Shown here in pieces: positions 1 to 64,000 of a stretch of 64,000 nucleotides of DNA. Numbering within the stretch: position 1 is the first letter of the stretch; every line of letters begins with the position of its first letter. Location of the stretch: contig NZ_QXDF01000001.1 in NCBI RefSeq assembly GCF_003550175.1, positions 186,001 through 250,000 of the forward strand, in the 5' to 3' direction. This DNA is from Dichotomicrobium thermohalophilum. Lineage in GTDB: Bacteria > Pseudomonadota > Alphaproteobacteria > Rhizobiales > Rhodomicrobiaceae. Both the position numbers and the translations under genes were made by a program. Below the pieces are notes generated by a model. It worked only from the letters and a program-made list of their open reading frames with translations. It made no database searches and had not been told where the DNA came from.

Positions 1-589
<589 letters not shown>

Positions 590-937
590 GCTGCGAATAT
601 GGTCCCGCGCGCGGCGGGCGTCCAGCGTAGGATGCCATACCTCTCTGACAAAACAACGTTAGTGGAGAAAACCTAATTATTGTAGCTACTAGCGAACGGA
701 TGCTGCTTGACAGAAAAACATACTAACACAAAGGCTGCCCAGTTAGTCTGAACGCACTTCGCATATATGGCCCTTGTGGCTGACCCCCGATGGCTTCCAA
801 GGGTACACCCCTTCACGACGCGGTGTTGGTCATTTAAACACTCACCGATAAAATTGGCCTAGCCGTGGCCCTTTAGAACGTTGTAAGGCATCTGCAAAGA
901 TGATTCACTAGAGCGCGAATCAATCGTCGGTTTCTGT
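590..937. other. AT-richer intergenic gap between uvrB and a small-gene island
   Basis: No convincing gene is seen here. From about 650 onward the composition drops clearly below that of the surrounding genes and stays low to about 1800, which suggests an acquired segment starting just upstream of uvrB. The uvrB promoter (leftward) and a promoter for the gene at 938 (rightward) should both lie here, but I could not identify a confident -35/-10 pair for either. Confidence 0.5.
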
Positions 938-1216
938 ATGAGCCAAGAACCAGAGCCCAAAGCATTCTCTTTTCAGGCCATATCGGGCAAGGTGGACGTC
1001 AAATGTCCGATATGTGGCTTTGACAAATTTCTAGATACTGGCCCCACGAAGGACGAGGAGCGCCGAGGGTTTCGGCACGTTATTGTTGGTGTTTCTGGAA
1101 AAAAACGGCTAGCATATCTTCCCATTCGATTTAAGTTTTGTGCCAATTGTGGTTTTATTTTGCAATTTATGATACCCTCACGTAACGATGCGGAGGATAG
1201 TCATGACTCACGCTGA
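938..1216 (+). CDS. Small zinc-ribbon protein, function unknown
   Basis: This 92-residue protein has two Cys-x2-Cys knuckles (CPICGF at about residues 24-29 and CANCGF at about 68-73) separated by about 38 residues, the spacing of a zinc ribbon. Such small ribbons usually bind nucleic acid or act as protein adaptors; nothing in the sequence tells which. The gene is AT-richer than its neighbours and has no obvious Shine-Dalgarno sequence. Its last 14 bases overlap the next gene, which suggests co-expression. It is probably part of an acquired three-gene patch. Reality of the gene is supported by the paired cysteine motifs; the exact start is uncertain. Confidence 0.65.
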   Translation: MSQEPEPKAFSFQAISGKVDVKCPICGFDKFLDTGPTKDEERRGFRHVIVGVSGKKRLAYLPIRFKFCANCGFILQFMIPSRNDAEDSHDSR

Positions 1217-1451
1217 ATGCTGGCAGAAGTCGACGAAATGGCATGAATTAGACGAGACTCCAAAGTACATCATGAGACTTCTCAGGTTAATTGCAACCAT
1301 ATTTTTAATATTGTTTACCTTTTTTGGTCTGCTGCAATTAGCAAGTGGAGATATTCGCTGGGGTATAGCGAGTTTTATATGTATGCTTGTTTGGGTTTCG
1401 ATAGGCATTTTTCTGCGTCGTCAACACCCTGTCTCACTGGAGCGCTTTTAA
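1203..1451 (+). CDS. Small membrane protein in the AT-rich island
   Basis: This is an 82-residue protein. I place the start at 1203 rather than at the in-frame ATG at 1188 because GGAGG at 1191-1195 sits at good distance upstream of 1203. After a polar N-terminus (HAECWQKSTKWHELDETPKY) come two hydrophobic segments, roughly residues 28-48 (LLRLIATIFLILFTFFGLLQ) and 54-72, ending in a basic tail. It should be an inner-membrane protein with two spans. It overlaps the zinc-ribbon gene by 14 bases and is likely translationally coupled to it. I do not recognise a family. Confidence 0.55.
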   Translation: MTHAECWQKSTKWHELDETPKYIMRLLRLIATIFLILFTFFGLLQLASGDIRWGIASFICMLVWVSIGIFLRRQHPVSLERF

Positions 1452-1479
1452 GACCAAAACGTAACAAAAATTTATTAAA

Positions 1480-1722
1480 ATGTCTGAGCTAACCAAACTA
1501 CCTGAGCGATTAGCGCATTATGCTGTGTTTCCACTCGCAGCGTTCACGTTTGCACAAGTTCTATCAATTCTTTCGTCAGAGAGGCCGGGTTACGAACTGG
1601 TCTCTTGGGTATTGTCTGCAGGCATAACAATATGCGTCATTTTATTTTTTACACAATGCATCGTTGGATGGCCTAAAATTTACACGGAACAAGACACTGC
1701 GACCGAGAGCGTACAATCTTAG
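1480..1722 (+). CDS. Small two-span membrane protein in the AT-rich island
   Basis: This 80-residue protein has two hydrophobic stretches, about residues 11-29 and 40-63, and a polar tail rich in Glu and Thr. It lies 28 bases after the previous small gene on the same strand and shares its low GC. No Shine-Dalgarno sequence is visible before the ATG (the upstream 20 bases are A/T-rich), so either initiation is weak or translation is coupled. The family is unknown. It could be a non-functional remnant, but length, hydrophobic pattern and position argue for a small membrane protein. Confidence 0.45.
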   Translation: MSELTKLPERLAHYAVFPLAAFTFAQVLSILSSERPGYELVSWVLSAGITICVILFFTQCIVGWPKIYTEQDTATESVQS

Positions 1723-1732
1723 TCAGAAACGA

Positions 1733-1753
1733 CAACCTCTGGTCGGCTTTTTT
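1733..1753 (+). terminator. Possible weak terminator after the small-gene island
   Basis: A short stem (CGAC/GTCG) followed by GC and a run of six T lies just after the last small gene. The stem is only four base pairs, so this is a weak candidate. Confidence 0.25.
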
Positions 1754-1815
1754 AATAAAATTATCCTCTTAATCGGGGTGTTATCTCAGTCTGCTAACTA
1801 GACTTTAAATCATGT

Positions 1816-2715
1816 CTAGCGCCCCGCCAGCTTCGCGCGCCACTCCTGCATCGTGGCGATGCAGTTATCCAGCTCGTCCGCGTGCGGCGGCGGCAGCTCC
1901 AGCATCATCACCGGGCTTTTCGGGAAATCCAGCTCGCTGAAGATCGCGTTCCACGGGATCGACCCCCAGCCCAGCGGCAGATGCAGATCGCCCAGCCCGT
2001 AGGCGATGCGCTCGGCGCGTGAGACGGTGCGGATATCATTCGGCCGGCCGAACGAGTCATGCAGGTGCAGATGCTCGGCGAACGGCGCGAGCGGCGCCAG
2101 CTCCTCCAGCAGGTCGCGCCCGTGGAAGCCGCAGTTGATGTAGGCGTGCGACACATCGAGGCAGCAGCGGATGTTCGGGTGGTCGATCAGCTTGAGTTCG
2201 TACGCCAGCCGCGACGGCAGCGCCGTATGCCGGTCCGCGCGCTCCATCGGCAGCGTCTCGACGCAGACGACGACGCCTGACCCTGCCGCGATCCCCGCGA
2301 CCTCCTCCAGCGCCACGCGCTGGCGCTCGTAGGCCGCGTCGATCTCCGCCCGCGAGCCGTTACTGGAAATGCCGGTGTGAACCACCAGGTGCCGCGCGCC
2401 GAGTTCGGCGGTGATCTCGATGGATGCCTTCAGGATGTCGAGATGAAGCGCGCTCCGCCCCGGATGATCCATCAGGTTGATGGCGATCGGCCCGTGAACG
2501 CTGTAGCTTAGCGCCCGGCCGCCGCAGACGCTCTTCAGTTCGTCCAGCGCGCCCTGTTGGATGCGCCCATCGACCATCAACGCCAACTCGAACACCGGCA
2601 GCTCGACCAGATCGACCGGCTTGGTCTCGGCCGTGTCCAGCTGCGCTTCCAGCGCCTTGGGGCTGGGATCGCCGGCGCGCAGGGCATATCCGATCTGGGG
2701 CGCGGTGTCGGTCAT
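1816..2715 (-). CDS. Sugar phosphate isomerase/epimerase-like TIM-barrel protein
   Basis: This 299-residue protein belongs to the xylose isomerase-like / AP endonuclease 2 TIM-barrel superfamily. Diagnostic strands with metal-ligand residues are visible: YSVHGPIAIN, HLVVHTGIS, VCVETLP (Glu), CCLDVSHAYI (Asp/His), HLHLHDSFG (His-x-His-Asp) and the final VMMLELPPP (Glu). These positions normally bind two or three divalent metals and act in sugar isomerisation or endonuclease IV chemistry. No neighbour indicates a substrate, so I leave the function open. It is transcribed alone, leftward. Confidence 0.7.
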   Translation of the reverse strand: MTDTAPQIGYALRAGDPSPKALEAQLDTAETKPVDLVELPVFELALMVDGRIQQGALDELKSVCGGRALSYSVHGPIAINLMDHPGRSALHLDILKASIEITAELGARHLVVHTGISSNGSRAEIDAAYERQRVALEEVAGIAAGSGVVVCVETLPMERADRHTALPSRLAYELKLIDHPNIRCCLDVSHAYINCGFHGRDLLEELAPLAPFAEHLHLHDSFGRPNDIRTVSRAERIAYGLGDLHLPLGWGSIPWNAIFSELDFPKSPVMMLELPPPHADELDNCIATMQEWRAKLAGR

Positions 2716-2876
2716 CGGCTGTCCTTTCGGTGTCGGGCGTTCATCTCAGGTTCACGCGCAGTTGACGAACATTGAAGCAAGTTAACTTGTTCATGTGTCA
2801 GGCGCATGTAGACTTGAACACATGAGCAACATGACCGCCCGCGGCGGGGTAACAGACGTGAACAGGAGGGCTGGAA

Positions 2877-3002
2877 ATGGCCACTTGCTTCGGATGTCAG
2901 GGCAATACGCCCGAAAGCAATACGCCGGTCAATTTCTGGCGCGGACTGGCGCTCGGCCTTACCATCTGGGTCGTTCTGGTCGGCGCGCTGGTGATCGCCT
3001 GA
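2877..3002 (+). CDS. 41-residue membrane peptide with CxxC motif
   Basis: This is a small gene with a strong Shine-Dalgarno sequence (AGGAGGG at 2864-2870) about seven bases before ATG 2877. The peptide begins MATCFGCQGN, giving a Cys-x2-Cys pair, and ends in a single hydrophobic segment of about 20 residues (WRGLALGLTIWVVLVGALVI). The stop at 3000-3002 is just before the convergent cutA end. The good ribosome binding site plus a clean membrane segment support it as real. The two cysteines could bind a metal or a [2Fe-2S]/heme partner, but that is a guess. Confidence 0.55.
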   Translation: MATCFGCQGNTPESNTPVNFWRGLALGLTIWVVLVGALVIA

Positions 3003-3015
3003 TGGCGGCGCTGCG

Positions 3016-3372
3016 TCACTTCTGCGGAACAGTCTGTTCCGCCACCCAGTCGAGAAAGTCCGTGTTCCCCCCGGACACCTCAAGCACAGCTACGGCGGGC
3101 ACGTCGTAGCTGTGCAGCCGTTTGATCTCCTGAGTCACTTCTGCCGCAAGACCCGCGCGCGTTTTCACGAACATCGCCGTTTCTTCCCCCTCCTGCGCGG
3201 CGCCATCCCACTCGAAGACCGCCGTCATGCCAGGAAAGATGTTTGCGCAGGCGGCCAGCTTGCGGTTAACGAGTTCGCGCGCAATTGTCTTGGCCTCATC
3301 GGGCGTCTCGCAGGTGGTGTAGATCATCACCATACGGTCGGCATCCGGCTGCTTCCTTTGCGCTTCGCTCAT
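3016..3372 (-). CDS. cutA: Divalent-cation tolerance protein CutA
   Basis: CutA is a small trimeric alpha/beta protein linked to copper and other divalent-ion tolerance. The 118-residue product shows the family pattern: MVMIYTTCETPDEAKTIA at the start, RKLAACANIFPGM (the ACxN motif), FEWDGAAQEGEE, and the C-terminal HSYDVPAVAVLEV and GNTDFLDWV. Length is normal apart from a 14-residue polar N-terminal extension, so the true start may be the internal Met. It is convergent with the small CxxC peptide gene. Confidence 0.9.
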   Translation of the reverse strand: MSEAQRKQPDADRMVMIYTTCETPDEAKTIARELVNRKLAACANIFPGMTAVFEWDGAAQEGEETAMFVKTRAGLAAEVTQEIKRLHSYDVPAVAVLEVSGGNTDFLDWVAEQTVPQK

Positions 3373-3465
3373 TTGCTTCGCCTTTTCATGGCTGTTCGGC
3401 GGTGCTGACGCCGCCTGTTCGAAGGTCTATAGTCTTTCCCTGAAGATAGCCCATCACGAGCCGCC

Positions 3466-4248
3466 ATGCACGACCGCCCCTCCGACATTACCAAGATTCA
3501 CTTCGTGGCGAGCGAAGCGCCGGAAGCGCAGGCGGCATTCGAGCGGCTGACAGCCCGCTATGGCCAGGTACGGCCCGAGGAGGCCGAGGTGATCGTGGCA
3601 CTGGGCGGCGATGGCCTAATGCTTCAGACGCTCCACCAGCACATGTGTCACAGCGTGCCGATTTACGGCATGAACCGCGGCTCGATCGGCTTCCTCATGA
3701 ATGAGTATCACGAGGATGACTTGCTGGAGCGTCTCGAACAGGCCGAGATGAGTGTCATCCATCCGCTGCGCATGAAGGTGCGCGATCGCGAAAGCGTCAC
3801 CCACGAGGCGCTGGCGATCAACGAGGTGTCGATCTTCCGGCTGACCTATCAGGCGGCGAAGCTTCGGATCCTTGTCGATGGCCAGCTGCGCATGGACGAG
3901 ATGATGTGCGATGGCGTGCTCGTGGCAACCCCTGCGGGGAGCACCGCCTATAACCTGTCGGTCTACGGACCGATCCTGCCAATCAACGCGCCGCTGCTGG
4001 CCCTGACGCCGATCAGCCCGTTCCGCCCGCGGCGCTGGCGCGGCGCGCTGCTGTCAAACGAGGCGCATGTGCGCATCGAGGTGCTGGAGCCGGAAAAGCG
4101 CCCGGTCGCGGCCGTCGCGGACCACACCGAGTTCCGCCATGCCGTGCGCGTTGATGTGCACGAAGCGCGCTCCATCGGCCTGAAGCTGATGTTCGACCCC
4201 GGCCACGCGCTGGACGAGCGGATCCTCGCCGAGCAGTTCCGCTACTAG
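3466..4248 (+). CDS. nadK: NAD kinase
   Basis: NadK phosphorylates NAD to NADP using ATP in the cytoplasm. The 260-residue protein has the catalytic GGDG motif at about residues 47-50 ([10 protein letters not shown]), the NAD-binding stretch [20 protein letters not shown], and the substrate site [13 protein letters not shown]. The length fits the short alphaproteobacterial form. It is divergent from cutA with about 93 bases between starts. Confidence 0.95.
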
Positions 4249-4321
4249 CGCATTTCCGAAAAAGCCTGTCCCGGGCTTGATCCGGGATGGGAACCGGTTT
4301 TTCGGGCAAAATGCATGCAAG
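4249..4321. repeat. Dispersed intergenic repeat with nested palindrome
   Basis: Just after nadK lies an element flanked by GCATTTCCGAAAAA on the left and TTTTTCGGGCAAAATGC on the right, which can pair. Inside is a second palindrome, CCCGGGCTTGATCCGGG, and the core GGGAACCGGTTT. From memory, sequences of this type recur in intergenic regions of many Hyphomicrobiales. The core AACCGGTTCCC recurs in this window near 37558. It probably forms a hairpin at the nadK 3' end. Confidence 0.6.
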
Positions 4322-4326
4322 GGAGA

Positions 4327-4908
4327 TCACTGAGCCGTGCTGTCGTAATAGCTGACGATCGTGTCGAGGTCCGGCCGGTCGCGCTCCTGCGGCGGCTCTT
4401 TCGCCGTGCCGATATGGATGAAGCCGGCGATGCGCTCCTTCGGGTTCAGCCCGACGGCGTGGCGCGCGCTCTCGTCATAGGTGTACCACTCGGTGAGCCA
4501 GTGCGCGGCGAAACCGAGCGCATGAGCGGCGTGCACGAGATTCATGCACGCCGCACCGGCTGAGAGGATCTGCTCCCACTCGGGCACCGCGGGATGATAG
4601 ATCGTGTGCGAGACCACGGCGATCGTCACAGGCGAGCGCAGGAATCGGTTGCGCTCGATCTCGAGCCGCACATCCGAGGCTTCCGGCTCGTTCTCCGCCG
4701 TGATATGCGCCAGCCTTTCGCCGAGCGCCGCACGCTCACTGCCGGCAATGACGATGAAGCGCCAGGGCGTCAGCTTCTTATGGTCGGGCACGCGCGACGC
4801 GATCCGCAGAATGGTTTCCAGCTGTTGCTGGTCGGGGCCGGGATCCGTGAGGTTGTCAGCCTTCACGGAACGGCGGCTTCCCAGATGGTCAATAACGGGG
4901 TTTGTCAT
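4327..4908 (-). CDS. Nitroreductase-family FMN oxidoreductase (YdjA-like)
   Basis: This 193-residue protein is the size of small YdjA-type nitroreductases, which bind FMN and reduce nitro compounds or quinone-like substrates with NAD(P)H. Seen in sequence: RRSVKADNLTDPGPDQQQL near the N-terminus (FMN phosphate-binding Arg-Arg-Ser), ASRVPDHKKLTPWRFIVI, the central AGAACMNLVHAAHALGFAA helix, and GFIHIGTAKEPPQERDRP at the C-terminus. All are typical of the YdjA subgroup. The natural substrate cannot be told from context. It is divergent from the vWA operon. Confidence 0.85.
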   Translation of the reverse strand: MTNPVIDHLGSRRSVKADNLTDPGPDQQQLETILRIASRVPDHKKLTPWRFIVIAGSERAALGERLAHITAENEPEASDVRLEIERNRFLRSPVTIAVVSHTIYHPAVPEWEQILSAGAACMNLVHAAHALGFAAHWLTEWYTYDESARHAVGLNPKERIAGFIHIGTAKEPPQERDRPDLDTIVSYYDSTAQ

Positions 4909-4992
4909 GCAATTCTCCCATTTGTCCGCTCAACTCGCGCCCACGCGAGGAGAGTGCTGGACATTATGCGAAATCGGGGGAATGTTTGCGCT

Positions 4993-6972
4993 ATGAGAGG
5001 GCTTTTCATCAAGTTTTTTGCCGTTGTGACCGCGCTCTTCGCGCTTGCTGCGATGGGGCCGTTAGGCGGTTCCGCGCTCGCACAAAGTCGCGTGGTGATC
5101 CTCGATATGACCAACAGCATGTGGGCACCAATCGAAGGCGGGCGCAAGTATCAAGTCGCGCGCGAGGCAGTGGCCGGCGCGGCCCAGAACCTGGCAGCAC
5201 AGTCGCGGTTCGGGCTTTACGTGATCGGGAACCAGCCGGATGCTGGCTGCGAGGCCGTGACCGAGGCGGTGCCATTCGCGCCGCTGGACCGTGGCGCGCT
5301 GGACGCAGCGCTGGATGAGGCCATACCGGATCGCGGACGGATGCCCCTGTTTCCGGCGCTTGAGCGCGCGGTGAAGGCGATCCAGTCGGCGGGCGGCCGG
5401 GGCCGCATCCTCGTGGTAGGTGACGGAGCCGGCACCTGCATCCCTGACACCTGCGCCGCCGCGCGCGACCTCAGTGAGCGCACCGGCGGAGTGCGCATCG
5501 ACGCGGTTTCGCTGAACGCCGATGCCGAGACACGCCGCGGGCTGCAGTGTATTACCGACGGCACGGGCGGCGCCTACAAGGACACCGAAAACCGCGACGA
5601 GGTCATCACGTTCGTCCGCACCGCGCTCACCGGCAGCGAGACGCCGGACGCACCCAGGCCGCGTCCACGGGCAGCGCAGCAGAAGAATGCGCCGCCGCTG
5701 CCCGCCATCAATCCGTTCCGCCCCGGCCAGTCGCCGGTGGTGACGCTGCGCGCCGTCCTGGCCGAGGGCAAGGAGCCTATAACGCGTGGTCTCGCGTGGC
5801 GGGTGCTGGAGCCGACAGGCGGGGACGCTTCCGAGGTCTGGCGCGGGGCTGACGCGCAGCCGGAGGTGAATCTGCCGCCCGGCACATACCGTGTCGAGGT
5901 GGACTATGGCACGGTGAGCGCGAGTCGGGAGATTGCGGTGAAGCCGCGGCGCGCGCAGGACATCACGATCGACCTCAATGCCGGCGTGCTCAACCTTTCG
6001 GGCGCAGCGCGTGCGGGCGGTGAGCCTGTTGGCGATGTGTTTTATTATGTGCACCAACTGGAACAGGGCAGCGGACCCGGAAAACTCGTTGCGCGCTCCA
6101 GCCAACCGCAGCCGAGCTTCTATCTCCCCGCGGGCGCATATCGCGTCGTGGCACGCCACGGGTTGGCCGAGGCCGCGGACACCGTCGAGCTGGAAGCCGG
6201 CGCGATCCTCGGACGGAATTTGGCGCTGAACGCCGGCACGCTGCGAGTCGAAGCACGCGTGGCGGACGGCGAGGCGACACCGCGAGGCACCCTGTTCTCT
6301 GTCCATGCGCGCAACAGCGATGGCTGGCGCGAGGTGACCCGCTCGGCGCAGCGCGAACCCGTGTTCACGCTGCCCGAAGGCGAATATCGCGTCGAAGCCC
6401 GTCTGGATGCGGCGAGCGCAAGCACCACCGCGGAGATCAGCGCGGGCGAACAGCGGATCGCCTCGCTCAGCCTGCCCGCGGGCCGCCTGCAGATCGAGAC
6501 GCGGCTTGAAGGGCAATCCGGCCCGCTCGATGCCGGCGTGGTCTATCGCATGTTCCGGCTGGATGGCGGCGAGGCCGAACTGGTCCAGACATCCGCGCAG
6601 GCGCAGTACGAAGGCTTCCTCCCCGCCGGGCGCTATCGGGTCGTCAGCGCCTATGGCCTCGCCAACGCCGTGCAGACGCAGGAGGTCTCGATCGAGCCGG
6701 GCAAGACCCGGAGCCTCAGCTTCACCCACAATGCTGGGCGCGCGCAGCTTGGCCTCGTCAAGGTCAAGGGCGGACTGACGCTCGGACGCGTCAACTGGTC
6801 GATCCGCGACAGCAACGGCGAAGAGATCTACACCTCGACGGAAACAGTGCCCGAGCCGTATTTGCGCGCCGGTCAATATGTCGCCATCGCGGAGCGGCAA
6901 GGACAGACCGTGCGGCAAGCCTTTACGGTCTCGGCGAACCAGACGACCGTGGTAGAGATCGTGGCGGAATAG
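4993..6972 (+). CDS. Exported vWA-domain protein with repeated beta-sandwich modules
   Basis: This 659-residue protein starts with a signal peptide (about residues 1-30, ending GSALA). A von Willebrand factor A domain follows (about 33-210). Its metal-site loop reads D38-M-T40-N-S42, so the first serine of the canonical DxSxS is threonine. The rest, about 260-655, contains roughly five repeats of about 85-90 residues, each with a motif like PAGxYRVxAxxG (LPAGAYRVVARHG, LPEGEYRVEARLD, LPAGRYRVVSAYG). The gene lies 4 bases before a paralogue with the same architecture, so the two are co-expressed. An in-frame ATG at 4966 is an alternative start. It is probably a periplasmic adhesion or assembly protein; the partner is unknown. 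Confidence 0.75.
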   Translation: MRGLFIKFFAVVTALFALAAMGPLGGSALAQSRVVILDMTNSMWAPIEGGRKYQVAREAVAGAAQNLAAQSRFGLYVIGNQPDAGCEAVTEAVPFAPLDRGALDAALDEAIPDRGRMPLFPALERAVKAIQSAGGRGRILVVGDGAGTCIPDTCAAARDLSERTGGVRIDAVSLNADAETRRGLQCITDGTGGAYKDTENRDEVITFVRTALTGSETPDAPRPRPRAAQQKNAPPLPAINPFRPGQSPVVTLRAVLAEGKEPITRGLAWRVLEPTGGDASEVWRGADAQPEVNLPPGTYRVEVDYGTVSASREIAVKPRRAQDITIDLNAGVLNLSGAARAGGEPVGDVFYYVHQLEQGSGPGKLVARSSQPQPSFYLPAGAYRVVARHGLAEAADTVELEAGAILGRNLALNAGTLRVEARVADGEATPRGTLFSVHARNSDGWREVTRSAQREPVFTLPEGEYRVEARLDAASASTTAEISAGEQRIASLSLPAGRLQIETRLEGQSGPLDAGVVYRMFRLDGGEAELVQTSAQAQYEGFLPAGRYRVVSAYGLANAVQTQEVSIEPGKTRSLSFTHNAGRAQLGLVKVKGGLTLGRVNWSIRDSNGEEIYTSTETVPEPYLRAGQYVAIAERQGQTVRQAFTVSANQTTVVEIVAE

Positions 6973-6976
6973 CCAG

Positions 6977-8446
6977 ATGAGAAGGCAAATGAAAGTTCAG
7001 CCCATTCTCGCGGGCGTGCTGGCGCTCGGTGCGACTGCCCTGTTCGCCGCGCCCGCCGCGGCGCAGAGCGACAAGGTCATGCTGATCCTCGACTCCTCAC
7101 GTAGCATGTGGGGCCAGATCGACGGCGTGAACAAGGTCGTGCATGCCCGCGAAGCCCTGGCGCGCTTCTTCAAGCAGCAGGAAGGCGCCTTCCAACTCGG
7201 CCTGATGGCTTACGGCCACCAGGAAAAGGCGAGCTGCGATGACTTCGCGGTCCTCCAGGAAGTCGGCGAGGTCGAGGCCGCCGGCTATGCCAGCGCGGTC
7301 AAGAATATCTCGCCGAAAGGCTCCACGCCCATCGCTGCCGCACTCGACGCCGCCGCAGACGAAATGGCGAAAGAGACCGGCCGTAAGCACATTGTTTTGC
7401 TGAGCGACGGGCTGGACAACTGCGAGGGCGACCCCTGCGCACGCGCGCGGCAGCTTGCCCAGTCGGTGCCGCAGATGACGCTGCACGCCATTGCCTTCGA
7501 CAAGACCGGCAAGGAAGAGCAGCTGCGGCAACTGGCCTGCGTCGCCGAGCCGTCGGGCGGAATTTTCAAGTTCGCCAGCAATCGCGAAACGCTGGACGCA
7601 GCGTTGGCCGACGTCGCCGCACGCATCACCGCGCCGCCCCAGACGACCCAGTCCGTGGTGCCGGAAAATGTTGACCCCGAGGCGCCGGTCCCGATCAAGC
7701 TCACGGCGTTCCTGTCCGGCAGCGAGGAGCGTATCACGCGTGGGATCGTCTGGCGGGTGTTCTCCGGCCGCGCCGGCGATGACGGCCGCTACGAGATGCT
7801 GCATGAAATGCAGGACGCCCAGCCAACGCTGGAGCTGAAACCGGGCAACTATTTCATCAACGTCTCCTGGGGGCTGGCGCACGCGACCAAGCGGCTTCAG
7901 GTGACCCCCGGTCAACCGGCGCATGAACAGCTCATTCTGAAGGCCGGTGCGGTCCGCCTGAACGCGCGGCAGGCCAGCGGCGCGCCAATCGACATGGATG
8001 ATGCCCGCTTCGACATTTATTCCGATCGCACGGATCAGTTCGGCAACCGGGAGCGCATCATCGCCAATGCCCGGTCCGGCCCGGCCATCCGCCTCAACAC
8101 GGGCACCTACTACGTCGTCAGCCACTACGGCGACAGCAACGCCATCGTCGAGTCTCAGGTCGAGGTGAAGCCCGGTAAGCTGAGCGAGGTGATTCTGATC
8201 CACGATGCGAGCAAGGTCACGTTCCGACTGGCGGAGCGACGCGGCGGAGAGGCGATCGCAGATACGCGCTGGACAATCAAGACCGCGGATGGGCAGGTCG
8301 TGGAGCGGAGCGCAGGCGCGTTCCCGACGCATATTCTCACCTCCGGCAGATACCGCGTTGAAGCGCAGCACGGCGGACGGCTGTATGTCCGCGAATTCGA
8401 GCTTGCCGGCGGTGGCGCCCAGCAGGTCGAGGTGCTGATGCGTTAG
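6977..8446 (+). CDS. Second exported vWA-domain protein, paralogue of the preceding gene
   Basis: This 489-residue protein has a signal peptide (residues 1 to about 29, ending APAAA) and a vWA domain (about 33-215) whose metal site is the canonical D39-S-S41-R-S43. The later family motif is present as HIVLLSDGLDNCEGDPC. The C-terminal part holds about three modules like those of the upstream paralogue (LKPGNYFINVSWG, LNTGTYYVVSHYG, LTSGRYRVEAQHG). Start 6977 lies 4 bases after the upstream stop; an in-frame ATG at 6989 is also possible. The pair probably arose by duplication and may form a heteromeric periplasmic complex. It is convergent with the pentapeptide gene, 3 bases apart. Confidence 0.75.
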   Translation: MRRQMKVQPILAGVLALGATALFAAPAAAQSDKVMLILDSSRSMWGQIDGVNKVVHAREALARFFKQQEGAFQLGLMAYGHQEKASCDDFAVLQEVGEVEAAGYASAVKNISPKGSTPIAAALDAAADEMAKETGRKHIVLLSDGLDNCEGDPCARARQLAQSVPQMTLHAIAFDKTGKEEQLRQLACVAEPSGGIFKFASNRETLDAALADVAARITAPPQTTQSVVPENVDPEAPVPIKLTAFLSGSEERITRGIVWRVFSGRAGDDGRYEMLHEMQDAQPTLELKPGNYFINVSWGLAHATKRLQVTPGQPAHEQLILKAGAVRLNARQASGAPIDMDDARFDIYSDRTDQFGNRERIIANARSGPAIRLNTGTYYVVSHYGDSNAIVESQVEVKPGKLSEVILIHDASKVTFRLAERRGGEAIADTRWTIKTADGQVVERSAGAFPTHILTSGRYRVEAQHGGRLYVREFELAGGGAQQVEVLMR

Positions 8447-8449
8447 TAA

Positions 8450-9682
8450 TCAGCGCTGATAGTCGCCTTCGGTGAAGCGCATATTCGCGCCGCGTAGCGT
8501 CGCGCCCCGCAGGTCCGCACCGTTAAGGTTCGCGGCCTGAAGCTGCGCCTGGGTGAGGTCGGCGCCGGCCAGATTGACCGCGACCAGCCGCGCATTCTCC
8601 AGCTTGGCCTCGCGCAGGCTCGCCCCCGCCAGGTTGGCACCGGTGAGATCAGCGCGGTCCAGGTTCGAGCGGTCGAGAGTCGCATAACGCAGATCCCGCC
8701 CCCGTAGCTGCAGGCTCACCCCGGTCCGCGGCGCATCGGCGAGACCTACCAGGTCCGTGTCGGACACGACGAGATTGCGGGAGAACCAACTCTGCCGCTC
8801 GCCGGAAACCGGGTTCACCGCTCCCTCGAACAGATAGGCTGTCGGGAGGAAGGCGAACCGCTGCGCATCCCGCGCTGACGCGCCATAAGGGACGGGCGTG
8901 CGGAACCGCTCGATCGACGCCATCACCCTGTCGACGCCCTCTTCGGGGATCGTAGCCACCGCGAAGGAAAAGAACATCGCCGCAACCCAGATCACAATCA
9001 TTGCGAGAAAGCTCAGCGGATACGAGATAATGCTTTGCCCGAGACCGTTGATGTAGCGCGCGGCCGGGAAGTGAAGGAAGATCCAGAAGATCGCGAAAAT
9101 CAGGAAATCGACCAGGATATAGGCCCGCTGCGCCGTCGTGACCTCGAGATCATGGTACGGCAGGAACACGATCTGGAAATAAATCAGTAACGCCAGCGGC
9201 AGAAGCCAAAGCGTGATTGCGGACATCGCGTGGAGGAATGCGGAAAACAGCCGACTCCGGCTTGGCCCGGCGATGGCCTGAACATAGAAATAGGAATGAA
9301 GCTGAAGGCGTAGCCGGTGCGTACGAATAAAGGCATGGCCTTCCTGTCGCGCGACACGCTCGTGAAACTCCCGCACCTTGCGTGATAGCGAGACGTGCTG
9401 CAGCAGCAGGTTGATATGCAAAAGGAGCAGGATGGCCGGCGCAAAGATGAAGAAGCCGCGCAAACCGATTTCGACCCGCAGGATGGGCAGCGTAACGCGG
9501 TTATTCAAAAGCAGGTCGGCGTGCGAGATGCCAGCCAGCGTGACGAAGAAGTAGGCCAGCAACGCGATGAACACCACCCAGCCAAGGCGCGCGGAGCCGC
9601 TTGCCGCGTTGACATCTGCCAGCAGCGCGGCGTTTCTGGCGTCATTATCGCTCATGGCCTCGCGGGCGGTAACGTGGCTCAT
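8450..9682 (-). CDS. Membrane protein with C-terminal pentapeptide repeats
   Basis: This 410-residue product (start ATG 9682; an in-frame ATG at 9655 is an alternative) has about five to six membrane segments in the first 270 residues, for example [18 protein letters not shown] and [18 protein letters not shown]. About 15 pentapeptide repeats close the protein ([29 protein letters not shown] and similar, A(D/N)LxX pattern), predicted to form a right-handed quadrilateral beta-helix. Between them is a loop region with extracytoplasmic character. The reading frame continues upstream into uvrA territory, but that extension is not credible. Membrane pentapeptide proteins have no single known role. 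Confidence 0.75.
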
Positions 9683-9845
9683 GGAAGGGACTCGGGGCTC
9701 GGCCGGTTCGGTCGTGAGTGGGGATACCCGCTGATCGCGGAGGCCGCAACCATGGTCCGCAGAGGGAAACAACCAAACCACGGCGTCGGTGCCGGCCTGC
9801 ACGACAACCGCGCCAGAATGAGCGTCAAAGGTTAAGAGTACGCGG

Positions 9846-12734
<2,889 letters not shown>

Positions 12735-12779
12735 TTTTTGGTATGTTGGCTTCCGAGACAGATTTCGGTGAGCAATCTC

Positions 12780-13028
12780 ATGAGTACGACTGAAGCGCCT
12801 AGCTACGCGGATCGGATCACGGTAGATCCGGCACTGTGCAACGGCAAGCCAACGATCCGCGGAATGCGGATCACTGTTCAGACCGTTCTTGAGTATCTCA
12901 GTGCGGGCGAAAGCCGGGAAGAGATTCTGCGACAATTCCCAATGCTGGAGCCCGAAGACATTTCTGCGAGCTTGGCCTTTGCGACAAGCCTGATGGAGCA
13001 TCGCTACAGCTTCAAAGATACGGCCTGA
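12780..13028 (+). CDS. DUF433 antitoxin-like protein
   Basis: This 82-residue protein matches the DUF433 (VapB45-like) family: ITVDPALCNGKPTIRGMRIT, VLEYLSAGESREEIL and FPMLEPEDISASLAFA, a winged-helix-type fold that acts as DNA-binding antitoxin. The start at ATG 12780 has GGTGAG about 7 bases upstream; an upstream in-frame TTG is less likely. Its stop overlaps the start of the next gene (TGATG), the normal arrangement of coupled antitoxin and toxin genes. The pair follows uvrA by 45 bases and has slightly lower GC. Confidence 0.85.
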   Translation: MSTTEAPSYADRITVDPALCNGKPTIRGMRITVQTVLEYLSAGESREEILRQFPMLEPEDISASLAFATSLMEHRYSFKDTA

Positions 13029-13369
13029 TGGCTAAGTACCTGATTGATGCCAATCTCCCACGGAAGCTGAAAATCTGGTCGACCGACCAATATCTGTTTG
13101 TGCATGACATCAACCCTTCATGGCTCGACCATGAAATCCGCAAGTTTGCTCACGAACGCGACCTGACCATTGTTACCAAAGACGCTGATTTTTCCGACTT
13201 TATGTTCGTAGGCATGCCAACTCCCCGCATTATCCACATCCGTTTGGGCAATATGAAGTTTGCCGAACTGGAAGCTTATTTAGAGCGTGTCTGGGGAGAC
13301 GTGTGTCGCATGAGCGATGAATACCGCTTGGTGCGCCTATACCGTGATCGCATCGAGGCAGTCGACTGA
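13028..13369 (+). CDS. DUF5615 PIN-like toxin (VapC45-like)
   Basis: This 113-residue protein belongs to the DUF5615 / Mut7-C-like PIN superfamily, partner of DUF433. Acidic residues expected in the RNase active site are visible in YLIDANLP (Asp near residue 7) and in VTKDADFSDF (Asp cluster near residues 53-58), with HIRLGNMKFAEL later. Such proteins are predicted ribonucleases that cleave RNA when the antitoxin is lost. ATG overlaps the antitoxin stop, so translation is coupled. The target RNA cannot be predicted. Confidence 0.85.
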   Translation: MAKYLIDANLPRKLKIWSTDQYLFVHDINPSWLDHEIRKFAHERDLTIVTKDADFSDFMFVGMPTPRIIHIRLGNMKFAELEAYLERVWGDVCRMSDEYRLVRLYRDRIEAVD

Positions 13370-13843
13370 TCTCGCGTTCGACCGCTGGACTGCACGCTAG
13401 GGGATAGCGATCACATTCCGCCACATTCATGCGCTTAAAAGTAGCGGTGCGCCCGGAGCCACAACCTCCGGGCCGCACTGTCGGCCGGCTGCGTTTGTCA
13501 GGTTGCCGCGTTCCTGGCCGGCCGGCACCCCTGCGCTGCCACGCCAAACGCGAATCGCAGCCCATCATGGAGAATTAAGCCGTACTGGCGCGCCGCCCGT
13601 CAACGGCCCATGAACCATTCGCACCTGTCACCCACAGGTTGCGGGCGCCATCCGATGCGCCGCCGCTTTGCGGCGCAGCATTTCCTTGCTACACTTTAAT
13701 GTCAGGCTGGCCGAGCCTTGCAGCCCGTCCGGGCCAACGACGTCTCGAAGGCCGAACGACCCCGCGGCGCCCGCCGCCTGCGCCGCTACCCTCCAGGCCA
13801 GCCTCAAGCGGCGTCCGGAAAATTGGGTTGCAGGGTTAAGAGT
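13370..13843. other. 474-base gap: no gene seen, contains a strong hairpin
   Basis: Open frames here are short and overlap each other on both strands, without ribosome binding sites; I see no gene. The notable content is a long hairpin at 13447-13478 and a GC-rich palindromic stretch near 13535 (CTGGCCGGCC). Confidence 0.5.
13447..13478. other. Strong GC-rich hairpin in the intergenic gap
   Basis: GCCCGGAG (13451-13458) and CTCCGGGC (13466-13473) are perfectly complementary around a 7-base loop. The stem extends by GTGC/GCAC past a single bulged C, giving 12 pairs. There is no T run, so it is not a classical intrinsic terminator. It could be the 3' hairpin of the toxin-antitoxin transcript or part of a small RNA. 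Confidence 0.55.
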
Positions 13844-14164
13844 ATGTTGAGACACGGCCTCGCTGGGCTGATGGCTGGCGCGTGCCTGATCGGTGCGTCG
13901 GCCGCCGGTTTTGCGCATGATAGCTGGATTTCACGCGGTGAGTACCGCAATCCCGTAACGGGGGAGTGGTGTTGTGGTGACTATGACTGTTTCGCCATAC
14001 CAGCCGACAAGGTAGCCGTCGGTGAAACGGGCTATGAAATCCGCCATATCGGCGAGACGGTGCCCTATGAGCGGGTGCTGCCGAGTGAAGACGGCAAATA
14101 CTGGCGCTGTCACCGGCCGGACGGCACGCGGCGTTGTTTCTTCGCGCCGCGCACGGGCTCCTAG
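13844..14164 (+). CDS. Small exported cysteine-containing protein, function unknown
   Basis: This 106-residue protein has a signal peptide (about residues 1-24, ending in GFAHD). The mature part is compact, with several cysteines: GEWCCGDYDCFAIPAD and, near the end, KYWRCHRPDGTRRCFF. Periplasmic location and even cysteine pairing suggest disulfides. Similar short proteins (signal, HDSWISRG, WCCGDxDC) occur in rhizobia from memory, but I know of no function. I chose ATG 13844 because the signal peptide starts there. Confidence 0.65.
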   Translation: MLRHGLAGLMAGACLIGASAAGFAHDSWISRGEYRNPVTGEWCCGDYDCFAIPADKVAVGETGYEIRHIGETVPYERVLPSEDGKYWRCHRPDGTRRCFFAPRTGS

Positions 14165-14300
14165 AAGCGCGGTATACTGCGCCCCCGACCCTCGGCGCCG
14201 GCTGCGCACGCTGTTGTGATCCCGTTTGACTGGCCAGCTGCGAGCACACGCGCATATGTTTTTGGGTATCCCTTTATACCCATTGTCATGGAGAAACATC

Positions 14301-14822
14301 ATGCGTTTCGTGCAAATCCTCGCGGTCGTCGCCGCGCTCTCCTGGGCCGGCGCCGCGCAAGCCGGCGAACAGTACGTTGATGAAACCGGCTTTGCGATCA
14401 GCGGCCACGACGTTGTCGCGTATTTCGAGATGGAGCAGGCGCCGGTGGGCGAAAAGCAGCCTGAAGCGGTACCGGGCCGCAAGGACATCACGGCGGAATA
14501 CAACGGCGCGACCTGGGCCTTCGCCTCGGAAGAGAACCGTGAGAAGTTTCTGGCGAACCCCGAGAAATACGTGCCGGCCTATGACGGCCACTGCGCATAC
14601 GGCGTCGCCAAGGGCGGCAAGGTCCCGGGCAACCCCGACCTCTGGCGCATCGTGGACGGCCAGCTCTATTTGAACATCACGGAGAACGTCGTCGGCTTCT
14701 GGGAAGAGGACATCCCGGGCAATATCGACAAAGCTCAGTCGAACTGGCCGGGCATTGAAGGCAACCCGGCCTCCGACCGCACAATTCCGTTCTTCACCTC
14801 CGATGCGCCGACCGCCGGCTGA
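14301..14822 (+). CDS. Exported YHS-domain protein
   Basis: This 173-residue protein starts with a signal peptide (about 1-21, AAQAG). The mature part carries a YHS-type domain: FAISGHDVVAYFEM, then YNGATWAFASEENREKFLANPEKYVPAYDGHCAYGVA. YHS domains are small folds often associated with metal binding or metal transport proteins; this exported subgroup is common in proteobacteria, without a clear role. ATG 14301 has GGAGA 7 bases upstream. The gene stands alone before the thiC riboswitch. Confidence 0.8.
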   Translation: MRFVQILAVVAALSWAGAAQAGEQYVDETGFAISGHDVVAYFEMEQAPVGEKQPEAVPGRKDITAEYNGATWAFASEENREKFLANPEKYVPAYDGHCAYGVAKGGKVPGNPDLWRIVDGQLYLNITENVVGFWEEDIPGNIDKAQSNWPGIEGNPASDRTIPFFTSDAPTAG

Positions 14823-14967
14823 TTGCGCGGCGGCCGCGTATAAGGCGTCGCGTTCTCCCCTCTCCCCTGCGTGGCGTCTTTCCCGTGAGACCGGTCGCCG
14901 AGCAGGCGCCGTCTGCGCACCCGGATTTTCGGTGTCGCGCGGACGGCGCTCTTTGTGCTACCGTCTT

Positions 14968-15068
14968 TGGTACCGAGGGGGGCCTGCGGCAGCAGGCTGA
15001 GACCGGATTGGTGCCATCCGGCGACCCTTTGAACCTGATCCGGGTCATACCGGCGCAGGGACGGAAAG
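14968..15068 (+). promoter_or_regulatory. TPP riboswitch upstream of thiC
   Basis: The thi-box consensus is clear: GGGG near 14976, CTGAGA at 14997-15002, and the long conserved segment ACCCTTTGAACCTGATC followed by CGGGTCATACCGGCGCAGGGA at 15024-15061. It folds as the thiamine pyrophosphate aptamer and lies about 90 bases before the thiC start. High TPP is expected to lower thiC expression; in proteobacteria this often works by masking the ribosome binding site. Outer limits (the P1 helix) are approximate. Confidence 0.95.
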
Positions 15069-15127
15069 GTGAGACCAGCCTCGTCAGCCACCGCATCCTC
15101 TGCCCAGAAATCCCGGATCTCCCGTGA

Positions 15128-17002
<1,875 letters not shown>

Positions 17003-17033
17003 CTCATATCCCGAATCGCGCTACCCAAGAGGC

Positions 17034-17744
17034 ATGACGCCAAACGACATTGAACAAACAATCAACGAAGGAGCCAAAATTACTCGGCTCCTCGTTGAGG
17101 ACCAGGAAATGGCCAGCAACTCCTGGTCTCACTTCCTGACGCTCCACAAGTTCTACACAGCGCAAGATGGCGAATGGCGAACTGCCTTACATAAGCTATC
17201 TCAGTCAGGCCGGCTATTCGCCATTCTGGATGCTTTGTTCCGAGACACCGTGATGGCCTGCCTTCGTTTAGTGGATGATGACGGAAAAGCGCTATCTTTG
17301 GTGACAATTCATAAAATCCTATCCAAAGAGCCTGTGCAAAACCGTCTTATTGATGACTTTGATAAGATACCCGCCTCTAATAAAGAACAAGCAAAAGATA
17401 ATATTGGTAGATTCCTGTGCTATTTCCCTGAAAAATGGCCAGAGCCACATAAATCTGGCACTTTCTGGCCGAGGAAAAGTTGGGTTCCTAATGATTGGGA
17501 ATTGGCAGAACTAAGGGCTGAGTTCACTCCGCTTCGCAACCATCGCATTGCCCACAGAAACAAACATGAGCGCCAATATCACATTGATCGTTTGGACGAA
17601 TTCGTGAGGTTGAATGAAAAGCTTCTGTGTATTTCAGCGTGGCTGTTCCATGTTCGTTATACTTACGCTCTAGGAGACCGCGAGAAGGAAGCGGCTGACT
17701 TCTGGTCGTATGCCAAGATCGGTTTTGTCGAGAATAGTGGATAA
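17034..17744 (+). CDS. HEPN/AbiU2-like protein, candidate defence or RNase protein
   Basis: This 236-residue protein is visibly AT-richer than thiC and rlpA on either side. It is all-helical in character. The segment FTPLRNHRIAHRNKHERQY contains an R-x5-H motif (RNHRIAH) in a context like HEPN-fold RNases and the AbiU2 family, where Arg and His form the active site. The N-terminal half (LLVEDQEMASNSWSHFLTLH, FRDTVMACLRLVDD) also fits the helical bundle. AbiU2-like proteins are associated with phage abortive infection. No partner toxin, antitoxin or nuclease gene is adjacent. Assignment is by motif only and moderately sure. Confidence 0.5.
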   Translation: MTPNDIEQTINEGAKITRLLVEDQEMASNSWSHFLTLHKFYTAQDGEWRTALHKLSQSGRLFAILDALFRDTVMACLRLVDDDGKALSLVTIHKILSKEPVQNRLIDDFDKIPASNKEQAKDNIGRFLCYFPEKWPEPHKSGTFWPRKSWVPNDWELAELRAEFTPLRNHRIAHRNKHERQYHIDRLDEFVRLNEKLLCISAWLFHVRYTYALGDREKEAADFWSYAKIGFVENSG

Positions 17745-17774
17745 AGCCAGCCGCCCCCTCTTATGCAAGATCGT

Positions 17775-18149
17775 TCAACGCGTAATGCACACCCGCGTGA
17801 CGCCGCGCCGGAGAAAGCCGAGCTTGCGCGCCGCCGCCTTCGACATGTCGATCACGCGTCCGCGCGCATACGGCCCGCGATCCACGATTTTCACCGACAC
17901 GCTGCGCCCGGTTCGCCGGTCGGTCACGCGCACCCGGCTGCCGAAGGGCAGGCTGCGATGCGCTGCCACCATGTCATTGGGATTGAAACGCACGCCGCTC
18001 GCGGTGCGCTTGCCGGCGAACTTCTCGCCGTACCATGAGGCGGCGCCGCATTGCCGCGCCATCGCCTCGCTACTTAACATTGCCGTTACCAAAACGCCGG
18101 CAACAAGCACAAGCCGTCCGCCTGTGCGGACGCACACATTCCTCTTCAA
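17775..18149 (-). CDS. rlpA: RlpA-like double-psi beta-barrel protein
   Basis: RlpA proteins are septal or cell-wall lytic transglycosylases with a double-psi beta-barrel domain. This short 124-residue form has a signal peptide (about 1-31, ending in AMA) followed directly by the barrel: CGAASWYGEKFAGKRTASGVRF, MVAAHRSLPFGSRVRVTD, and the catalytic VKIVDRGPYARGRVIDMSKAAA with its Asp. It lacks the C-terminal SPOR domain of E. coli RlpA, as many alphaproteobacterial copies do. Whether it cuts glycan is unknown. Confidence 0.88.
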   Translation of the reverse strand: MKRNVCVRTGGRLVLVAGVLVTAMLSSEAMARQCGAASWYGEKFAGKRTASGVRFNPNDMVAAHRSLPFGSRVRVTDRRTGRSVSVKIVDRGPYARGRVIDMSKAAARKLGFLRRGVTRVCITR

Positions 18150-18342
18150 ACATCTCTCCTGTTGAAGCCAATCGGGCTGCCCCGAGTCACGTCATGCCGG
18201 TGATTGCGCGGCGGGCGTGACGCCTCGTCACAGCGAGCGCGGCGGGCCGCGGTGATGCGGAACCAGCGCTCTTTCGCCGCTGGATCGCTTGGGTGAACTC
18301 GCGGTGACCGGGGCCGGGGAGGTTAAGTAATTGTGAATTATG

Positions 18343-19071
18343 TCAAAAAATGAACCCGAGCAGAATCGGCAGCAGGATGGCCGTGGCCAGCGCGTTGAGC
18401 CCCATGGCCAGCCCGGAGAACGCGCCGGCGATCTCGTTGACCTGGAGCGCGCGAGCCGTGGCGATGCCGTGGCTGGCCGTGCCGAGCGCAAGGCCGCGCG
18501 CCGCCCAGTTTTTGATCCGCAGAAGGTTCAGGAGCGGCGGGCCGAGCATTGCGCCCGAGATGCCCGTGACGATGACGAGAACAGCCGTCAGCGAGGGCAG
18601 GCCGCCAAGCTGCTCGGTGATACCCATCGCCACCGGCGCGGTGACCGACTTCGGCGCGAGCGAGAGCAGCGAATCCCGCGAGACGCCCAGCGCCCAGCCG
18701 ATCGCCAGCGCGGACAGCGCCGCCGTCAGCGAGCCGGTGATGACGCTGACCAGCAGGGCGCCCGCCGAGCGTTTGACCTCCGCGAATTGCCGGTAAAGCG
18801 GGATCGCCAGCGCCACGGTCGCCGGGCCGAGCAGGAAATGCACGAACTGCGCGCCGTCGAAATAGGTGTTGTAGTCCGTCCCCGTCGCCACCAGCGCCCC
18901 GACGATCAGCACGACCGCGATCAGAACCGGATTAAGCAGCGGGTTGAGGTTCGCGCGCTCATAGATCCACAGCCCCGCCTGATACGCCGCCAGCGTGAGC
19001 GTCAGGTGCAAGAGCGGGCTGGCGCTCAGATAGACCCAGATGTCGCGCAGTTCCTGAAGCCCGTCCATCAT
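18343..19071 (-). CDS. lrgB: LrgB/CidB-family membrane protein
   Basis: This 242-residue, multi-span protein matches LrgB: LTLAAYQAGLWIYERANLNPLLNPVLIAV, FLLGPATVALAIPLYRQF, LGVSRDSLLSLAPKSVTAPVAMGI (highly conserved SVTAPVA) and ARGLALGTASHGIATARAL. It works with LrgA; the pair was described as holin/antiholin-like, and later as transporters of small organic acids such as pyruvate or glycolate in several bacteria. Its ATG overlaps the lrgA stop by 4 bases, so the two are translationally coupled. Confidence 0.92.
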   Translation of the reverse strand: MMDGLQELRDIWVYLSASPLLHLTLTLAAYQAGLWIYERANLNPLLNPVLIAVVLIVGALVATGTDYNTYFDGAQFVHFLLGPATVALAIPLYRQFAEVKRSAGALLVSVITGSLTAALSALAIGWALGVSRDSLLSLAPKSVTAPVAMGITEQLGGLPSLTAVLVIVTGISGAMLGPPLLNLLRIKNWAARGLALGTASHGIATARALQVNEIAGAFSGLAMGLNALATAILLPILLGFIF

Positions 19072-19421
19072 TCACCCTTTTCCGGCCCGCCCGGTCGCAG
19101 CCAGGCCATGATCGCCGCCGTGACCCCTATGGTTAGCAGCGTGCTGACGATGAGCGCAGCCGTGAGCGAGAGCCATTCGCGCTGGAGAAGCTGGACATGG
19201 AGCATCACGCCAACCCCCGCCGGGATGAATAGCAGCGAGAGGTTTTTCAGCAGCACGTCCGCGACGTTACCCAGATCCTCCGGGATGCCGCCGCGCGCGA
19301 CCAGCCCGGCAAACAGGATGGCCATACCTGCCACCGGCCCCGGCACGGGCAGCGCCAGGGCGGTGACGAAGAGTTCGCCGATCAACTGGCAGACAAGAAT
19401 GAGCGTGAGATAGCCGAGCAT
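19068..19421 (-). CDS. lrgA: LrgA/CidA-family membrane protein
   Basis: This 117-residue protein with four membrane spans matches the LrgA family: GYLTLILVCQLIGELFV, LPVPGPVAGMAILFAGL (the PGPVxGM motif), and LLKNLSLLFIPAGVGVM. It precedes lrgB with a 4-base overlap and likely forms a two-component transporter or membrane complex with it. No regulator of the LytTR type is next to the pair. Confidence 0.92.
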   Translation of the reverse strand: MLGYLTLILVCQLIGELFVTALALPVPGPVAGMAILFAGLVARGGIPEDLGNVADVLLKNLSLLFIPAGVGVMLHVQLLQREWLSLTAALIVSTLLTIGVTAAIMAWLRPGGPEKGE

Positions 19422-19476
19422 CAGCGCCTCCTTGCCTCGGCAGCGCGTCGCGATCCATCGAGTCTGCTAAACCCTT

Positions 19477-19558
19477 GTCATTGCGAGCGCAGCGGAGCAA
19501 TCCAGAACATTCGCCATTGACCGCTGGATTGCTTCGGCCCTTTGGCCCTCGCAATGAC
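19477..19558. repeat. Palindromic intergenic repeat (REP/MITE-like)
   Basis: This 82-base inverted repeat lies between lrgA and the epimerase gene. Outer arms GTCATTGCGAG (19477-19487) and CTCGCAATGAC (19548-19558) match exactly; inner arms GCAATCCAG (19497-19505) and CTGGATTGC (19524-19532) also match. I know this GTCATTGCGAG...CTCGCAATGAC type as a common dispersed element in many bacterial genomes, probably spread by REP-associated transposases. No transposase gene is present here. Confidence 0.85.
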
Positions 19559-19584
19559 GCGCCCCTGACTGAGCAATAAATAGC

Positions 19585-20595
19585 CTACACGCCGTAGAAA
19601 TCCCGGTACCACGCGACGAAGCGCGTGATACCCTCCTCCAACGGGGTCGAGGGCCGGAAGCCGACATCGCGCGCCAGGTCGTCAACATCGGCGTAGGTCT
19701 CCGGCACGTCGCCGGGCTGCATCGGCAGGAAGTTCTTGACTGCCTCCTTGCCGACCGCGCGCTCGATTGTCTCGATGTAGGTCATCAGAGGTACCGGTTG
19801 ATTGTTGCCGATGTTGTAGAGCCGGTAGGGCGCGCTCGATGTGGCCGGGTCCGGTGCCGCAGCGTCCCAGGCCGGATCCGGCGCGGCGACCCGATCCAGT
19901 GTCCGCACGACGCCTTCGGTAATGTCGTCGATATAGGTGAAATCGCGCTTGTGCTTGCCGTGGTTGAACACGTCGATCGGCTCGCCGGCGATGATTTTCT
20001 TGGTGAAGATAAAGGGTGACATGTCCGGCCGGCCCCACGGCCCGTACACCGTGAAGAAGCGCAGGCCCGTGACCGGGAACTGATAGAGATGCGCGTAGGT
20101 GTGCGCCATCAGCTCGCCCGCCTTCTTCGTTGCGGCGTAGAGACTGAGCGGGTGGTCCACATTCTGATGCACGCTGAACGGCATCCGCGTGTTCGCGCCA
20201 TAGACCGAGCTTGAGGAGGCAAACACGAGGTGCTCGACTTCGCCGTAGCGGCAGCCTTCAAGCACGTTCAGCAAGCCCACGATGTTGGAATCGGCGTAGG
20301 CATGCGGGTTTTCGAGCGAATACCGAACCCCCGCCTGCGCGGCCATATGGACCACGCGGTTGGGCCGCTCCTCCAGGAAGATTTCCGCAGTTGCCTTGCG
20401 GTCAGCGAGGTCGGCACGTACGAAGCGGAAGCCGTTGCGCCCTTCGAGCTGTCCCAGGCGCGCTTCCTTCAGCCGGACATCATAATAGTCGTTGAGGTTA
20501 TCGACGCCGGCGACCTCATCACCGCGATCCAGCAGCGCCCTGGCAACATGAAACCCGATGAAGCCGGCAACGCCTGTCAGCAGAACCTTCATCAC
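19585..20595 (-). CDS. NAD-dependent UDP-glucuronate epimerase-like protein
   Basis: This 336-residue short-chain epimerase has the Rossmann motif [31 protein letters not shown], and the catalytic YAATKKAGE (YxxxK) with SSSVYG before it. The NDYYD motif after the nucleotide loop and the [14 protein letters not shown] stretch are typical of UDP-glucuronate 4-epimerases used for capsule or LPS sugars. It stands alone, so the polysaccharide it serves is not shown. Either of two adjacent Met codons could start it. Confidence 0.85.
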
Positions 20596-20651
20596 ACCTC
20601 GCCCGATAAGCGCATCGACAGCGCCATCGGCTTTGCCATATCGGGAATTTC

Positions 20652-21491
20652 CTAACCGGACAACTCCTTCGACCGGCGCACGGCAGCCGCTACGGCCCGT
20701 TTCATCAGGTCACGAAGGCCCGGTTCGCTCATCAGTTCCGCCAGTGCCGCCTCGGTGGTGCCGCCGGGCGACGTAACGTTCTCGCGCAGCTTCGCGGCCG
20801 GCGTATCACTGGCTTCCATAAGCGCGCCGGCGCCCTGGACCGTCACCCGCGCCAGCTGCTCAGCCAAATCGCGTGGCAGACCGGCCTCAACGCCTGCATC
20901 TGCAAGGCATTCCGTCAACAGGAAGACATAGGCTGGGCCAGACCCGGACACGCCCGTGACCGCGTCCATCAGGCTCTCGTCCTCGATCCAGCCGACTTCG
21001 CCAACCGCGCCGAGCAGTTCGGAGCACATCCGCGCCTGCTCCGGCGTCACATCGGCGTTGGCATAGGCCACCGTCATGCCGCGTCCAATGGCCGCAGGCG
21101 TGTTCGGCATTGCCCGGACGATTGGCCTGTTCGGTCCGAGGTGCCGGGCGATGCTCTCGACCGTGCGTCCGGCCGCGATCGACATCGCCACCGTCTGTCC
21201 GCCCATCAGATGGGCAATGCCCGGTAGCACATTGTCCATCTGCTGCGGCTTCACAGCAATGACGATCACACCCGGCACGGTTGTAACGCCCTCGGGGTCG
21301 ACAGCGATGCTGAACCCATGCTCGTCGCGCAGCGCTACCGTCTCGGCCGGCGCGCCGGGATCGACGACAAAGATCTGCTCCGGGTCCAGACCGCCGCGCA
21401 GCCATGCCCTCAGCATGGCACCGCCCATGCGCCCTGCGCCGACGAGCACAATCGGTTCGGTCACGGAAAACGAGTCAGGATATTCCGGCAT
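20652..21491 (-). CDS. proC: Pyrroline-5-carboxylate reductase
   Basis: ProC makes proline from 1-pyrroline-5-carboxylate with NAD(P)H. The 279-residue protein has the nucleotide loop [29 protein letters not shown], and the conserved C-terminal block [19 protein letters not shown] and [16 protein letters not shown]. Length is normal for the family. It lies just downstream (leftward) of the YbjN-like gene with 31 bases between. Confidence 0.95.
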
Positions 21492-21522
21492 CAGAGGCTG
21501 GCTCCGTTTTGCCGGCAGTGTA

Positions 21523-22020
21523 TCACGCTTGCCCCTCGGTCTCGAACATCGTGCCGGCGAGCGCTTCCTCCGCGCGTCGCCCGGCCCAGACGACGAACTG
21601 AAACGCCTGATAATACCGCTCGCAGTTCTCGAGCGCGGCTAGCAGCAGGCTCTCACATTGGTGTGGCGTCGGATCGGCCGAGGTCAGCAGCAGCGCATGA
21701 CGATAGAGCAGCAGCCCTTCATACGCCCAGAAATCGAAATGGCCGACCCAGAGCTGTTCGTTGATCTGTGCCAGCAGGCGATAGACCTCGTCGAGACGTG
21801 CGCGCGGCACCTTCAGGTCGAAGGTGCAGGCCAGGTGCAGCGACTCGAGATCGTCACGCCAGTTGAGCGAGATATGATAGTCGCTCCATGACCCCGCGAC
21901 GGCCAGCGTCAGCTCATCTTCCGCGCTGCGCTCGAACGGCCAGTCCTGCGCTGTGGCAATCTGCTCAACGAGATCGACCGGGTGCGCAATGCGCTCGTAA
22001 ATCGGTTGGGAAAATGCCAT
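21523..22020 (-). CDS. YbjN-domain protein
   Basis: This 165-residue protein begins at ATG 22020 (MAFSQPIYERI); longer in-frame extensions lack family similarity. It resembles the YbjN / DUF1790 family of alphaproteobacteria, with the stretches LVEQIATAQDWPFERSAEDE, LAVAGSWSDYHISLNWRDD, LACTFDLKVPRARLDEVY and LWVGHFDFWAYEGLLLYRHA. The fold is similar to type III secretion chaperones; no biochemical role is agreed. It is immediately upstream of proC and likely in one transcript with it, an association common in this class. Confidence 0.8.
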   Translation of the reverse strand: MAFSQPIYERIAHPVDLVEQIATAQDWPFERSAEDELTLAVAGSWSDYHISLNWRDDLESLHLACTFDLKVPRARLDEVYRLLAQINEQLWVGHFDFWAYEGLLLYRHALLLTSADPTPHQCESLLLAALENCERYYQAFQFVVWAGRRAEEALAGTMFETEGQA

Positions 22021-22217
22021 GCCCTGTCTTTCTGCCCGCCATTTTCGCGTTGTTGCCCTCGAGGCTACGCGCACATCTGCTGCAGCCCCCCCGTGAAACA
22101 CAGGGGTGACGCTCAACCGCCCCCATCTATTGTCGAAGTAACTTGATCAAAACTGATTTTCCGGTACCAGCCGCCCCTGAGTCGCGCAAGCTGGCGCGGC
22201 AGCAGTCCACGGGGAAA

Positions 22218-22739
22218 TCAGTGGGACACAGGTTTCTCCGTTGCGGCTTGAGGCCGGTCGTCGTGGTCGGGGCACATGGCGCGGAGGGCGTGACGCCCGC
22301 GTGAGAGCCGCGAGCGCAGCGTGCCGAGCGGGATGTCGAGGATCGCCGCCGCGTCCTTGTAGTCCAGCCCTTCGACGGCTATGAGCGCGATTGCCGCGCG
22401 CTGATCATGAGGCAGGCGCTGCATCGCCTGCGCAACCTCACGGCAGTGCGCCCGATCCTCCTGCGACGGGCGCTGCCAAAGCTGCGGACCGTCCTCAAGG
22501 CCCAGATCGGGCTGGCGGCGGGCGTTCGTCGCGCACTTGTTCAGAAAAACCGAAAGCAGAACCCGGTAGAGCCACGTGCGAATCGGTCCGCGCCGGGCCC
22601 AGAGATGCTGTTTGCGAATCGCCCGCTCCAGCGTGTCCTGCACGAGGTCTTCGGCTGCTTCGCCATCGCGCGCCAGACTTTGCGCGTAGCGCTGGAGGCG
22701 CGGAATTTCGCTTGCAATAAGGCCGTTAGTTTCGTCCAC
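22218..22739 (-). CDS. ECF-family RNA polymerase sigma factor
   Basis: This 173-residue sigma-70 family protein has region 2 (LARDGEAAEDLVQDTLERAI, RTWLYRVLLSVFLN) and region 4 (LPHDQRAAIALIAVEGLDY followed by KDAAAILDIPLGTLRSRLSR). It starts with GTG at 22739, preceded by GAGGAG six bases upstream. No anti-sigma factor gene is adjacent on either side, and the C-terminus has only a short tail. The divergent gene at 22920 has a good ECF-type promoter, so it is a likely target. Confidence 0.93.
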   Translation of the reverse strand: MDETNGLIASEIPRLQRYAQSLARDGEAAEDLVQDTLERAIRKQHLWARRGPIRTWLYRVLLSVFLNKCATNARRQPDLGLEDGPQLWQRPSQEDRAHCREVAQAMQRLPHDQRAAIALIAVEGLDYKDAAAILDIPLGTLRSRLSRGRHALRAMCPDHDDRPQAATEKPVSH

Positions 22740-22806
22740 GACGTACTCCTCACCCGCTCAATCGCATGGCGTGCCAAGCCGGTGCGGAAAAAATTTGTCT
22801 TTGGCG

Positions 22807-22836
22807 GGAACTCATTACTCCTCCGGACTGTCCTAA
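22807..22836 (+). promoter_or_regulatory. ECF-sigma-type promoter before the DUF4168 gene
   Basis: GGAACTC (22807-22813), 16 bases, then GTCCTAA (22830-22836). This closely matches the classical sigma-E pattern GGAACTT-N16-GTCTAA. It reads toward the DUF4168 gene, leaving an untranslated leader of about 75 bases. It lies in the divergent gap with the ECF sigma gene. The spacing and -10 fit the general stress EcfG promoter less well. Confidence 0.6.
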
Positions 22837-22919
22837 TAGATGGGCGTCCGATAAATCCGCGCCTTGAGCGCGTGGCGGACAGGCCCGGCACTATCAGCGA
22901 ATTCAGGAAAGGTCGATAA

Positions 22920-23288
22920 ATGACTTACAGCCGTTTACCGGCGGCACTCTTTGTCGCCGCAACTCTGAGCCTGGGCGGCGCGATGGGCGCGAGTGTGACC
23001 GTGGCGCAAGCGCAGGAATCATATACGGACGCCAAGCTCCAGTCCTTCGCAGAAGCCGCCGTGAAGCTCATTGGCATCCGTTCGGAGTATCAGTCCAAGA
23101 TGGGCGAGACGACGAATGACCAGCAGCGTCAGCAGCTTCAGCAGCAGACCAACCAGCGCATGGCGAAGGCGGTGAAGGACACGGACGGCATCTCGATCCA
23201 GGAATACAACGAGATCGCCGCAGCGAGCCGGACCGATCAGGCACTGGCCCAGAAGATCAACGGTTACATCAAGGAAGCCGCAAACTAG
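22920..23288 (+). CDS. Exported DUF4168 protein
   Basis: This 122-residue protein has a signal peptide (about 1-32, TVAQAQ) and a helical mature part matching DUF4168: YTDAKLQSFAEAAVKLIGIR, QQLQQQTNQRMAKAVKD, and the C-terminal GISIQEYNEIAAASRTDQAL. DUF4168 proteins are small secreted or periplasmic helical proteins of unknown role. AGGAAAGG lies seven bases before ATG 22920. An ECF-type promoter just upstream and the divergent sigma gene suggest envelope-stress control. Confidence 0.85.
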   Translation: MTYSRLPAALFVAATLSLGGAMGASVTVAQAQESYTDAKLQSFAEAAVKLIGIRSEYQSKMGETTNDQQRQQLQQQTNQRMAKAVKDTDGISIQEYNEIAAASRTDQALAQKINGYIKEAAN

Positions 23289-23350
23289 GCGGCCCGGAGC
23301 AACAGGATGCGGTCCGCCCAACGGCGGCCGTATCCGGCCTCCCCGAAACG

Positions 23351-23650
23351 CTAAACGGTCGGTCCCGTGCCGCCCGGCTCCTCGCCCGGCATCTCCGGCG
23401 GCAGATTGAGCGCAGCTTCCAGCCGGGCAATGCGCGCCTTGAGCACCTCGTTTTCCTCGCGTGCTTTCTGCGCCATCTCGCGCACGGCCTCGAATTCTTC
23501 CCGCTGCACCAGATCAAGCTCGCGAATCGCGCGCTCCATCTGCGCCCGGGCAAGTGTCTCGAACTCCTGCCGCGCACTTTGCGCCGCGCCGGCCGCATCC
23601 GTCATCAGCTTGGCGAAGTCGTCGAACAACTTGTTGGTCGTCTGCGTCAT
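23351..23650 (-). CDS. ubiK: UbiK/BMFP-family accessory factor
   Basis: This 99-residue helical protein matches the BMFP/UbiK (YqiC) family: KLFDDFAKLMTDAAGAAQSA at the start, then RAIRELDLVQREEFEAVREM and a coiled coil REENEVLKARIARLEAAL before a Pro/Gly tail. In Escherichia coli UbiK is an accessory factor of aerobic ubiquinone biosynthesis. It is divergent from lgt, an arrangement common in alphaproteobacteria. Confidence 0.88.
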   Translation of the reverse strand: MTQTTNKLFDDFAKLMTDAAGAAQSARQEFETLARAQMERAIRELDLVQREEFEAVREMAQKAREENEVLKARIARLEAALNLPPEMPGEEPGGTGPTV

Positions 23651-23837
23651 GGTTCCATCCTTTTGGGCGGCGCTGTCACCGCGCTGTCATCAGCGCGACG
23701 TATTGCTTTGACTATGGAACCGGGACCGTACCGGATCAACCCCGGCGCCGAGAGCCGCGCTTCCGGATAAGGTGTTCAAATTCGGGCCGAAAGGCTCTAC
23801 AAAGCACCGCGACATCCGCTTACAAGCCGTTATTGTG

Positions 23838-24698
23838 ATGACCGAGACGCCGATGCAGCTCATGGCCCTGCCTTTCCCGACGATCGACCCGGTAGCGATC
23901 GGGATCGGCCCCGTGGAAATTCGCTGGTACGGGCTGGCTTACCTCGCCGGGCTTATCATCGGTTGGCTCTACATGCGGGCGCTCGCCCGCAACACCGCGA
24001 TCTGGGGCGGGCAGTCGCCGATCCGTCCTGACAAGGTGGACGACTTCCTTATCTGGGGCACGATCGGCGTGATCGTCGGTGGTCGGCTTGGCTTCGTGTT
24101 GTTCTACGAGCCGGGCTATTTCCTTCAGCATCCGCTGGAGATCTTCGCCGTCTGGGGCGGCGGCATGGCGTTTCACGGCGGGCTGCTGGGCGTCGGGGTG
24201 GCGACCTATATTTTCGCGCGGCGGAATAACATTCCGGTCCTCTCGGTGATGGACCTTGCCGCGGCCGCGACGCCGTTCGGCCTGTTCTTTGGGCGCATCG
24301 CCAACTTCATCAATGGCGAGATTTATGGGCGCCTGACGGATGTGCCCTGGGCTGTGGAATTTCCCGCGCGCGTCCTGGCCGAGGGTCACGCAGTCGGGCC
24401 ACGCCATCCAACGCAGATCTACGAAGCGATCCTCGAAGGCATCGTCCTGTTCGTCGCGCTACGGTATCTGACGCACGGGCGCGGCGCCCTCAAGCGCCCG
24501 GGCGTCGTGGTGGGCGCCTTCCTGATGATTTACGGCGCGGCACGCATCTTCGTGGAATTCTTTAAGGAATGGGACTACGGCCAGTTCTTCACGACGGCCT
24601 ACTGGTCCACCGGCATGGTCTATTCACTTCCGATGATCGCGCTGGGGCTTTATCTTTATGCGCGTGCACAGCGCAAGACATGGCTGGCCACGCAGTAG
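23838..24698 (+). CDS. lgt: Prolipoprotein diacylglyceryl transferase
   Basis: Lgt transfers diacylglycerol from phosphatidylglycerol to the lipobox cysteine, the first step of lipoprotein maturation, in the inner membrane. The 286-residue multi-span protein has GPVEIRWYGLAYLAG, GGRLGFVLFYEP, AFHGGLLGVGVATY (HGG motif), and the Lgt signature GRIANFINGEIYGRLTDVPW. The frame is open upstream to 23772, but ATG 23838 matches the family start. It heads the rightward block ending at pgeF. Confidence 0.96.
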   Translation: MTETPMQLMALPFPTIDPVAIGIGPVEIRWYGLAYLAGLIIGWLYMRALARNTAIWGGQSPIRPDKVDDFLIWGTIGVIVGGRLGFVLFYEPGYFLQHPLEIFAVWGGGMAFHGGLLGVGVATYIFARRNNIPVLSVMDLAAAATPFGLFFGRIANFINGEIYGRLTDVPWAVEFPARVLAEGHAVGPRHPTQIYEAILEGIVLFVALRYLTHGRGALKRPGVVVGAFLMIYGAARIFVEFFKEWDYGQFFTTAYWSTGMVYSLPMIALGLYLYARAQRKTWLATQ

Positions 24699-24728
24699 CA
24701 TGGGAAGCGACGCGGAAAAGGCCGCTCA

Positions 24729-25520
24729 ATGGCACCTCCGATCATCCACACCGTCAGCGAATTCATCGAGCTGACTTTCTCCACCGAGTTCAGTGTGGGA
24801 CTGGAGGATGCACCCGTGCGGCCGTGGTACCTTGGCCAGGCGTCGGAAGATGACAGCATCCTGCCGCCGCTTTACCGCAGCAATATCGATCCGGCGCTGG
24901 AGCGTGAGTTGCTGCGGGAGTTCCGGTTGCGCGCGGCGGAGTTCATCCCGCCCGGCGGCATTCCGGACGAGATGTGGCCGATCCTCGGGCACCAGCAGGG
25001 CCTGCCCACTCGCATTCAGGAGTGGTACGGGAACCCGTTGGTGGCGCTGTTCCTTGCTGTTGAGAGCATGTCGGCGAGCAATGGGCAGGTCTGGGTATTC
25101 AATCCCTGGTATTTCAACGAGTCCGCTGCGCGGCTGGCGATGATCCCCATGACCAACAGCCCGCTGTTCCGGGACGAATATTGCCTCAAGCTCGACGACC
25201 CGAACGCGTCGCCGGTCCCCGCTGCGGAAGCGCCGATGTGCTTCAAGCCTTATCGCAATATCCGGCCGCAGAGTCAGATGGACTCCTATTTCGTCGTGCA
25301 TGGCCACTCCAACGTGCCGCTGGACGAGTTCCGCCTGTTCCTGCGCCGGCCGGAAACCTATCTGAAGAAGATCATCATCGCGGGCGAGAGCAAGAAGCAC
25401 CTGCGCAAGGAGCTTCACCTGCTGGGCGTAAACCATGCCACCCTGATGCCCGGTGGCGGATCGGTCGCTAAGGCGGTGGCCTACGCCATGTCCCGCGACT
25501 TCCTGGAAACCGATATTTGA
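24729..25520 (+). CDS. FRG-domain protein
   Basis: This 263-residue protein carries the FRG domain, named for its F/Y-R-G motif: here PWYLGQASED near the N-terminus, the second motif HQQGLPTRIQEWYGNPLVALFLAVE (broken by insertion of Tyr/Gln for Leu/Asp), and IIIAGESKKHLRKEL at the C-terminal end. FRG proteins are found alone and near mobile or defence genes, with no established biochemical role. It is inserted between lgt and midA and ends 16 bases before midA. Composition equals its neighbours, so any transfer is old. Confidence 0.85.
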   Translation: MAPPIIHTVSEFIELTFSTEFSVGLEDAPVRPWYLGQASEDDSILPPLYRSNIDPALERELLREFRLRAAEFIPPGGIPDEMWPILGHQQGLPTRIQEWYGNPLVALFLAVESMSASNGQVWVFNPWYFNESAARLAMIPMTNSPLFRDEYCLKLDDPNASPVPAAEAPMCFKPYRNIRPQSQMDSYFVVHGHSNVPLDEFRLFLRRPETYLKKIIIAGESKKHLRKELHLLGVNHATLMPGGGSVAKAVAYAMSRDFLETDI

Positions 25521-25536
25521 ACTGGCCGCTGAAGCC

Positions 25537-26658
25537 GTGACCCCGCAATCCGCGACTGCCGCAACCGAGCCGACACCGCTGGCCCGCAAGCTGATGGCGC
25601 GGATCGCGGCCGACGGACCCATTCCGGTCAGCGCATACATGGACGCCTGCCTGAATGACCCCGAGCACGGCTATTACCGTACGGCGCAGCCGCTCGGGCG
25701 GAGCGGCGATTTCATCACCGCGCCGGAAATCAGCCAGGTGTTCGGCGAGTTGCTCGGGCTTTGGGCCGCGTCGGTGTGGCAGGCGATGGGTGCGCCGAAG
25801 CCGGTCGCGCTGATTGAGCTTGGGCCAGGCCGGGGCACGCTCGCCGCGGATGCCCTGCGTGCGGCGAAGGCGCTGCCGGCATTCCAGGAGGCACTGTCGC
25901 TGCACCTGGTCGAAACATCGCCCGTTCTGCAATCGGAGCAGGCGCGCCTGTTGGGAACCGGCATTACAACCTGGCACGACACGATCAACGACGTACCCGA
26001 CGGACCGGCGATCATTTTTGCGAACGAGTTCCTCGATGCGTTGCCCGTGCGGCAGCTTGTCTGGCGCGACGGCGAATGGCGCGAGCGGTGCGTTGCTCAT
26101 GACCCCGATCAGGGCTTTCTTTTCTGCGAAGGCAGCCTTGCCGAACTGTCCACAGCTGAGCAGAACCTGCTTCCATGCGATCCGGCGGACGGCGACATCG
26201 CCGAGCTTCGCTCGGACGCGACGGGCTTGCTTGCCGCAATCAGGGCGCGCGGTGACGCCCAGCCGCAGGCGGCGCTGTTCATCGACTACGGTCATGGCGA
26301 GGCGGCTGCCGGGGACACCCTTCAGGCCGTCTCCGGCCATCGCTACGCGGGTGTGTTCGACGCCCCCGGCCAGCACGACCTTACCGCACATGTCGATTTC
26401 CGCGCGCTCGCAAAGCAGGCGGACATGGCAGGGCTGGGCGCCTTCGGCCCGATGGCTCAGGGCCGTTTTCTCCTGCAACTCGGCCTTGAAGCACGCTGCC
26501 AGACCCTTCTGCGCGCGGGAACTCCGGCACAACAGCAAAGCATCATGTCCGGCGCGCGCCGGCTCGTGGACCCGACGCAAATGGGCGAGTTGTTCAAGGT
26601 GATGGCGGTCACGGCCGGCCTGAGTGAGGCGCCGCCACCCTTCGGAGAGCAGCAATGA
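25537..26658 (+). CDS. MidA/NDUFAF7-family SAM-dependent methyltransferase
   Basis: This 373-residue methyltransferase (DUF185) matches MidA/NDUFAF7, which in mitochondria methylates an arginine of complex I subunit NDUFS2. Motifs: MDACLNDPEHGYYRTAQPLG, DFITAPEISQVFGELLGLW, the SAM loop LIELGPGRGTLAADALRA, FANEFLDALPV, and ALFIDYGHGE. I chose GTG 25537 because an earlier in-frame ATG would overlap the FRG gene by 68 bases and add no conserved residues. Its TGA overlaps the pgeF ATG. Confidence 0.9.
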   Translation: MTPQSATAATEPTPLARKLMARIAADGPIPVSAYMDACLNDPEHGYYRTAQPLGRSGDFITAPEISQVFGELLGLWAASVWQAMGAPKPVALIELGPGRGTLAADALRAAKALPAFQEALSLHLVETSPVLQSEQARLLGTGITTWHDTINDVPDGPAIIFANEFLDALPVRQLVWRDGEWRERCVAHDPDQGFLFCEGSLAELSTAEQNLLPCDPADGDIAELRSDATGLLAAIRARGDAQPQAALFIDYGHGEAAAGDTLQAVSGHRYAGVFDAPGQHDLTAHVDFRALAKQADMAGLGAFGPMAQGRFLLQLGLEARCQTLLRAGTPAQQQSIMSGARRLVDPTQMGELFKVMAVTAGLSEAPPPFGEQQ

Positions 26659-27419
26659 TCGAAGCGGACCTGTTGAAAGCCCTGCCTGGCATTCGCCACG
26701 GCTTCTTCACGCGCGAAGGCGGCGTCTCCAGCGGCATCTATGCTTCCCGCAACTGCGGTTTGGGCTCGGGTGACGCCCGCACCGCCGTGCTGGAAAACCG
26801 CGCGCGCACGGCTGCCGACCTGGGCGTCGAGCCCGAGCGGCTCATAACGCCCCGACAGGCTCACACGCCGACCGTTGCCGTCACGCGCGAGCCTTGGCCG
26901 GCCGATAAGCCGCCGGAAGCCGACGCGATCGTGACGCGCGAACCTGGCCTCGCCGTGGGTGTCCTCGCGGCAGACTGCGCGCCGGTGCTATTCGCTGATG
27001 CCGAGGCAAGCGTTGTCGGCGCGGCCCATGCCGGGTGGCGTGGTGCGCTTGGCGGCGTGCTCGAAGCGACGATCCGGGAAATGGAAGCTCTCGGCGCGCG
27101 GCGGGAGCACATCCACGCCGCCATTGGCCCGACGATATCGGCGGAGGTCTACGAGGTCGGCGAGGACTTCAAGGCGTCCTTCCTGACGCAGGCGCCTGAC
27201 AACGAGGCGCTGTTCCATATCCCGTCCGGCGGCGCGCGACCGCATTTCGACTTGCCGGCTTATGCGCGCGCCCGTCTCAAAGCCGTCGGCCTTCGCCATG
27301 TTACCGATCTCGCCCTCTGCACGTTTCAAAACGAATCACTTTTCTTCAGCTATCGGCGCGCTCAAGCCCGTCAGCAACCCGACTATGGGCGCCAAATTTC
27401 CGCCATCCTTGTTTTATGA
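26655..27419 (+). CDS. pgeF: Peptidoglycan editing factor PgeF (laccase-domain family)
   Basis: This 254-residue protein of the YfiH/DUF152 family was formerly called multicopper polyphenol oxidase. PgeF removes wrongly incorporated L-serine from peptidoglycan precursors in E. coli. Seen: GIRHGFFTREGGVSSGIYASRNCG, VLAADCAPVLFAD (Cys), VGAAHAGWRGALGGVLEA (His) and the C-terminal TDLALCTFQNESLFFSYRRA. The His-Cys-His zinc-type site is present. ATG overlaps the midA stop by four bases; GGAGAG upstream. Confidence 0.93.
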   Translation: MIEADLLKALPGIRHGFFTREGGVSSGIYASRNCGLGSGDARTAVLENRARTAADLGVEPERLITPRQAHTPTVAVTREPWPADKPPEADAIVTREPGLAVGVLAADCAPVLFADAEASVVGAAHAGWRGALGGVLEATIREMEALGARREHIHAAIGPTISAEVYEVGEDFKASFLTQAPDNEALFHIPSGGARPHFDLPAYARARLKAVGLRHVTDLALCTFQNESLFFSYRRAQARQQPDYGRQISAILVL

Positions 27420-27611
27420 TGTGGAAAACCTCGGGTTGGTGTGCGTTTTCGCGGCCAGATTTGTTGATCCGCACATCCAACACGTGAGGGGCATATAGAC
27501 GCGGACCTTGATAGCCGTTAACGCTTGAATCGTCTCGGACCATATGCAGTGCGCGTCTTAACCTGGTCGCAGAGGCCGGGACGAAAGCTATCAAGGCAAA
27601 GGGAGCATCAC

Positions 27612-28589
27612 GTGACGCGCGTGAACGCAACCACGGCATCCTCGGCAGCGAAACGCGCTGCGCCAGTTTTCCTGACGGCTCTGCTGGCAATGGTCCTGGC
27701 AGGCTGCTCGACTTCCAATCAGACAGCGCAAGCGCCCGCTGAAATCGCGCCAGCCCAAACCACGAAGAAAGTTGCTTCTGTCTCGCTCGCGCCGGTAGCC
27801 GCACCTGGCAGCGTGTCCAACAAGATGGGCAAGATGCTGGAGACGGCAGCGAAAGAGAAGAAAATTCCCGTCAAGGGCGACGGCGCGGATTACACGGTGC
27901 GCGGGTACCTTGTTGCCTCGCCGGAATCCGAAGGCACCAAGGTTTCCTATATTTGGGACGTCACGGATAAGAGCGGGAAGCGCGCGCATCGCTTCTCCGG
28001 CGAGGAGATGGTGGAGAAGCGTGTGAGCGGCGATCCGTGGGCCGCGGTCGATGACAAGGCCATGCGGAAGATCGCCGCGACCACGGCGGATCGCCTGCGG
28101 CAGTGGCTCCCGAAGAAAGAAGTGCCGGCCACGCAGGTCGCAACGACGGGAAGCGTCAACGCGACCTCGACGACCGGCCAGCCGAACCAGGAGCGCAGCC
28201 AGCTTGCCAGCGCGCAGAGCCCCTCCTCGGAAATCCTCGTCGTTGTGCCGAAAGTCACGGGCGCCCCAGGGGACGGCAATTCGGCACTGCCAGCGGCGAT
28301 GCGGCGTGAGCTGCAATCCCGGGGCTTGAAGCTGGTCCAGTCGAAAAAGCCCAACGCGTACACGGTGCGCGGCACGGTTGAGCTTGGCGAAGCCGAGAGC
28401 GGTAAGCAGCCCATCACGATCCGCTGGCTCGTGCTTGGACCAGATGGCAAGCCGCTGAAGAATGCGGTGGTCCAGCGCAACAAGATCCAGGAAGGTTCGC
28501 TTGACGGCTCCTGGGGCCGGGTGGCGGACATTGCCGCGGGCGAAGCTGCCAAGGCGGTCGCCAAAATTCTGCCTGACCCGACAAGCTGA
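27612..28589 (+). CDS. Lipoprotein with an internal duplication, function unknown
   Basis: This 325-residue product begins at GTG 27612 with GGGAG about seven bases upstream. The N-terminus ends in a lipobox LAMVLAGC, so it should be lipidated. The mature part holds two related modules: residues about 78-180 (DYTVRGYLVASPESEGTKVSYI...DRLRQWLP) and about 215-320 (AYTVRGTVELGEAESGKQPI...AKAVAKILP). Each has YTVRG, a central beta-rich part and a C-terminal helix. It lies in the block before prs. I do not recognise a named family. Confidence 0.75.
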   Translation: MTRVNATTASSAAKRAAPVFLTALLAMVLAGCSTSNQTAQAPAEIAPAQTTKKVASVSLAPVAAPGSVSNKMGKMLETAAKEKKIPVKGDGADYTVRGYLVASPESEGTKVSYIWDVTDKSGKRAHRFSGEEMVEKRVSGDPWAAVDDKAMRKIAATTADRLRQWLPKKEVPATQVATTGSVNATSTTGQPNQERSQLASAQSPSSEILVVVPKVTGAPGDGNSALPAAMRRELQSRGLKLVQSKKPNAYTVRGTVELGEAESGKQPITIRWLVLGPDGKPLKNAVVQRNKIQEGSLDGSWGRVADIAAGEAAKAVAKILPDPTS

Positions 28590-28719
28590 GCAGTGCGCGC
28601 GCGGGCAGACCTTGCGGCGCGCGGAGCCCTCCCCAATATTCGAGGCACATAAGCAAGGCCCGCCGCGCCAGCTTTACATCTCCCCATCCGGCTGATAGAA
28701 GCCGTGGCCTAACGCATAT

Positions 28720-28749
28720 GCGCCAGAATTTTTCGGCGCGGCCCTTTTT
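28720..28749 (+). terminator. Possible terminator-like hairpin before prs
   Basis: GCGCC (28720-28724) pairs with GGCGC (28735-28739) and is followed by GGCCC and five T. It lies just upstream of prs and may end the lipoprotein transcript or act as an attenuator. The stem is short. Confidence 0.3.
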
Positions 28750-28764
28750 CGGAGTTCCGCCCCG

Positions 28765-29696
<932 letters not shown>

Positions 29697-29697
<1 letters not shown>

Positions 29698-30140
29698 TGG
29701 CGGGCGGCTCCACCGTCACAGCCGAGAAGATCATCGCGGCGCTTAACCTGCAGCCTCACCCCGAAGGCGGCCATTTCCGCGAAACATTCCGCGACGAAAC
29801 CGGTAATGGCGGGCGCGCCCTGTCAACGGCGATCTATTATCTGCTGCGGTCGGGCGAGATCTCGCGCTGGCATCGGGTAGATGCGACCGAGATCTGGCAC
29901 TGGTATGCCGGCGCGCCGCTCGAACTCTCGCAGGCCCCGGTCGGTGGAGCGCCTAGCGCGCAAATTCTGGGCAACCGGGTAACGGCCGACGAACGGCCAC
30001 AGATTGTCGTGCCAGCCGGCGTCTGGCAGTCGGCGCGGAGCCTGGGCGACTGGACCTTGGTCGGCTGCACCGTCGCGCCGGGTTTTGAATTTGCAGGCTT
30101 CGAGTTGGCCCCGGAGGACTGGACTCCCGGCGGCGCATAA
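29697..30140 (+). CDS. Cupin (DUF985 family) protein
   Basis: This 147-residue cupin of the DUF985 (cupin_5) family has LQPHPEGGHFRETFRD at the start and YYLLRSGEISRWHRVDATE, then IWHWYAGAPLEL, a cupin metal-like motif. Later GVWQSARSLGDWTLVGCTVAPGFEF is also typical. The biochemical role is unknown. ATG overlaps the prs stop. Confidence 0.88.
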
Positions 30141-30203
30141 AGGAACCGCAGCCGGCCTCAAAGCGTAGTGTGCAAAGGCGGATTGTAACAGACCGGCTGT
30201 GTG

Positions 30204-30851
30204 ATGAGCGGGAAGAGAGTGCTCTGGATCATCGGCGGCGCGATCGTGGCGGTCATCGTTGTCGCCATCGGCGCCTGGATCATCGTGACACAAAACATCG
30301 AGACGCCCGACTACGAAAGCGTCGTCCAAGACGGCAGCTTCGAGATCCGCGACTACCCTGAAATGATCGTCGCCGAGGTTCGCCGCACCGGCACGCGCGA
30401 CAAGGCAGTCCGCGAGGCGTTCGAGCCGCTGGCCGACTACATATTCGCACGCGAGCGCGGCGGGGACAGCATCTCGATGACCGCACCGGTCACGCAGGAG
30501 CCAACGGATAAAATCGCCATGACCGCGCCGGTCACCCAGACGCAACGGGAGGGCGAATGGGTTGTGCGCTTCATCATGCCGGCAAAATATTCAATGGACG
30601 AGTTGCCGGCACCGGGCAGCGACGTGACGCTTGAGAGGATCCCGCCCGAGCGCCGCGCGGCAATCCGCTTCAGTGGAAGCTGGGATACCGAGCTGTTCAG
30701 CCGCAAGACCGAAGAGTTGCGCAAATGGCTGGCAGAGCGCGGCGTCGAGCCGACCGGCCCGCCCACCTATGCCTATTACAATGATCCGTTCACGCCGGGC
30801 TTCCTGCGCCGGAACGAGGTGCTTTTCGACATCCCGCCTGACGCGTCGTGA
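30204..30851 (+). CDS. SOUL heme-binding family protein, membrane-anchored
   Basis: This 215-residue protein has one N-terminal hydrophobic span (VLWIIGGAIVAVIVVAIGAW) that anchors or exports it, followed by a SOUL domain: ETPDYESVVQDGSFEIRDYP, VAEVRRTG, and the repeated SISMTAPVTQ and KIAMTAPVTQ stretches. SOUL proteins bind heme or other tetrapyrroles in some members; the function of bacterial copies is unclear. GTG at 30201 is an alternative start in the same frame. It ends 27 bases before the convergent pxpA. Confidence 0.88.
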   Translation: MSGKRVLWIIGGAIVAVIVVAIGAWIIVTQNIETPDYESVVQDGSFEIRDYPEMIVAEVRRTGTRDKAVREAFEPLADYIFARERGGDSISMTAPVTQEPTDKIAMTAPVTQTQREGEWVVRFIMPAKYSMDELPAPGSDVTLERIPPERRAAIRFSGSWDTELFSRKTEELRKWLAERGVEPTGPPTYAYYNDPFTPGFLRRNEVLFDIPPDAS

Positions 30852-30878
30852 GCGTTGATGTTTCGGCTCGGGGGCCCG

Positions 30879-31655
30879 TCAGGCCGCAGCCGCCCGTGAG
30901 AACGGCTGCACAGCATAGCTCGCCTGCTCCAGCGCCCCGCGCACCCTCTGCGCAATCGCCAGCGCGTCGGGCGTATCGCTGTGAATGCAGACGCTGTCGA
31001 TATCCGTCGGCAGACTCCTGCCGGATTCGGTGATCAGCGCGCCCTCTTCGAGCATGGCGATGACCCGCTCGGCAATGAAATCGGGGTCGGTCAACATCGC
31101 GCCAACTGTGCCACGCGGCATCAGGTGGCCCTCCTCATCATAGGCCCGGTCCGCGAAGACCTCGCGCGCGACGCGCAGCCCGGCCTTCTCGCCAACCCGC
31201 TCGATCTCGGTGCCCGCAATCGCCAGCAACCAGGCCTCCGGCGCGACGGCCTGCGCAGCCCGCACCACGGCGCCTGCGATGTCCGCATCGCGGGCGGCGA
31301 GGTTGGCAAGCGCTCCGTGCGCCTTGATGTGATCGATGTGCGCGCCCACCAGCGCAGCGCAAGCGGCCAGCCCGCCGATCTGATAAGCGATCATGCGCTC
31401 GATCTCCCGCGTGCTCATGGCGATCACGCGCCGGCCGAAGCCCTGCTTGTCGTCATAGCCGGGGTGCGCGCCGACGCCCAAACCGCGCGCCTGCGCTTCG
31501 GTAACGGTCGCCACAATCGTATCCGGATCGCCGGCGTGACCCCCGCAGGCGATGTTGACCGAGCTTACGCAGTCCATGATCGCGTTGTCATCGGTCAGCC
31601 GCCAAGGACCGAAACTCTCACCGATGTCCGCGTTCAGGTCGATGCGCTTGGTCAT
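30879..31655 (-). CDS. pxpA: 5-oxoprolinase subunit A (LamB/YcsF family)
   Basis: This 258-residue protein of the LamB/YcsF family has RIDLNADIGESFGPW at the start, then DCVSSVNIACGGHAGDP, GAHPGYDDKQGFGRR, DHIKAHGALANLAA and RGTVGAMLTD. PxpA acts with PxpB and PxpC to hydrolyse 5-oxoproline using ATP. Neither partner gene is adjacent here, so partners are encoded elsewhere or this paralogue acts otherwise. Confidence 0.92.
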   Translation of the reverse strand: MTKRIDLNADIGESFGPWRLTDDNAIMDCVSSVNIACGGHAGDPDTIVATVTEAQARGLGVGAHPGYDDKQGFGRRVIAMSTREIERMIAYQIGGLAACAALVGAHIDHIKAHGALANLAARDADIAGAVVRAAQAVAPEAWLLAIAGTEIERVGEKAGLRVAREVFADRAYDEEGHLMPRGTVGAMLTDPDFIAERVIAMLEEGALITESGRSLPTDIDSVCIHSDTPDALAIAQRVRGALEQASYAVQPFSRAAAA

Positions 31656-31688
31656 GAGGCTCGTGCCCGCCGCGCCCCGCGTGGCCCG

Positions 31689-33110
31689 TCAACTCTCCGG
31701 TTTACGATCGATCAGACCGGACACCTCGCCGCTCAGCCTGCCACGGTTCTCTTCTCGCCGCGTGTAACCGGCCTCACCCTGCTCTCCAGACTGCTCTTCG
31801 CTGGGGTCCTTTTCAAGGGTGGCCTCGTTGAGCAGGACAAGCAGCGGCGTGAGGCCTTCGGTGTCCACGAGCCGGTATATTTCCACGTCACGCTTTGCTT
31901 CCTCGCTCCAGCCGGCAATGTCGAGCGCGCGTTCGGCCTTGGATAGCAAGCCGTGATTGCGCATCGGCCGAGGCATGTCCTTCGGCGCTTCGGCCTGCAA
32001 ATCCTCTCGCGTCTCCCGCCGGCGATCCCGATAGAGGCTGAGATCGCTGAAGCTGTCGCGCTCCTCCTCCTCTCCGAATTGCTTCAACTGCTCCGGCGTC
32101 AGAGCGATGATCAGGTTGAGGTCATCCAGTACACCGGCGAGCTGGTTCATCGCCAGAGCGCGACGCTCCTCCTTTTGGTCGTCCTGACAGCTGTAGAGAT
32201 TCGGGATGACGAAATAGGATGTATCGCGGTGATGGACGAAGTGCTGACGCACCCATTCCAGATCGGCGTCCGGCGCCCGGGCAATGGCGGTTTCCAGCGC
32301 CGCGCTGATTTGGCGGACCACCGAAGAGGTCGGCATGTGGAGCCGCGCCTGCGTCCGCGCCAGCGCGTCGCGCCGCGTTGGGGGCGTGGCCGGGGGGTTC
32401 AGGACCATGAGTGCGAACAGGCCGAGGTCTACGCCGATTGCGGCCAGCAGCGCGATGAGGTCGCGCCCGGTGATGCCGCCGCCCGGTGCGAGCGGCGCAC
32501 CGTCTTCCGGCAACTGAAAGCCCGAACCGACGAAATCGATCAGCCCGGATAAATACGCGCCGATGTTGGTCCACAGCAGCCGTATCGCATTGGCAACGCC
32601 AGCCGGTCCTTCCGTGAACTCGGCGGTGCGGAGGTCGAGGACCACAGGCTCGTCCGCCTGATCAGCCGCTTGTCGCAACCGATCGGCGAGCGTCGGGTCA
32701 TAACAGGAAAAGCCCGCCTTGCCCGGCGGAATCGAAACGACATTGGCGAGCGCGCGCATCTCCGCAGCGTAGGACGCGCCCAATTCGTTGCTGCGTGCGG
32801 CGATACTCCGGGCGCGGCTGCGGATTTCCTGCGCGCGTTGCTCAAAGGCACGCTGGCGTTCGGCGTAGGTCTCACCGGACAGGTCGGTCGCGCTCTGGCG
32901 CAACTCCGTGATGTCTTGCTGGACCGGCGAGATCCATGATTGCGCGATGCTTTCCCGAAGGGAGGCGACCGAATCGCGCACCCCTTCACGCGCCGCATAA
33001 AGCGGGCCGCGCCCCGCGCCAGACGGCCGCCCGCAGCTTCCCCCAGCCGTCGCCTCGCGCTCCATCTGCGTCTCGGACCATGACACGACGCTGTCGAGTT
33101 GCGCCTGCAC
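31689..33110 (-). CDS. C-terminal part of a split membrane protein
   Basis: This 473-residue reading frame starts formally at GTG 33110, without a good ribosome binding site. It contains coiled-coil-like sequence (AERQRAFEQRAQEIRSRARS), then a hydrophobic region (ITGRDLIALLAAIGVDLGLF), and a charged C-terminal half. The same frame is open from 33110 back to 33296 and includes a membrane segment (PLYIFLLLWSVGFGYGFWW), but holds no ATG, GTG or TTG there. It is cut from the upstream gene only by a TAA created by a 9-bp duplication. The product may be absent or lack its first membrane segments. Function unknown. Confidence 0.55.
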   Translation of the reverse strand: MQAQLDSVVSWSETQMEREATAGGSCGRPSGAGRGPLYAAREGVRDSVASLRESIAQSWISPVQQDITELRQSATDLSGETYAERQRAFEQRAQEIRSRARSIAARSNELGASYAAEMRALANVVSIPPGKAGFSCYDPTLADRLRQAADQADEPVVLDLRTAEFTEGPAGVANAIRLLWTNIGAYLSGLIDFVGSGFQLPEDGAPLAPGGGITGRDLIALLAAIGVDLGLFALMVLNPPATPPTRRDALARTQARLHMPTSSVVRQISAALETAIARAPDADLEWVRQHFVHHRDTSYFVIPNLYSCQDDQKEERRALAMNQLAGVLDDLNLIIALTPEQLKQFGEEEERDSFSDLSLYRDRRRETREDLQAEAPKDMPRPMRNHGLLSKAERALDIAGWSEEAKRDVEIYRLVDTEGLTPLLVLLNEATLEKDPSEEQSGEQGEAGYTRREENRGRLSGEVSGLIDRKPES

Positions 33111-33289
33111 GGCTTCAATCCGCGCGGAGACCGACGTGGCAGCGGCACGCGCATCCTCCTGCAGCGCGGCGAGACTGGTCCGCGTGGCCTCCGTCCCGGC
33201 GATCAGGCTCCACCAGAAGCCGTAGCCGAAGCCGACCGACCACAGCAGCAGGAAGATATACAGCGGGAAGGTGATGAGCCGCTCGCTCC

Positions 33290-33307
33290 AGCGACGTTAG
33301 CGACGTT
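33290..33307. repeat. 9-bp perfect tandem duplication
   Basis: AGCGACGTT occurs twice directly adjacent (33290-33298 and 33299-33307). On the minus strand the junction reads CGC-TAA-CGT and places an in-frame stop in the membrane-protein gene. Confidence 0.95.
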
Positions 33308-33596
33308 GCGCGCCGAAGGTCTCGCGCAGCGCCAGCCACATCAGGAAGGTGAGTGTGATGACGACGAGCGTGATCAGCACCTCGTTCGTGACGGACAGCA
33401 CGCCAATATCGCGGGCCTGCTCGGGGGCCCCCTCGGCCTGCACGCCGACGATGAAGTCGGTCATGCCGACCCAGGTCGCATAGCCGGAGATGATAAGGAG
33501 CAAGAGGGAGGCAATGCCGATCAGCGCGTTGCGTCCGAAAAGATAATCGACCACCCGCCCCCAGGCGGTATAAACGGTCGCCCGTCCGTCGGTCAT
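33297..33596 (-). CDS. N-terminal part of the split membrane protein
   Basis: This is a 99-residue product starting at ATG 33596 with GGGGAG upstream. It has two membrane spans (LIGIASLLLLIISGYATWVG and VLITLVVITLTFLMWLAL) and ends FGAQRR at the TAA made by the duplication. The downstream frame continues directly after the stop. It could still be expressed as a short two-span membrane protein. Confidence 0.6.
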   Translation of the reverse strand: MTDGRATVYTAWGRVVDYLFGRNALIGIASLLLLIISGYATWVGMTDFIVGVQAEGAPEQARDIGVLSVTNEVLITLVVITLTFLMWLALRETFGAQRR

Positions 33597-33719
33597 CGTT
33601 CTGCTCCCCCATCGCCGGCGGCACGCGGCCCGTGGCCGCAGCATGCCTCGTCAAGTTTTGGCACACTGCGGCAGGAATAGGAAGAATTTGACGCGAATCT
33701 ACTGGCTCGGCAGAGGGGT

Positions 33720-34259
33720 CTAGGGCAGCCAGAGGGCGGCGCGGCGCCAAGGCGCGGGGACCTCAAGAGCGCCTTCCAATTCGGTTTCACTCAGGCGGAG
33801 GGACTGCCACCCTGTGCGCCATTCTTCAGGCAGGGGATAGGGCGGGGTGACATGCGTTTCGGGCGCGAAGCCGGCGCGGCTGTAGTAGCCCGGATCACCG
33901 AGAACAAAGACGCGGCTCACACTGGCCCGCTCCAGCCGATCCAGACCCTGATGGGTCAGCGCTGTGCCTATGCCCCTGCGTTGCCAGTCGGGTGCGACCG
34001 CCAGCGGTCCGAGCAGCGCGACCTTGTCCGCTTGTCCCGTGACTCGGCAAGATGTGAAGATCACATGGCCGACGACGGTAGAGAGGACGGTGGCCACCAG
34101 CGAGAGCACCCCGGAACCATCCTGGAGCAGCGCCCTTACCAGTGGGAGCAAATCCTCCTCCGGAAAGGCCTCACGGTAGATTCTGGCCAGCGTCTGGAAA
34201 TCATCCGGCGTGCCTTCTCGGATATCGAGGTGACGCAGACGTTGGTCGCTGTCGGCCAT
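33720..34259 (-). CDS. GNAT-family N-acetyltransferase
   Basis: This 179-residue protein is a GNAT acetyltransferase of the YhbS-like type. The acetyl-CoA loop is visible in LLGPLAVAPDWQRRGIGTAL (Q/RxxGxG/A), preceded by VVGHVIFTSCRV, with VFVLGDPGYYSRAGFAPETH following, all typical of this subgroup. I chose ATG 34259 because GAGGAGA lies six bases before it. Substrate unknown. It lies just downstream of the photolyase gene on the same strand (about 59 bases), so may share its transcript. Confidence 0.9.
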   Translation of the reverse strand: MADSDQRLRHLDIREGTPDDFQTLARIYREAFPEEDLLPLVRALLQDGSGVLSLVATVLSTVVGHVIFTSCRVTGQADKVALLGPLAVAPDWQRRGIGTALTHQGLDRLERASVSRVFVLGDPGYYSRAGFAPETHVTPPYPLPEEWRTGWQSLRLSETELEGALEVPAPWRRAALWLP

Positions 34260-34318
34260 GTCATTCTCCTCGACAGCAAGACAAGCATTTGCGCGCCTAG
34301 CCGGGAGCGGCGCAAGCA

Positions 34319-35758
34319 CTAGTTACCGCGTTTTATCTGCTGGAAAGCTGCAAGCGCGCGCTTGCGGGCCTTGCCGTGATCGACGATCGGCTCCGGATAG
34401 GTTTCGCCGAGGTGCACGCCGGCATCGCGAAGGATTTTGGACGGCGCCTCCCACGGTGCGTGGATATGCTTGGCCGGCATTCCAGCCAGTTCCGGCACGT
34501 ACTCGCGGACATAGGCGCCTTCAGGATCGAACCGTTCGGCCTGCTTCACCGGATTGAAGATGCGGAAATATGGGGCGGCATCGGCGCCTGAGCCGGCGGC
34601 CCACTGCCATCCGGCCGAATTGCTGGCGAGGTCGGCGTCCACCAGCGTGTCCCAGAACCATTCCTCGCCGCGCTGCCAAGGGATCAGCAGGTCCTTGATC
34701 AGAAATGAAGCGGTGATCATCCGACAACGGTTGTGCATCCAGCCGATTTCGTAGAGCTGGCGCATGGCCGCATCCACGATCGGATAGCCGGTACGGCCGC
34801 ACTGCCACGCGCGGAGCGCTTGCTCGTTTTCGTCCCAGGGGAACTCCCGGAACTCCTCGCGCCAGGAGGTGTCAGGCAACGCCGGCCAATGAAACAGAAG
34901 GTGATAGGAAAACTCGCGCCAGACGACCTCGCTGAGGAAGGATTCGATACCCTTTTGGGCGCTGCCTTCGGCGTGCGGCTTTGCGCCGTGCCAGATCTGG
35001 CGGGGGCTGATCTCTCCCCAGGTCAGATGCGGCGACATGCGTGAGGTGCCGTCGATGTCGGGCCGGTCCCGCATCTCGTCATAGTCTGCCGCTGCTTCGT
35101 CGAGAAACCACGCCAGTCGGTCTCGCGCGCCCGCCTCGCCCGGCGTCCAAGTCGCGCGCAGGCCGCCGGCCCAATCCGGCTTGGTCGGCTCCAGCGCCCA
35201 GCTTTCCAGCGTATCACTTTCCGGCCATGCCACCGGCGCGGGCAGCGTGTCCAGCGCGGACAACGGCTCGGACGGGTCGCCGCGCGCGAGGAGCGCCTTG
35301 TAGAACGGCGTGAAGACCTTGTAGGGCGAACCCTCCTGCGTCGAGATGGTCTCCGGCTCAAACAGGATGCGCCCGCCGAAGCGTTTGACCGCGATGCCCG
35401 CCTTCTCCAGCGCGCCGCGGGCGTCCTCCTGTGCACGAATCAGGTCCGGCTCATAAGCGCGCGACCAATAAACCGCCGCCGCGCCCGTCTCCTGAGCCAG
35501 CGCGGCCAGGATCGCAGCCGGATCGCCGCGCCGCAGGATCAGCCTCGACCCCTTCTCCTTCAGATCGCGTGCCAGCGACCGCAGGCTCCGAGCGAGCCAC
35601 CACTTGCTCGCCCCGCCCAGCGGCCAGCGCACCGTGTCCTGGTCCTGAAGAATGAACAAGGGGATCACCGGCCCGTTGCGCGCCGCCGCCTGGAGCGCCG
35701 GATGGTCGCGCAGCCGAAGATCGCGGGTAAACCAGAGGATTATAGGTCCATTAGCCAT
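34319..35758 (-). CDS. phrB: Deoxyribodipyrimidine photolyase
   Basis: PhrB uses blue light and FAD to split cyclobutane pyrimidine dimers. The 479-residue length fits class I CPD photolyases. Motifs: ILWFTRDLRLRDHPAL at the start, VYWSRAYEPDLI, SRMSPHLTWGEISPRQIW (FAD site), the TGYPIVDAAMRQLYEIGWMH block and RCRMITASFLIKDLLIPW, and NSAGWQWAAGSGADAAPYFR near the end. All FAD and substrate contact regions seem intact. Stands with the GNAT gene downstream. Confidence 0.96.
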   Translation of the reverse strand: MANGPIILWFTRDLRLRDHPALQAAARNGPVIPLFILQDQDTVRWPLGGASKWWLARSLRSLARDLKEKGSRLILRRGDPAAILAALAQETGAAAVYWSRAYEPDLIRAQEDARGALEKAGIAVKRFGGRILFEPETISTQEGSPYKVFTPFYKALLARGDPSEPLSALDTLPAPVAWPESDTLESWALEPTKPDWAGGLRATWTPGEAGARDRLAWFLDEAAADYDEMRDRPDIDGTSRMSPHLTWGEISPRQIWHGAKPHAEGSAQKGIESFLSEVVWREFSYHLLFHWPALPDTSWREEFREFPWDENEQALRAWQCGRTGYPIVDAAMRQLYEIGWMHNRCRMITASFLIKDLLIPWQRGEEWFWDTLVDADLASNSAGWQWAAGSGADAAPYFRIFNPVKQAERFDPEGAYVREYVPELAGMPAKHIHAPWEAPSKILRDAGVHLGETYPEPIVDHGKARKRALAAFQQIKRGN

Positions 35759-35898
35759 TGTGTGCTGACATCCATCGGCTGCTGACGCCTCAGGCGACCG
35801 GCAGCCGCTCCAAAGGCCATCTTGCGCGCGCTTTCGCGCATCCTATACTGACGTGAAGACCCGTTGGTTCGGCTACGCCCTTGGCGGGGAGGAGGATC

Positions 35899-36003
35899 AT
35901 GATGCCAATCAAACAACCCGCCCAGCCGATCCATTACGGCAATGCCCCGGCGTCTCCAGCGCGCCTTCCATCAAACTTTCGGTGTGTCCTGATACCATGC
36001 TGA
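35899..36003 (+). CDS. Possible 34-residue leader peptide before the amidohydrolase
   Basis: A very strong Shine-Dalgarno stretch (GGGGAGGAGG, 35886-35895) precedes ATG 35899 (and ATG 35902). The frame encodes 34 residues (MMPIKQPAQPIHYGNAPA and onward) and stops with TGA at 36001-36003. That stop overlaps ATG 36003, an in-frame start of the N-formylglutamate amidohydrolase (TGATG). The main gene itself has no good ribosome binding site. This suggests translational coupling, or less likely an ancestral N-terminus lost by a frameshift. Confidence 0.4.
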   Translation: MMPIKQPAQPIHYGNAPASPARLPSNFRCVLIPC

Positions 36004-36932
36004 TGTCCCGTTTCATGACACCCGCGCGCTGGCTCGAACGCGAGATTCACTGCATCCACACGGAACTGGACCCGCCTTTCGCGGTCGAGCAGCCGGCGGC
36101 GCTGGTCACGCCCTTCATCTTCAATTCGCCTCATAGCGGGCGCATCTATCCCTCCATTTTCATAAAGACAGCGCAGCTCAGCCCGCAGGCGCTGCGGATG
36201 TCGGAAGACCTGTTCATCGACAAGCTGTTCGCCCCCGTCATTGACAAGGGCGCGACCCTGATGAGCGCGTGCTTTCCCCGCGCGTATCTTGACCTGAACC
36301 GCCAGCCTTATGAGCTGGATCCTGCGCTATTCGCCGAAAAGCTGCCCGACTACGCCAACTCAAGTTCACTGCGAGTCATTGGCGGGCTGGGCACCATCCC
36401 GCGACTCGTCAACGAGAACGAGGAGATTTACGCCGCACCGCTGCCGCTGAGCGTGGGTTTGGCGCGCGTCGAGCGGCTGTATCAGCCCTATCACGATACG
36501 CTGAGCCGTCTGATCGAGGACACCCGAAACAGCTTCGGCCGTGCTTTCCTGATCGACTGCCACTCCATGCCGTCGCATCTCGGCGAAGCCCCCGGCGCGC
36601 CCCCCTATGACATCGTGCTGGGCGATCGCTTCGGCGGCTCCTGCTCGCGCGATCTGGTCGATTTTGCCGCTACCACGTTCAGCATGATGGGCTATCACGT
36701 AGGCCTGAACAAACCCTATGCCGGCGGACACATAACGGAATTTTACGGTCGGCCGGCAGACTGTATCCACGCGCTGCAGATCGAGATCAACCGCGGCCTG
36801 TATGTCTGCGAAAAGACCTTTGAAATCAAACCCGGTTTTGCCAAGCTGAAAGAGGATATCGCGGAACTGGCTGAAAGGCTCATAACCCGCTTTTCCCCCG
36901 GCGCGCAGTCACTGCGCACGGCCGCGGAATAA
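35997..36932 (+). CDS. N-formylglutamate amidohydrolase
   Basis: This 311-residue protein of the N-formylglutamate amidohydrolase family (HutG-type) cleaves N-formylglutamate or related N-acyl amino acids, the last step of one histidine degradation route. Seen: TPFIFNSPHSGRIYP (His of the zinc site), ACFPRAYLDLNRQPYELDP, FLIDCHSMPSHLG, GGHITEFYGRPADCIHALQIEINR. No other hut gene is adjacent, so the physiological substrate is open. ATG 35997, 36003 and 36015 are all possible; a leader ORF ends across 36003. Confidence 0.88.
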   Translation: MLMSRFMTPARWLEREIHCIHTELDPPFAVEQPAALVTPFIFNSPHSGRIYPSIFIKTAQLSPQALRMSEDLFIDKLFAPVIDKGATLMSACFPRAYLDLNRQPYELDPALFAEKLPDYANSSSLRVIGGLGTIPRLVNENEEIYAAPLPLSVGLARVERLYQPYHDTLSRLIEDTRNSFGRAFLIDCHSMPSHLGEAPGAPPYDIVLGDRFGGSCSRDLVDFAATTFSMMGYHVGLNKPYAGGHITEFYGRPADCIHALQIEINRGLYVCEKTFEIKPGFAKLKEDIAELAERLITRFSPGAQSLRTAAE

Positions 36933-36991
36933 CTCGCTGCGCCTGCCGGACCCCATTCCGTTCCCTATTGCAACACGGGAGAAGAACGATA

Positions 36992-37351
36992 ATGGACGTG
37001 CCTGTCGAAATCGCCTTCCGCCACGTGGAAAGCTCCGAAGCGGTCGAAAACCGCATTCACGAGCACATCGAAAAGCTCAAGCAGGTCTTTGACCGGCTGG
37101 TAAGCTGTCGCGTGACGGTCGAACTGGTGTCTGGCCACCGCAAGGGCAAGAAGTTTCTGGTCACCGTTGAGGCGAACGTTCCTGGCAAGGCGCATTTCGT
37201 CGGTCACAGCAGCACGGACGAAAACCATCAGCACGACGACGTCTACCTGGCAATGCGCGATGCCTTCGCCGCAGTCCGCCGGCAGTTGCAGGACTATGCG
37301 CGCAAAGTTCGCGACGACAAGCGCAGCGCCGACGCAGGCCAATCCGGATAG
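36992..37351 (+). CDS. Short ribosome hibernation factor (HPF/RaiA family)
   Basis: This 119-residue protein matches the S30EA ribosome-interacting family: VPVEIAFRHVESSEAVENRIHEHIEKL, VSCRVTVELVSGHRKGKKF and HDDVYLAMRDAFAAVRRQL. It binds the decoding region of the 30S subunit and protects idle ribosomes. It lacks the C-terminal dimerisation domain of long HPF. ATG 36992 has GGGAGAAG upstream. The acidic/basic C-terminal tail is short. Confidence 0.88.
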   Translation: MDVPVEIAFRHVESSEAVENRIHEHIEKLKQVFDRLVSCRVTVELVSGHRKGKKFLVTVEANVPGKAHFVGHSSTDENHQHDDVYLAMRDAFAAVRRQLQDYARKVRDDKRSADAGQSG

Positions 37352-37544
37352 CCCCCGGGGGCCGCTGCCCGGACCCCCACCGGGGTGGGTGAAAAATCGG
37401 CGGCAGGCCCCCTGACAAAGGGCGGCGCTGGCGCGATATCCGTTTTTGGGATACGGCTCGCATTAGCCGGTCCGAGAGCCGGTGTTGTGAGTCCCGACTA
37501 AAGTTCGGCTCATCGCAGTTTCACCGCTTCGCGCCGGCCTGCGA

Positions 37545-37592
37545 CTTCGGACGCAAACCGGTTCCCGCTTTTTGCTGAAAGTGCTTTACGCC
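37545..37592. repeat. Intergenic repeat related to the element at 4249
   Basis: GGACGCAAACCGGTTCCCGC with TTTTTGCTGAAAGTGCTTTA following. I recognise this pattern (ACGCAAACCGGTTCCC-xxTTTTGCTG) as one of the commonest intergenic sequences in Hyphomicrobiales. It shares the core AACCGGTTCCC with the element after nadK. It lies in the mgtE leader. Confidence 0.5.
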
Positions 37593-37615
37593 TTCACCGC
37601 AACGCGTTTGACAGG

Positions 37616-39013
37616 ATGCCGGCCATGGAAAGCCAAGGCACAGCCGAAGATTTCGCCGACGCGCCGGGACAGGACGACCTGCTCACGCCGGCCTTCGTCG
37701 ACGCCGTCGCGGATGCACTGGAGCGCGAGGAGATCGACGCGGCACGCACGCTGACGCTGGAGCTGCGCGCGGCGGACCTCGCCGACCTTATCGAATTCCT
37801 GCGGCCCGAACTGCGCATCGCACTCATCAAGGCACTCGGCTCCGACCTCCCGGCGGAAATGTTCTCCGAGCTGCAGGAGCCGATCCGCGACGAGCTGGTC
37901 AAGGAAATGCCGGTCGATCAGCTCGCCGAGGTCGTCGGGGAGCTGGACAGTGATGATGCCGTCTATCTGCTCGAAGACCTCGAAGAAAGCGAGCAGATCG
38001 AGATCCTGTCCAAGGTCAACCGGATCGACCGTGCGCGGGTTCGCCGTTCGCTGGATTACCCGGAGGACACCGCCGGCCGCCTCATGCAGGCGGATTTCGT
38101 CGCGGTCCCGCCGTTCTGGTCCGTGGGCCAGACCATCGACTACATGCGCGAGGCGCACGAACTTCCCGACAGCTTTTCCGAGCTCTATGTGATCGACCCG
38201 GCGTTTCACCTGATGGGCACGGTCCCGCTCAGCTTCCTGCTGCGCAGCCGGCGGCCGAAGCTCATCAGCGAGATCACCAACACCGATGTCCACACCTTTT
38301 CTGCCCTTCAGGATCAGGAGGAGGTCGCGCGGGATTTCGAGCGATACAATCTGCTCTCCGCCCCCGTTGTCGACGAGGATCGGCGGTTGGTCGGCGTCAT
38401 CACCGCGGACGACGTCGTCGAAGTCATCCAGGAAGAGGCTGGCGAGGACATCTTCCGGCTGGCCGGCGTCGCCGACGAGGCGATCACGGAGAACTTCGTT
38501 CAGATCGCGGGCAGCCGCTTCACCTGGCTGTTCGTCAACTTGCTGACGGCCATCCTTGCGTCGATCGTCATCGGCTTGTTCGACGCGACGATCGAGCAGC
38601 GAGTGGCCCTGGCGATCCTTATGCCTATCGTGGCGTCGATGGGCGGCAATGCCGGCACACAGACCATGACCGTGGCCGTGCGCGCGCTGGCGATGAAGGA
38701 CATCACGGCGGTCAACACCATGCGCGTGGTCGGGCGCGAGCTTCTGGTCGGCCTGATTAACGGGCTTCTGTTTGCCGTTCTGCTGGCTGGCGCAGTTCTG
38801 ATCTGGTTTGGGTCAGGCGAGATCGGCGTGATCATCGCGGTCGCGATGATCGTGAACATGTTCGTCGCCGCCTTGTCGGGCATCCTTGTGCCCATCGTGC
38901 TGGACAAGCTGGGGATCGACCCGGCTGTGGCCTCCAGCGTGTTCGTCACGACCGTGACGGATGTGGTCGGCTTTTTCGCCTTCCTCGGCCTGGCGGCACT
39001 GTGGTTCTCATGA
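37616..39013 (+). CDS. mgtE: Magnesium transporter MgtE
   Basis: MgtE is a homodimeric Mg2+ channel with a cytosolic sensor. The 465-residue protein shows the order: helical N domain (about 20-135, LRAADLADLIEFLRPELR, LDSDDAVYLLEDLEE), paired CBS domains (about 136-270, ending VGVITADDVVEVIQEEAGED), the plug helix, and five membrane spans (IVASMGGNAGTQTMTVAVRA, FVAALSGILVPIVLDKLGID, the final PAVASSVFVTTVTDVVGFFAF). Intracellular Mg2+ closes the channel. I saw no M-box riboswitch in the leader. Its end overlaps the convergent gene by 6 bases. Confidence 0.96.
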   Translation: MPAMESQGTAEDFADAPGQDDLLTPAFVDAVADALEREEIDAARTLTLELRAADLADLIEFLRPELRIALIKALGSDLPAEMFSELQEPIRDELVKEMPVDQLAEVVGELDSDDAVYLLEDLEESEQIEILSKVNRIDRARVRRSLDYPEDTAGRLMQADFVAVPPFWSVGQTIDYMREAHELPDSFSELYVIDPAFHLMGTVPLSFLLRSRRPKLISEITNTDVHTFSALQDQEEVARDFERYNLLSAPVVDEDRRLVGVITADDVVEVIQEEAGEDIFRLAGVADEAITENFVQIAGSRFTWLFVNLLTAILASIVIGLFDATIEQRVALAILMPIVASMGGNAGTQTMTVAVRALAMKDITAVNTMRVVGRELLVGLINGLLFAVLLAGAVLIWFGSGEIGVIIAVAMIVNMFVAALSGILVPIVLDKLGIDPAVASSVFVTTVTDVVGFFAFLGLAALWFS

Positions 39014-40243
39014 GCTGGGCGCCAGTTCCCGCGTGAGCTGCTCGAACTCCTTGCGCAGGCTCTCGTTGCGAAAAATTTGCTCGAAGCCGGGTGCTTCCAG
39101 CCGGCGGATCGCCTCGAACGTGGCGCGTGAATTCTGCATCAGGGCGCGAAGCTGGAAGCTGGCCTCCACAGTGCGGTACGTGTTGTCGGCGATGCGCAGG
39201 TCCCGGATCGTGCGTTTGCGCGCCTCTACCAGTTGCCGGCGCTGAGTCTCCAGATAGTCCTTGTAGACGCCTGCCACCTTCTCCGCGAAGTTCTGTGCCT
39301 TCAAGTTCGCATCGAGCGCGCGCTGCTGGTCCGGTCGGTTCTCGCCAGCGAGCAGCCGATAGGTCTCCTTACGGGCCTGACGGATGTCGGTCAGGATCGC
39401 CTGAAGCTTGACCATGTATTCGCCATCGATCTTCTCGATCAGCGTGTCCTGCGCGTGCAGCAGCATGGCGAACAGCGAGGCGTGCATGGCGAAATAGCGC
39501 CGCGCGGCCTTCGGATTGTCGGATGAGGCTTCGAGCAATTCGCCGAGCCGCCGGTCGATGCCGCTGGCCGCTTCAAACGCCGCGACAAGCTTCAGCAGGT
39601 CACCGCCGAGCACGCTGTCGAGCAGCAGGTCGAGCTGTTCACGGGCGATCTTGATGCCGGCATCTTCGAGCGCGTTATGAATTTCGGCTTTCTTTTCCTC
39701 GATCACCGCGCGGTTCTCGGCGATCCGGCGCTCAAGCTCCTTGATCGCCTCGTCGATCGAGCTACGGGTGTCGGACAGGAAACCGGGCATCCAGCCATCC
39801 TCCGGCGCCGATATCCGCTCTTTCTTTAGCTCGGTGATCTCGTCGCGCATCTGATCGATGGCGGCGCGGCGGTCGGCGATCGTCTCCTGCATCTGCACGA
39901 TTGGCGCGTCGGTCACAATCTCCAGCGCGGAGTCGAGCAAGGCCCGCACGCGCTCCTCGTTGTCCTCGCGCGTGTCACTCCAGAGCGGCGGCAGGATGAA
40001 GGTGTCCTGACTCGGCAGATCGCGCGCCTTGGCCCGCTCTTCGGCGGCATCCGCGAGAATGTCGTCGATGGCCTTCAGCAGCTTTTGCGAGCGTTGATAG
40101 GCTTCGTCGTCCGCGCGCGGGTCACGCTGCGTCGCCTCGTTTTCGGCGGTCGATGTCTCCTGCGCCAGCGCGGGCGGCGCACTTGCCAGGCACACCGCCA
40201 GGGCGGCGGCCCAGGCCGTTTTCGATTTCGTCAGCGCAAACAT
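39008..40243 (-). CDS. Exported coiled-coil protein, function unknown
   Basis: This 411-residue protein has a signal peptide (about 1-27, PPALAQE). The mature part is almost wholly helical and charged, with heptad-like segments (TIADRRAAIDQMRDEITELKKER, broken here by the format limit at residue 20, and IKELERRIAENRAVIEEKKAEI). A less charged middle (LDLLLDSVLGGDLLKLVAAF) separates them from a second helical region ending in LTRELAPSS. Probably periplasmic. I do not recognise the family. It precedes, on the same strand, no close partner gene; the beta-lactamase-like gene lies 89 bases upstream. Confidence 0.7.
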   Translation of the reverse strand: MFALTKSKTAWAAALAVCLASAPPALAQETSTAENEATQRDPRADDEAYQRSQKLLKAIDDILADAAEERAKARDLPSQDTFILPPLWSDTREDNEERVRALLDSALEIVTDAPIVQMQETIADRRAAIDQMRDEITELKKERISAPEDGWMPGFLSDTRSSIDEAIKELERRIAENRAVIEEKKAEIHNALEDAGIKIAREQLDLLLDSVLGGDLLKLVAAFEAASGIDRRLGELLEASSDNPKAARRYFAMHASLFAMLLHAQDTLIEKIDGEYMVKLQAILTDIRQARKETYRLLAGENRPDQQRALDANLKAQNFAEKVAGVYKDYLETQRRQLVEARKRTIRDLRIADNTYRTVEASFQLRALMQNSRATFEAIRRLEAPGFEQIFRNESLRKEFEQLTRELAPSS

Positions 40244-40332
40244 CCGGCCCTCCGGGCAAGCCTCGCTTTAAGCGTTACCCGTTAATATAGGGGATGAGCG
40301 GCGCCAGCGCGAACCGCGTTCGTGGGATGCCG

Positions 40333-41712
40333 TTACTCGGGCAGCGCGTCGAGGATACTGCGGATCAGCCGCGCATGATCGAAGCGATCCTGGTCCCGCG
40401 TCAGACCGAGCCGCACAATGACCGTCTCGCGCGATGGAATCACCGCAACCATCTGCCCGTCATGGCCGAGGAAGTAGAAGTCGTCCTCAGGGATGGCGGC
40501 GACGGCTTCGGGGTCATTATGGGGCGGGGCCTCCAGCCAGACATGCGCGCCGAAGGTACCGCCGCTTCCCGGGGCCGGCTCCAGCGTGTAGTCGAGCCAG
40601 TCGCGCGTGAAGATGGTTTTGCCGTTCCATTCGCCGCCCCGCAGGTAGAGCAGGCCGAGCCGTGCCCAATCCCGCGCCGAAGCGTGGACATAGGATGACC
40701 CGACCAATGTCCCTGACGCGTCCGGCTCGAATACGGCGGTGTGCATCCCGAGCGGCGCGAACAAAAGCTCGTGCGCCGACGCCGGCCCGACCGCGGCGTC
40801 CTGCACCACCCCCGCGAGAATGTTCGATGTTCCGCTTGAATATTCCCAGCACTGGCCCGGATCGCACGTGAGCGGCTTGTCCGCGGCAAAGCCTGCCTTG
40901 TCCCCGCGCAGAAACAGCATCACGCGAACATCGGCGAGCATCCCGCCGTAATCCTCGGTGAATTCGAGACCGCTGCTCATTCGCAGGAGATTATCGACAG
41001 TGATCGCCCTGCGGGGGTCGTCCGCGCCGTTCCACTCTTCCACCGGCGCACGTTGGTCTGGGGCGATCTCGCCCCGCGCAACCACAGCGCCGGCAAGCGC
41101 GTTGGTGACGCTTTTCGCCATCGACCAGCCGAGCTGAGGGGTTTGCTCGGTGAAGCTTGGGGCATACTGCTCGGCGACGAGCCGCCCCCGATGCACGACA
41201 ACGATCGCGCGCGTGCGTTTGAGGTTCTCCGGGTTGTCCTCCGCGAAGGCTTCGTCCAGCGCGGCATAAACCGCCTCGCGGTTTTCCGGCGGGAGCGCTT
41301 CGGCGGCGAGACGGCCGCCTTCGGGCCACAATGCGTCCTGATGCGGCGGCGCGATTGGCTCCAGCGGGCGTAGCGGCTCCTCCGGCCGCGCCACGTCCAG
41401 CGCGAGGTGACAGCCATAGCCATCGCGATAGACCGCCCGCTGCGCCGCGAAGCCGCTCGGCACCCACACGTCGACGGCCTCGGCCTCACTGTCGACCGAG
41501 TTGGAGAACAGGCCCAGCAGTCCCGAGCGGTCGGCCCGCACATCCTCGGCGATCACCTCATCAGCTGGGCGGCCGGAAACGAACACGCCGGAGCAGAGCA
41601 TCTTGGCGTAGTAACCCGCGCCAATCATCAGCACCTTCTGAAGCCGGTATAGGCCGAACACCGCGGCCGCGGCGACCACGACGATCACGCCGAATTTGAG
41701 AACCCGTTTCAC
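40333..41712 (-). CDS. Serine hydrolase of the beta-lactamase family, membrane-anchored
   Basis: This 459-residue protein starts at GTG 41712, giving an N-terminal membrane anchor (VLKFGVIVVVAAAAVFGLYRL). The class C beta-lactamase / penicillin-binding fold follows with the catalytic S-x-x-K as GWSMAKSVTNALAGA. A second motif is CWEYSSGTSNILAGVV and the third is FLGHDGQMVAVIPS. It resembles 6-aminohexanoate-dimer hydrolase-type and EstB-type esterases rather than true lactamases. Substrate unknown. Confidence 0.85.
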   Translation of the reverse strand: MKRVLKFGVIVVVAAAAVFGLYRLQKVLMIGAGYYAKMLCSGVFVSGRPADEVIAEDVRADRSGLLGLFSNSVDSEAEAVDVWVPSGFAAQRAVYRDGYGCHLALDVARPEEPLRPLEPIAPPHQDALWPEGGRLAAEALPPENREAVYAALDEAFAEDNPENLKRTRAIVVVHRGRLVAEQYAPSFTEQTPQLGWSMAKSVTNALAGAVVARGEIAPDQRAPVEEWNGADDPRRAITVDNLLRMSSGLEFTEDYGGMLADVRVMLFLRGDKAGFAADKPLTCDPGQCWEYSSGTSNILAGVVQDAAVGPASAHELLFAPLGMHTAVFEPDASGTLVGSSYVHASARDWARLGLLYLRGGEWNGKTIFTRDWLDYTLEPAPGSGGTFGAHVWLEAPPHNDPEAVAAIPEDDFYFLGHDGQMVAVIPSRETVIVRLGLTRDQDRFDHARLIRSILDALPE

Positions 41713-41973
41713 GCGCCCACCCCTGTTGCTGCCGGCTGTTGGGTATCGAGAAACAACTATTCGCTGCGCGCCCGCCCGCCAAGGCCGGATTGCGCCGTAC
41801 GGGCCGGCCGGTGGCGGTTCCGCCGCGGACTGATCGAATTGCCACGCTGGACCCGCGTTTAAGCTATCGTTAAGAAAATCGGCTGGCTGCGCATTGGCGC
41901 TTCGCATAGGCTAACGCCCCACGTGGAAGTCGCGGGTCTCCGCGGCCTTTCGCTTCGGCGGGGGAGACAGGGC

Positions 41974-43161
41974 ATGTCACCGGGTATTCGTGCAACGGTC
42001 TTCATCATCTTTGCCATTCTCGGCACCGCGTTCATCAGCGTGCTCGGCGCGCTGACCTACGAATATCCCGCGGATTGGCCCTCCATCGCGACAGTCTACA
42101 GCCAACTTTTCCTGTTCTTTCCTACCTTCGGCATCCTGGCGCTGTGCGCGTTCTTCTTCCCGGCTTGCGTCTTCCTCGACATGTACTGGAATCACATCAC
42201 CGCGGGGCGTATGCGCGTCGTCGTTGGCGGTGTGGCGCTGGCCGTCGGCTCGTTCTTCCTCGCGCAAATGCTGCTGCAGGGCGTCCCCGCGGTCTGGCAG
42301 GTGAAGCCGGAAATCCTGAAGACGGACCAGGGCGAGCCCCCGGGCTGCGCGGAAAACCAGTCCTGTGCGCGCCTTCCGGTGCTGGAGGCGATGTCCCTGG
42401 TGCGCCAGGTCAGCCAGACACGCGCCGGCCTCGGTCCGTTCGATCGGGACTGCTACTGGGACAAGGATGCCGGCGAGCCGCAATACCTCCCGACCCCCGA
42501 CAGCTTCAAGGAAGAGCGTTTCTGCTTCGCCACGGGGCGGATGGCCAAGGGCGCAGCGTGCTGCCAGGCGCAGGAGAACCTGCGCAATCACATGCAGGCG
42601 ATGTATGCGCCGTTGGAAAACCGCGCACTGACCGGCAAGGTGCACGAGTGGGTGTTGCCCTTCATCATCTTCTTCCTGCTCGTGCTCTTCGTGATCGGGT
42701 TGATGCTGGTGATCCGGCGCGGCTCGCTGGACGAGTTTTACGGAAAATATCTCAACCGACTGGAGCGCGGCGTGTTGGTCGGCGCGTTTGCCATGCTGTT
42801 CTGGCCGCTCTCGAACCATGCCTACATCCAGTCTTCGGCCGTGATGTTCGGCGGATCAAGCCGCAGCCTGTTCGTGATGCTCGCGCCGGGCTTCAGCCTG
42901 CTGTTCGGGCTTTGGGCGCTGATGCTGCTGTTCTTCTTCCTGCGCCGCTACAAACAGGATGTCGAGATGGTCGGCAAGATCGGCGGTGTCATTGTCAGCG
43001 GCATCGCCTTCCTGCGGTACGAGGAACTGGTCGGCTATTTCGAGCGTCTGGCCGGCTCCGGGGCCGACTCGCTGAGCCTGGGCTTCCTCGGAGCGATTCT
43101 TCTCACCGCCTTCCTGCAGCTCATCATCTGGCGCAGCTATGACCGGGAACTCCGGTACTGA
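41974..43161 (+). CDS. Polytopic membrane protein with cysteine-rich loop, function unknown
   Basis: This 395-residue protein starts at ATG 41974 with GGGGGAG upstream. Two to three spans lie in the first 110 residues (VFIIFAILGTAFISVLGALTY, LFFPTFGILALCAFFFPACVF), then an extracytoplasmic loop of about 110 residues with six or more cysteines (PPGCAENQSCARLP, FDRDCYWDK, FCFATG, AACCQAQ). At least four further spans follow (WVLPFIIFFLLVLFVIGLML and others). I do not recognise it. The loop is likely disulfide-bonded. Confidence 0.7.
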   Translation: MSPGIRATVFIIFAILGTAFISVLGALTYEYPADWPSIATVYSQLFLFFPTFGILALCAFFFPACVFLDMYWNHITAGRMRVVVGGVALAVGSFFLAQMLLQGVPAVWQVKPEILKTDQGEPPGCAENQSCARLPVLEAMSLVRQVSQTRAGLGPFDRDCYWDKDAGEPQYLPTPDSFKEERFCFATGRMAKGAACCQAQENLRNHMQAMYAPLENRALTGKVHEWVLPFIIFFLLVLFVIGLMLVIRRGSLDEFYGKYLNRLERGVLVGAFAMLFWPLSNHAYIQSSAVMFGGSSRSLFVMLAPGFSLLFGLWALMLLFFFLRRYKQDVEMVGKIGGVIVSGIAFLRYEELVGYFERLAGSGADSLSLGFLGAILLTAFLQLIIWRSYDRELRY

Positions 43162-43313
43162 TCGACGATGTCACACCACACTTTGCCGCCAGCGCGGGTT
43201 CGCGCTGCCGACCATTCCCGTTTGATGTCAACGCCTTTTCCGTCTGAGGCCAGCAATCCAGCCTCGCCGTGCGAGCGTTTACAAAAGCAGCACATCTCAG
43301 AGGGAACGACCTA

Positions 43314-43718
43314 ATGCAATATCTGGCCGCTTATGTCGCGACTGCCGTCGTGTTCTTGTTCATCGACTATCTCTGGCTCGCCCATATCGCCAAGAATTTC
43401 TACTTTTCCCGGTTGGGCGAGTTGTTGGCGGACAAGCCCAATCTGGGCGTCGCGGCAGTCTTCTATGCGGTCTATGTGATTGGCGTCGTGATCTTCGCAG
43501 TCGCGCCGGCCCTACAGTCCGGCACATGGAAGACGGCGCTGATCTATGGGGCGCTGTTTGGCTTCTTCTGCTACGCCACCTACGACATGACCAACCTGGC
43601 CACGCTCAAGAACTGGCCAGTGACCGTTGCGGTCATTGATACGATCTGGGGTACGCTGCTGACCGGCGTTTCCGCACTGCTGGGCTATCTGATCGTCAGG
43701 CAGTTATATCCGGGCTAG
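43314..43718 (+). CDS. DUF2177 membrane protein
   Basis: This 134-residue protein with four membrane spans matches DUF2177: AAYVATAVVFLFIDYLWLAH, NFYFSRLGELLADKPNLGVA, and FGFFCYATYDMTNLATLKNW, then VIDTIWGTLLTGVSAL. The family is common and its function unknown. ATG 43314 follows AGAGGGA. It overlaps the convergent slcC-like gene by 23 bases at the 3' ends. Confidence 0.88.
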   Translation: MQYLAAYVATAVVFLFIDYLWLAHIAKNFYFSRLGELLADKPNLGVAAVFYAVYVIGVVIFAVAPALQSGTWKTALIYGALFGFFCYATYDMTNLATLKNWPVTVAVIDTIWGTLLTGVSALLGYLIVRQLYPG

Positions 43719-44640
43719 CCAGCACTTCGAGGACATTGCGCGCTGTCACGTCGCTGACGCGCGCATTGGACTCTTCCGTCACACCGGCGATGTGCGGGGT
43801 CAGGAGGACATTCTCAAGCCCGGCGAAAAGCGCGCCCGTGCCGCCGTCGATCGGTTCGGTTTCGAACACATCCAGCGCAACGCCGGCCAGCCGACCGTCC
43901 CGCAGCGCCGCCGCCAAAGCCCGCTCGTCCACGATGCCGCCGCGTGCGGTGTTGATGAGGACCGCGCTCGGCTTCATCCGCGCCAGCGCCGCACCTCCCA
44001 GCGCGCCACGCGTCTCCTCGTTCAAAGGAAGATGAAGACTCAGAACGTCGCTGGTTTCCAGCAGTTCCTCGAAGGTCATGCGGCGCGCTTCCGTCTGCCA
44101 TCGTGGCGCATCATGCGGGATGCCCGGATCATAGGCCGCGATCTCCATGCCGAAAACGCGCGCCCGCGCTGCGGTTGCCTGCCCGATCGCCCCAAAACCG
44201 AGCAGGCCAAGCTGCTTGCCTTCAAGTTGCCGTCCGATAAGCTGCTCGCGGGGCCATTCCCCCGCCGTTAGCCGCGGCGTCGCCCCGAAAGCCCCGCGGA
44301 GCAGGATGAGCGCGGCGCCAATGACATATTCCGCAACTGCCGCAGCGTTCGCGCCATGCGCAGGCAATACCTTGATCCCGCGTCTTTCGCAGGTCGCGAC
44401 GTCGATGTTGTCGAGGCCAACACCAAGTCGGCCGACAGCCTCCAGCCGCGCGGCAGCACCGATCAGCCCTCCGCCCACCTGCGTCTTGTTGCGGACAATG
44501 AGCGCGCGCGCATCCCTAAGCACAGCCGCGAGGTCATCATCACGCTCCCAGAGTGTGGAGTCGTAATGCACGCTATGGTGCTGCTCCAGAAGCGCCAGTG
44601 CCTCCGGCGTGATGAATTCGCTGATAACGATCTCGGCCAT
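43696..44640 (-). CDS. slcC: D-2-hydroxyacid dehydrogenase, probable (S)-sulfolactate dehydrogenase
   Basis: This 314-residue NAD-dependent dehydrogenase has the Rossmann motif LGLLGFGAIGQATAARARVF, the substrate stretch RLGVGLDNIDVATCERRG, VLINTARGGIVDERALAAAL and the catalytic PHIAGVTEES (His). The start MAEIVISEF resembles SlcC of Chromohalobacter salexigens, which oxidises (S)-sulfolactate to sulfopyruvate. Placement beside suyAB and a comC-like gene supports this role; sequence alone would only say 2-hydroxyacid dehydrogenase. Start ATG 44640 is chosen by family length. Confidence 0.8.
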   Translation of the reverse strand: MAEIVISEFITPEALALLEQHHSVHYDSTLWERDDDLAAVLRDARALIVRNKTQVGGGLIGAAARLEAVGRLGVGLDNIDVATCERRGIKVLPAHGANAAAVAEYVIGAALILLRGAFGATPRLTAGEWPREQLIGRQLEGKQLGLLGFGAIGQATAARARVFGMEIAAYDPGIPHDAPRWQTEARRMTFEELLETSDVLSLHLPLNEETRGALGGAALARMKPSAVLINTARGGIVDERALAAALRDGRLAGVALDVFETEPIDGGTGALFAGLENVLLTPHIAGVTEESNARVSDVTARNVLEVLASPDITA

Positions 44641-44693
44641 AACGGCCTCCGAGAACACGGCGGCAGCCCGGCCGGCCGCCGCCGCTTGACCCG

Positions 44694-45863
44694 TTACGCG
44701 CTGCGATACAGCTTGGTCATCACCAGTTCGCGGTGGCCCAGCGCCTCGGCCGCCGTCATCCGGCCGTTGGCGGTGCGGATCACCATGTCGATCAGCGCAT
44801 CGCCCGCCTGATCCAGCGTCATGTCGCGACGCAGGATGCCGGAAACGTCCACGTCGATGTGCTCGGACATGGTGCGGACCGTGCGCGGATTCGCGCTGAT
44901 CTTGACGACCGGCAGGACCGGGTTGCCGACAACATTACCCTGCCCTGTGGGGAAGGTGTGCACGACGTAACCCGCTGCCGCCATGAGGGTGACGCACTCG
45001 GCGGCCGCCGAGGACGTGTCCATGAAATAAAGCCCCGGCCCCTTCTCGGGGGCCTCCGCCGGCTTCAGCACGTCGATGTATGTACACTCCCGGCCGATCT
45101 TTTCGAGGTTGCCGAGCGCCTTTTCCTCGATGGTCGTCAGGCCCCCCTCGATATTCCCCTTGGTCGGCTGGGATTCGGAGAGGTCTGAGGTCTTGTAGGG
45201 CTCGATCACCTCGTCCTGGTAGGCCTGCCAGGTCGCCATGAATTTCTCCGCGATTTCGGGAGAGGCTGCACGCGCCTTGCAGATGTGCTCGGCGCCGGTG
45301 ATCTCGGAGGTTTCTCCGAATACGCCGTGAATGCCCTCGGGAATCAGCTTGTCGTACATGTTGCCGACGGTCGGGCAGGATCCCAGCCCGGTTGTCGTGT
45401 CAGACTCGCCGCATTTCGTCGACACCCAGAGGTCGCCGATCGGGCATTCCTCTCGCTGAAGCTCGCTGGCCCAGTGGACGAAATCCTTCGCCTTTCGAGA
45501 GGCGTCCGCGATCGTCTTGATGTCGCCATTCTGCTCGATTGCGAAGGCCGCGACCGGCTTTCCGGTCTCGGCAATACCTTCGGCCACCTTGTTGGTCCAG
45601 CCCGGCTCGATGCCGATCACGACACAGGCCGCGATGTTCGGGTTCGCCCCAAGACCGATGATCGTGCGGAAATGCAGATCAAGGTCCTCGCCAAACTGCA
45701 AGCGCCCGTAGGAATGGGGGAGAGCGAGCGTGCCCTGAATGTTCTTCGCGACGTTTTCACAAGCGGCGTTCGAGATGTCGTCGACAGGCAAAATCGCCAC
45801 ATGGTTGCGAACGCCGACACGGCCATTTTCGCGCCGGTAGCCAAGGAATTTGCGGTTGCTCAT
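44694..45863 (-). CDS. suyB: (R)-sulfolactate sulfo-lyase, large subunit SuyB
   Basis: SuyAB releases sulfite from (R)-3-sulfolactate, leaving pyruvate. The 389-residue protein belongs to the UxaA/GarD large-subunit family but matches SuyB closely: [99 protein letters not shown]. These track the sulfo-lyase from memory far better than altronate dehydratase. It lies 9 bases after suyA in the same operon. Confidence 0.88.
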
Positions 45864-45872
45864 GATGCCCTC

Positions 45873-46166
45873 CTACCAGCGTTTGGTTTTCAGGTTGTGT
45901 GTGTGCACATGTTCGCCGGTCTTGGCGTCGCCGACCATGCGCCCAATATCCTCGCCGTATTTGATGATCGTGTCGCCTTCCTTGAGGTCGGTCAGGGCGA
46001 CCTTGTGGCCGATGGGGATATCGTCGCGCGCGGTTACCGACACCTCCGAATCGGTTTCGGTAATCACGCCCATCATGGGCGTACCCGCCGTCAGACCTTC
46101 GACGACAACGACGCCGACATTGTCCTTCGGCGAGTGAACGAGAAAGTGGGGAGTTGGCACCTGCAC
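45873..46166 (-). CDS. suyA: (R)-sulfolactate sulfo-lyase, small subunit SuyA
   Basis: This 97-residue SAF-domain protein is the small subunit of the sulfo-lyase. It has HFLVHSPKDNVGVVVVEG, the SAF core VTARDDIPIGHKVALTDL, IIKYGEDIGRMVGD and the end HVHTHNLKTKRW, which is conserved in UxaA-type small subunits. It heads the leftward operon suyA-suyB-slcC and is divergent from the GntR gene. Confidence 0.86.
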   Translation of the reverse strand: MQVPTPHFLVHSPKDNVGVVVVEGLTAGTPMMGVITETDSEVSVTARDDIPIGHKVALTDLKEGDTIIKYGEDIGRMVGDAKTGEHVHTHNLKTKRW

Positions 46167-46199
46167 CTCCTGTAGCGCGATCCTGGATGGAGTGTTATA

Positions 46200-46211
46200 T
46201 CTTATATAAGA
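46200..46211. promoter_or_regulatory. Palindromic operator candidate between suyA and gntR
   Basis: TCTTATATAAGA is a perfect 12-base palindrome in the 110-base gap between the divergent suyA and gntR genes. It is the only AT-rich inverted repeat there and is the size expected for a GntR-family dimer. It may also overlap the -10 region of one promoter. Confidence 0.5.
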
Positions 46212-46276
46212 CTTTTGCTATCGCGCGCGGCGACCCGAGTCAATCGCTTCCGCGCCAAAGATGAAAGGTCCACGCC

Positions 46277-46990
46277 GTGGAAAAGCTCGACGCGCAGCCC
46301 CTGTACACCCGCGTGAAGCGCGCGCTGGCCGAGCGTATCCTCTCGGGCATCTGGGCGCCGGGCCGGTTGCTGCCCAACGAGTTTCAGCTTGCCGAGGAGT
46401 TCGGGGTCAGCCAGGGAACAGTGCGTAAGGCGCTGGACGCTCTCGCGGCAGAACATCTGGTGGAGCGGCATCAGGGACGCGGCACATTCGTCGCGCGCCA
46501 TACTTCCGATACCGTGCATTTCCGCTTTTTCCAGCTTTATGACGCCGGCGGGCGCATTCAACCCGACAGTCGCGACGTGCGCGTTGCCGTGGCCGATCCG
46601 AGCGGACGCGAGCGGGCCGCGCTCGCCCTCGCGCCGGAGGGGCGGGTCATCCGCATCACCCGCACACGCACACACGAAGACCATCCGATCATCGATGAGC
46701 AAATTTCGCTGTCCGAAGCACTCTTCTCGGGTCTACTGGAGCGCGAGACGATCCCGAACACACTCTATGATCTTTATCAGACCGATTTCGGCATCACCGT
46801 TGCGCGGGTGGAGGAAAATCTGCGCGCCGCGCCGGCGAGTGAAGCAACCGCGCGCCGCCTGGACTGCCCGGTCGGTACGCCTGTTCTGGCGATCGAGCGG
46901 GTCGCCTTCGACTATAGCGGCCAGCCTGTTGAATGGCGCGTGAGCCAGTGCCTCACCGACTCCGTCTTCTATCATAGCACATTGAAATAA
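46277..46990 (+). CDS. GntR-family regulator (HutC type) of the sulfolactate genes
   Basis: This 237-residue regulator has an N-terminal winged helix (LYTRVKRALAERILSGIWAP, PNEFQLAEEFGVSQGTVRKAL) and a C-terminal UTRA effector domain (RVIRITRTRTHEDHPIIDEQ, LYQTDFGITVARVEENLRA, VLAIERVAFDYSGQPVEWR), i.e. the HutC subfamily. It starts with GTG 46277. It is divergent from suyAB-slcC and 10 bases before comC, so it likely senses sulfolactate or a related acid and controls both units. Confidence 0.88.
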   Translation: MEKLDAQPLYTRVKRALAERILSGIWAPGRLLPNEFQLAEEFGVSQGTVRKALDALAAEHLVERHQGRGTFVARHTSDTVHFRFFQLYDAGGRIQPDSRDVRVAVADPSGRERAALALAPEGRVIRITRTRTHEDHPIIDEQISLSEALFSGLLERETIPNTLYDLYQTDFGITVARVEENLRAAPASEATARRLDCPVGTPVLAIERVAFDYSGQPVEWRVSQCLTDSVFYHSTLK

Positions 46991-47000
46991 AGAGACGCCC

Positions 47001-47993
47001 ATGACCGAGGTCACGATTTCGATTGCCGAGGCGCGTCACCGCGTCGAGAAAACCCTCATGGACAACGGCGTTACCGCCGACAATGCAGAATCCGTAGCGC
47101 GCGCTCTCGTCGATGCCGAGATCGACGGACAGAGCGGCCACGGTCTACGGCGCGTCGCCTCTTACGCGGCGCAGGCTGCCGTCGGGAAGGTCGACGGACA
47201 CGCCGTCCCGGTCATTAATGAGACTGCACCGGGCGCGCTTCATGTCGACGTCGCCAACGGTTTCTATTATCCGGCATTCGACCGCGTTGCGGGGCGGCTT
47301 CCGCAAATGGCCAAGGCCCAGGGCATTGCGATGGCGGGCTTCTACCGCTCGCATCATTGCGGGGTCGCAGGGCACAGCGTCGAGCGGCTGGCGGAAGACG
47401 GCTGCGTCGCATTGATGTTCGCTAACACGCCCGCCGCGATGGCACCGTGGGGAGGAGCATCGCGGCTGTTCGGCACCAACCCGGTCGCCTTTGCTGCGCC
47501 CCTGGAGGGGCGCGAGCCGGTGGTGATCGACCTGTCGCTATCGAAGGTTGCGCGAGGCAAGATCGTCGCTGCGGCGGAAAGGGGTGAACCCATCCCGGAA
47601 GGTTGGGCGGTGGACGTTGAGGGGCAGCCGACTACCGATCCGGCGCGCGCCGTCAAGGGAGCGATGCTGCCGTTCGGGGAGGCGAAGGGGTCTGCTCTGG
47701 CGCTCATGGTCGAGATGATGGCCGCAGGGCTCACGGGTGGCCGCTATGCCCGGGACGCAACGTCCTTTCTGGATGCCGAGGGCGGGCCACCCGAAACCGG
47801 CCAACTTATCATCGCGATTGACGCGACCGGACTGAGTGCCGATGCGCCCGCGCGTTTCGCGGAGCTGGCAAGCTGGATCGAGGCGGATGGCGATGCGCGA
47901 CTGCCTGGCACGCGCAGGCTGGCGCGGCGTAAAAAAGTTCAGCACAACGGGCTGAAGGTCGACAGAGCCTTGCTCGAAGGGTTGAGCGGCTAG
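47001..47993 (+). CDS. comC: Ldh2/malate dehydrogenase-family, probable (R)-sulfolactate dehydrogenase
   Basis: This 330-residue protein of the Ldh2 / malate-L-lactate dehydrogenase family has GQSGHGLRRVASYAAQAAVG, SHHCGVAGHSVERLAEDG (catalytic His region), FGTNPVAFAAP and GEAKGSALALMVEMMAAGLT. ComC enzymes interconvert (R)-sulfolactate and sulfopyruvate. In Chromohalobacter it pairs with SlcC to turn the (S) form into the (R) form used by SuyAB. The same set is present here. It follows the regulator by 10 bases. Confidence 0.82.
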   Translation: MTEVTISIAEARHRVEKTLMDNGVTADNAESVARALVDAEIDGQSGHGLRRVASYAAQAAVGKVDGHAVPVINETAPGALHVDVANGFYYPAFDRVAGRLPQMAKAQGIAMAGFYRSHHCGVAGHSVERLAEDGCVALMFANTPAAMAPWGGASRLFGTNPVAFAAPLEGREPVVIDLSLSKVARGKIVAAAERGEPIPEGWAVDVEGQPTTDPARAVKGAMLPFGEAKGSALALMVEMMAAGLTGGRYARDATSFLDAEGGPPETGQLIIAIDATGLSADAPARFAELASWIEADGDARLPGTRRLARRKKVQHNGLKVDRALLEGLSG

Positions 47994-48334
47994 TCGATAA
48001 CGAATTCGAAGCGGAAGTAACCAGGCGAGGTGAACTTGTCTCGCTGATGCTCCCAGAAATCGAGGTACACGCGGCGCAACGTGTATTCGCAGGTGATCTC
48101 GCAGTCGTACCAGTTGCCGCCCGGCGTCATGACCTGATCGCCGACCGGCCCCCGGCGAACCGGCGCGACAACTGCGCGTGAACTGTAGAAGCTCTCCGCG
48201 CGCACGTGCCTGTAAATCGGGCCATAATCATGGGCCTTGTAACGAGCACCGGCATTCCCGGCCTCCGGCACGCCCGAGATCGCAGCCATCATCAAGACTG
48301 CCGTAAAAAGAGCTCCCGTCCTGAGGTGCACCAT
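47990..48334 (-). CDS. Small exported protein, function unknown
   Basis: This 114-residue protein starts at ATG 48334, preceded by GAGGAGA at ideal spacing; longer in-frame starts lack this. It has a signal peptide (about 1-28, EAGNAGA) and a mature part with a conserved-looking pair of cysteines (GGNWYDCEITCEYTLRRVY) and an aromatic C-terminus (YFRFEFVID). The family is not recognised. It overlaps comC by four bases at the 3' ends. Confidence 0.7.
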   Translation of the reverse strand: MVHLRTGALFTAVLMMAAISGVPEAGNAGARYKAHDYGPIYRHVRAESFYSSRAVVAPVRRGPVGDQVMTPGGNWYDCEITCEYTLRRVYLDFWEHQRDKFTSPGYFRFEFVID

Positions 48335-48553
48335 AATGCGTCTCCTCGTGCCGCCGGATATCATCTTGGCCTCGTTCAGCATGCCGCGAAAGGTTAACGT
48401 TTGCCGGACAGGAATCAATCGAAACCTTTTCGAGAGCATGCTGCGTGGCAAGGCTTACAATTTCCTTAAAAATGCGATCGTTTTGTGATCTTTGCGGCAG
48501 GAAGCGCCTCAATTCGGCCCATGGCGCGCCCAGCTTCGATAACGGGGATGAGC

Positions 48554-49336
48554 ATGGACTGGAGCCAGAAGGTCTTCGCCTACTGTGAGCGCGGCCTCAG
48601 CCCGGCGTTCTGGGCGGAGCCGGTGAACGCGACAACCAACGTGGCCTTCCTGATCGCGGCGCTCGCCGCGCTGGCGCTGCTTTATCGAGAGCCGAACCAC
48701 AAGCGCACGGTGACGAGGCATCTGCTGATCGCGCTGGTGTTCATCATTGGCATCGGCAGCTTCCTGTTCCACACCTTCGCCACCCGCTGGGCCGCCGTGG
48801 CGGATGTTGCGCCGATCGGGATCTTCATGCTCGCCTATCTGGTGTTCGCTCTGCGCCGCTTCGTCGGAGCCAACGTCTTCTGGTCGCTGGTGGGGCTGGC
48901 TCTGTTTATCGGCGCGATGATGGCCGCGGGGCGGCTGCAATGCTGGGACGGGCAGGTCGGCTTCAATCTCGACATCCCGGAAGGTGCGCGCGGAAGGTGT
49001 CTCAACGGCAGCGTCGGTTATCTGCCTGCCTGGGGATCTATGCTGCTGATCGGCGGATATTTGAGCGCGTTCGCCTCCGACGCTTTCACGCGCCGGCGAA
49101 CAGGTCCGCTGGTGCTCACCGCAGGCATCGTCTTCACAGCTTCGATCGCGTTCCGATCGCTGGACATGGCGCTGTGCCAGACGGTGGCGATTGCCGGAAC
49201 GTCCATCGGCACCCACTTCATGTGGCATGTGCTCAATGCCGTGACGCTGTTTCTCTTGCTGGTGGCTGCGATCCGGCATCCTCTCGGGCGGGAACGCCAG
49301 GAGATCACGCCGCCGCGGCCAGCCCGGGCCTATTAG
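48554..49336 (+). CDS. Ceramidase-like membrane hydrolase (CREST family)
   Basis: This 260-residue multi-span protein matches the alkaline ceramidase family of CREST hydrolases: YCERGLSPAFWAEPVNATTN at the N-terminus, IGSFLFHTFATRWAAVADVA (Ser-x3-His and Asp region) and the C-terminal HFMWHVLNAVTLF (HxxWH). Together these are the zinc-site residues of the family. Bacterial members are of unknown substrate; sphingolipids are known only in some alphaproteobacteria. ATG 48548 is an alternative start. Confidence 0.85.
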   Translation: MDWSQKVFAYCERGLSPAFWAEPVNATTNVAFLIAALAALALLYREPNHKRTVTRHLLIALVFIIGIGSFLFHTFATRWAAVADVAPIGIFMLAYLVFALRRFVGANVFWSLVGLALFIGAMMAAGRLQCWDGQVGFNLDIPEGARGRCLNGSVGYLPAWGSMLLIGGYLSAFASDAFTRRRTGPLVLTAGIVFTASIAFRSLDMALCQTVAIAGTSIGTHFMWHVLNAVTLFLLLVAAIRHPLGRERQEITPPRPARAY

Positions 49337-49386
49337 CAGCGCGGCTTGCTTCGCTCCGCGGCCTCGCGCATAACGGCATCAAGCGC

Positions 49387-49473
49387 GCGGACGTGGCGGA
49401 ATCGGTAGACGCAACGGACTTAAAATCCGTTTCCCGAAAGGGAGTGAGGGTTCAAGTCCCTCCGTCCGCACCA
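49387..49473 (+). tRNA. tRNA-Leu (anticodon TAA)
   Basis: The acceptor stem GCGGACG pairs with CGTCCGC, and an encoded ACCA end follows. The anticodon stem ACGGA/TCCGT encloses CTTAAAA, giving anticodon TAA (reads UUA). A long variable arm (TTTCCCGAAAGGGAG) and T-loop GGTTCAAGTCC are typical of class II leucine tRNA. Confidence 0.97.
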
Positions 49474-49489
49474 TGCATGGGGCGTCGCC

Positions 49490-49999
49490 GTGGACATCTT
49501 TCGCTGTGCCGAGAGGCTGATGTTGATGGATGAGGAGACGTGGCAGCGCCACGCCCATCCGTTCAGCGTCTGGACCCGCATATTCCTCGGTTTGCCGCTG
49601 CTGGTCCTGGCCGTCTGGTCGCGTCTGTGGATCGGCGGCTGGTGGTTGCTCGCGCTCGCAGGGGCGCTCGCTTTCCTTTGGCTTAATCCGCGCCTGGCGC
49701 CAATTCCGCAGCATACCAATAACTGGGCCTCGAAAGCGGTGTTTGGCGAACGCGTCTGGCTAAACCGGCAAGAGGTGCCCATTCCGCCTCATCACCGGCT
49801 TGCGCCGCATCTTCTGACCGTTGTCTCCGCCATCGGCATCCCTTTTCTGCTCTGGGGTCTGTACGCGCTCGCGCTCTGGCCAACACTCTTCGGCGCCGCA
49901 CTGATCTATCTGGGCAAAATGTGGTTCGTCGACCGCATGGTCTGGCTCTACGAGGACATGAAGGACGCGCACCCATCTTACGCAGCGTGGATGCGTTAG
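49490..49999 (+). CDS. DUF6653-like small membrane protein
   Basis: This 169-residue protein starts with GTG 49490, 16 bases after the tRNA, and has about three to four hydrophobic spans (TRIFLGLPLLVLAVWSRLWI, WWLLALAGALAFLWL, LLTVVSAIGIPFLLWGLYAL). Conserved-looking parts are MDEETWQRHAHPFSVWTR at the start and MWFVDRMVWLYEDMKD at the end. It fits the DUF6653 family as I recall it; function unknown. Confidence 0.7.
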   Translation: MDIFRCAERLMLMDEETWQRHAHPFSVWTRIFLGLPLLVLAVWSRLWIGGWWLLALAGALAFLWLNPRLAPIPQHTNNWASKAVFGERVWLNRQEVPIPPHHRLAPHLLTVVSAIGIPFLLWGLYALALWPTLFGAALIYLGKMWFVDRMVWLYEDMKDAHPSYAAWMR

Positions 50000-50137
50000 G
50001 TGCGGCGCGCGGGCCAGCTTGAATGCCGCCGCCCGCCATGCTAGCCACGATTGCAACATTCGATCACGCGGGACGGTTGCAACCGCACGAAAGAACCAGC
50101 CGCGCCGCGACCAACCGCAAAGCGATAGAGGCGACAG

Positions 50138-50650
50138 ATGGCGGAAGAGAACAAGCCCAATGGCGGCGACGACCAAAGCACTGAGCAGGCCCAGCAGGGG
50201 CCACGAGTCAGCGTCCTCGGCCAGTACATCAAGGATCTCTCGTTCGAGAACCCGAACGCCCCGAAATCCCTGCAGGAGCCGGGCGAGAACCCGAACCTTC
50301 AACTCAATTTCAATGTTGGCGCCAACAAGCTAAGCGAAGACACCTACGAGGTGACGCTGCATTTCGAGGGCGCGGCCAAGAGTGAAAGCTCCGGGATTTA
50401 TCAGCTTGACCTCGTTTATGCCGGAGTGTTCCGGGTGGAGAATTTTCCGCAGGAGCGGCTGCGCCCGTTCCTGTTCGTGGATTGCCCGGCGACGCTGTTT
50501 CCATTTGTCCGCCGGATCATTGCCGATCTCACCCGCGAAGGTGGCTACCCGCCGCTGCTGATCGACCCGATCGATTTCGCTGCGCTCTATCGGCGCAACG
50601 CAGCGCAGCAACAGCAACAGCAACAGCAGGAAAACGAAGCAGAAGCCTGA
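50138..50650 (+). CDS. secB: Protein-export chaperone SecB
   Basis: SecB is a tetrameric chaperone that keeps precursors unfolded and hands them to SecA. The 170-residue protein has SVLGQYIKDLSFENPNAP, NFNVGANKLSEDTYEVTL, YQLDLVYAGVFRVEN, CPATLFPFVRRIIADLTREG and GYPPLLIDPIDFAALY. A poly-Gln stretch (AAQQQQQQQQ) and acidic residues end the protein. It abuts the convergent dnaQ with no gap. Confidence 0.97.
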   Translation: MAEENKPNGGDDQSTEQAQQGPRVSVLGQYIKDLSFENPNAPKSLQEPGENPNLQLNFNVGANKLSEDTYEVTLHFEGAAKSESSGIYQLDLVYAGVFRVENFPQERLRPFLFVDCPATLFPFVRRIIADLTREGGYPPLLIDPIDFAALYRRNAAQQQQQQQQENEAEA

Positions 50651-51352
50651 CTATTCGCGGCTTTCGTAGCTGTCCCACAGAGCGGGCGCGCCTAGATCTT
50701 CGAGGAACGCCCGGTGCGCTTCTTGTTCCTCAGCGGTGAGACGCGGGGGCAAAACCGCAGGGCGTGGGCGCACACGGATTTCCGTACCGGGCTGAAGCGC
50801 CGGACCGCGCGCGAAAGCTTCCTCCAGGCCAAGCGCAGCCTGTGTCCCACCGATCAACTCCATGTAGACGCGAGCAAGCAGTTCGCTGTCCAGCAGGGCG
50901 CCATGCTTGGTCCGCTCGCTCAGGTCGATGCGATACCGCTTGCACAACGCATCGAGGCTGTTCGGCCCGGCCGGATGCTTGCGCCGGGCGAGCGCCAGCG
51001 TATCGACCACCCGGTCGAACGGGATCGGGTCGCGCGAAACCTGCACCAGCTCGTGATTTATGAAGCCGATGTCGAAACTGGCGTTGTGGATGACCAGCTT
51101 GGAGTCGGCGATGAACTCCAGGAACGAGTCGGCGACCTCGGAAAAGACCGGCTTGTCGGCGAGGAAGTCATTCGTGATGCCGTGCACCTGCTGTGCGTCC
51201 TCGGGCACATCGCGCTCGGGGTTGATGAACTGGTGAAATTCCCGCCCACTCGGAACGTAATTCACCAATTCGATGCAGCCGATCTCAATGATCCGGTGGC
51301 CCTGTTTCGGATCGAGGCCGGTGGTCTCGGTGTCGAGCACGATCTCGCGCAT
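50651..51352 (-). CDS. dnaQ: DNA polymerase III epsilon subunit
   Basis: DnaQ is the 3'-5' proofreading exonuclease of the replicative polymerase. The 233-residue protein has Exo I (IVLDTETTGLDPKQGHRI), Exo II (VIHNASFDIGFINHEL) and Exo III epsilon (ERTKHGALLDSELLARVYMEL split by HxxxD) motifs with the DEDDh residues. The start ATG 51352 fits the conserved beginning MREIVLDTETTG. It is the last gene of the leftward operon from the origin. Confidence 0.97.
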   Translation of the reverse strand: MREIVLDTETTGLDPKQGHRIIEIGCIELVNYVPSGREFHQFINPERDVPEDAQQVHGITNDFLADKPVFSEVADSFLEFIADSKLVIHNASFDIGFINHELVQVSRDPIPFDRVVDTLALARRKHPAGPNSLDALCKRYRIDLSERTKHGALLDSELLARVYMELIGGTQAALGLEEAFARGPALQPGTEIRVRPRPAVLPPRLTAEEQEAHRAFLEDLGAPALWDSYESRE

Positions 51353-51369
51353 GACTTCCCCCGCTGATC

Positions 51370-51993
51370 TCAAACGTCCAGATCACGCCAGACGTCGATC
51401 TTCTGACCCTCTCGCTGGCGGAGTTTAGCGAGAATGTTGTCCAGTTGGGCGCGGCTCTCGGGAATGGTGCCGCTTGTGTCCACAACGAAATCGGCACGAG
51501 CACGCTTTTCGGCGTCCGGCATCTGCCGGCTGAGCAGGTCGTCAATCTTCTCCGGCGTCATGCCCTTACGCGCTGCCAGACGCTGGCGCTGCACTTCCTC
51601 GGGCGCACTGACCACGATCACCGCGTCGCACAGCTTGTCCGCGCCCGATTCGAACAACAGAGGAATGTCGAGGATAACCAGCTCCGCGCCGCGCATCTCC
51701 TCGGCAAGCACGAAGTCGCGCTGCTTGCGCCGCACCATGGGGTGAACGATCGCTTCCAGACGCGCCAAGGCTTCGGGATCCCCGGCAATCGCCTCAGCCA
51801 GCTTCTTGCGGTCGACCCGACCGCCCTGTGCCACGCCCGGAAACGCCTGCTCGATTTCTTCCACCGCCTCGCCCTCGTAAAGCGCGTGGACCGCCGCATC
51901 GGAATCGAAAACCGGAATACCCAGATTTTTCAAGTGGTTGGCGGCGGTGGACTTACCCATCGCCATCGAGCCGGTGAGGCCGACGATCATCAT
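51370..51993 (-). CDS. coaE: Dephospho-CoA kinase
   Basis: CoaE phosphorylates dephospho-CoA in the last step of CoA synthesis. The 207-residue protein has the P-loop IVGLTGSMAMGKSTAANHL, the DxD-like FDSDAAVHALYEG, and LVILDIPLLFESGADKLCDAVIVV. It overlaps the aroE stop by four bases (ATGA). Confidence 0.96.
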   Translation of the reverse strand: MMIVGLTGSMAMGKSTAANHLKNLGIPVFDSDAAVHALYEGEAVEEIEQAFPGVAQGGRVDRKKLAEAIAGDPEALARLEAIVHPMVRRKQRDFVLAEEMRGAELVILDIPLLFESGADKLCDAVIVVSAPEEVQRQRLAARKGMTPEKIDDLLSRQMPDAEKRARADFVVDTSGTIPESRAQLDNILAKLRQREGQKIDVWRDLDV

Positions 51994-52850
51994 GATGCGG
52001 CCTTGTCCTGCTCGATGTCGGCGACGATGCGCGCGCGTAGTTCGGGTGTCACCTCGGGGCGCACGCCGAACCAGCGGGCGAAGCCGGGAACGGCCTGGTG
52101 CAGAAGCATCCCCAAGCCGTCGACAGTGCGCAGGCCGCGCGCCTTCGCCGCGCGCAGCAGCGGCGTTTGCAGGGGAACATAAACGATGTCGGTGACGACA
52201 GCATCACTCGGGAGCGCAGCAAGGTCGATTTCCAGCGCAGGGGAACCTTCCATGCCGAGCGAGGTCGTGTTCACGAGCAAGGCGCACCCATCGAGCATGG
52301 CGTCACGCTCCGCCCAGGCGATCGCTCTGACTGCCGGGCCGAAGGCTTCGGCCAGTCCCTGCGCCTTGGCGAAAGTTCGGTTGGCGAGCCGGATTTCGGA
52401 AAAGCCCCGATCGATCAGCCCTTTTAGCACGGCCCGCGCTGCCCCGCCCGCGCCAATCACTGCGGCGCGGCTGCCGCCATCCCAGCCGGGCGCGCCTTCG
52501 TCGAGATTGGCGAGGAAGCCATAGACATCGGTGTTATCGCCGACAAGCTGACCATCATCGAGCCAGATGGTGTTGACCGCCTGGACCGCCTCGGCCGCCG
52601 GCTCGCGCCGGTCGACCAGTTCGTAGGCCAATTCCTTGTGCGGCACGGTGACGTTGGCGCCGATCAACCCGCTCTCCGCAAAGCGATCGAGAAATTCGGG
52701 AAAATCCTCCGGCGGCACGGCTTGTTTGTCATACCGGCCCGGCAGATCGTACTTTTCCAGCCAATAGCCGTGAATCAACGGCGAACGCGAATGCGCCACC
52801 GGCCAGCCAATAACGCATGCCTGCGGGCCACTGTCTTGTGCTTCAGGCAA
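51990..52850 (-). CDS. aroE: Shikimate dehydrogenase
   Basis: AroE reduces 3-dehydroshikimate with NADPH in aromatic amino acid synthesis. The 286-residue protein has VIGWPVAHSRSPLIHGYWL, GANVTVPHKELAYELVD, GDNTDVYGFLANL, AAVIGAGGAARAVLKGL and TTSLGMEGSPAL. I place the start at TTG 52850, which overlaps the maf stop (TTGCCTGA) and has GGAG at suitable distance; the open frame further upstream is maf in another frame. Confidence 0.95.
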   Translation of the reverse strand: MPEAQDSGPQACVIGWPVAHSRSPLIHGYWLEKYDLPGRYDKQAVPPEDFPEFLDRFAESGLIGANVTVPHKELAYELVDRREPAAEAVQAVNTIWLDDGQLVGDNTDVYGFLANLDEGAPGWDGGSRAAVIGAGGAARAVLKGLIDRGFSEIRLANRTFAKAQGLAEAFGPAVRAIAWAERDAMLDGCALLVNTTSLGMEGSPALEIDLAALPSDAVVTDIVYVPLQTPLLRAAKARGLRTVDGLGMLLHQAVPGFARWFGVRPEVTPELRARIVADIEQDKAAS

Positions 52851-53490
52851 GAAGTATCTCCATCTCGCGCAACTTCGCCAGTAGCGGCAACAGCGGCAGG
52901 CCAAGCACAGTGAAATAATCGCCGTCAACGCGCTCGAAGAGCTGGGCGCCCGGGCCTTCAAGCTGATAGGCGCCCACACTGGTCAGCACCGCCGCACCCG
53001 CAAGGCTCAGATAACGCCCCACGAATTCGGCGGAGAAGTCGCGCATCTTCATCGTGGCGGTATCGACATGCGTCCAGAGATGCTGGCCGCCGCGGCACAG
53101 GCAAACCGCCGAATGGAGCACATGCGTCTTCCCCCGCAGTTCAAGGAGCTGCTCGCGCGCGGCGTCGAAATCCAAGGGCTTTTCGAGTGCGCGATCCTCG
53201 ATGGCGAGCACCTGGTCCGCACCGAGTACGAGCGCATCCGGCTCGGCGGTGCTGATTTGCGTAGCCTTCGTAAGCGCGAGGAGCTCGGCGATGTCCCCGG
53301 CCTGGGTGAACTCGTCTTCCTGGCGCAACGCTTCCCGAACGCTGCTCTCGTCGAGATTAGACGGCTGTTGCGTGAAAGCGACTCCGGCGCTGCGCAGCAC
53401 CGCCACGCGGGCCGGGCTCGCCGAAGCGAGAATCAGGGCTGGCTTTTCAGCCTGTAGACCCGCCGTGACCGGCGGTGCGGCATCGGTCAT
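52843..53490 (-). CDS. maf: Maf-family nucleoside triphosphate pyrophosphatase
   Basis: Maf proteins hydrolyse non-canonical or modified NTPs to NMP and pyrophosphate. The 215-residue protein shows LILASASPARVAVLRSAGVAF, ALVLGADQVLAIED, and VLTSVGAYQLEGPGAQLFE and RVDGDYFTVLGLPLLPLL. AGGAGG precedes ATG 53490, just after the ppsR stop. It lies in the origin-proximal leftward operon. Confidence 0.95.
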   Translation of the reverse strand: MTDAAPPVTAGLQAEKPALILASASPARVAVLRSAGVAFTQQPSNLDESSVREALRQEDEFTQAGDIAELLALTKATQISTAEPDALVLGADQVLAIEDRALEKPLDFDAAREQLLELRGKTHVLHSAVCLCRGGQHLWTHVDTATMKMRDFSAEFVGRYLSLAGAAVLTSVGAYQLEGPGAQLFERVDGDYFTVLGLPLLPLLAKLREMEILLA

Positions 53491-53492
53491 CC

Positions 53493-54341
53493 TCAGCCCT
53501 CCTGAGCAGCGCGCGCGACTTGGCGATCCTGGTAGCGCCGGATGATATCCGCCGCCGTCTCCTCGATCGAGCGACGGCTGACATCAATGATCGGCCAGTG
53601 ATGGCGCTGACACAAGCGCCGCGTGTACGCGATTTCTTCCTTGATGCGATCCATGTCGACGTAGTCTTGGAGCCGACGATCATTGAAGGACATCACCCTG
53701 TTGTGGCGGATTTCGGCGATCCGTTCGGCCGTTGCTGTCAGGCCGACAATCAGCGGACGCTCCGCCGTCTCAAGCGTTTCGGGAACGGGAAGGTCCGGGA
53801 CGAGGGACACATTGGCGGTCTTGTAACCCCGGTTCGCAAGATAGATGCTCGTTGGCGTCTTGGATGTCCGGCTGATCCCGACCAGCACGATATCCGCCTC
53901 GTCGAGCGTCTCGGTATTTTGCCCGTCGTCATGCATCATGGAGAACTGCATGGCGTCGACGCGGCGGAAATAATCGGCGTCCAGTACATGCTGCCCGGCC
54001 ACCACTGGCGTGGAGTCGGCACCGAGATATTGTCCGAAGGCGTTGAGGATCGGTTCAAGGACCGCAATACAGGGCAGCCCCATCTTCTTGCACTGGTTTT
54101 CGAGTTCCCGCCCCAGATCGGCGTTGACGATGGTGTAAAGCACGATGCCGGGATTGGCGTGGATCTTCTCCACGACGTCGCCGAGCTGGTCGCGGGTGCG
54201 GACCAGCGGATGGACATGGTGAATGGCGCGGATCAGCGAGTACTGAACCGTGGCGGCCTTCGCAATCATGGTAAGCGTTTCACCCGAGGCATCAGACACC
54301 AGGTGCAGGTGAAACGACTTTTTCGGTGCCTTCTTCTGCAT
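53493..54341 (-). CDS. ppsR: PPSR family regulatory kinase/phosphorylase (DUF299)
   Basis: This 282-residue protein is of the DUF299 family, which controls PEP synthase or pyruvate, phosphate dikinase by reversible ADP-dependent phosphorylation. It starts HLHLVSDASGETLTMIAKAA and has the P-loop-like LVGISRTSKTPTSIYLANRG and YVDMDRIKEEIAYTRRLC, then HHWPIIDVSRRSIEETAADI. It is the first gene left of the probable origin and divergent from hemE. Confidence 0.94.
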   Translation of the reverse strand: MQKKAPKKSFHLHLVSDASGETLTMIAKAATVQYSLIRAIHHVHPLVRTRDQLGDVVEKIHANPGIVLYTIVNADLGRELENQCKKMGLPCIAVLEPILNAFGQYLGADSTPVVAGQHVLDADYFRRVDAMQFSMMHDDGQNTETLDEADIVLVGISRTSKTPTSIYLANRGYKTANVSLVPDLPVPETLETAERPLIVGLTATAERIAEIRHNRVMSFNDRRLQDYVDMDRIKEEIAYTRRLCQRHHWPIIDVSRRSIEETAADIIRRYQDRQVARAAQEG

Positions 54342-54843
54342 GGTCTTTTCCGTGGCGGTTGCGCCGGTCGCGGAGGTTCAGCGCGTCGGCGGGAATCACA
54401 CTTCGATCCAAAGTAGCTGCGGTCCGTGTGGGCGAATCCCAGATTCGTCACCACAACCTATCCAGACCCCACGCGCTCATCCCGAGTCCCGCACGCCAAT
54501 CAAAAAATCACCCACAGCGGATCTGATGGTGACAATCGATCCGGCGGCTTCTCCCCTTTGTGGACAGACTCCGCTCGCTCCCCGCTTCGTTCAGGCATCT
54601 GTCCGCGTAACTTTCCTCTCAAGGGTCATTTATAACCGATCGACCCAACGTCAAAAATCGGGATTGTTCAGATTGACAGACACGCTGATTGCCGGCAGGA
54701 CTGAGCGCCGGAGCCGCGACCGGCGACAAGCTGTGAACGAATGGGGGATTTTTTTGAATTCAACAAATCCACCTCCGGAAAAATAAAACAGCAGAGTCAG
54801 GCTCAAGACAGGATTTTGTTTTCGGGATTATGGATCGGGCCTA
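54342..54843. other. oriC: Probable chromosomal replication origin (oriC), ppsR-hemE interval
   Basis: No gene is credible in these 502 bases. Transcription diverges here for at least five genes on either side. The gene neighbours equal those of mapped alphaproteobacterial origins beside hemE (Caulobacter, Sinorhizobium). Four degenerate DnaA boxes (7 of 9 to TTATCCACA) lie at 54458-54466, 54508-54516, 54559-54567 (reverse) and 54732-54740 (reverse). An AT-rich stretch runs at about 54747-54790. Six GANTC methylation sites (54393, 54434, 54442, 54484, 54567, 54794) are more than expected by chance. Exact limits are unknown. Confidence 0.7.
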
Positions 54844-55896
54844 ATGTCGGACGAGACCACGCGACCAGCGGCTAGCCGGTTCCTCCGCGCTCTTTCCGGA
54901 GAGGTGATGTCACCACCACCGATCTGGCTGATGCGCCAGGCCGGACGCTATTTGCCGGAGTACCGTGAGGTTCGCGCCAAGGCAGGGGGGTTCCTTGACC
55001 TTTGCTATACACCGGAACTGGCAGCGCAGGTAACGCTCCAGCCAATCGAGCGATACGGCTTCGATGCGGCAATCCTCTTTTCCGACATCCTCGTGGTTTC
55101 GCATGCTCTCGGACAGAAGGTCTGGTTTGAGGAAGGCAAGGGGCCACAACTTGAACCGATCACGCGAGAGGGTGAACTGTCACGGCTGTCCATGGACGGC
55201 GTCGATAAGACCGTGGCACCGATCTACGAGACGGTTTCGCGCGTCGCCCAGGCGCTGGACGAAGAGACCGCGCTGATTGGCTTTTGCGGCGGTCCCTGGA
55301 CCGTGGCGACCTACATGGTGGCTGGGCAGAGCACGCCCGACCAGGCGCCCGCCCGGCTGTGGGCGTATCGCGATCCGGAAGGCTTCGCCAAGCTGATGGA
55401 TATGATCGTGGAAGCCTCTGCCACCTATCTCAGCGGCCAGATCAAGGCGGGCGCGCAGGCCGTGCAGATCTTCGAGAGCTGGGCAGGCACGCTGCCGGAC
55501 AGCGAGTTCCGCCGCTGGGTGATCGCGCCGACGCAGAAACTGGTGAGCGCGCTGCGCGCTGAACATCCGGAAACGCCGATCATCGGGTTTCCACGCGCAA
55601 GCGGTCCGATGTACCTTGATTTTCTTACGCAGACGGGCGTCGACGCGCTAGGCTGCGACACAGCGCTTTCGCTTGACTGGATAAAGACGAATCTGCAGCG
55701 TCGGACGGTCGTTCAGGGCAATCTCGACCCGCTGCTTTTGGTGGCGGGCGGTGACGAGCTTGAGCGGCGCGCCCGCGATATTCGGGACACGCTCTCAGGC
55801 GGTCCGCACATTTTCAATCTTGGTCACGGTATCGTTCCGCAGACTCCGCCAGAGCATGTCGCAACGCTTGTGAAGACCATCCGGGAAAGCTTTTAG
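54844..55896 (+). CDS. hemE: Uroporphyrinogen decarboxylase
   Basis: HemE decarboxylates uroporphyrinogen III to coproporphyrinogen III in heme synthesis. The 350-residue protein has the N-terminal signature PPIWLMRQAGRYLPEYREV, ILFSDILVVSHALGQKV, FCGGPWTVATYMV, FESWAGTLPDSEF, GFPRASGPMY, QGNLDPLLLVAG and NLGHGIVPQTPPEHV. Length is normal. It lies directly right of the probable origin. Confidence 0.97.
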   Translation: MSDETTRPAASRFLRALSGEVMSPPPIWLMRQAGRYLPEYREVRAKAGGFLDLCYTPELAAQVTLQPIERYGFDAAILFSDILVVSHALGQKVWFEEGKGPQLEPITREGELSRLSMDGVDKTVAPIYETVSRVAQALDEETALIGFCGGPWTVATYMVAGQSTPDQAPARLWAYRDPEGFAKLMDMIVEASATYLSGQIKAGAQAVQIFESWAGTLPDSEFRRWVIAPTQKLVSALRAEHPETPIIGFPRASGPMYLDFLTQTGVDALGCDTALSLDWIKTNLQRRTVVQGNLDPLLLVAGGDELERRARDIRDTLSGGPHIFNLGHGIVPQTPPEHVATLVKTIRESF

Positions 55897-55907
55897 GATC
55901 AAAGGCA

Positions 55908-56348
55908 ATGGAAGGCTTGTACCTTTACGTCAAGGCGTTTCACGTTATTTCGATCATTGCCTGGATGGCGGGGCTTTTATACTTGCCACGGTTGTTCGTT
56001 TATCACGCTTACGCTGATGTCGGCTCGCAGCAGTCGGAGACCTTCAAGCTTATGGAGGTTCGTTTGCTGCGTTACATCATGAACCCAGCCATGATTGCGA
56101 GCTGGGTTTTTGGGCTTTTACTTCTTGGTTACTACGGCGTCATCAATTGGTCAGTGGATATATGGTTCCATGTCAAGTTCTTGCTGGTCATTATTCTGAC
56201 TGGCTATCACATGGTGCTCGCCCGCTGGCGCCGGTTGTTCGCGCAGGATCAGAATGCGCATTCGGCGAAATTCTATCGCTTCATGAACGAGGTGCCCACG
56301 GTCATCATGGTGGTGGTCGTGATTCTGGCGGTCGCCCGCCCGTTCTAG
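55908..56348 (+). CDS. hemJ: Protoporphyrinogen IX oxidase HemJ
   Basis: This 146-residue membrane protein with four spans matches HemJ (UPF0093): VKAFHVISIIAWMAGLLYLP (His for heme), RLFVYHAYADVGSQQSETFK, MEVRLLRYIMNPAMIASWVF, and WFHVKFLLVIILTGYHM. HemJ oxidises protoporphyrinogen in many alphaproteobacteria. It lies 11 bases after hemE, which supports a joint heme operon. Confidence 0.95.
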   Translation: MEGLYLYVKAFHVISIIAWMAGLLYLPRLFVYHAYADVGSQQSETFKLMEVRLLRYIMNPAMIASWVFGLLLLGYYGVINWSVDIWFHVKFLLVIILTGYHMVLARWRRLFAQDQNAHSAKFYRFMNEVPTVIMVVVVILAVARPF

Positions 56349-56680
56349 CGTCAGACTTGCTTGCAGCTTCGGTGCGGCACCCAATATATTGTGGAAGCGC
56401 GGGCCCGTTCAGGTCAGTTCGTTGCGATTTGGTCACGAACAAGCTAATAGCGTCTTTGCGCGATGAATTAAGTCTGGTATGTTTCTAGCGTATCGCCAGA
56501 CTTGAGCAGGTGTGGGCACGCTGCTCACCCGAAATAACCTAGAGGCGCGAGGCCGCTCTGGGTGTTTCCCACCCATCTCTCTGCATTCCAACGCCCTCTT
56601 TCGCGAAACCGCTTGACTCACGTGTCCAATTGCGGACGCGCCCCCGAGAAGGCGGCAATGATTTTCCAGGAGCCATATCC
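56349..56680 (+). promoter_or_regulatory. rho leader with C-rich, rut-like stretch
   Basis: This 332-base gap holds no gene. From about 56566 to 56612 the rightward strand is rich in C and T and poor in G (TTTCCCACCCATCTCTCTGC, then ATTCCAACGCCCTCTTTC). That composition is expected of Rho utilisation sites, and rho is known to control itself by early termination in its leader in E. coli. No intrinsic terminator was found. The promoter is not identified. Confidence 0.4.
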
Positions 56681-57946
56681 GTGCAGGAAATGAAGCTACA
56701 AGACCTCAAAATGAAATCACCGGCGGAGCTGCTGAGCTTTGCCGAGGAGGTCAATGTCGAAAATGCGAGCGCGATGCGCAAACAGGAGCTGATGTTTGCC
56801 ATCCTGAAGCAGCTCGCCACGCGCGATATCGACATCACCGGTAGCGGCGTTGTGGAAGTGCTTCAGGATGGGTTCGGCTTCCTGCGCTCGCCGGATGCGA
56901 ACTATCTGCCGGGGCCGGATGATATCTATGTCAGCCCGAGCCAGATCCGGCGCTTTGGCCTGCGTACCGGCGACACCGTCGAAGGACAAATCCGCAGCCC
57001 GAAGGACGGAGAGCGGTATTTCGCGCTACTCAAGGTCAACAAGATCAACTTCCAGGAGCCCGAAAAGAGCCGGCACAAGATCCACTTCGACAACCTGACG
57101 CCGCTCTACCCGGACGAGTGGCTGCGTATGGAGGTCGAGAGTGCGGAGGGCAAGGACCTGAGCGCACGGGTCATTGACATTGTCGCCCCGCTCGGCAAGG
57201 GGCAGCGCGGGCTGATTGTCGCGCCGCCGCGCACGGGTAAGACGATGTTGCTGCAGAACATCGCGCATTCGATCACCTCGAACCGGCCTGAGTGCTATCT
57301 GATTGTGCTGCTCATCGACGAGCGGCCGGAAGAAGTGACCGACATGGAGCGCTCGGTGGATGGAGAGGTCATCAGCTCGACCTTCGATGAGCCGGCGGCG
57401 CGCCATGTTCAGGTGGCCGAGATGGTGATTGAGAAGGCAAAGCGACTCGTCGAACACAAGCGCGACGTCGTGATCCTGCTCGACTCGATTACGCGGCTGG
57501 GCCGCGCCTACAACACGGTCGTGCCTTCTTCGGGCAAGGTGCTGACGGGCGGCGTGGACGCCAACGCACTGCAGCGGCCGAAGCGATTCTTCGGCGCCGC
57601 GCGGAACATCGAGGAAGGCGGCTCCCTGACCATCATCGCGACGGCGCTGATCGACACCGGGAGCCGCATGGACGAGGTCATATTTGAAGAGTTCAAGGGG
57701 ACGGGCAACTCGGAGATCGTGCTCGACCGGAAGGTAGCGGACAAGCGTGTGTTCCCCTCCATCGACATCGCGCGTTCAGGCACCCGCAAGGAAGAACTGC
57801 TGGTGCCCGAGGCACGTCTGAAGAAGATGTTCGTCCTCCGCCGCATTCTGAACCCGATGGGGACCATGGAGGCGATCGAGTTCCTGTTGGACAAGCTGCG
57901 TCAGACCAAGACGAACGACGACTTCTTTGACTCGATGAACACCTGA
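56681..57946 (+). CDS. rho: Transcription termination factor Rho
   Basis: Rho is the hexameric RNA helicase that ends transcription at C-rich sites. The 421-residue length equals the usual core. N-terminal RNA-binding region: [53 protein letters not shown]. Walker A is [16 protein letters not shown], then [20 protein letters not shown] and [14 protein letters not shown] 56681 with AGGAG upstream is the likely start; ATG 56690 is possible. Confidence 0.97.
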
Positions 57947-57950
57947 GACC

Positions 57951-60026
57951 TCAGGTGGGCGCGCCCAGCTGCCCCTTGCGTGCTTCGAGCAGCAAGTCGC
58001 GCAGGGCATCCTGCGAGATAACCGGCAACGAACACTGCGGCCCGACACAGACGTAGGCCGTCGGCGTCCCGTCGATCGTGACCTTGCCGTCGAGCGCCGG
58101 GTTGGCCGGCACAGCTTCGGCTTCCACACAGGTTTGAACAACGGTGCCGGGAAGAGAGAGTTCGGTGACCGTTTTGCGAAGCGCGTCGGCTTCGCTTCGC
58201 TCACGCTTGGCGATAATGGCGACATGCTGCGGCTCAGTGAGCGTCATTAGCGTGTCCACGAAGCCGGCGTGCGCGACAGGGTTCTTGGCGATTTCATGCC
58301 GGAAGGCACGCTCGATGTTGTGCGCCTGGTCTTCGAACCGGCGATCACCCGTTAGCAGGAACAGGGTCATGAAGTTCGACGCCATGACCGGGTTGGCGTT
58401 TGGCGTCGAGTCGTCATGCGCGTTGTGGGTGCGGATGATGATGTCGTCCGTGTCATCCGCCGAGAGGTAGTAGCCGCCGTAGTCGTGGGCCCAGAAGTGC
58501 TGGTCCAACACATTCGCCCAAGCGAGCGCGTCACTCAGGAAAACACCCTCCCCAGTATGCAAGTACAGCGCAAGGGCGGCGGAAATCATGTTTGCGTAAT
58601 CGGTCGCGATGGCCGGCGCGGAGGTCTGGCCCGCGCGGTAGCTGTGCCGCAGGCGGTCCCCCTTGCTCATGTTCGTCTTGACGAAGTCGTAGGCTTGGCG
58701 GGCGAGCCTGACCCAGGCCGGCTGCTCGAATGCCGCCCCCGCGCGCACAAGCGCCCCGATCATCAGTCCGTTCCAGTCCGCGAGAACCTTGTCATCCCAG
58801 CCCGGCCGTACGCGTGTTTCACGTGAAGCAAACAGTTTGCAGCGCATCTCCGCGAGACGTTTTTCCTCCGCATCGGGAAGAGGCTCCGGGTGCTTGAGAC
58901 GGTTCAGGATGTTCTTGCCTTCCCAGTTTCCTTCCGGCGTCACATCGTATATGCGGGTGAATAGATCGGCATCGTCCGGGCCCAGCGCATTCACGATCTC
59001 CGAATAATCCCAGACGTAGAATTTTCCTTCCTCCCCTTCGGAATCGGCATCCAGCGACGAGGCGAACCCGCCGTCCGGCGCGATCATCTCGCGCTCCAGC
59101 CAGCCGATCGTTTCTGAAGCGCGCTCGGCATAGAGAGGGTTCCGCGTCTCCTTCCATGCCTCGGTCAGCAGGTCGAGGATCTGCGCGTTGTCATAGAGCA
59201 TCTTCTCGAAATGCGGGACCAGCCATTTCTCATCGACGGTGTAGCGGGCGAAGCCGCCGCCGATATGATCATAGATGCCTCCCTGGCACATGCGGGTCAG
59301 AGAAAGGTCCACGGCGCGGCGGCAAATTTCGATGTCGAAGCGCAGACCTGTTCGCCAGAGCAGCCCGAAGATCGAGGTGTTCGGAAACTTTGGCGCGCCC
59401 TGGAGCCCCCCATTCACCGGGTCGATAACACCGGCGATCTTCCCGGCCAGGTCCTGGATCGTCTCCAGCGATATCGGCGCCATCTCGCCTTCCGCGCCAC
59501 GTGGCTCCAGGGCCTTGCGCAACAACGTGGCGTTATGCGTGACCTTGTCGGACTCCTCCTTGTAGACGCGGGCGACCTCCTTCAAAACATCCTTGAATCC
59601 GGGGCGACCATACTTCGCGGTGTTCGGGAAGTAGGTGCCGCCCCAAAAGGGTTCGCCATCCGGCGTGAGGAACATGGTCAGCGGCCAGCCACCGTGGCCT
59701 TCGAGGCTTTGCAGGGCCCGCATGTAGAGCGCGTCGACGTCCGGTCGCTCCTCCCGGTCCACCTTGATGTTGACGAACAGATCGTTCATCACCTCTGCAG
59801 TCGCCTCGTCCTCGAAGCTCTCATGCGCCATGACGTGGCACCAGTGACAGGCGGCATAGCCAACGGAGAGCAGAACCGGCTTTCCGGTCTTCTTTGCGTG
59901 GTGAAAGGCCTCGGCGTTCCAGGGCCACCAGTGGACCGGATTGTCCTTGTGCTGCAACAGATAAGGACTGGTCTCTCCGGCAAGATGATTCTGGTTAGGG
60001 TTGTCGAACTTCGAAGCGTTTTCCAT
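57951..60026 (-). CDS. DUF255 thioredoxin-like and glycosidase-fold protein
   Basis: This 691-residue protein of the YyaL/SSP411 family starts [20 protein letters not shown] and has a thioredoxin-like domain (about 10-170) with the CxxC-type motif [16 protein letters not shown], then a six-hairpin glycosidase-like helical domain (about 200-600, [19 protein letters not shown]). The length is typical. Function is not known; human SSP411 is its homologue. The gene runs against its neighbours and carries a parS-like sequence (58815-58830) in its coding part. Confidence 0.92.
58815..58830. promoter_or_regulatory. parS: parS-like site (one mismatch) inside the DUF255 gene
   Basis: TGTTTCACGTGAAGCA differs at one base from the chromosomal ParB-binding consensus TGTTTCACGTGAAACA. 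It lies about 4 kb right of the probable origin and is within coding sequence, as many parS sites are. Confidence 0.8.
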
Positions 60027-60118
60027 ACCTCGTCCCCGCGGTCCGCTGGTTCGTTTGACGCTTTTACATGAAATCACCGGCACAGCGCCTTGAATACGGG
60101 GATGGTGCGATACAAACC

Positions 60119-61453
60119 ATGAATATGCAAACCACGATCTATGCCCTTTCGAGCGCACCGGGACGCGCCGGCGTGGCCGTCATCCGCGTATCCGGCCCGG
60201 CAACGGGGGAGGCTCTATGCGCGCTTGCGGGTGATGTTCCGCCCCGGCGGCGGGCAAGTCTACGGGACCTGCGGCACCCCGGAACGGGCCGTAGGCTCGA
60301 CCGTGCGCTGGTGCTCTGGTTTCCCGCGCCTTCGAGCTTCACGGGGGAGGATGTCGCCGAGCTGCACGTGCATGGCGGCCGTGCTGTGATTGAGGCGGTA
60401 TTGTCCGCGCTGGCGGAGGTGCCGGGAATGCGGGCGGCGCAGCCCGGAGAGTTTGCGCGGCGCGCATTCGAGAATGGCAAGCTTGATCTGACGGCTGTTG
60501 AGGGCCTGGCTGACCTCATTGACGCCGAGACCGAGGCGCAGCGCCTCCAGGCGCTTCGGCAATCGGACGGAGCGCTGGCGGCGCTATATGAGAGCTGGCG
60601 GCAAAAGATCATTCTGGCGCTTGCAGAGATTGAAGCGGATCTCGATTTCAGCGACGAGGCTGACGTCCTGGCTTTCAACGATCGAGCCGCCTTTGCGCAG
60701 ATCGCCGATCTCGAGCGGTCAATCCGCGCGCATCTCGATGACAGCCACCGCGGTGAAATCCTGCGCGACGGGTTGCGCGTGGCGATCGCGGGCCCGGTGA
60801 ATGCCGGCAAATCGAGCCTGCTAAACGCCCTAGCCCGGCGCGAGGCAGCCATCGTCTCCGAGAAGCCCGGGACAACACGTGACGTCGTTGAGGTCCGGCT
60901 CGACCTGAAGGGTTATCCGGTCATCGTGTCCGATACCGCCGGGATGCGCCAAACCGATGAGGAGATCGAGGCGGAGGGGGTGCGCAGGGCGTTGGCGCGG
61001 GCGAAGGAAGCCCAGATCGTGGTGTGGCTCATCGACGGCGCACAGGCGCAGCCGACACCGCCACCCGCAGAGATACCGGTCGAGAAACGGCTCACTGTGG
61101 TGAATAAGACCGAGTTGCTGACCACGCGAGACCCGTATCCGGTCAAGGCGGATCTTTTCATTTCGGTCCACACGCAGGAAGGTATCGGCGAACTCGTGGA
61201 CCGTATCGGGGCGGAAGCCGCAGCGCGCCTGGAAGCTGGGGATGCCGCGCCGCCGACGCGGGAGCGACATCGACGCGAGTTGGAAGAGGCGATGAGGTCG
61301 CTGGGGGCATTTCTGGAGGGATCGCCGGATGAACTGGAACTGCGCTGCGAGGACCTGCGTCGCGCAGCCGACTGCATGGGGCGTCTGACAGGACGTATCG
61401 ACGTGGAGGATATCCTCGATCAGATCTTCGCTCAGTTCTGTATCGGAAAGTAA
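60119..61453 (+). CDS. mnmE: tRNA modification GTPase MnmE
   Basis: MnmE (TrmE) works with MnmG to make the cmnm5 group on wobble uridine 34. The 444-residue protein shows [20 protein letters not shown] at the N-terminus, [20 protein letters not shown], the GTPase P-loop [17 protein letters not shown], switch [15 protein letters not shown] and [17 protein letters not shown], and the C-terminal catalytic CIGK. ATG 60119 or 60125 fits the conserved start; the frame continues upstream without homology. Confidence 0.96.
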
Positions 61454-61469
61454 TGTTTCACGTGAAACA
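61454..61469. promoter_or_regulatory. parS: Perfect parS site between mnmE and mnmG
   Basis: TGTTTCACGTGAAACA is the perfect 16-base ParB-binding palindrome. It starts at the base after the mnmE stop codon, about 7 kb right of the probable origin. It marks the centromere-like region for chromosome partition; parA and parB are expected just beyond rsmG, off the window. Confidence 0.95.
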
Positions 61470-61547
61470 GCGCTTTGACCGGGGGCGCAGCGTCCACTAT
61501 TTTCAGCGCGAAAGGGCGCGCTTCGATCATCAGAGAAGACAGGGACG

Positions 61548-63419
61548 ATGACCGATCATCGCTTCGATGTGATTGTTGTTGGCGGTGGCCATGCCGGCTG
61601 CGAGGCTGCGGCCGCAGCCGCACGCATGGGCGCTAAAACGGGCCTCATTACACACCGTGCCTCCGCCATCGGGGAGATGTCCTGCAACCCCGCAATCGGT
61701 GGGCTCGGCAAAGGGCATCTCGTCCGCGAGATCGATGCGCTCGACGGCGTCATGGCCCGGGTTGCCGACCAGGCCGGCATTCAGTTCCGCGTCCTCAACC
61801 GGTCCAAGGGCCCGGCCGTACAGGGGCCGCGCGCTCAGGCGGATCGAAAGCTTTATCGCGAGGCCATGCAGGCCGAGATGGCGCGGACCGACAATCTCGC
61901 GATCATCGAGAACGCGGTCGAGGATCTGATCGTGGAGAATGAGCAGGCAACGGGTGTTGTTACTGCAGACGGTGCGCGATACGCCGCGGGGGCGGTCGTC
62001 ATAACTACGGGAACCTTCCTGAAGGGCATCATCCACGTCGGACTGAAGCAAACGCCGGGCGGACGCATCGGTGACGCGCCGGCGATCCGCCTGTCCGAAC
62101 GCTTCTATGCGATGGGCCTGCGCATGGGGCGACTGAAGACCGGAACGCCGCCGCGCCTTAACGGCGAGACGATTGACTGGGACAGCCTGGAGGTCCAGCA
62201 CGGCGACAATCCGCCGGAGCCGTTCTCGTTCCTGACCTCAGAAATTACCACGCCGCAGGTTGTCTGCCACATCACCGGTACACGCCCGGAAACGCACGAG
62301 ATTATCCGCGCCAATCTCGACAAGGCGCCGATGTTTTCGGGCCAGATCGATGGCGTTGGTCCGCGCTATTGCCCCTCTGTCGAGGACAAGGTGGTCCGCT
62401 TTGCCGATCGCGCGAGCCACCAGATCTTCCTGGAACCGGAGGGACTGGACGACACCACGGTCTATCCGAACGGCATCTCGACCTCGCTTCCGGAAGAGGT
62501 GCAGCACGCCTTTGTCGCCACGATCCCGGGGCTGGAATCTGCCCGCATCATCCGCCCGGGCTACGCAATCGAATATGACTACATCGACCCCCGCGAGCTT
62601 TTGCCGACACTTGAGGTCAAGCGGCTCTCGCGTCTGTATCTGGCCGGACAGATCAACGGAACGACGGGCTATGAAGAGGCGGCGGGACAGGGGCTCGTCG
62701 CAGGACTCAACGCGGCGCTGGCGGCCAGTGGCAGCAATCGCGATTTCATCGTCTCGCGCGCCGATGCCTATATTGGCGTGATGATCGACGATTTGACCAC
62801 GCGCGGCGTCAGCGAGCCTTATCGCATGTTCACATCTCGCGCCGAATATCGCCTTCGCCTTCGCGCGGATAATGCCGATGAGCGTCTGACACCAGCGGGC
62901 GAAGCGATCGGCTGTATTGGCGCGGCCCGCGCCCGCGTTTTCGCCGAGCAGATGGCAAATCTGGAGAAGGGCCGCGCTCATCTGGAAGAGCTGAGTCTCA
63001 CGCCGCGGGAGGCGGCCGCTCAGGGGCTCAACCTCAATCAGGACGGCCGTCGGCGCACGGCGTTTGAACTCCTCGCCTATCCGGACATTACCTGGGAGCG
63101 ACTTGCCGGCATCTGGCCGCAGCTCGACGCTGTGCCCGGCCCCATCGCGCGGCGCCTGCAGATCGACGCGCGCTACAGCGTCTACGTTGAGCGCCAGGAA
63201 GCAGATATCGCTGCCTTCCGCAAGGACGAGCAGATCGCGATCCCACGGGGCTTCGACTATGATTCGATTTCCGGCCTCTCCAACGAGGTTCGGCAGAAGC
63301 TCCAGCAGCACCGCCCGGCAACGCTCGCTCAGGCCGGCCGTATCGACGGCGTGACGCCAGCCGCGCTGATGCTCCTGCTCGCGCACTTGCGTAAGACCCC
63401 ACAGAAGCAGTCGGCATGA
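61548..63419 (+). CDS. mnmG: tRNA uridine-5-carboxymethylaminomethyl modification enzyme MnmG
   Basis: MnmG (GidA) is the FAD-dependent partner of MnmE. The 623-residue protein has the FAD motif [57 protein letters not shown] (written [13 protein letters not shown] in sequence), [31 protein letters not shown] and [20 protein letters not shown]. Length is typical of the family. Its TGA overlaps the rsmG ATG. Confidence 0.97.
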
Positions 63420-64000
63420 CCGGCGCGGCACCCGCCGAAGGCGCGTATGGCCGGGAATCCTTCCGGTCCGAATTCGGCGTCACCTCCGAGCAGATCGCCA
63501 AGCTCGAAACCTATGCGGTGTTGCTGCGCAAATGGCAGAAGGCCGTGAATTTGGTCGCCCGCGACAGCCTCGACGCTATCTGGCAGCGCCACTTTGCCGA
63601 CAGCGCGCAGCTCGTCCCGCTGATCCAGGGGGGTAGTAGGTGCCTCGACTTTGGTGCGGGTGCCGGCTTCCCCGGCCTGATCGTCGCCATACTCACCGCC
63701 GACACTGGCACCAAGGTTCACCTCGTCGAGAGCAACGCACGCAAATGCGCCTTTCTCCGCGAGGTCGCGCGACAGACTGGAACGCCTGTGGAAATTCACA
63801 ATGCCCGCGTTGAAGAGATCGCGGCCCGGGGTACAGTGACCGACGTTGATGTTGTCATGGCGAGGGCTGTCGCACCACTCGCCAGGCTGCTGGAATGGTC
63901 CCAGCCGTTTTTCCGCAGCGGCACCGTCGGCCTGTTCCTCAAGGGTCGCCGAGCGGATGAAGAGATCGCCGAGGCGCGGAAGGCTTGGACATTTGAATTG
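63416..64000 (+). CDS. rsmG: 16S rRNA (guanine-N7) methyltransferase RsmG, cut by window edge
   Basis: RsmG (GidB) methylates G527 of 16S rRNA with SAM. 195 residues are present before the window ends. Seen: [33 protein letters not shown], the SAM loop [38 protein letters not shown] and [19 protein letters not shown] overlaps the mnmG stop by four bases (ATGA). Confidence 0.96.

Follow-up and report, generated by a model that had tools for sequence, protein, structure and literature searches.

A Probable DnaA-Dependent Chromosomal Origin of Replication in the ppsR–hemE Gap of Dichotomicrobium thermohalophilum

Introduction

The known chromosomal origin that comes closest to the locus studied here, Cori of Caulobacter crescentus, is reported to have been mapped between hemE and a gene of COG1806 (DUF299), and the origin of Rickettsia prowazekii is placed there too (PMC1914354). 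One criterion applied in that paper is that an equal number of origin-type sites should occur in no further intergenic region of the genome. The Caulobacter G-box is given as TGATCCACA (PMC4285127). The site content of such origins seems to vary, since the putative origin of Neorickettsia sennetsu is described as having neither DnaA nor CtrA sites (PMC1914354), and Sinorhizobium meliloti as encoding CtrA while having an origin without a CtrA motif (PMC4433202).

The window considered here is a stretch of 64,000 nucleotides of Dichotomicrobium thermohalophilum (C1:186001-250000) from a genome of 2,988,045 bases in 7 contigs, of which C1 accounts for 2,150,849 bases; positions without a contig prefix are those of the window. 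A sequence-only reading of this window had proposed a probable chromosomal origin between ppsR and hemE, with degenerate DnaA boxes, an AT-rich stretch and a cluster of GANTC (CcrM) sites, and had named the minimum of the GC skew as a check on which the proposal should stand or fall.

Gene Neighbourhood of the Gap

The candidate oriC is a non-coding gap of 502 bases (54342-54843) bounded by the ATG of two divergent genes, ppsR on the left (DUF299/COG1806, PEP synthetase regulator; 53493-54341, minus strand; NCBIfam NF003742, 332.5 bits, cut-off 225) and hemE on the right (54844-55896, plus strand; TIGR01464, 405.5 bits, cut-off 302.95). The proposed placement between divergent blocks was correct to the base, with the ppsR start at 54341 and the hemE start at 54844, and the hemE neighbourhood, which had been likened to that of known alphaproteobacterial origins, is orthologous to the mapped Caulobacter origin as described in PMC1914354. 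The conserved left neighbours dnaQ, coaE, aroE and maf (50651-53490, minus strand) were assigned with the help of synteny, the Maf match lying under the NCBIfam cut-offs, and the conserved right neighbours hemJ and rho (55908-57946, plus strand) by profile matches and synteny; mnmE lies beyond rho on the plus strand. Two plus-strand open reading frames of 148 and 313 amino acids that overlap the gap are without a Pfam match and were taken as chance frames, and no Rfam RNA was found at gathering level in 54000-56700.

Between rho and mnmE, and opposed to both, a frame of 735 amino acids (57951-60158, minus strand) carries a Thioredox_DsbH/DUF255 thioredoxin-like domain, and a parS-like site (58816-58829) sits within it.

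The hemE loci of relatives comprised the best 80 of 590 confirmed stretches, plus 30 loci from a search with a match in 60 of 61 genomes. Within the reach of the contigs, the order dnaQ-coaE-aroE-maf-ppsR/hemE-hemJ-rho is common to most of these listed loci. The exceptions are a group including L035, L067, L075 and L079, in which hemE was found without any of the other seven genes next to it; moreover, ppsR is missing from several listed loci, where maf adjoins hemE.

GC Skew and Terminus

Skew was sampled in stretches of 20 kb, about one per 40 kb, which together cover about half of the genome. Over the contiguous C1:160001-320000 (160 kb), the cumulative GC skew reaches its minimum at C1:240659, that is, position 54659 of the window. 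The test set beforehand, run on samples that add up to about half of the genome, thus places the minimum within the gap. Along the sampled C1, the skew is mostly negative to the left of the gap, mostly positive rightward to the sample at 1,700,001 and negative from the sample at 1,740,001, with seven samples opposite in sign to their arm (186001, 380001, 500001, 900001, 940001, 1220001 and 1940001). The opposite turn lies at about 1.71-1.73 Mb, with a maximum at 1,710,208 and a steep drop after about 1,724,000 (C1:1700001-1760000), and the half-genome point from the minimum is 1,734,681 on the assumption that the rest of the circle, from one end of C1 to the other, consists of the other contigs. 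These contigs, unordered and unoriented in the assembly, amount to 837 kb together; their skew samples are mostly positive in C2, mostly negative in C3, negative in C4 and C5 and positive in C6, which as such adds no further information. In the complete family genome G005, of which about 10% was sampled, the skew is noisy. Its lowest sample lies beside hemE, but the fall continues beyond hemE over no less than 20 kb, and the skew dips to nearly the same depth again near 3.8 Mb; this genome lends weak support to an origin at the locus.

Two stretches of unusual composition were seen during sampling. The first (L087, C1:260001-280000), about 19-39 kb to the right of the gap, has 39.6% G+C, against mostly 63-66% in the genome samples, and contains, on either strand, open frames some 2,900 codons long, of which the minus-strand frame L087:4824-13571 begins with a DUF459/GDSL-lipase-like domain; M23 peptidase, LysM and haem-peroxidase domains are found nearby. 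This stretch may perhaps be an island close to the origin, either foreign or specialised in surface proteins. The second (L117, C1:1220001-1240000), with 55.4% G+C and a skew against its arm, is a possible island as well.

Partition Sites and the Position of dnaA

The one parB gene found (C1:251091-251615) lies 10 kb from the gap. Three parS-like palindromes with at most one mismatch occur in the assembly, at C1:244816, 247455 and 256687, against none for the reversed control pattern, and all three lie on the right of hemE, at 4.0-15.8 kb from its start. Two of them were located in the window by pattern search, one with a single mismatch at 58816-58829 (C1:244816-244829) and one exact, GTTTCACGTGAAAC, at 61455-61468 (C1:247455-247468). 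Exact parS is present in 51 of 61 genomes, this one included. Among the 40 genomes listed (again including this one), parS is on the hemE contig in 33, always within 33 kb of hemE, and on another contig in six, while hemE was not found in one; 52 of the 59 parS on those hemE contigs lie no more than 12 kb downstream of hemE, and three lie on its other side, in G040 and G002, the latter having parS 33 kb away. In an exact-match search, however, six of the eight family genomes lack exact parS, and G002, with its site 33 kb away on the other side of hemE, also belongs to the family. The partition evidence is therefore not general within the family; this leaves the position of the origin, the skew and the parS sites of this genome itself unaffected. 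The dnaA gene is remote from the gap, at 790 kb on C1, and proximity of dnaA to the origin is reported not to be kept in two of the orders studied in PMC8116508.

DnaA Boxes

The closest matches to the DnaA box TTATCCACA in the gap are three sites with two mismatches each, namely, CTATCCAGA at 54458-54466 (plus strand), TCACCCACA at 54508-54516 (plus strand) and CTGTCCACA at 54559-54567 (minus strand), in line with the earlier description of degenerate boxes, none of them perfect. The gap contains neither TTATCCACA with no or one mismatch nor exact TTATNCACA. Two of 60 letter-permuted boxes match the gap as well as TTATCCACA does; the boxes alone are thus weak evidence, and their enrichment in this gap was set aside as a proof of the origin. 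The pentamer CCACA, which was chosen after inspection, occurs four times in 54427-54563, a number reached by 2 of 400 shuffles. Over the whole genome (2.99 Mb), there are only three exact copies of TTATCCACA, none within 40 kb of the gap, and nine of the reversed control.

The comparison was extended to 93 distinct gaps besides that of this genome, for which the 12 loci lacking both ppsR and maf were left out and the maf-hemE gap was used where ppsR was missing. Exact DnaA boxes number 27 in these gaps, whereas 60 permuted boxes give 0.2 on average and 4 at most; there are 163 boxes with at most one mismatch, distributed over 74 of the 93 gaps, against a permuted mean of 8.4 and a maximum of 35; boxes of this quality are absent from the gap of this genome and likewise from 19 of the 93 others. 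The same gaps contain 303 GANTC sites, against 141 expected by base composition, and seven palindromes of the same make-up range from 60 to 157. Taken together, the box enrichment and the GANTC excess indicate that the hemE locus carries origin signals across the set. Moreover, the DnaA of this genome is encoded by a complete gene (478.6 bits to TIGR00362), and its DNA-binding domain aligns over nearly its whole length with the corresponding domain of E. coli DnaA (1J1V), including the RPRQ and GGRDHTTVLHA motifs; thus, a changed specificity of DnaA, considered as a cause of the weak boxes, is not indicated.

GANTC Sites and the AT-Rich Stretch

Motif search places six GANTC sites in the gap, at 54393-54397, 54434-54438, 54442-54446, 54484-54488, 54567-54571, which touches the third DnaA-box-like site, and 54794-54798, within the AT-rich stretch. 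The sequence-only reading had set six such sites against about two expected by chance. The count is right and about 1.9 are indeed expected from the base composition of the gap, but the genome rate of 1.55 per kb (1.54 Mb sampled) gives about 0.8 and dinucleotide shuffles of the gap about 3.4, with 47 of 400 shuffles reaching six. At least six sites are found in 16 of 30,040 genome segments of 502 bases (50-base steps, 1.54 Mb). Relative to the genome the excess is therefore clear, which it is not relative to the dinucleotides of the gap itself, and part of it is composition. One N6/N4 methylase was found, which has a RAMA domain and CcrM as its best solved relative (6PBD, E 3e-159), and GcrA is also encoded, above the cut-off.

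The AT content is 45% in the gap and 37% in the 64-kb window, and the AT-rich stretch noticed earlier is at the hemE-side end, with 57% AT in 54742-54841. By nearest-neighbour energy, the least stable 100 bases of the gap (54735-54835) represent a candidate DNA-unwinding element; lower stability is found in only 0.53% of the window's stretches of this length, and two GGATTTT(T/G)TT repeats, 65 bases apart, support this candidate.

A Family-Conserved Block on the ppsR Side

Alignment of the family gaps yields one conserved block, on the ppsR side, of 33 bases and with the pattern GAGTCC-N3-AC[G/C]C-N-AAT-N12-CACA (54484-54516, plus strand). Its left end is the GANTC site at 54484-54488, invariant in the family, its right end is the degenerate DnaA box at 54508-54516, and the spacing between the starts of GAGTC and CACA is fixed at 29 bases. 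In a search of a sample of 397 genomes of the order that tolerated one mismatch, the pattern was found without mismatch, once each, in all eight family genomes, and with one mismatch in 4 of the 389 others, against five matches for the reversed control, so that outside the family the pattern appears to occur at chance level only; one of these outside matches (G013) is not on the hemE contig. Of the eight family copies, seven lie inside the ppsR-hemE gap; that of G006 is located at the edge of a contig. The eight copies comprise six distinct sequences, with 17 of 33 columns invariant (one A in addition to the 16 letters that the pattern fixes), and their last nine bases read TCACCCACA in this genome and, in G001, TGATCCACA, the Caulobacter G-box. 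In the titles and abstract openings of the papers listed on origins, hemE, DnaA and GANTC, the block is unmentioned, although it may still be published.

The block can be read as a CcrM site combined with a DnaA-box core and would be the best candidate for an initiator-binding element. It is possible, if somewhat doubtful, that the block is instead a promoter or operator of ppsR, regulated, for instance, by GcrA and CcrM. GANTC sites act in promoters together with GcrA, GcrA and CcrM are both encoded here, and in the remaining gaps of the family the distance from the estimated start of ppsR to the beginning of the block is 54-61 bases. However, this distance is 142 bases in this genome, and the invariant CACA at the end of the block is the core of a DnaA box, extended to an exact G-box in G001. 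If the block is an initiator-binding element, it would provide a small, testable target for the effect of CcrM methylation on DnaA-dependent initiation in the class; in Agrobacterium, CcrM is reported to affect initiation at ori2, a RepC-dependent origin (PMC11514494). A bolder and unlikely extension is that the family runs its origin from a composite element, made of a CcrM site and a deliberately weak DnaA box, in which hemimethylation after fork passage would directly change DnaA loading, and a methylation lock would replace strong boxes and CtrA silencing.

Another conserved stretch, weaker than the block (around CCGCAAT...CCCTA), was noticed by eye about 40-80 bases upstream of hemE in family gaps, for example, in L154, and is perhaps the hemE promoter.

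Assignment of the Origin and Proposed Course of Initiation

The skew minimum at 54659, the nearby parB and parS, the Caulobacter-orthologous locus, the synteny and the DnaA-box-rich orthologous gaps bear out the earlier proposal, and the gap 54342-54843 is, with high probability, a DnaA-dependent chromosomal origin. A nearby origin outside this gap, such as one in a different gap of the hemE-parB region, with the ppsR/hemE gap being only a divergent promoter region, is very unlikely. The weak DnaA boxes, the need for the gap to hold the promoters of ppsR and hemE as well and the general precision of skew minima, which is only to some kilobases, would favour such a displacement, but the minimum is inside the gap, the orthologous gaps show a strong excess of DnaA boxes and no match to TTATCCACA with at most one mismatch exists from 51094 to the end of the window. 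That initiation at the hemE locus depends mainly on an initiator other than DnaA, as the lack of recognisable boxes in the gap could suggest, is hardly credible, since the genome has a complete dnaA gene, whose product has a canonical DNA-binding domain, and many relatives have better boxes at the same locus.

For this gap, the position, skew, parS sites, synteny, block conservation and low stability are computed results, whereas the firing of the origin, the binding and assembly order of DnaA, the site of unwinding and any part played by methylation are inferred. In the course of initiation proposed here, DnaA would bind and nucleate on the weak boxes clustered on the left (about 54427-54567), with the family GAGTC...CACA block at their centre, and would then oligomerise toward the hemE end, where the AT-rich 54735-54835 would melt and the helicase would be loaded. 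Forks would then proceed in both directions toward a terminus situated about half a genome from the gap, while the nearby parS/ParB region would segregate the new copies and the GANTC sites would probably report the replication state via CcrM and GcrA. The assignment places the origin for one alphaproteobacterial lineage.

Comparison with Known Origins

The gap resembles Cori of Caulobacter crescentus in being the orthologous gap, between hemE and CC0001 (= COG1806, DUF299) (PMC1914354), in its size class, as Cori is given as 404 bp and the gap, with 502 bp, is longer, in being AT-richer than the genome and in having parS close by, at about 8 kb in the case of Cori (PMC1914354, PMC4285127, PMC6399470). 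The high-affinity boxes of Cori are described as one base off the E. coli consensus and accompanied by very weak W-boxes (PMC1914354, PMC4285127, PMC6399470), and the boxes of the gap also depart from the consensus. The earlier remark that initiation may rely on weak boxes, as in Caulobacter, thus holds in so far as the boxes are off consensus in both, but does not extend to the other sites, as the gap contains no G-box TGATCCACA, no W-box TCCCCA, no CtrA site (TTAA-N7-TTAA or TTWW-N7-TTWW) and no IHF site (WATCAN5WTR), although ctrA is encoded in the genome (401 bits against NF045991, cut-off 350). With the CtrA and IHF features searched for and absent, the gap should not be called Cori-like in regulation. 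Unlike Cori, moreover, it has the family-specific block, which elsewhere does not seem to exceed chance.

In combining an encoded CtrA with an origin lacking its motif, the genome is like Sinorhizobium meliloti as described. The Sinorhizobium-named locus L051 of the set differs in having boxes with one mismatch, whereas the gap has none. The hemE/COG1806 origin of Rickettsia and the hemE origins of Wolbachia and Ehrlichia (PMC1914354) share the locus and the size class with the gap, but belong to genomes that are mostly AT-rich and are mostly described with DnaA and IHF consensus sites. The origin proposed here is therefore of a known kind, found at the same locus in another lineage and not a new kind, ordinary by its location and mildly unusual by the weakness of all its DnaA boxes and by the family block. 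The origin locus has stayed in place with little of the Cori set of sites preserved.
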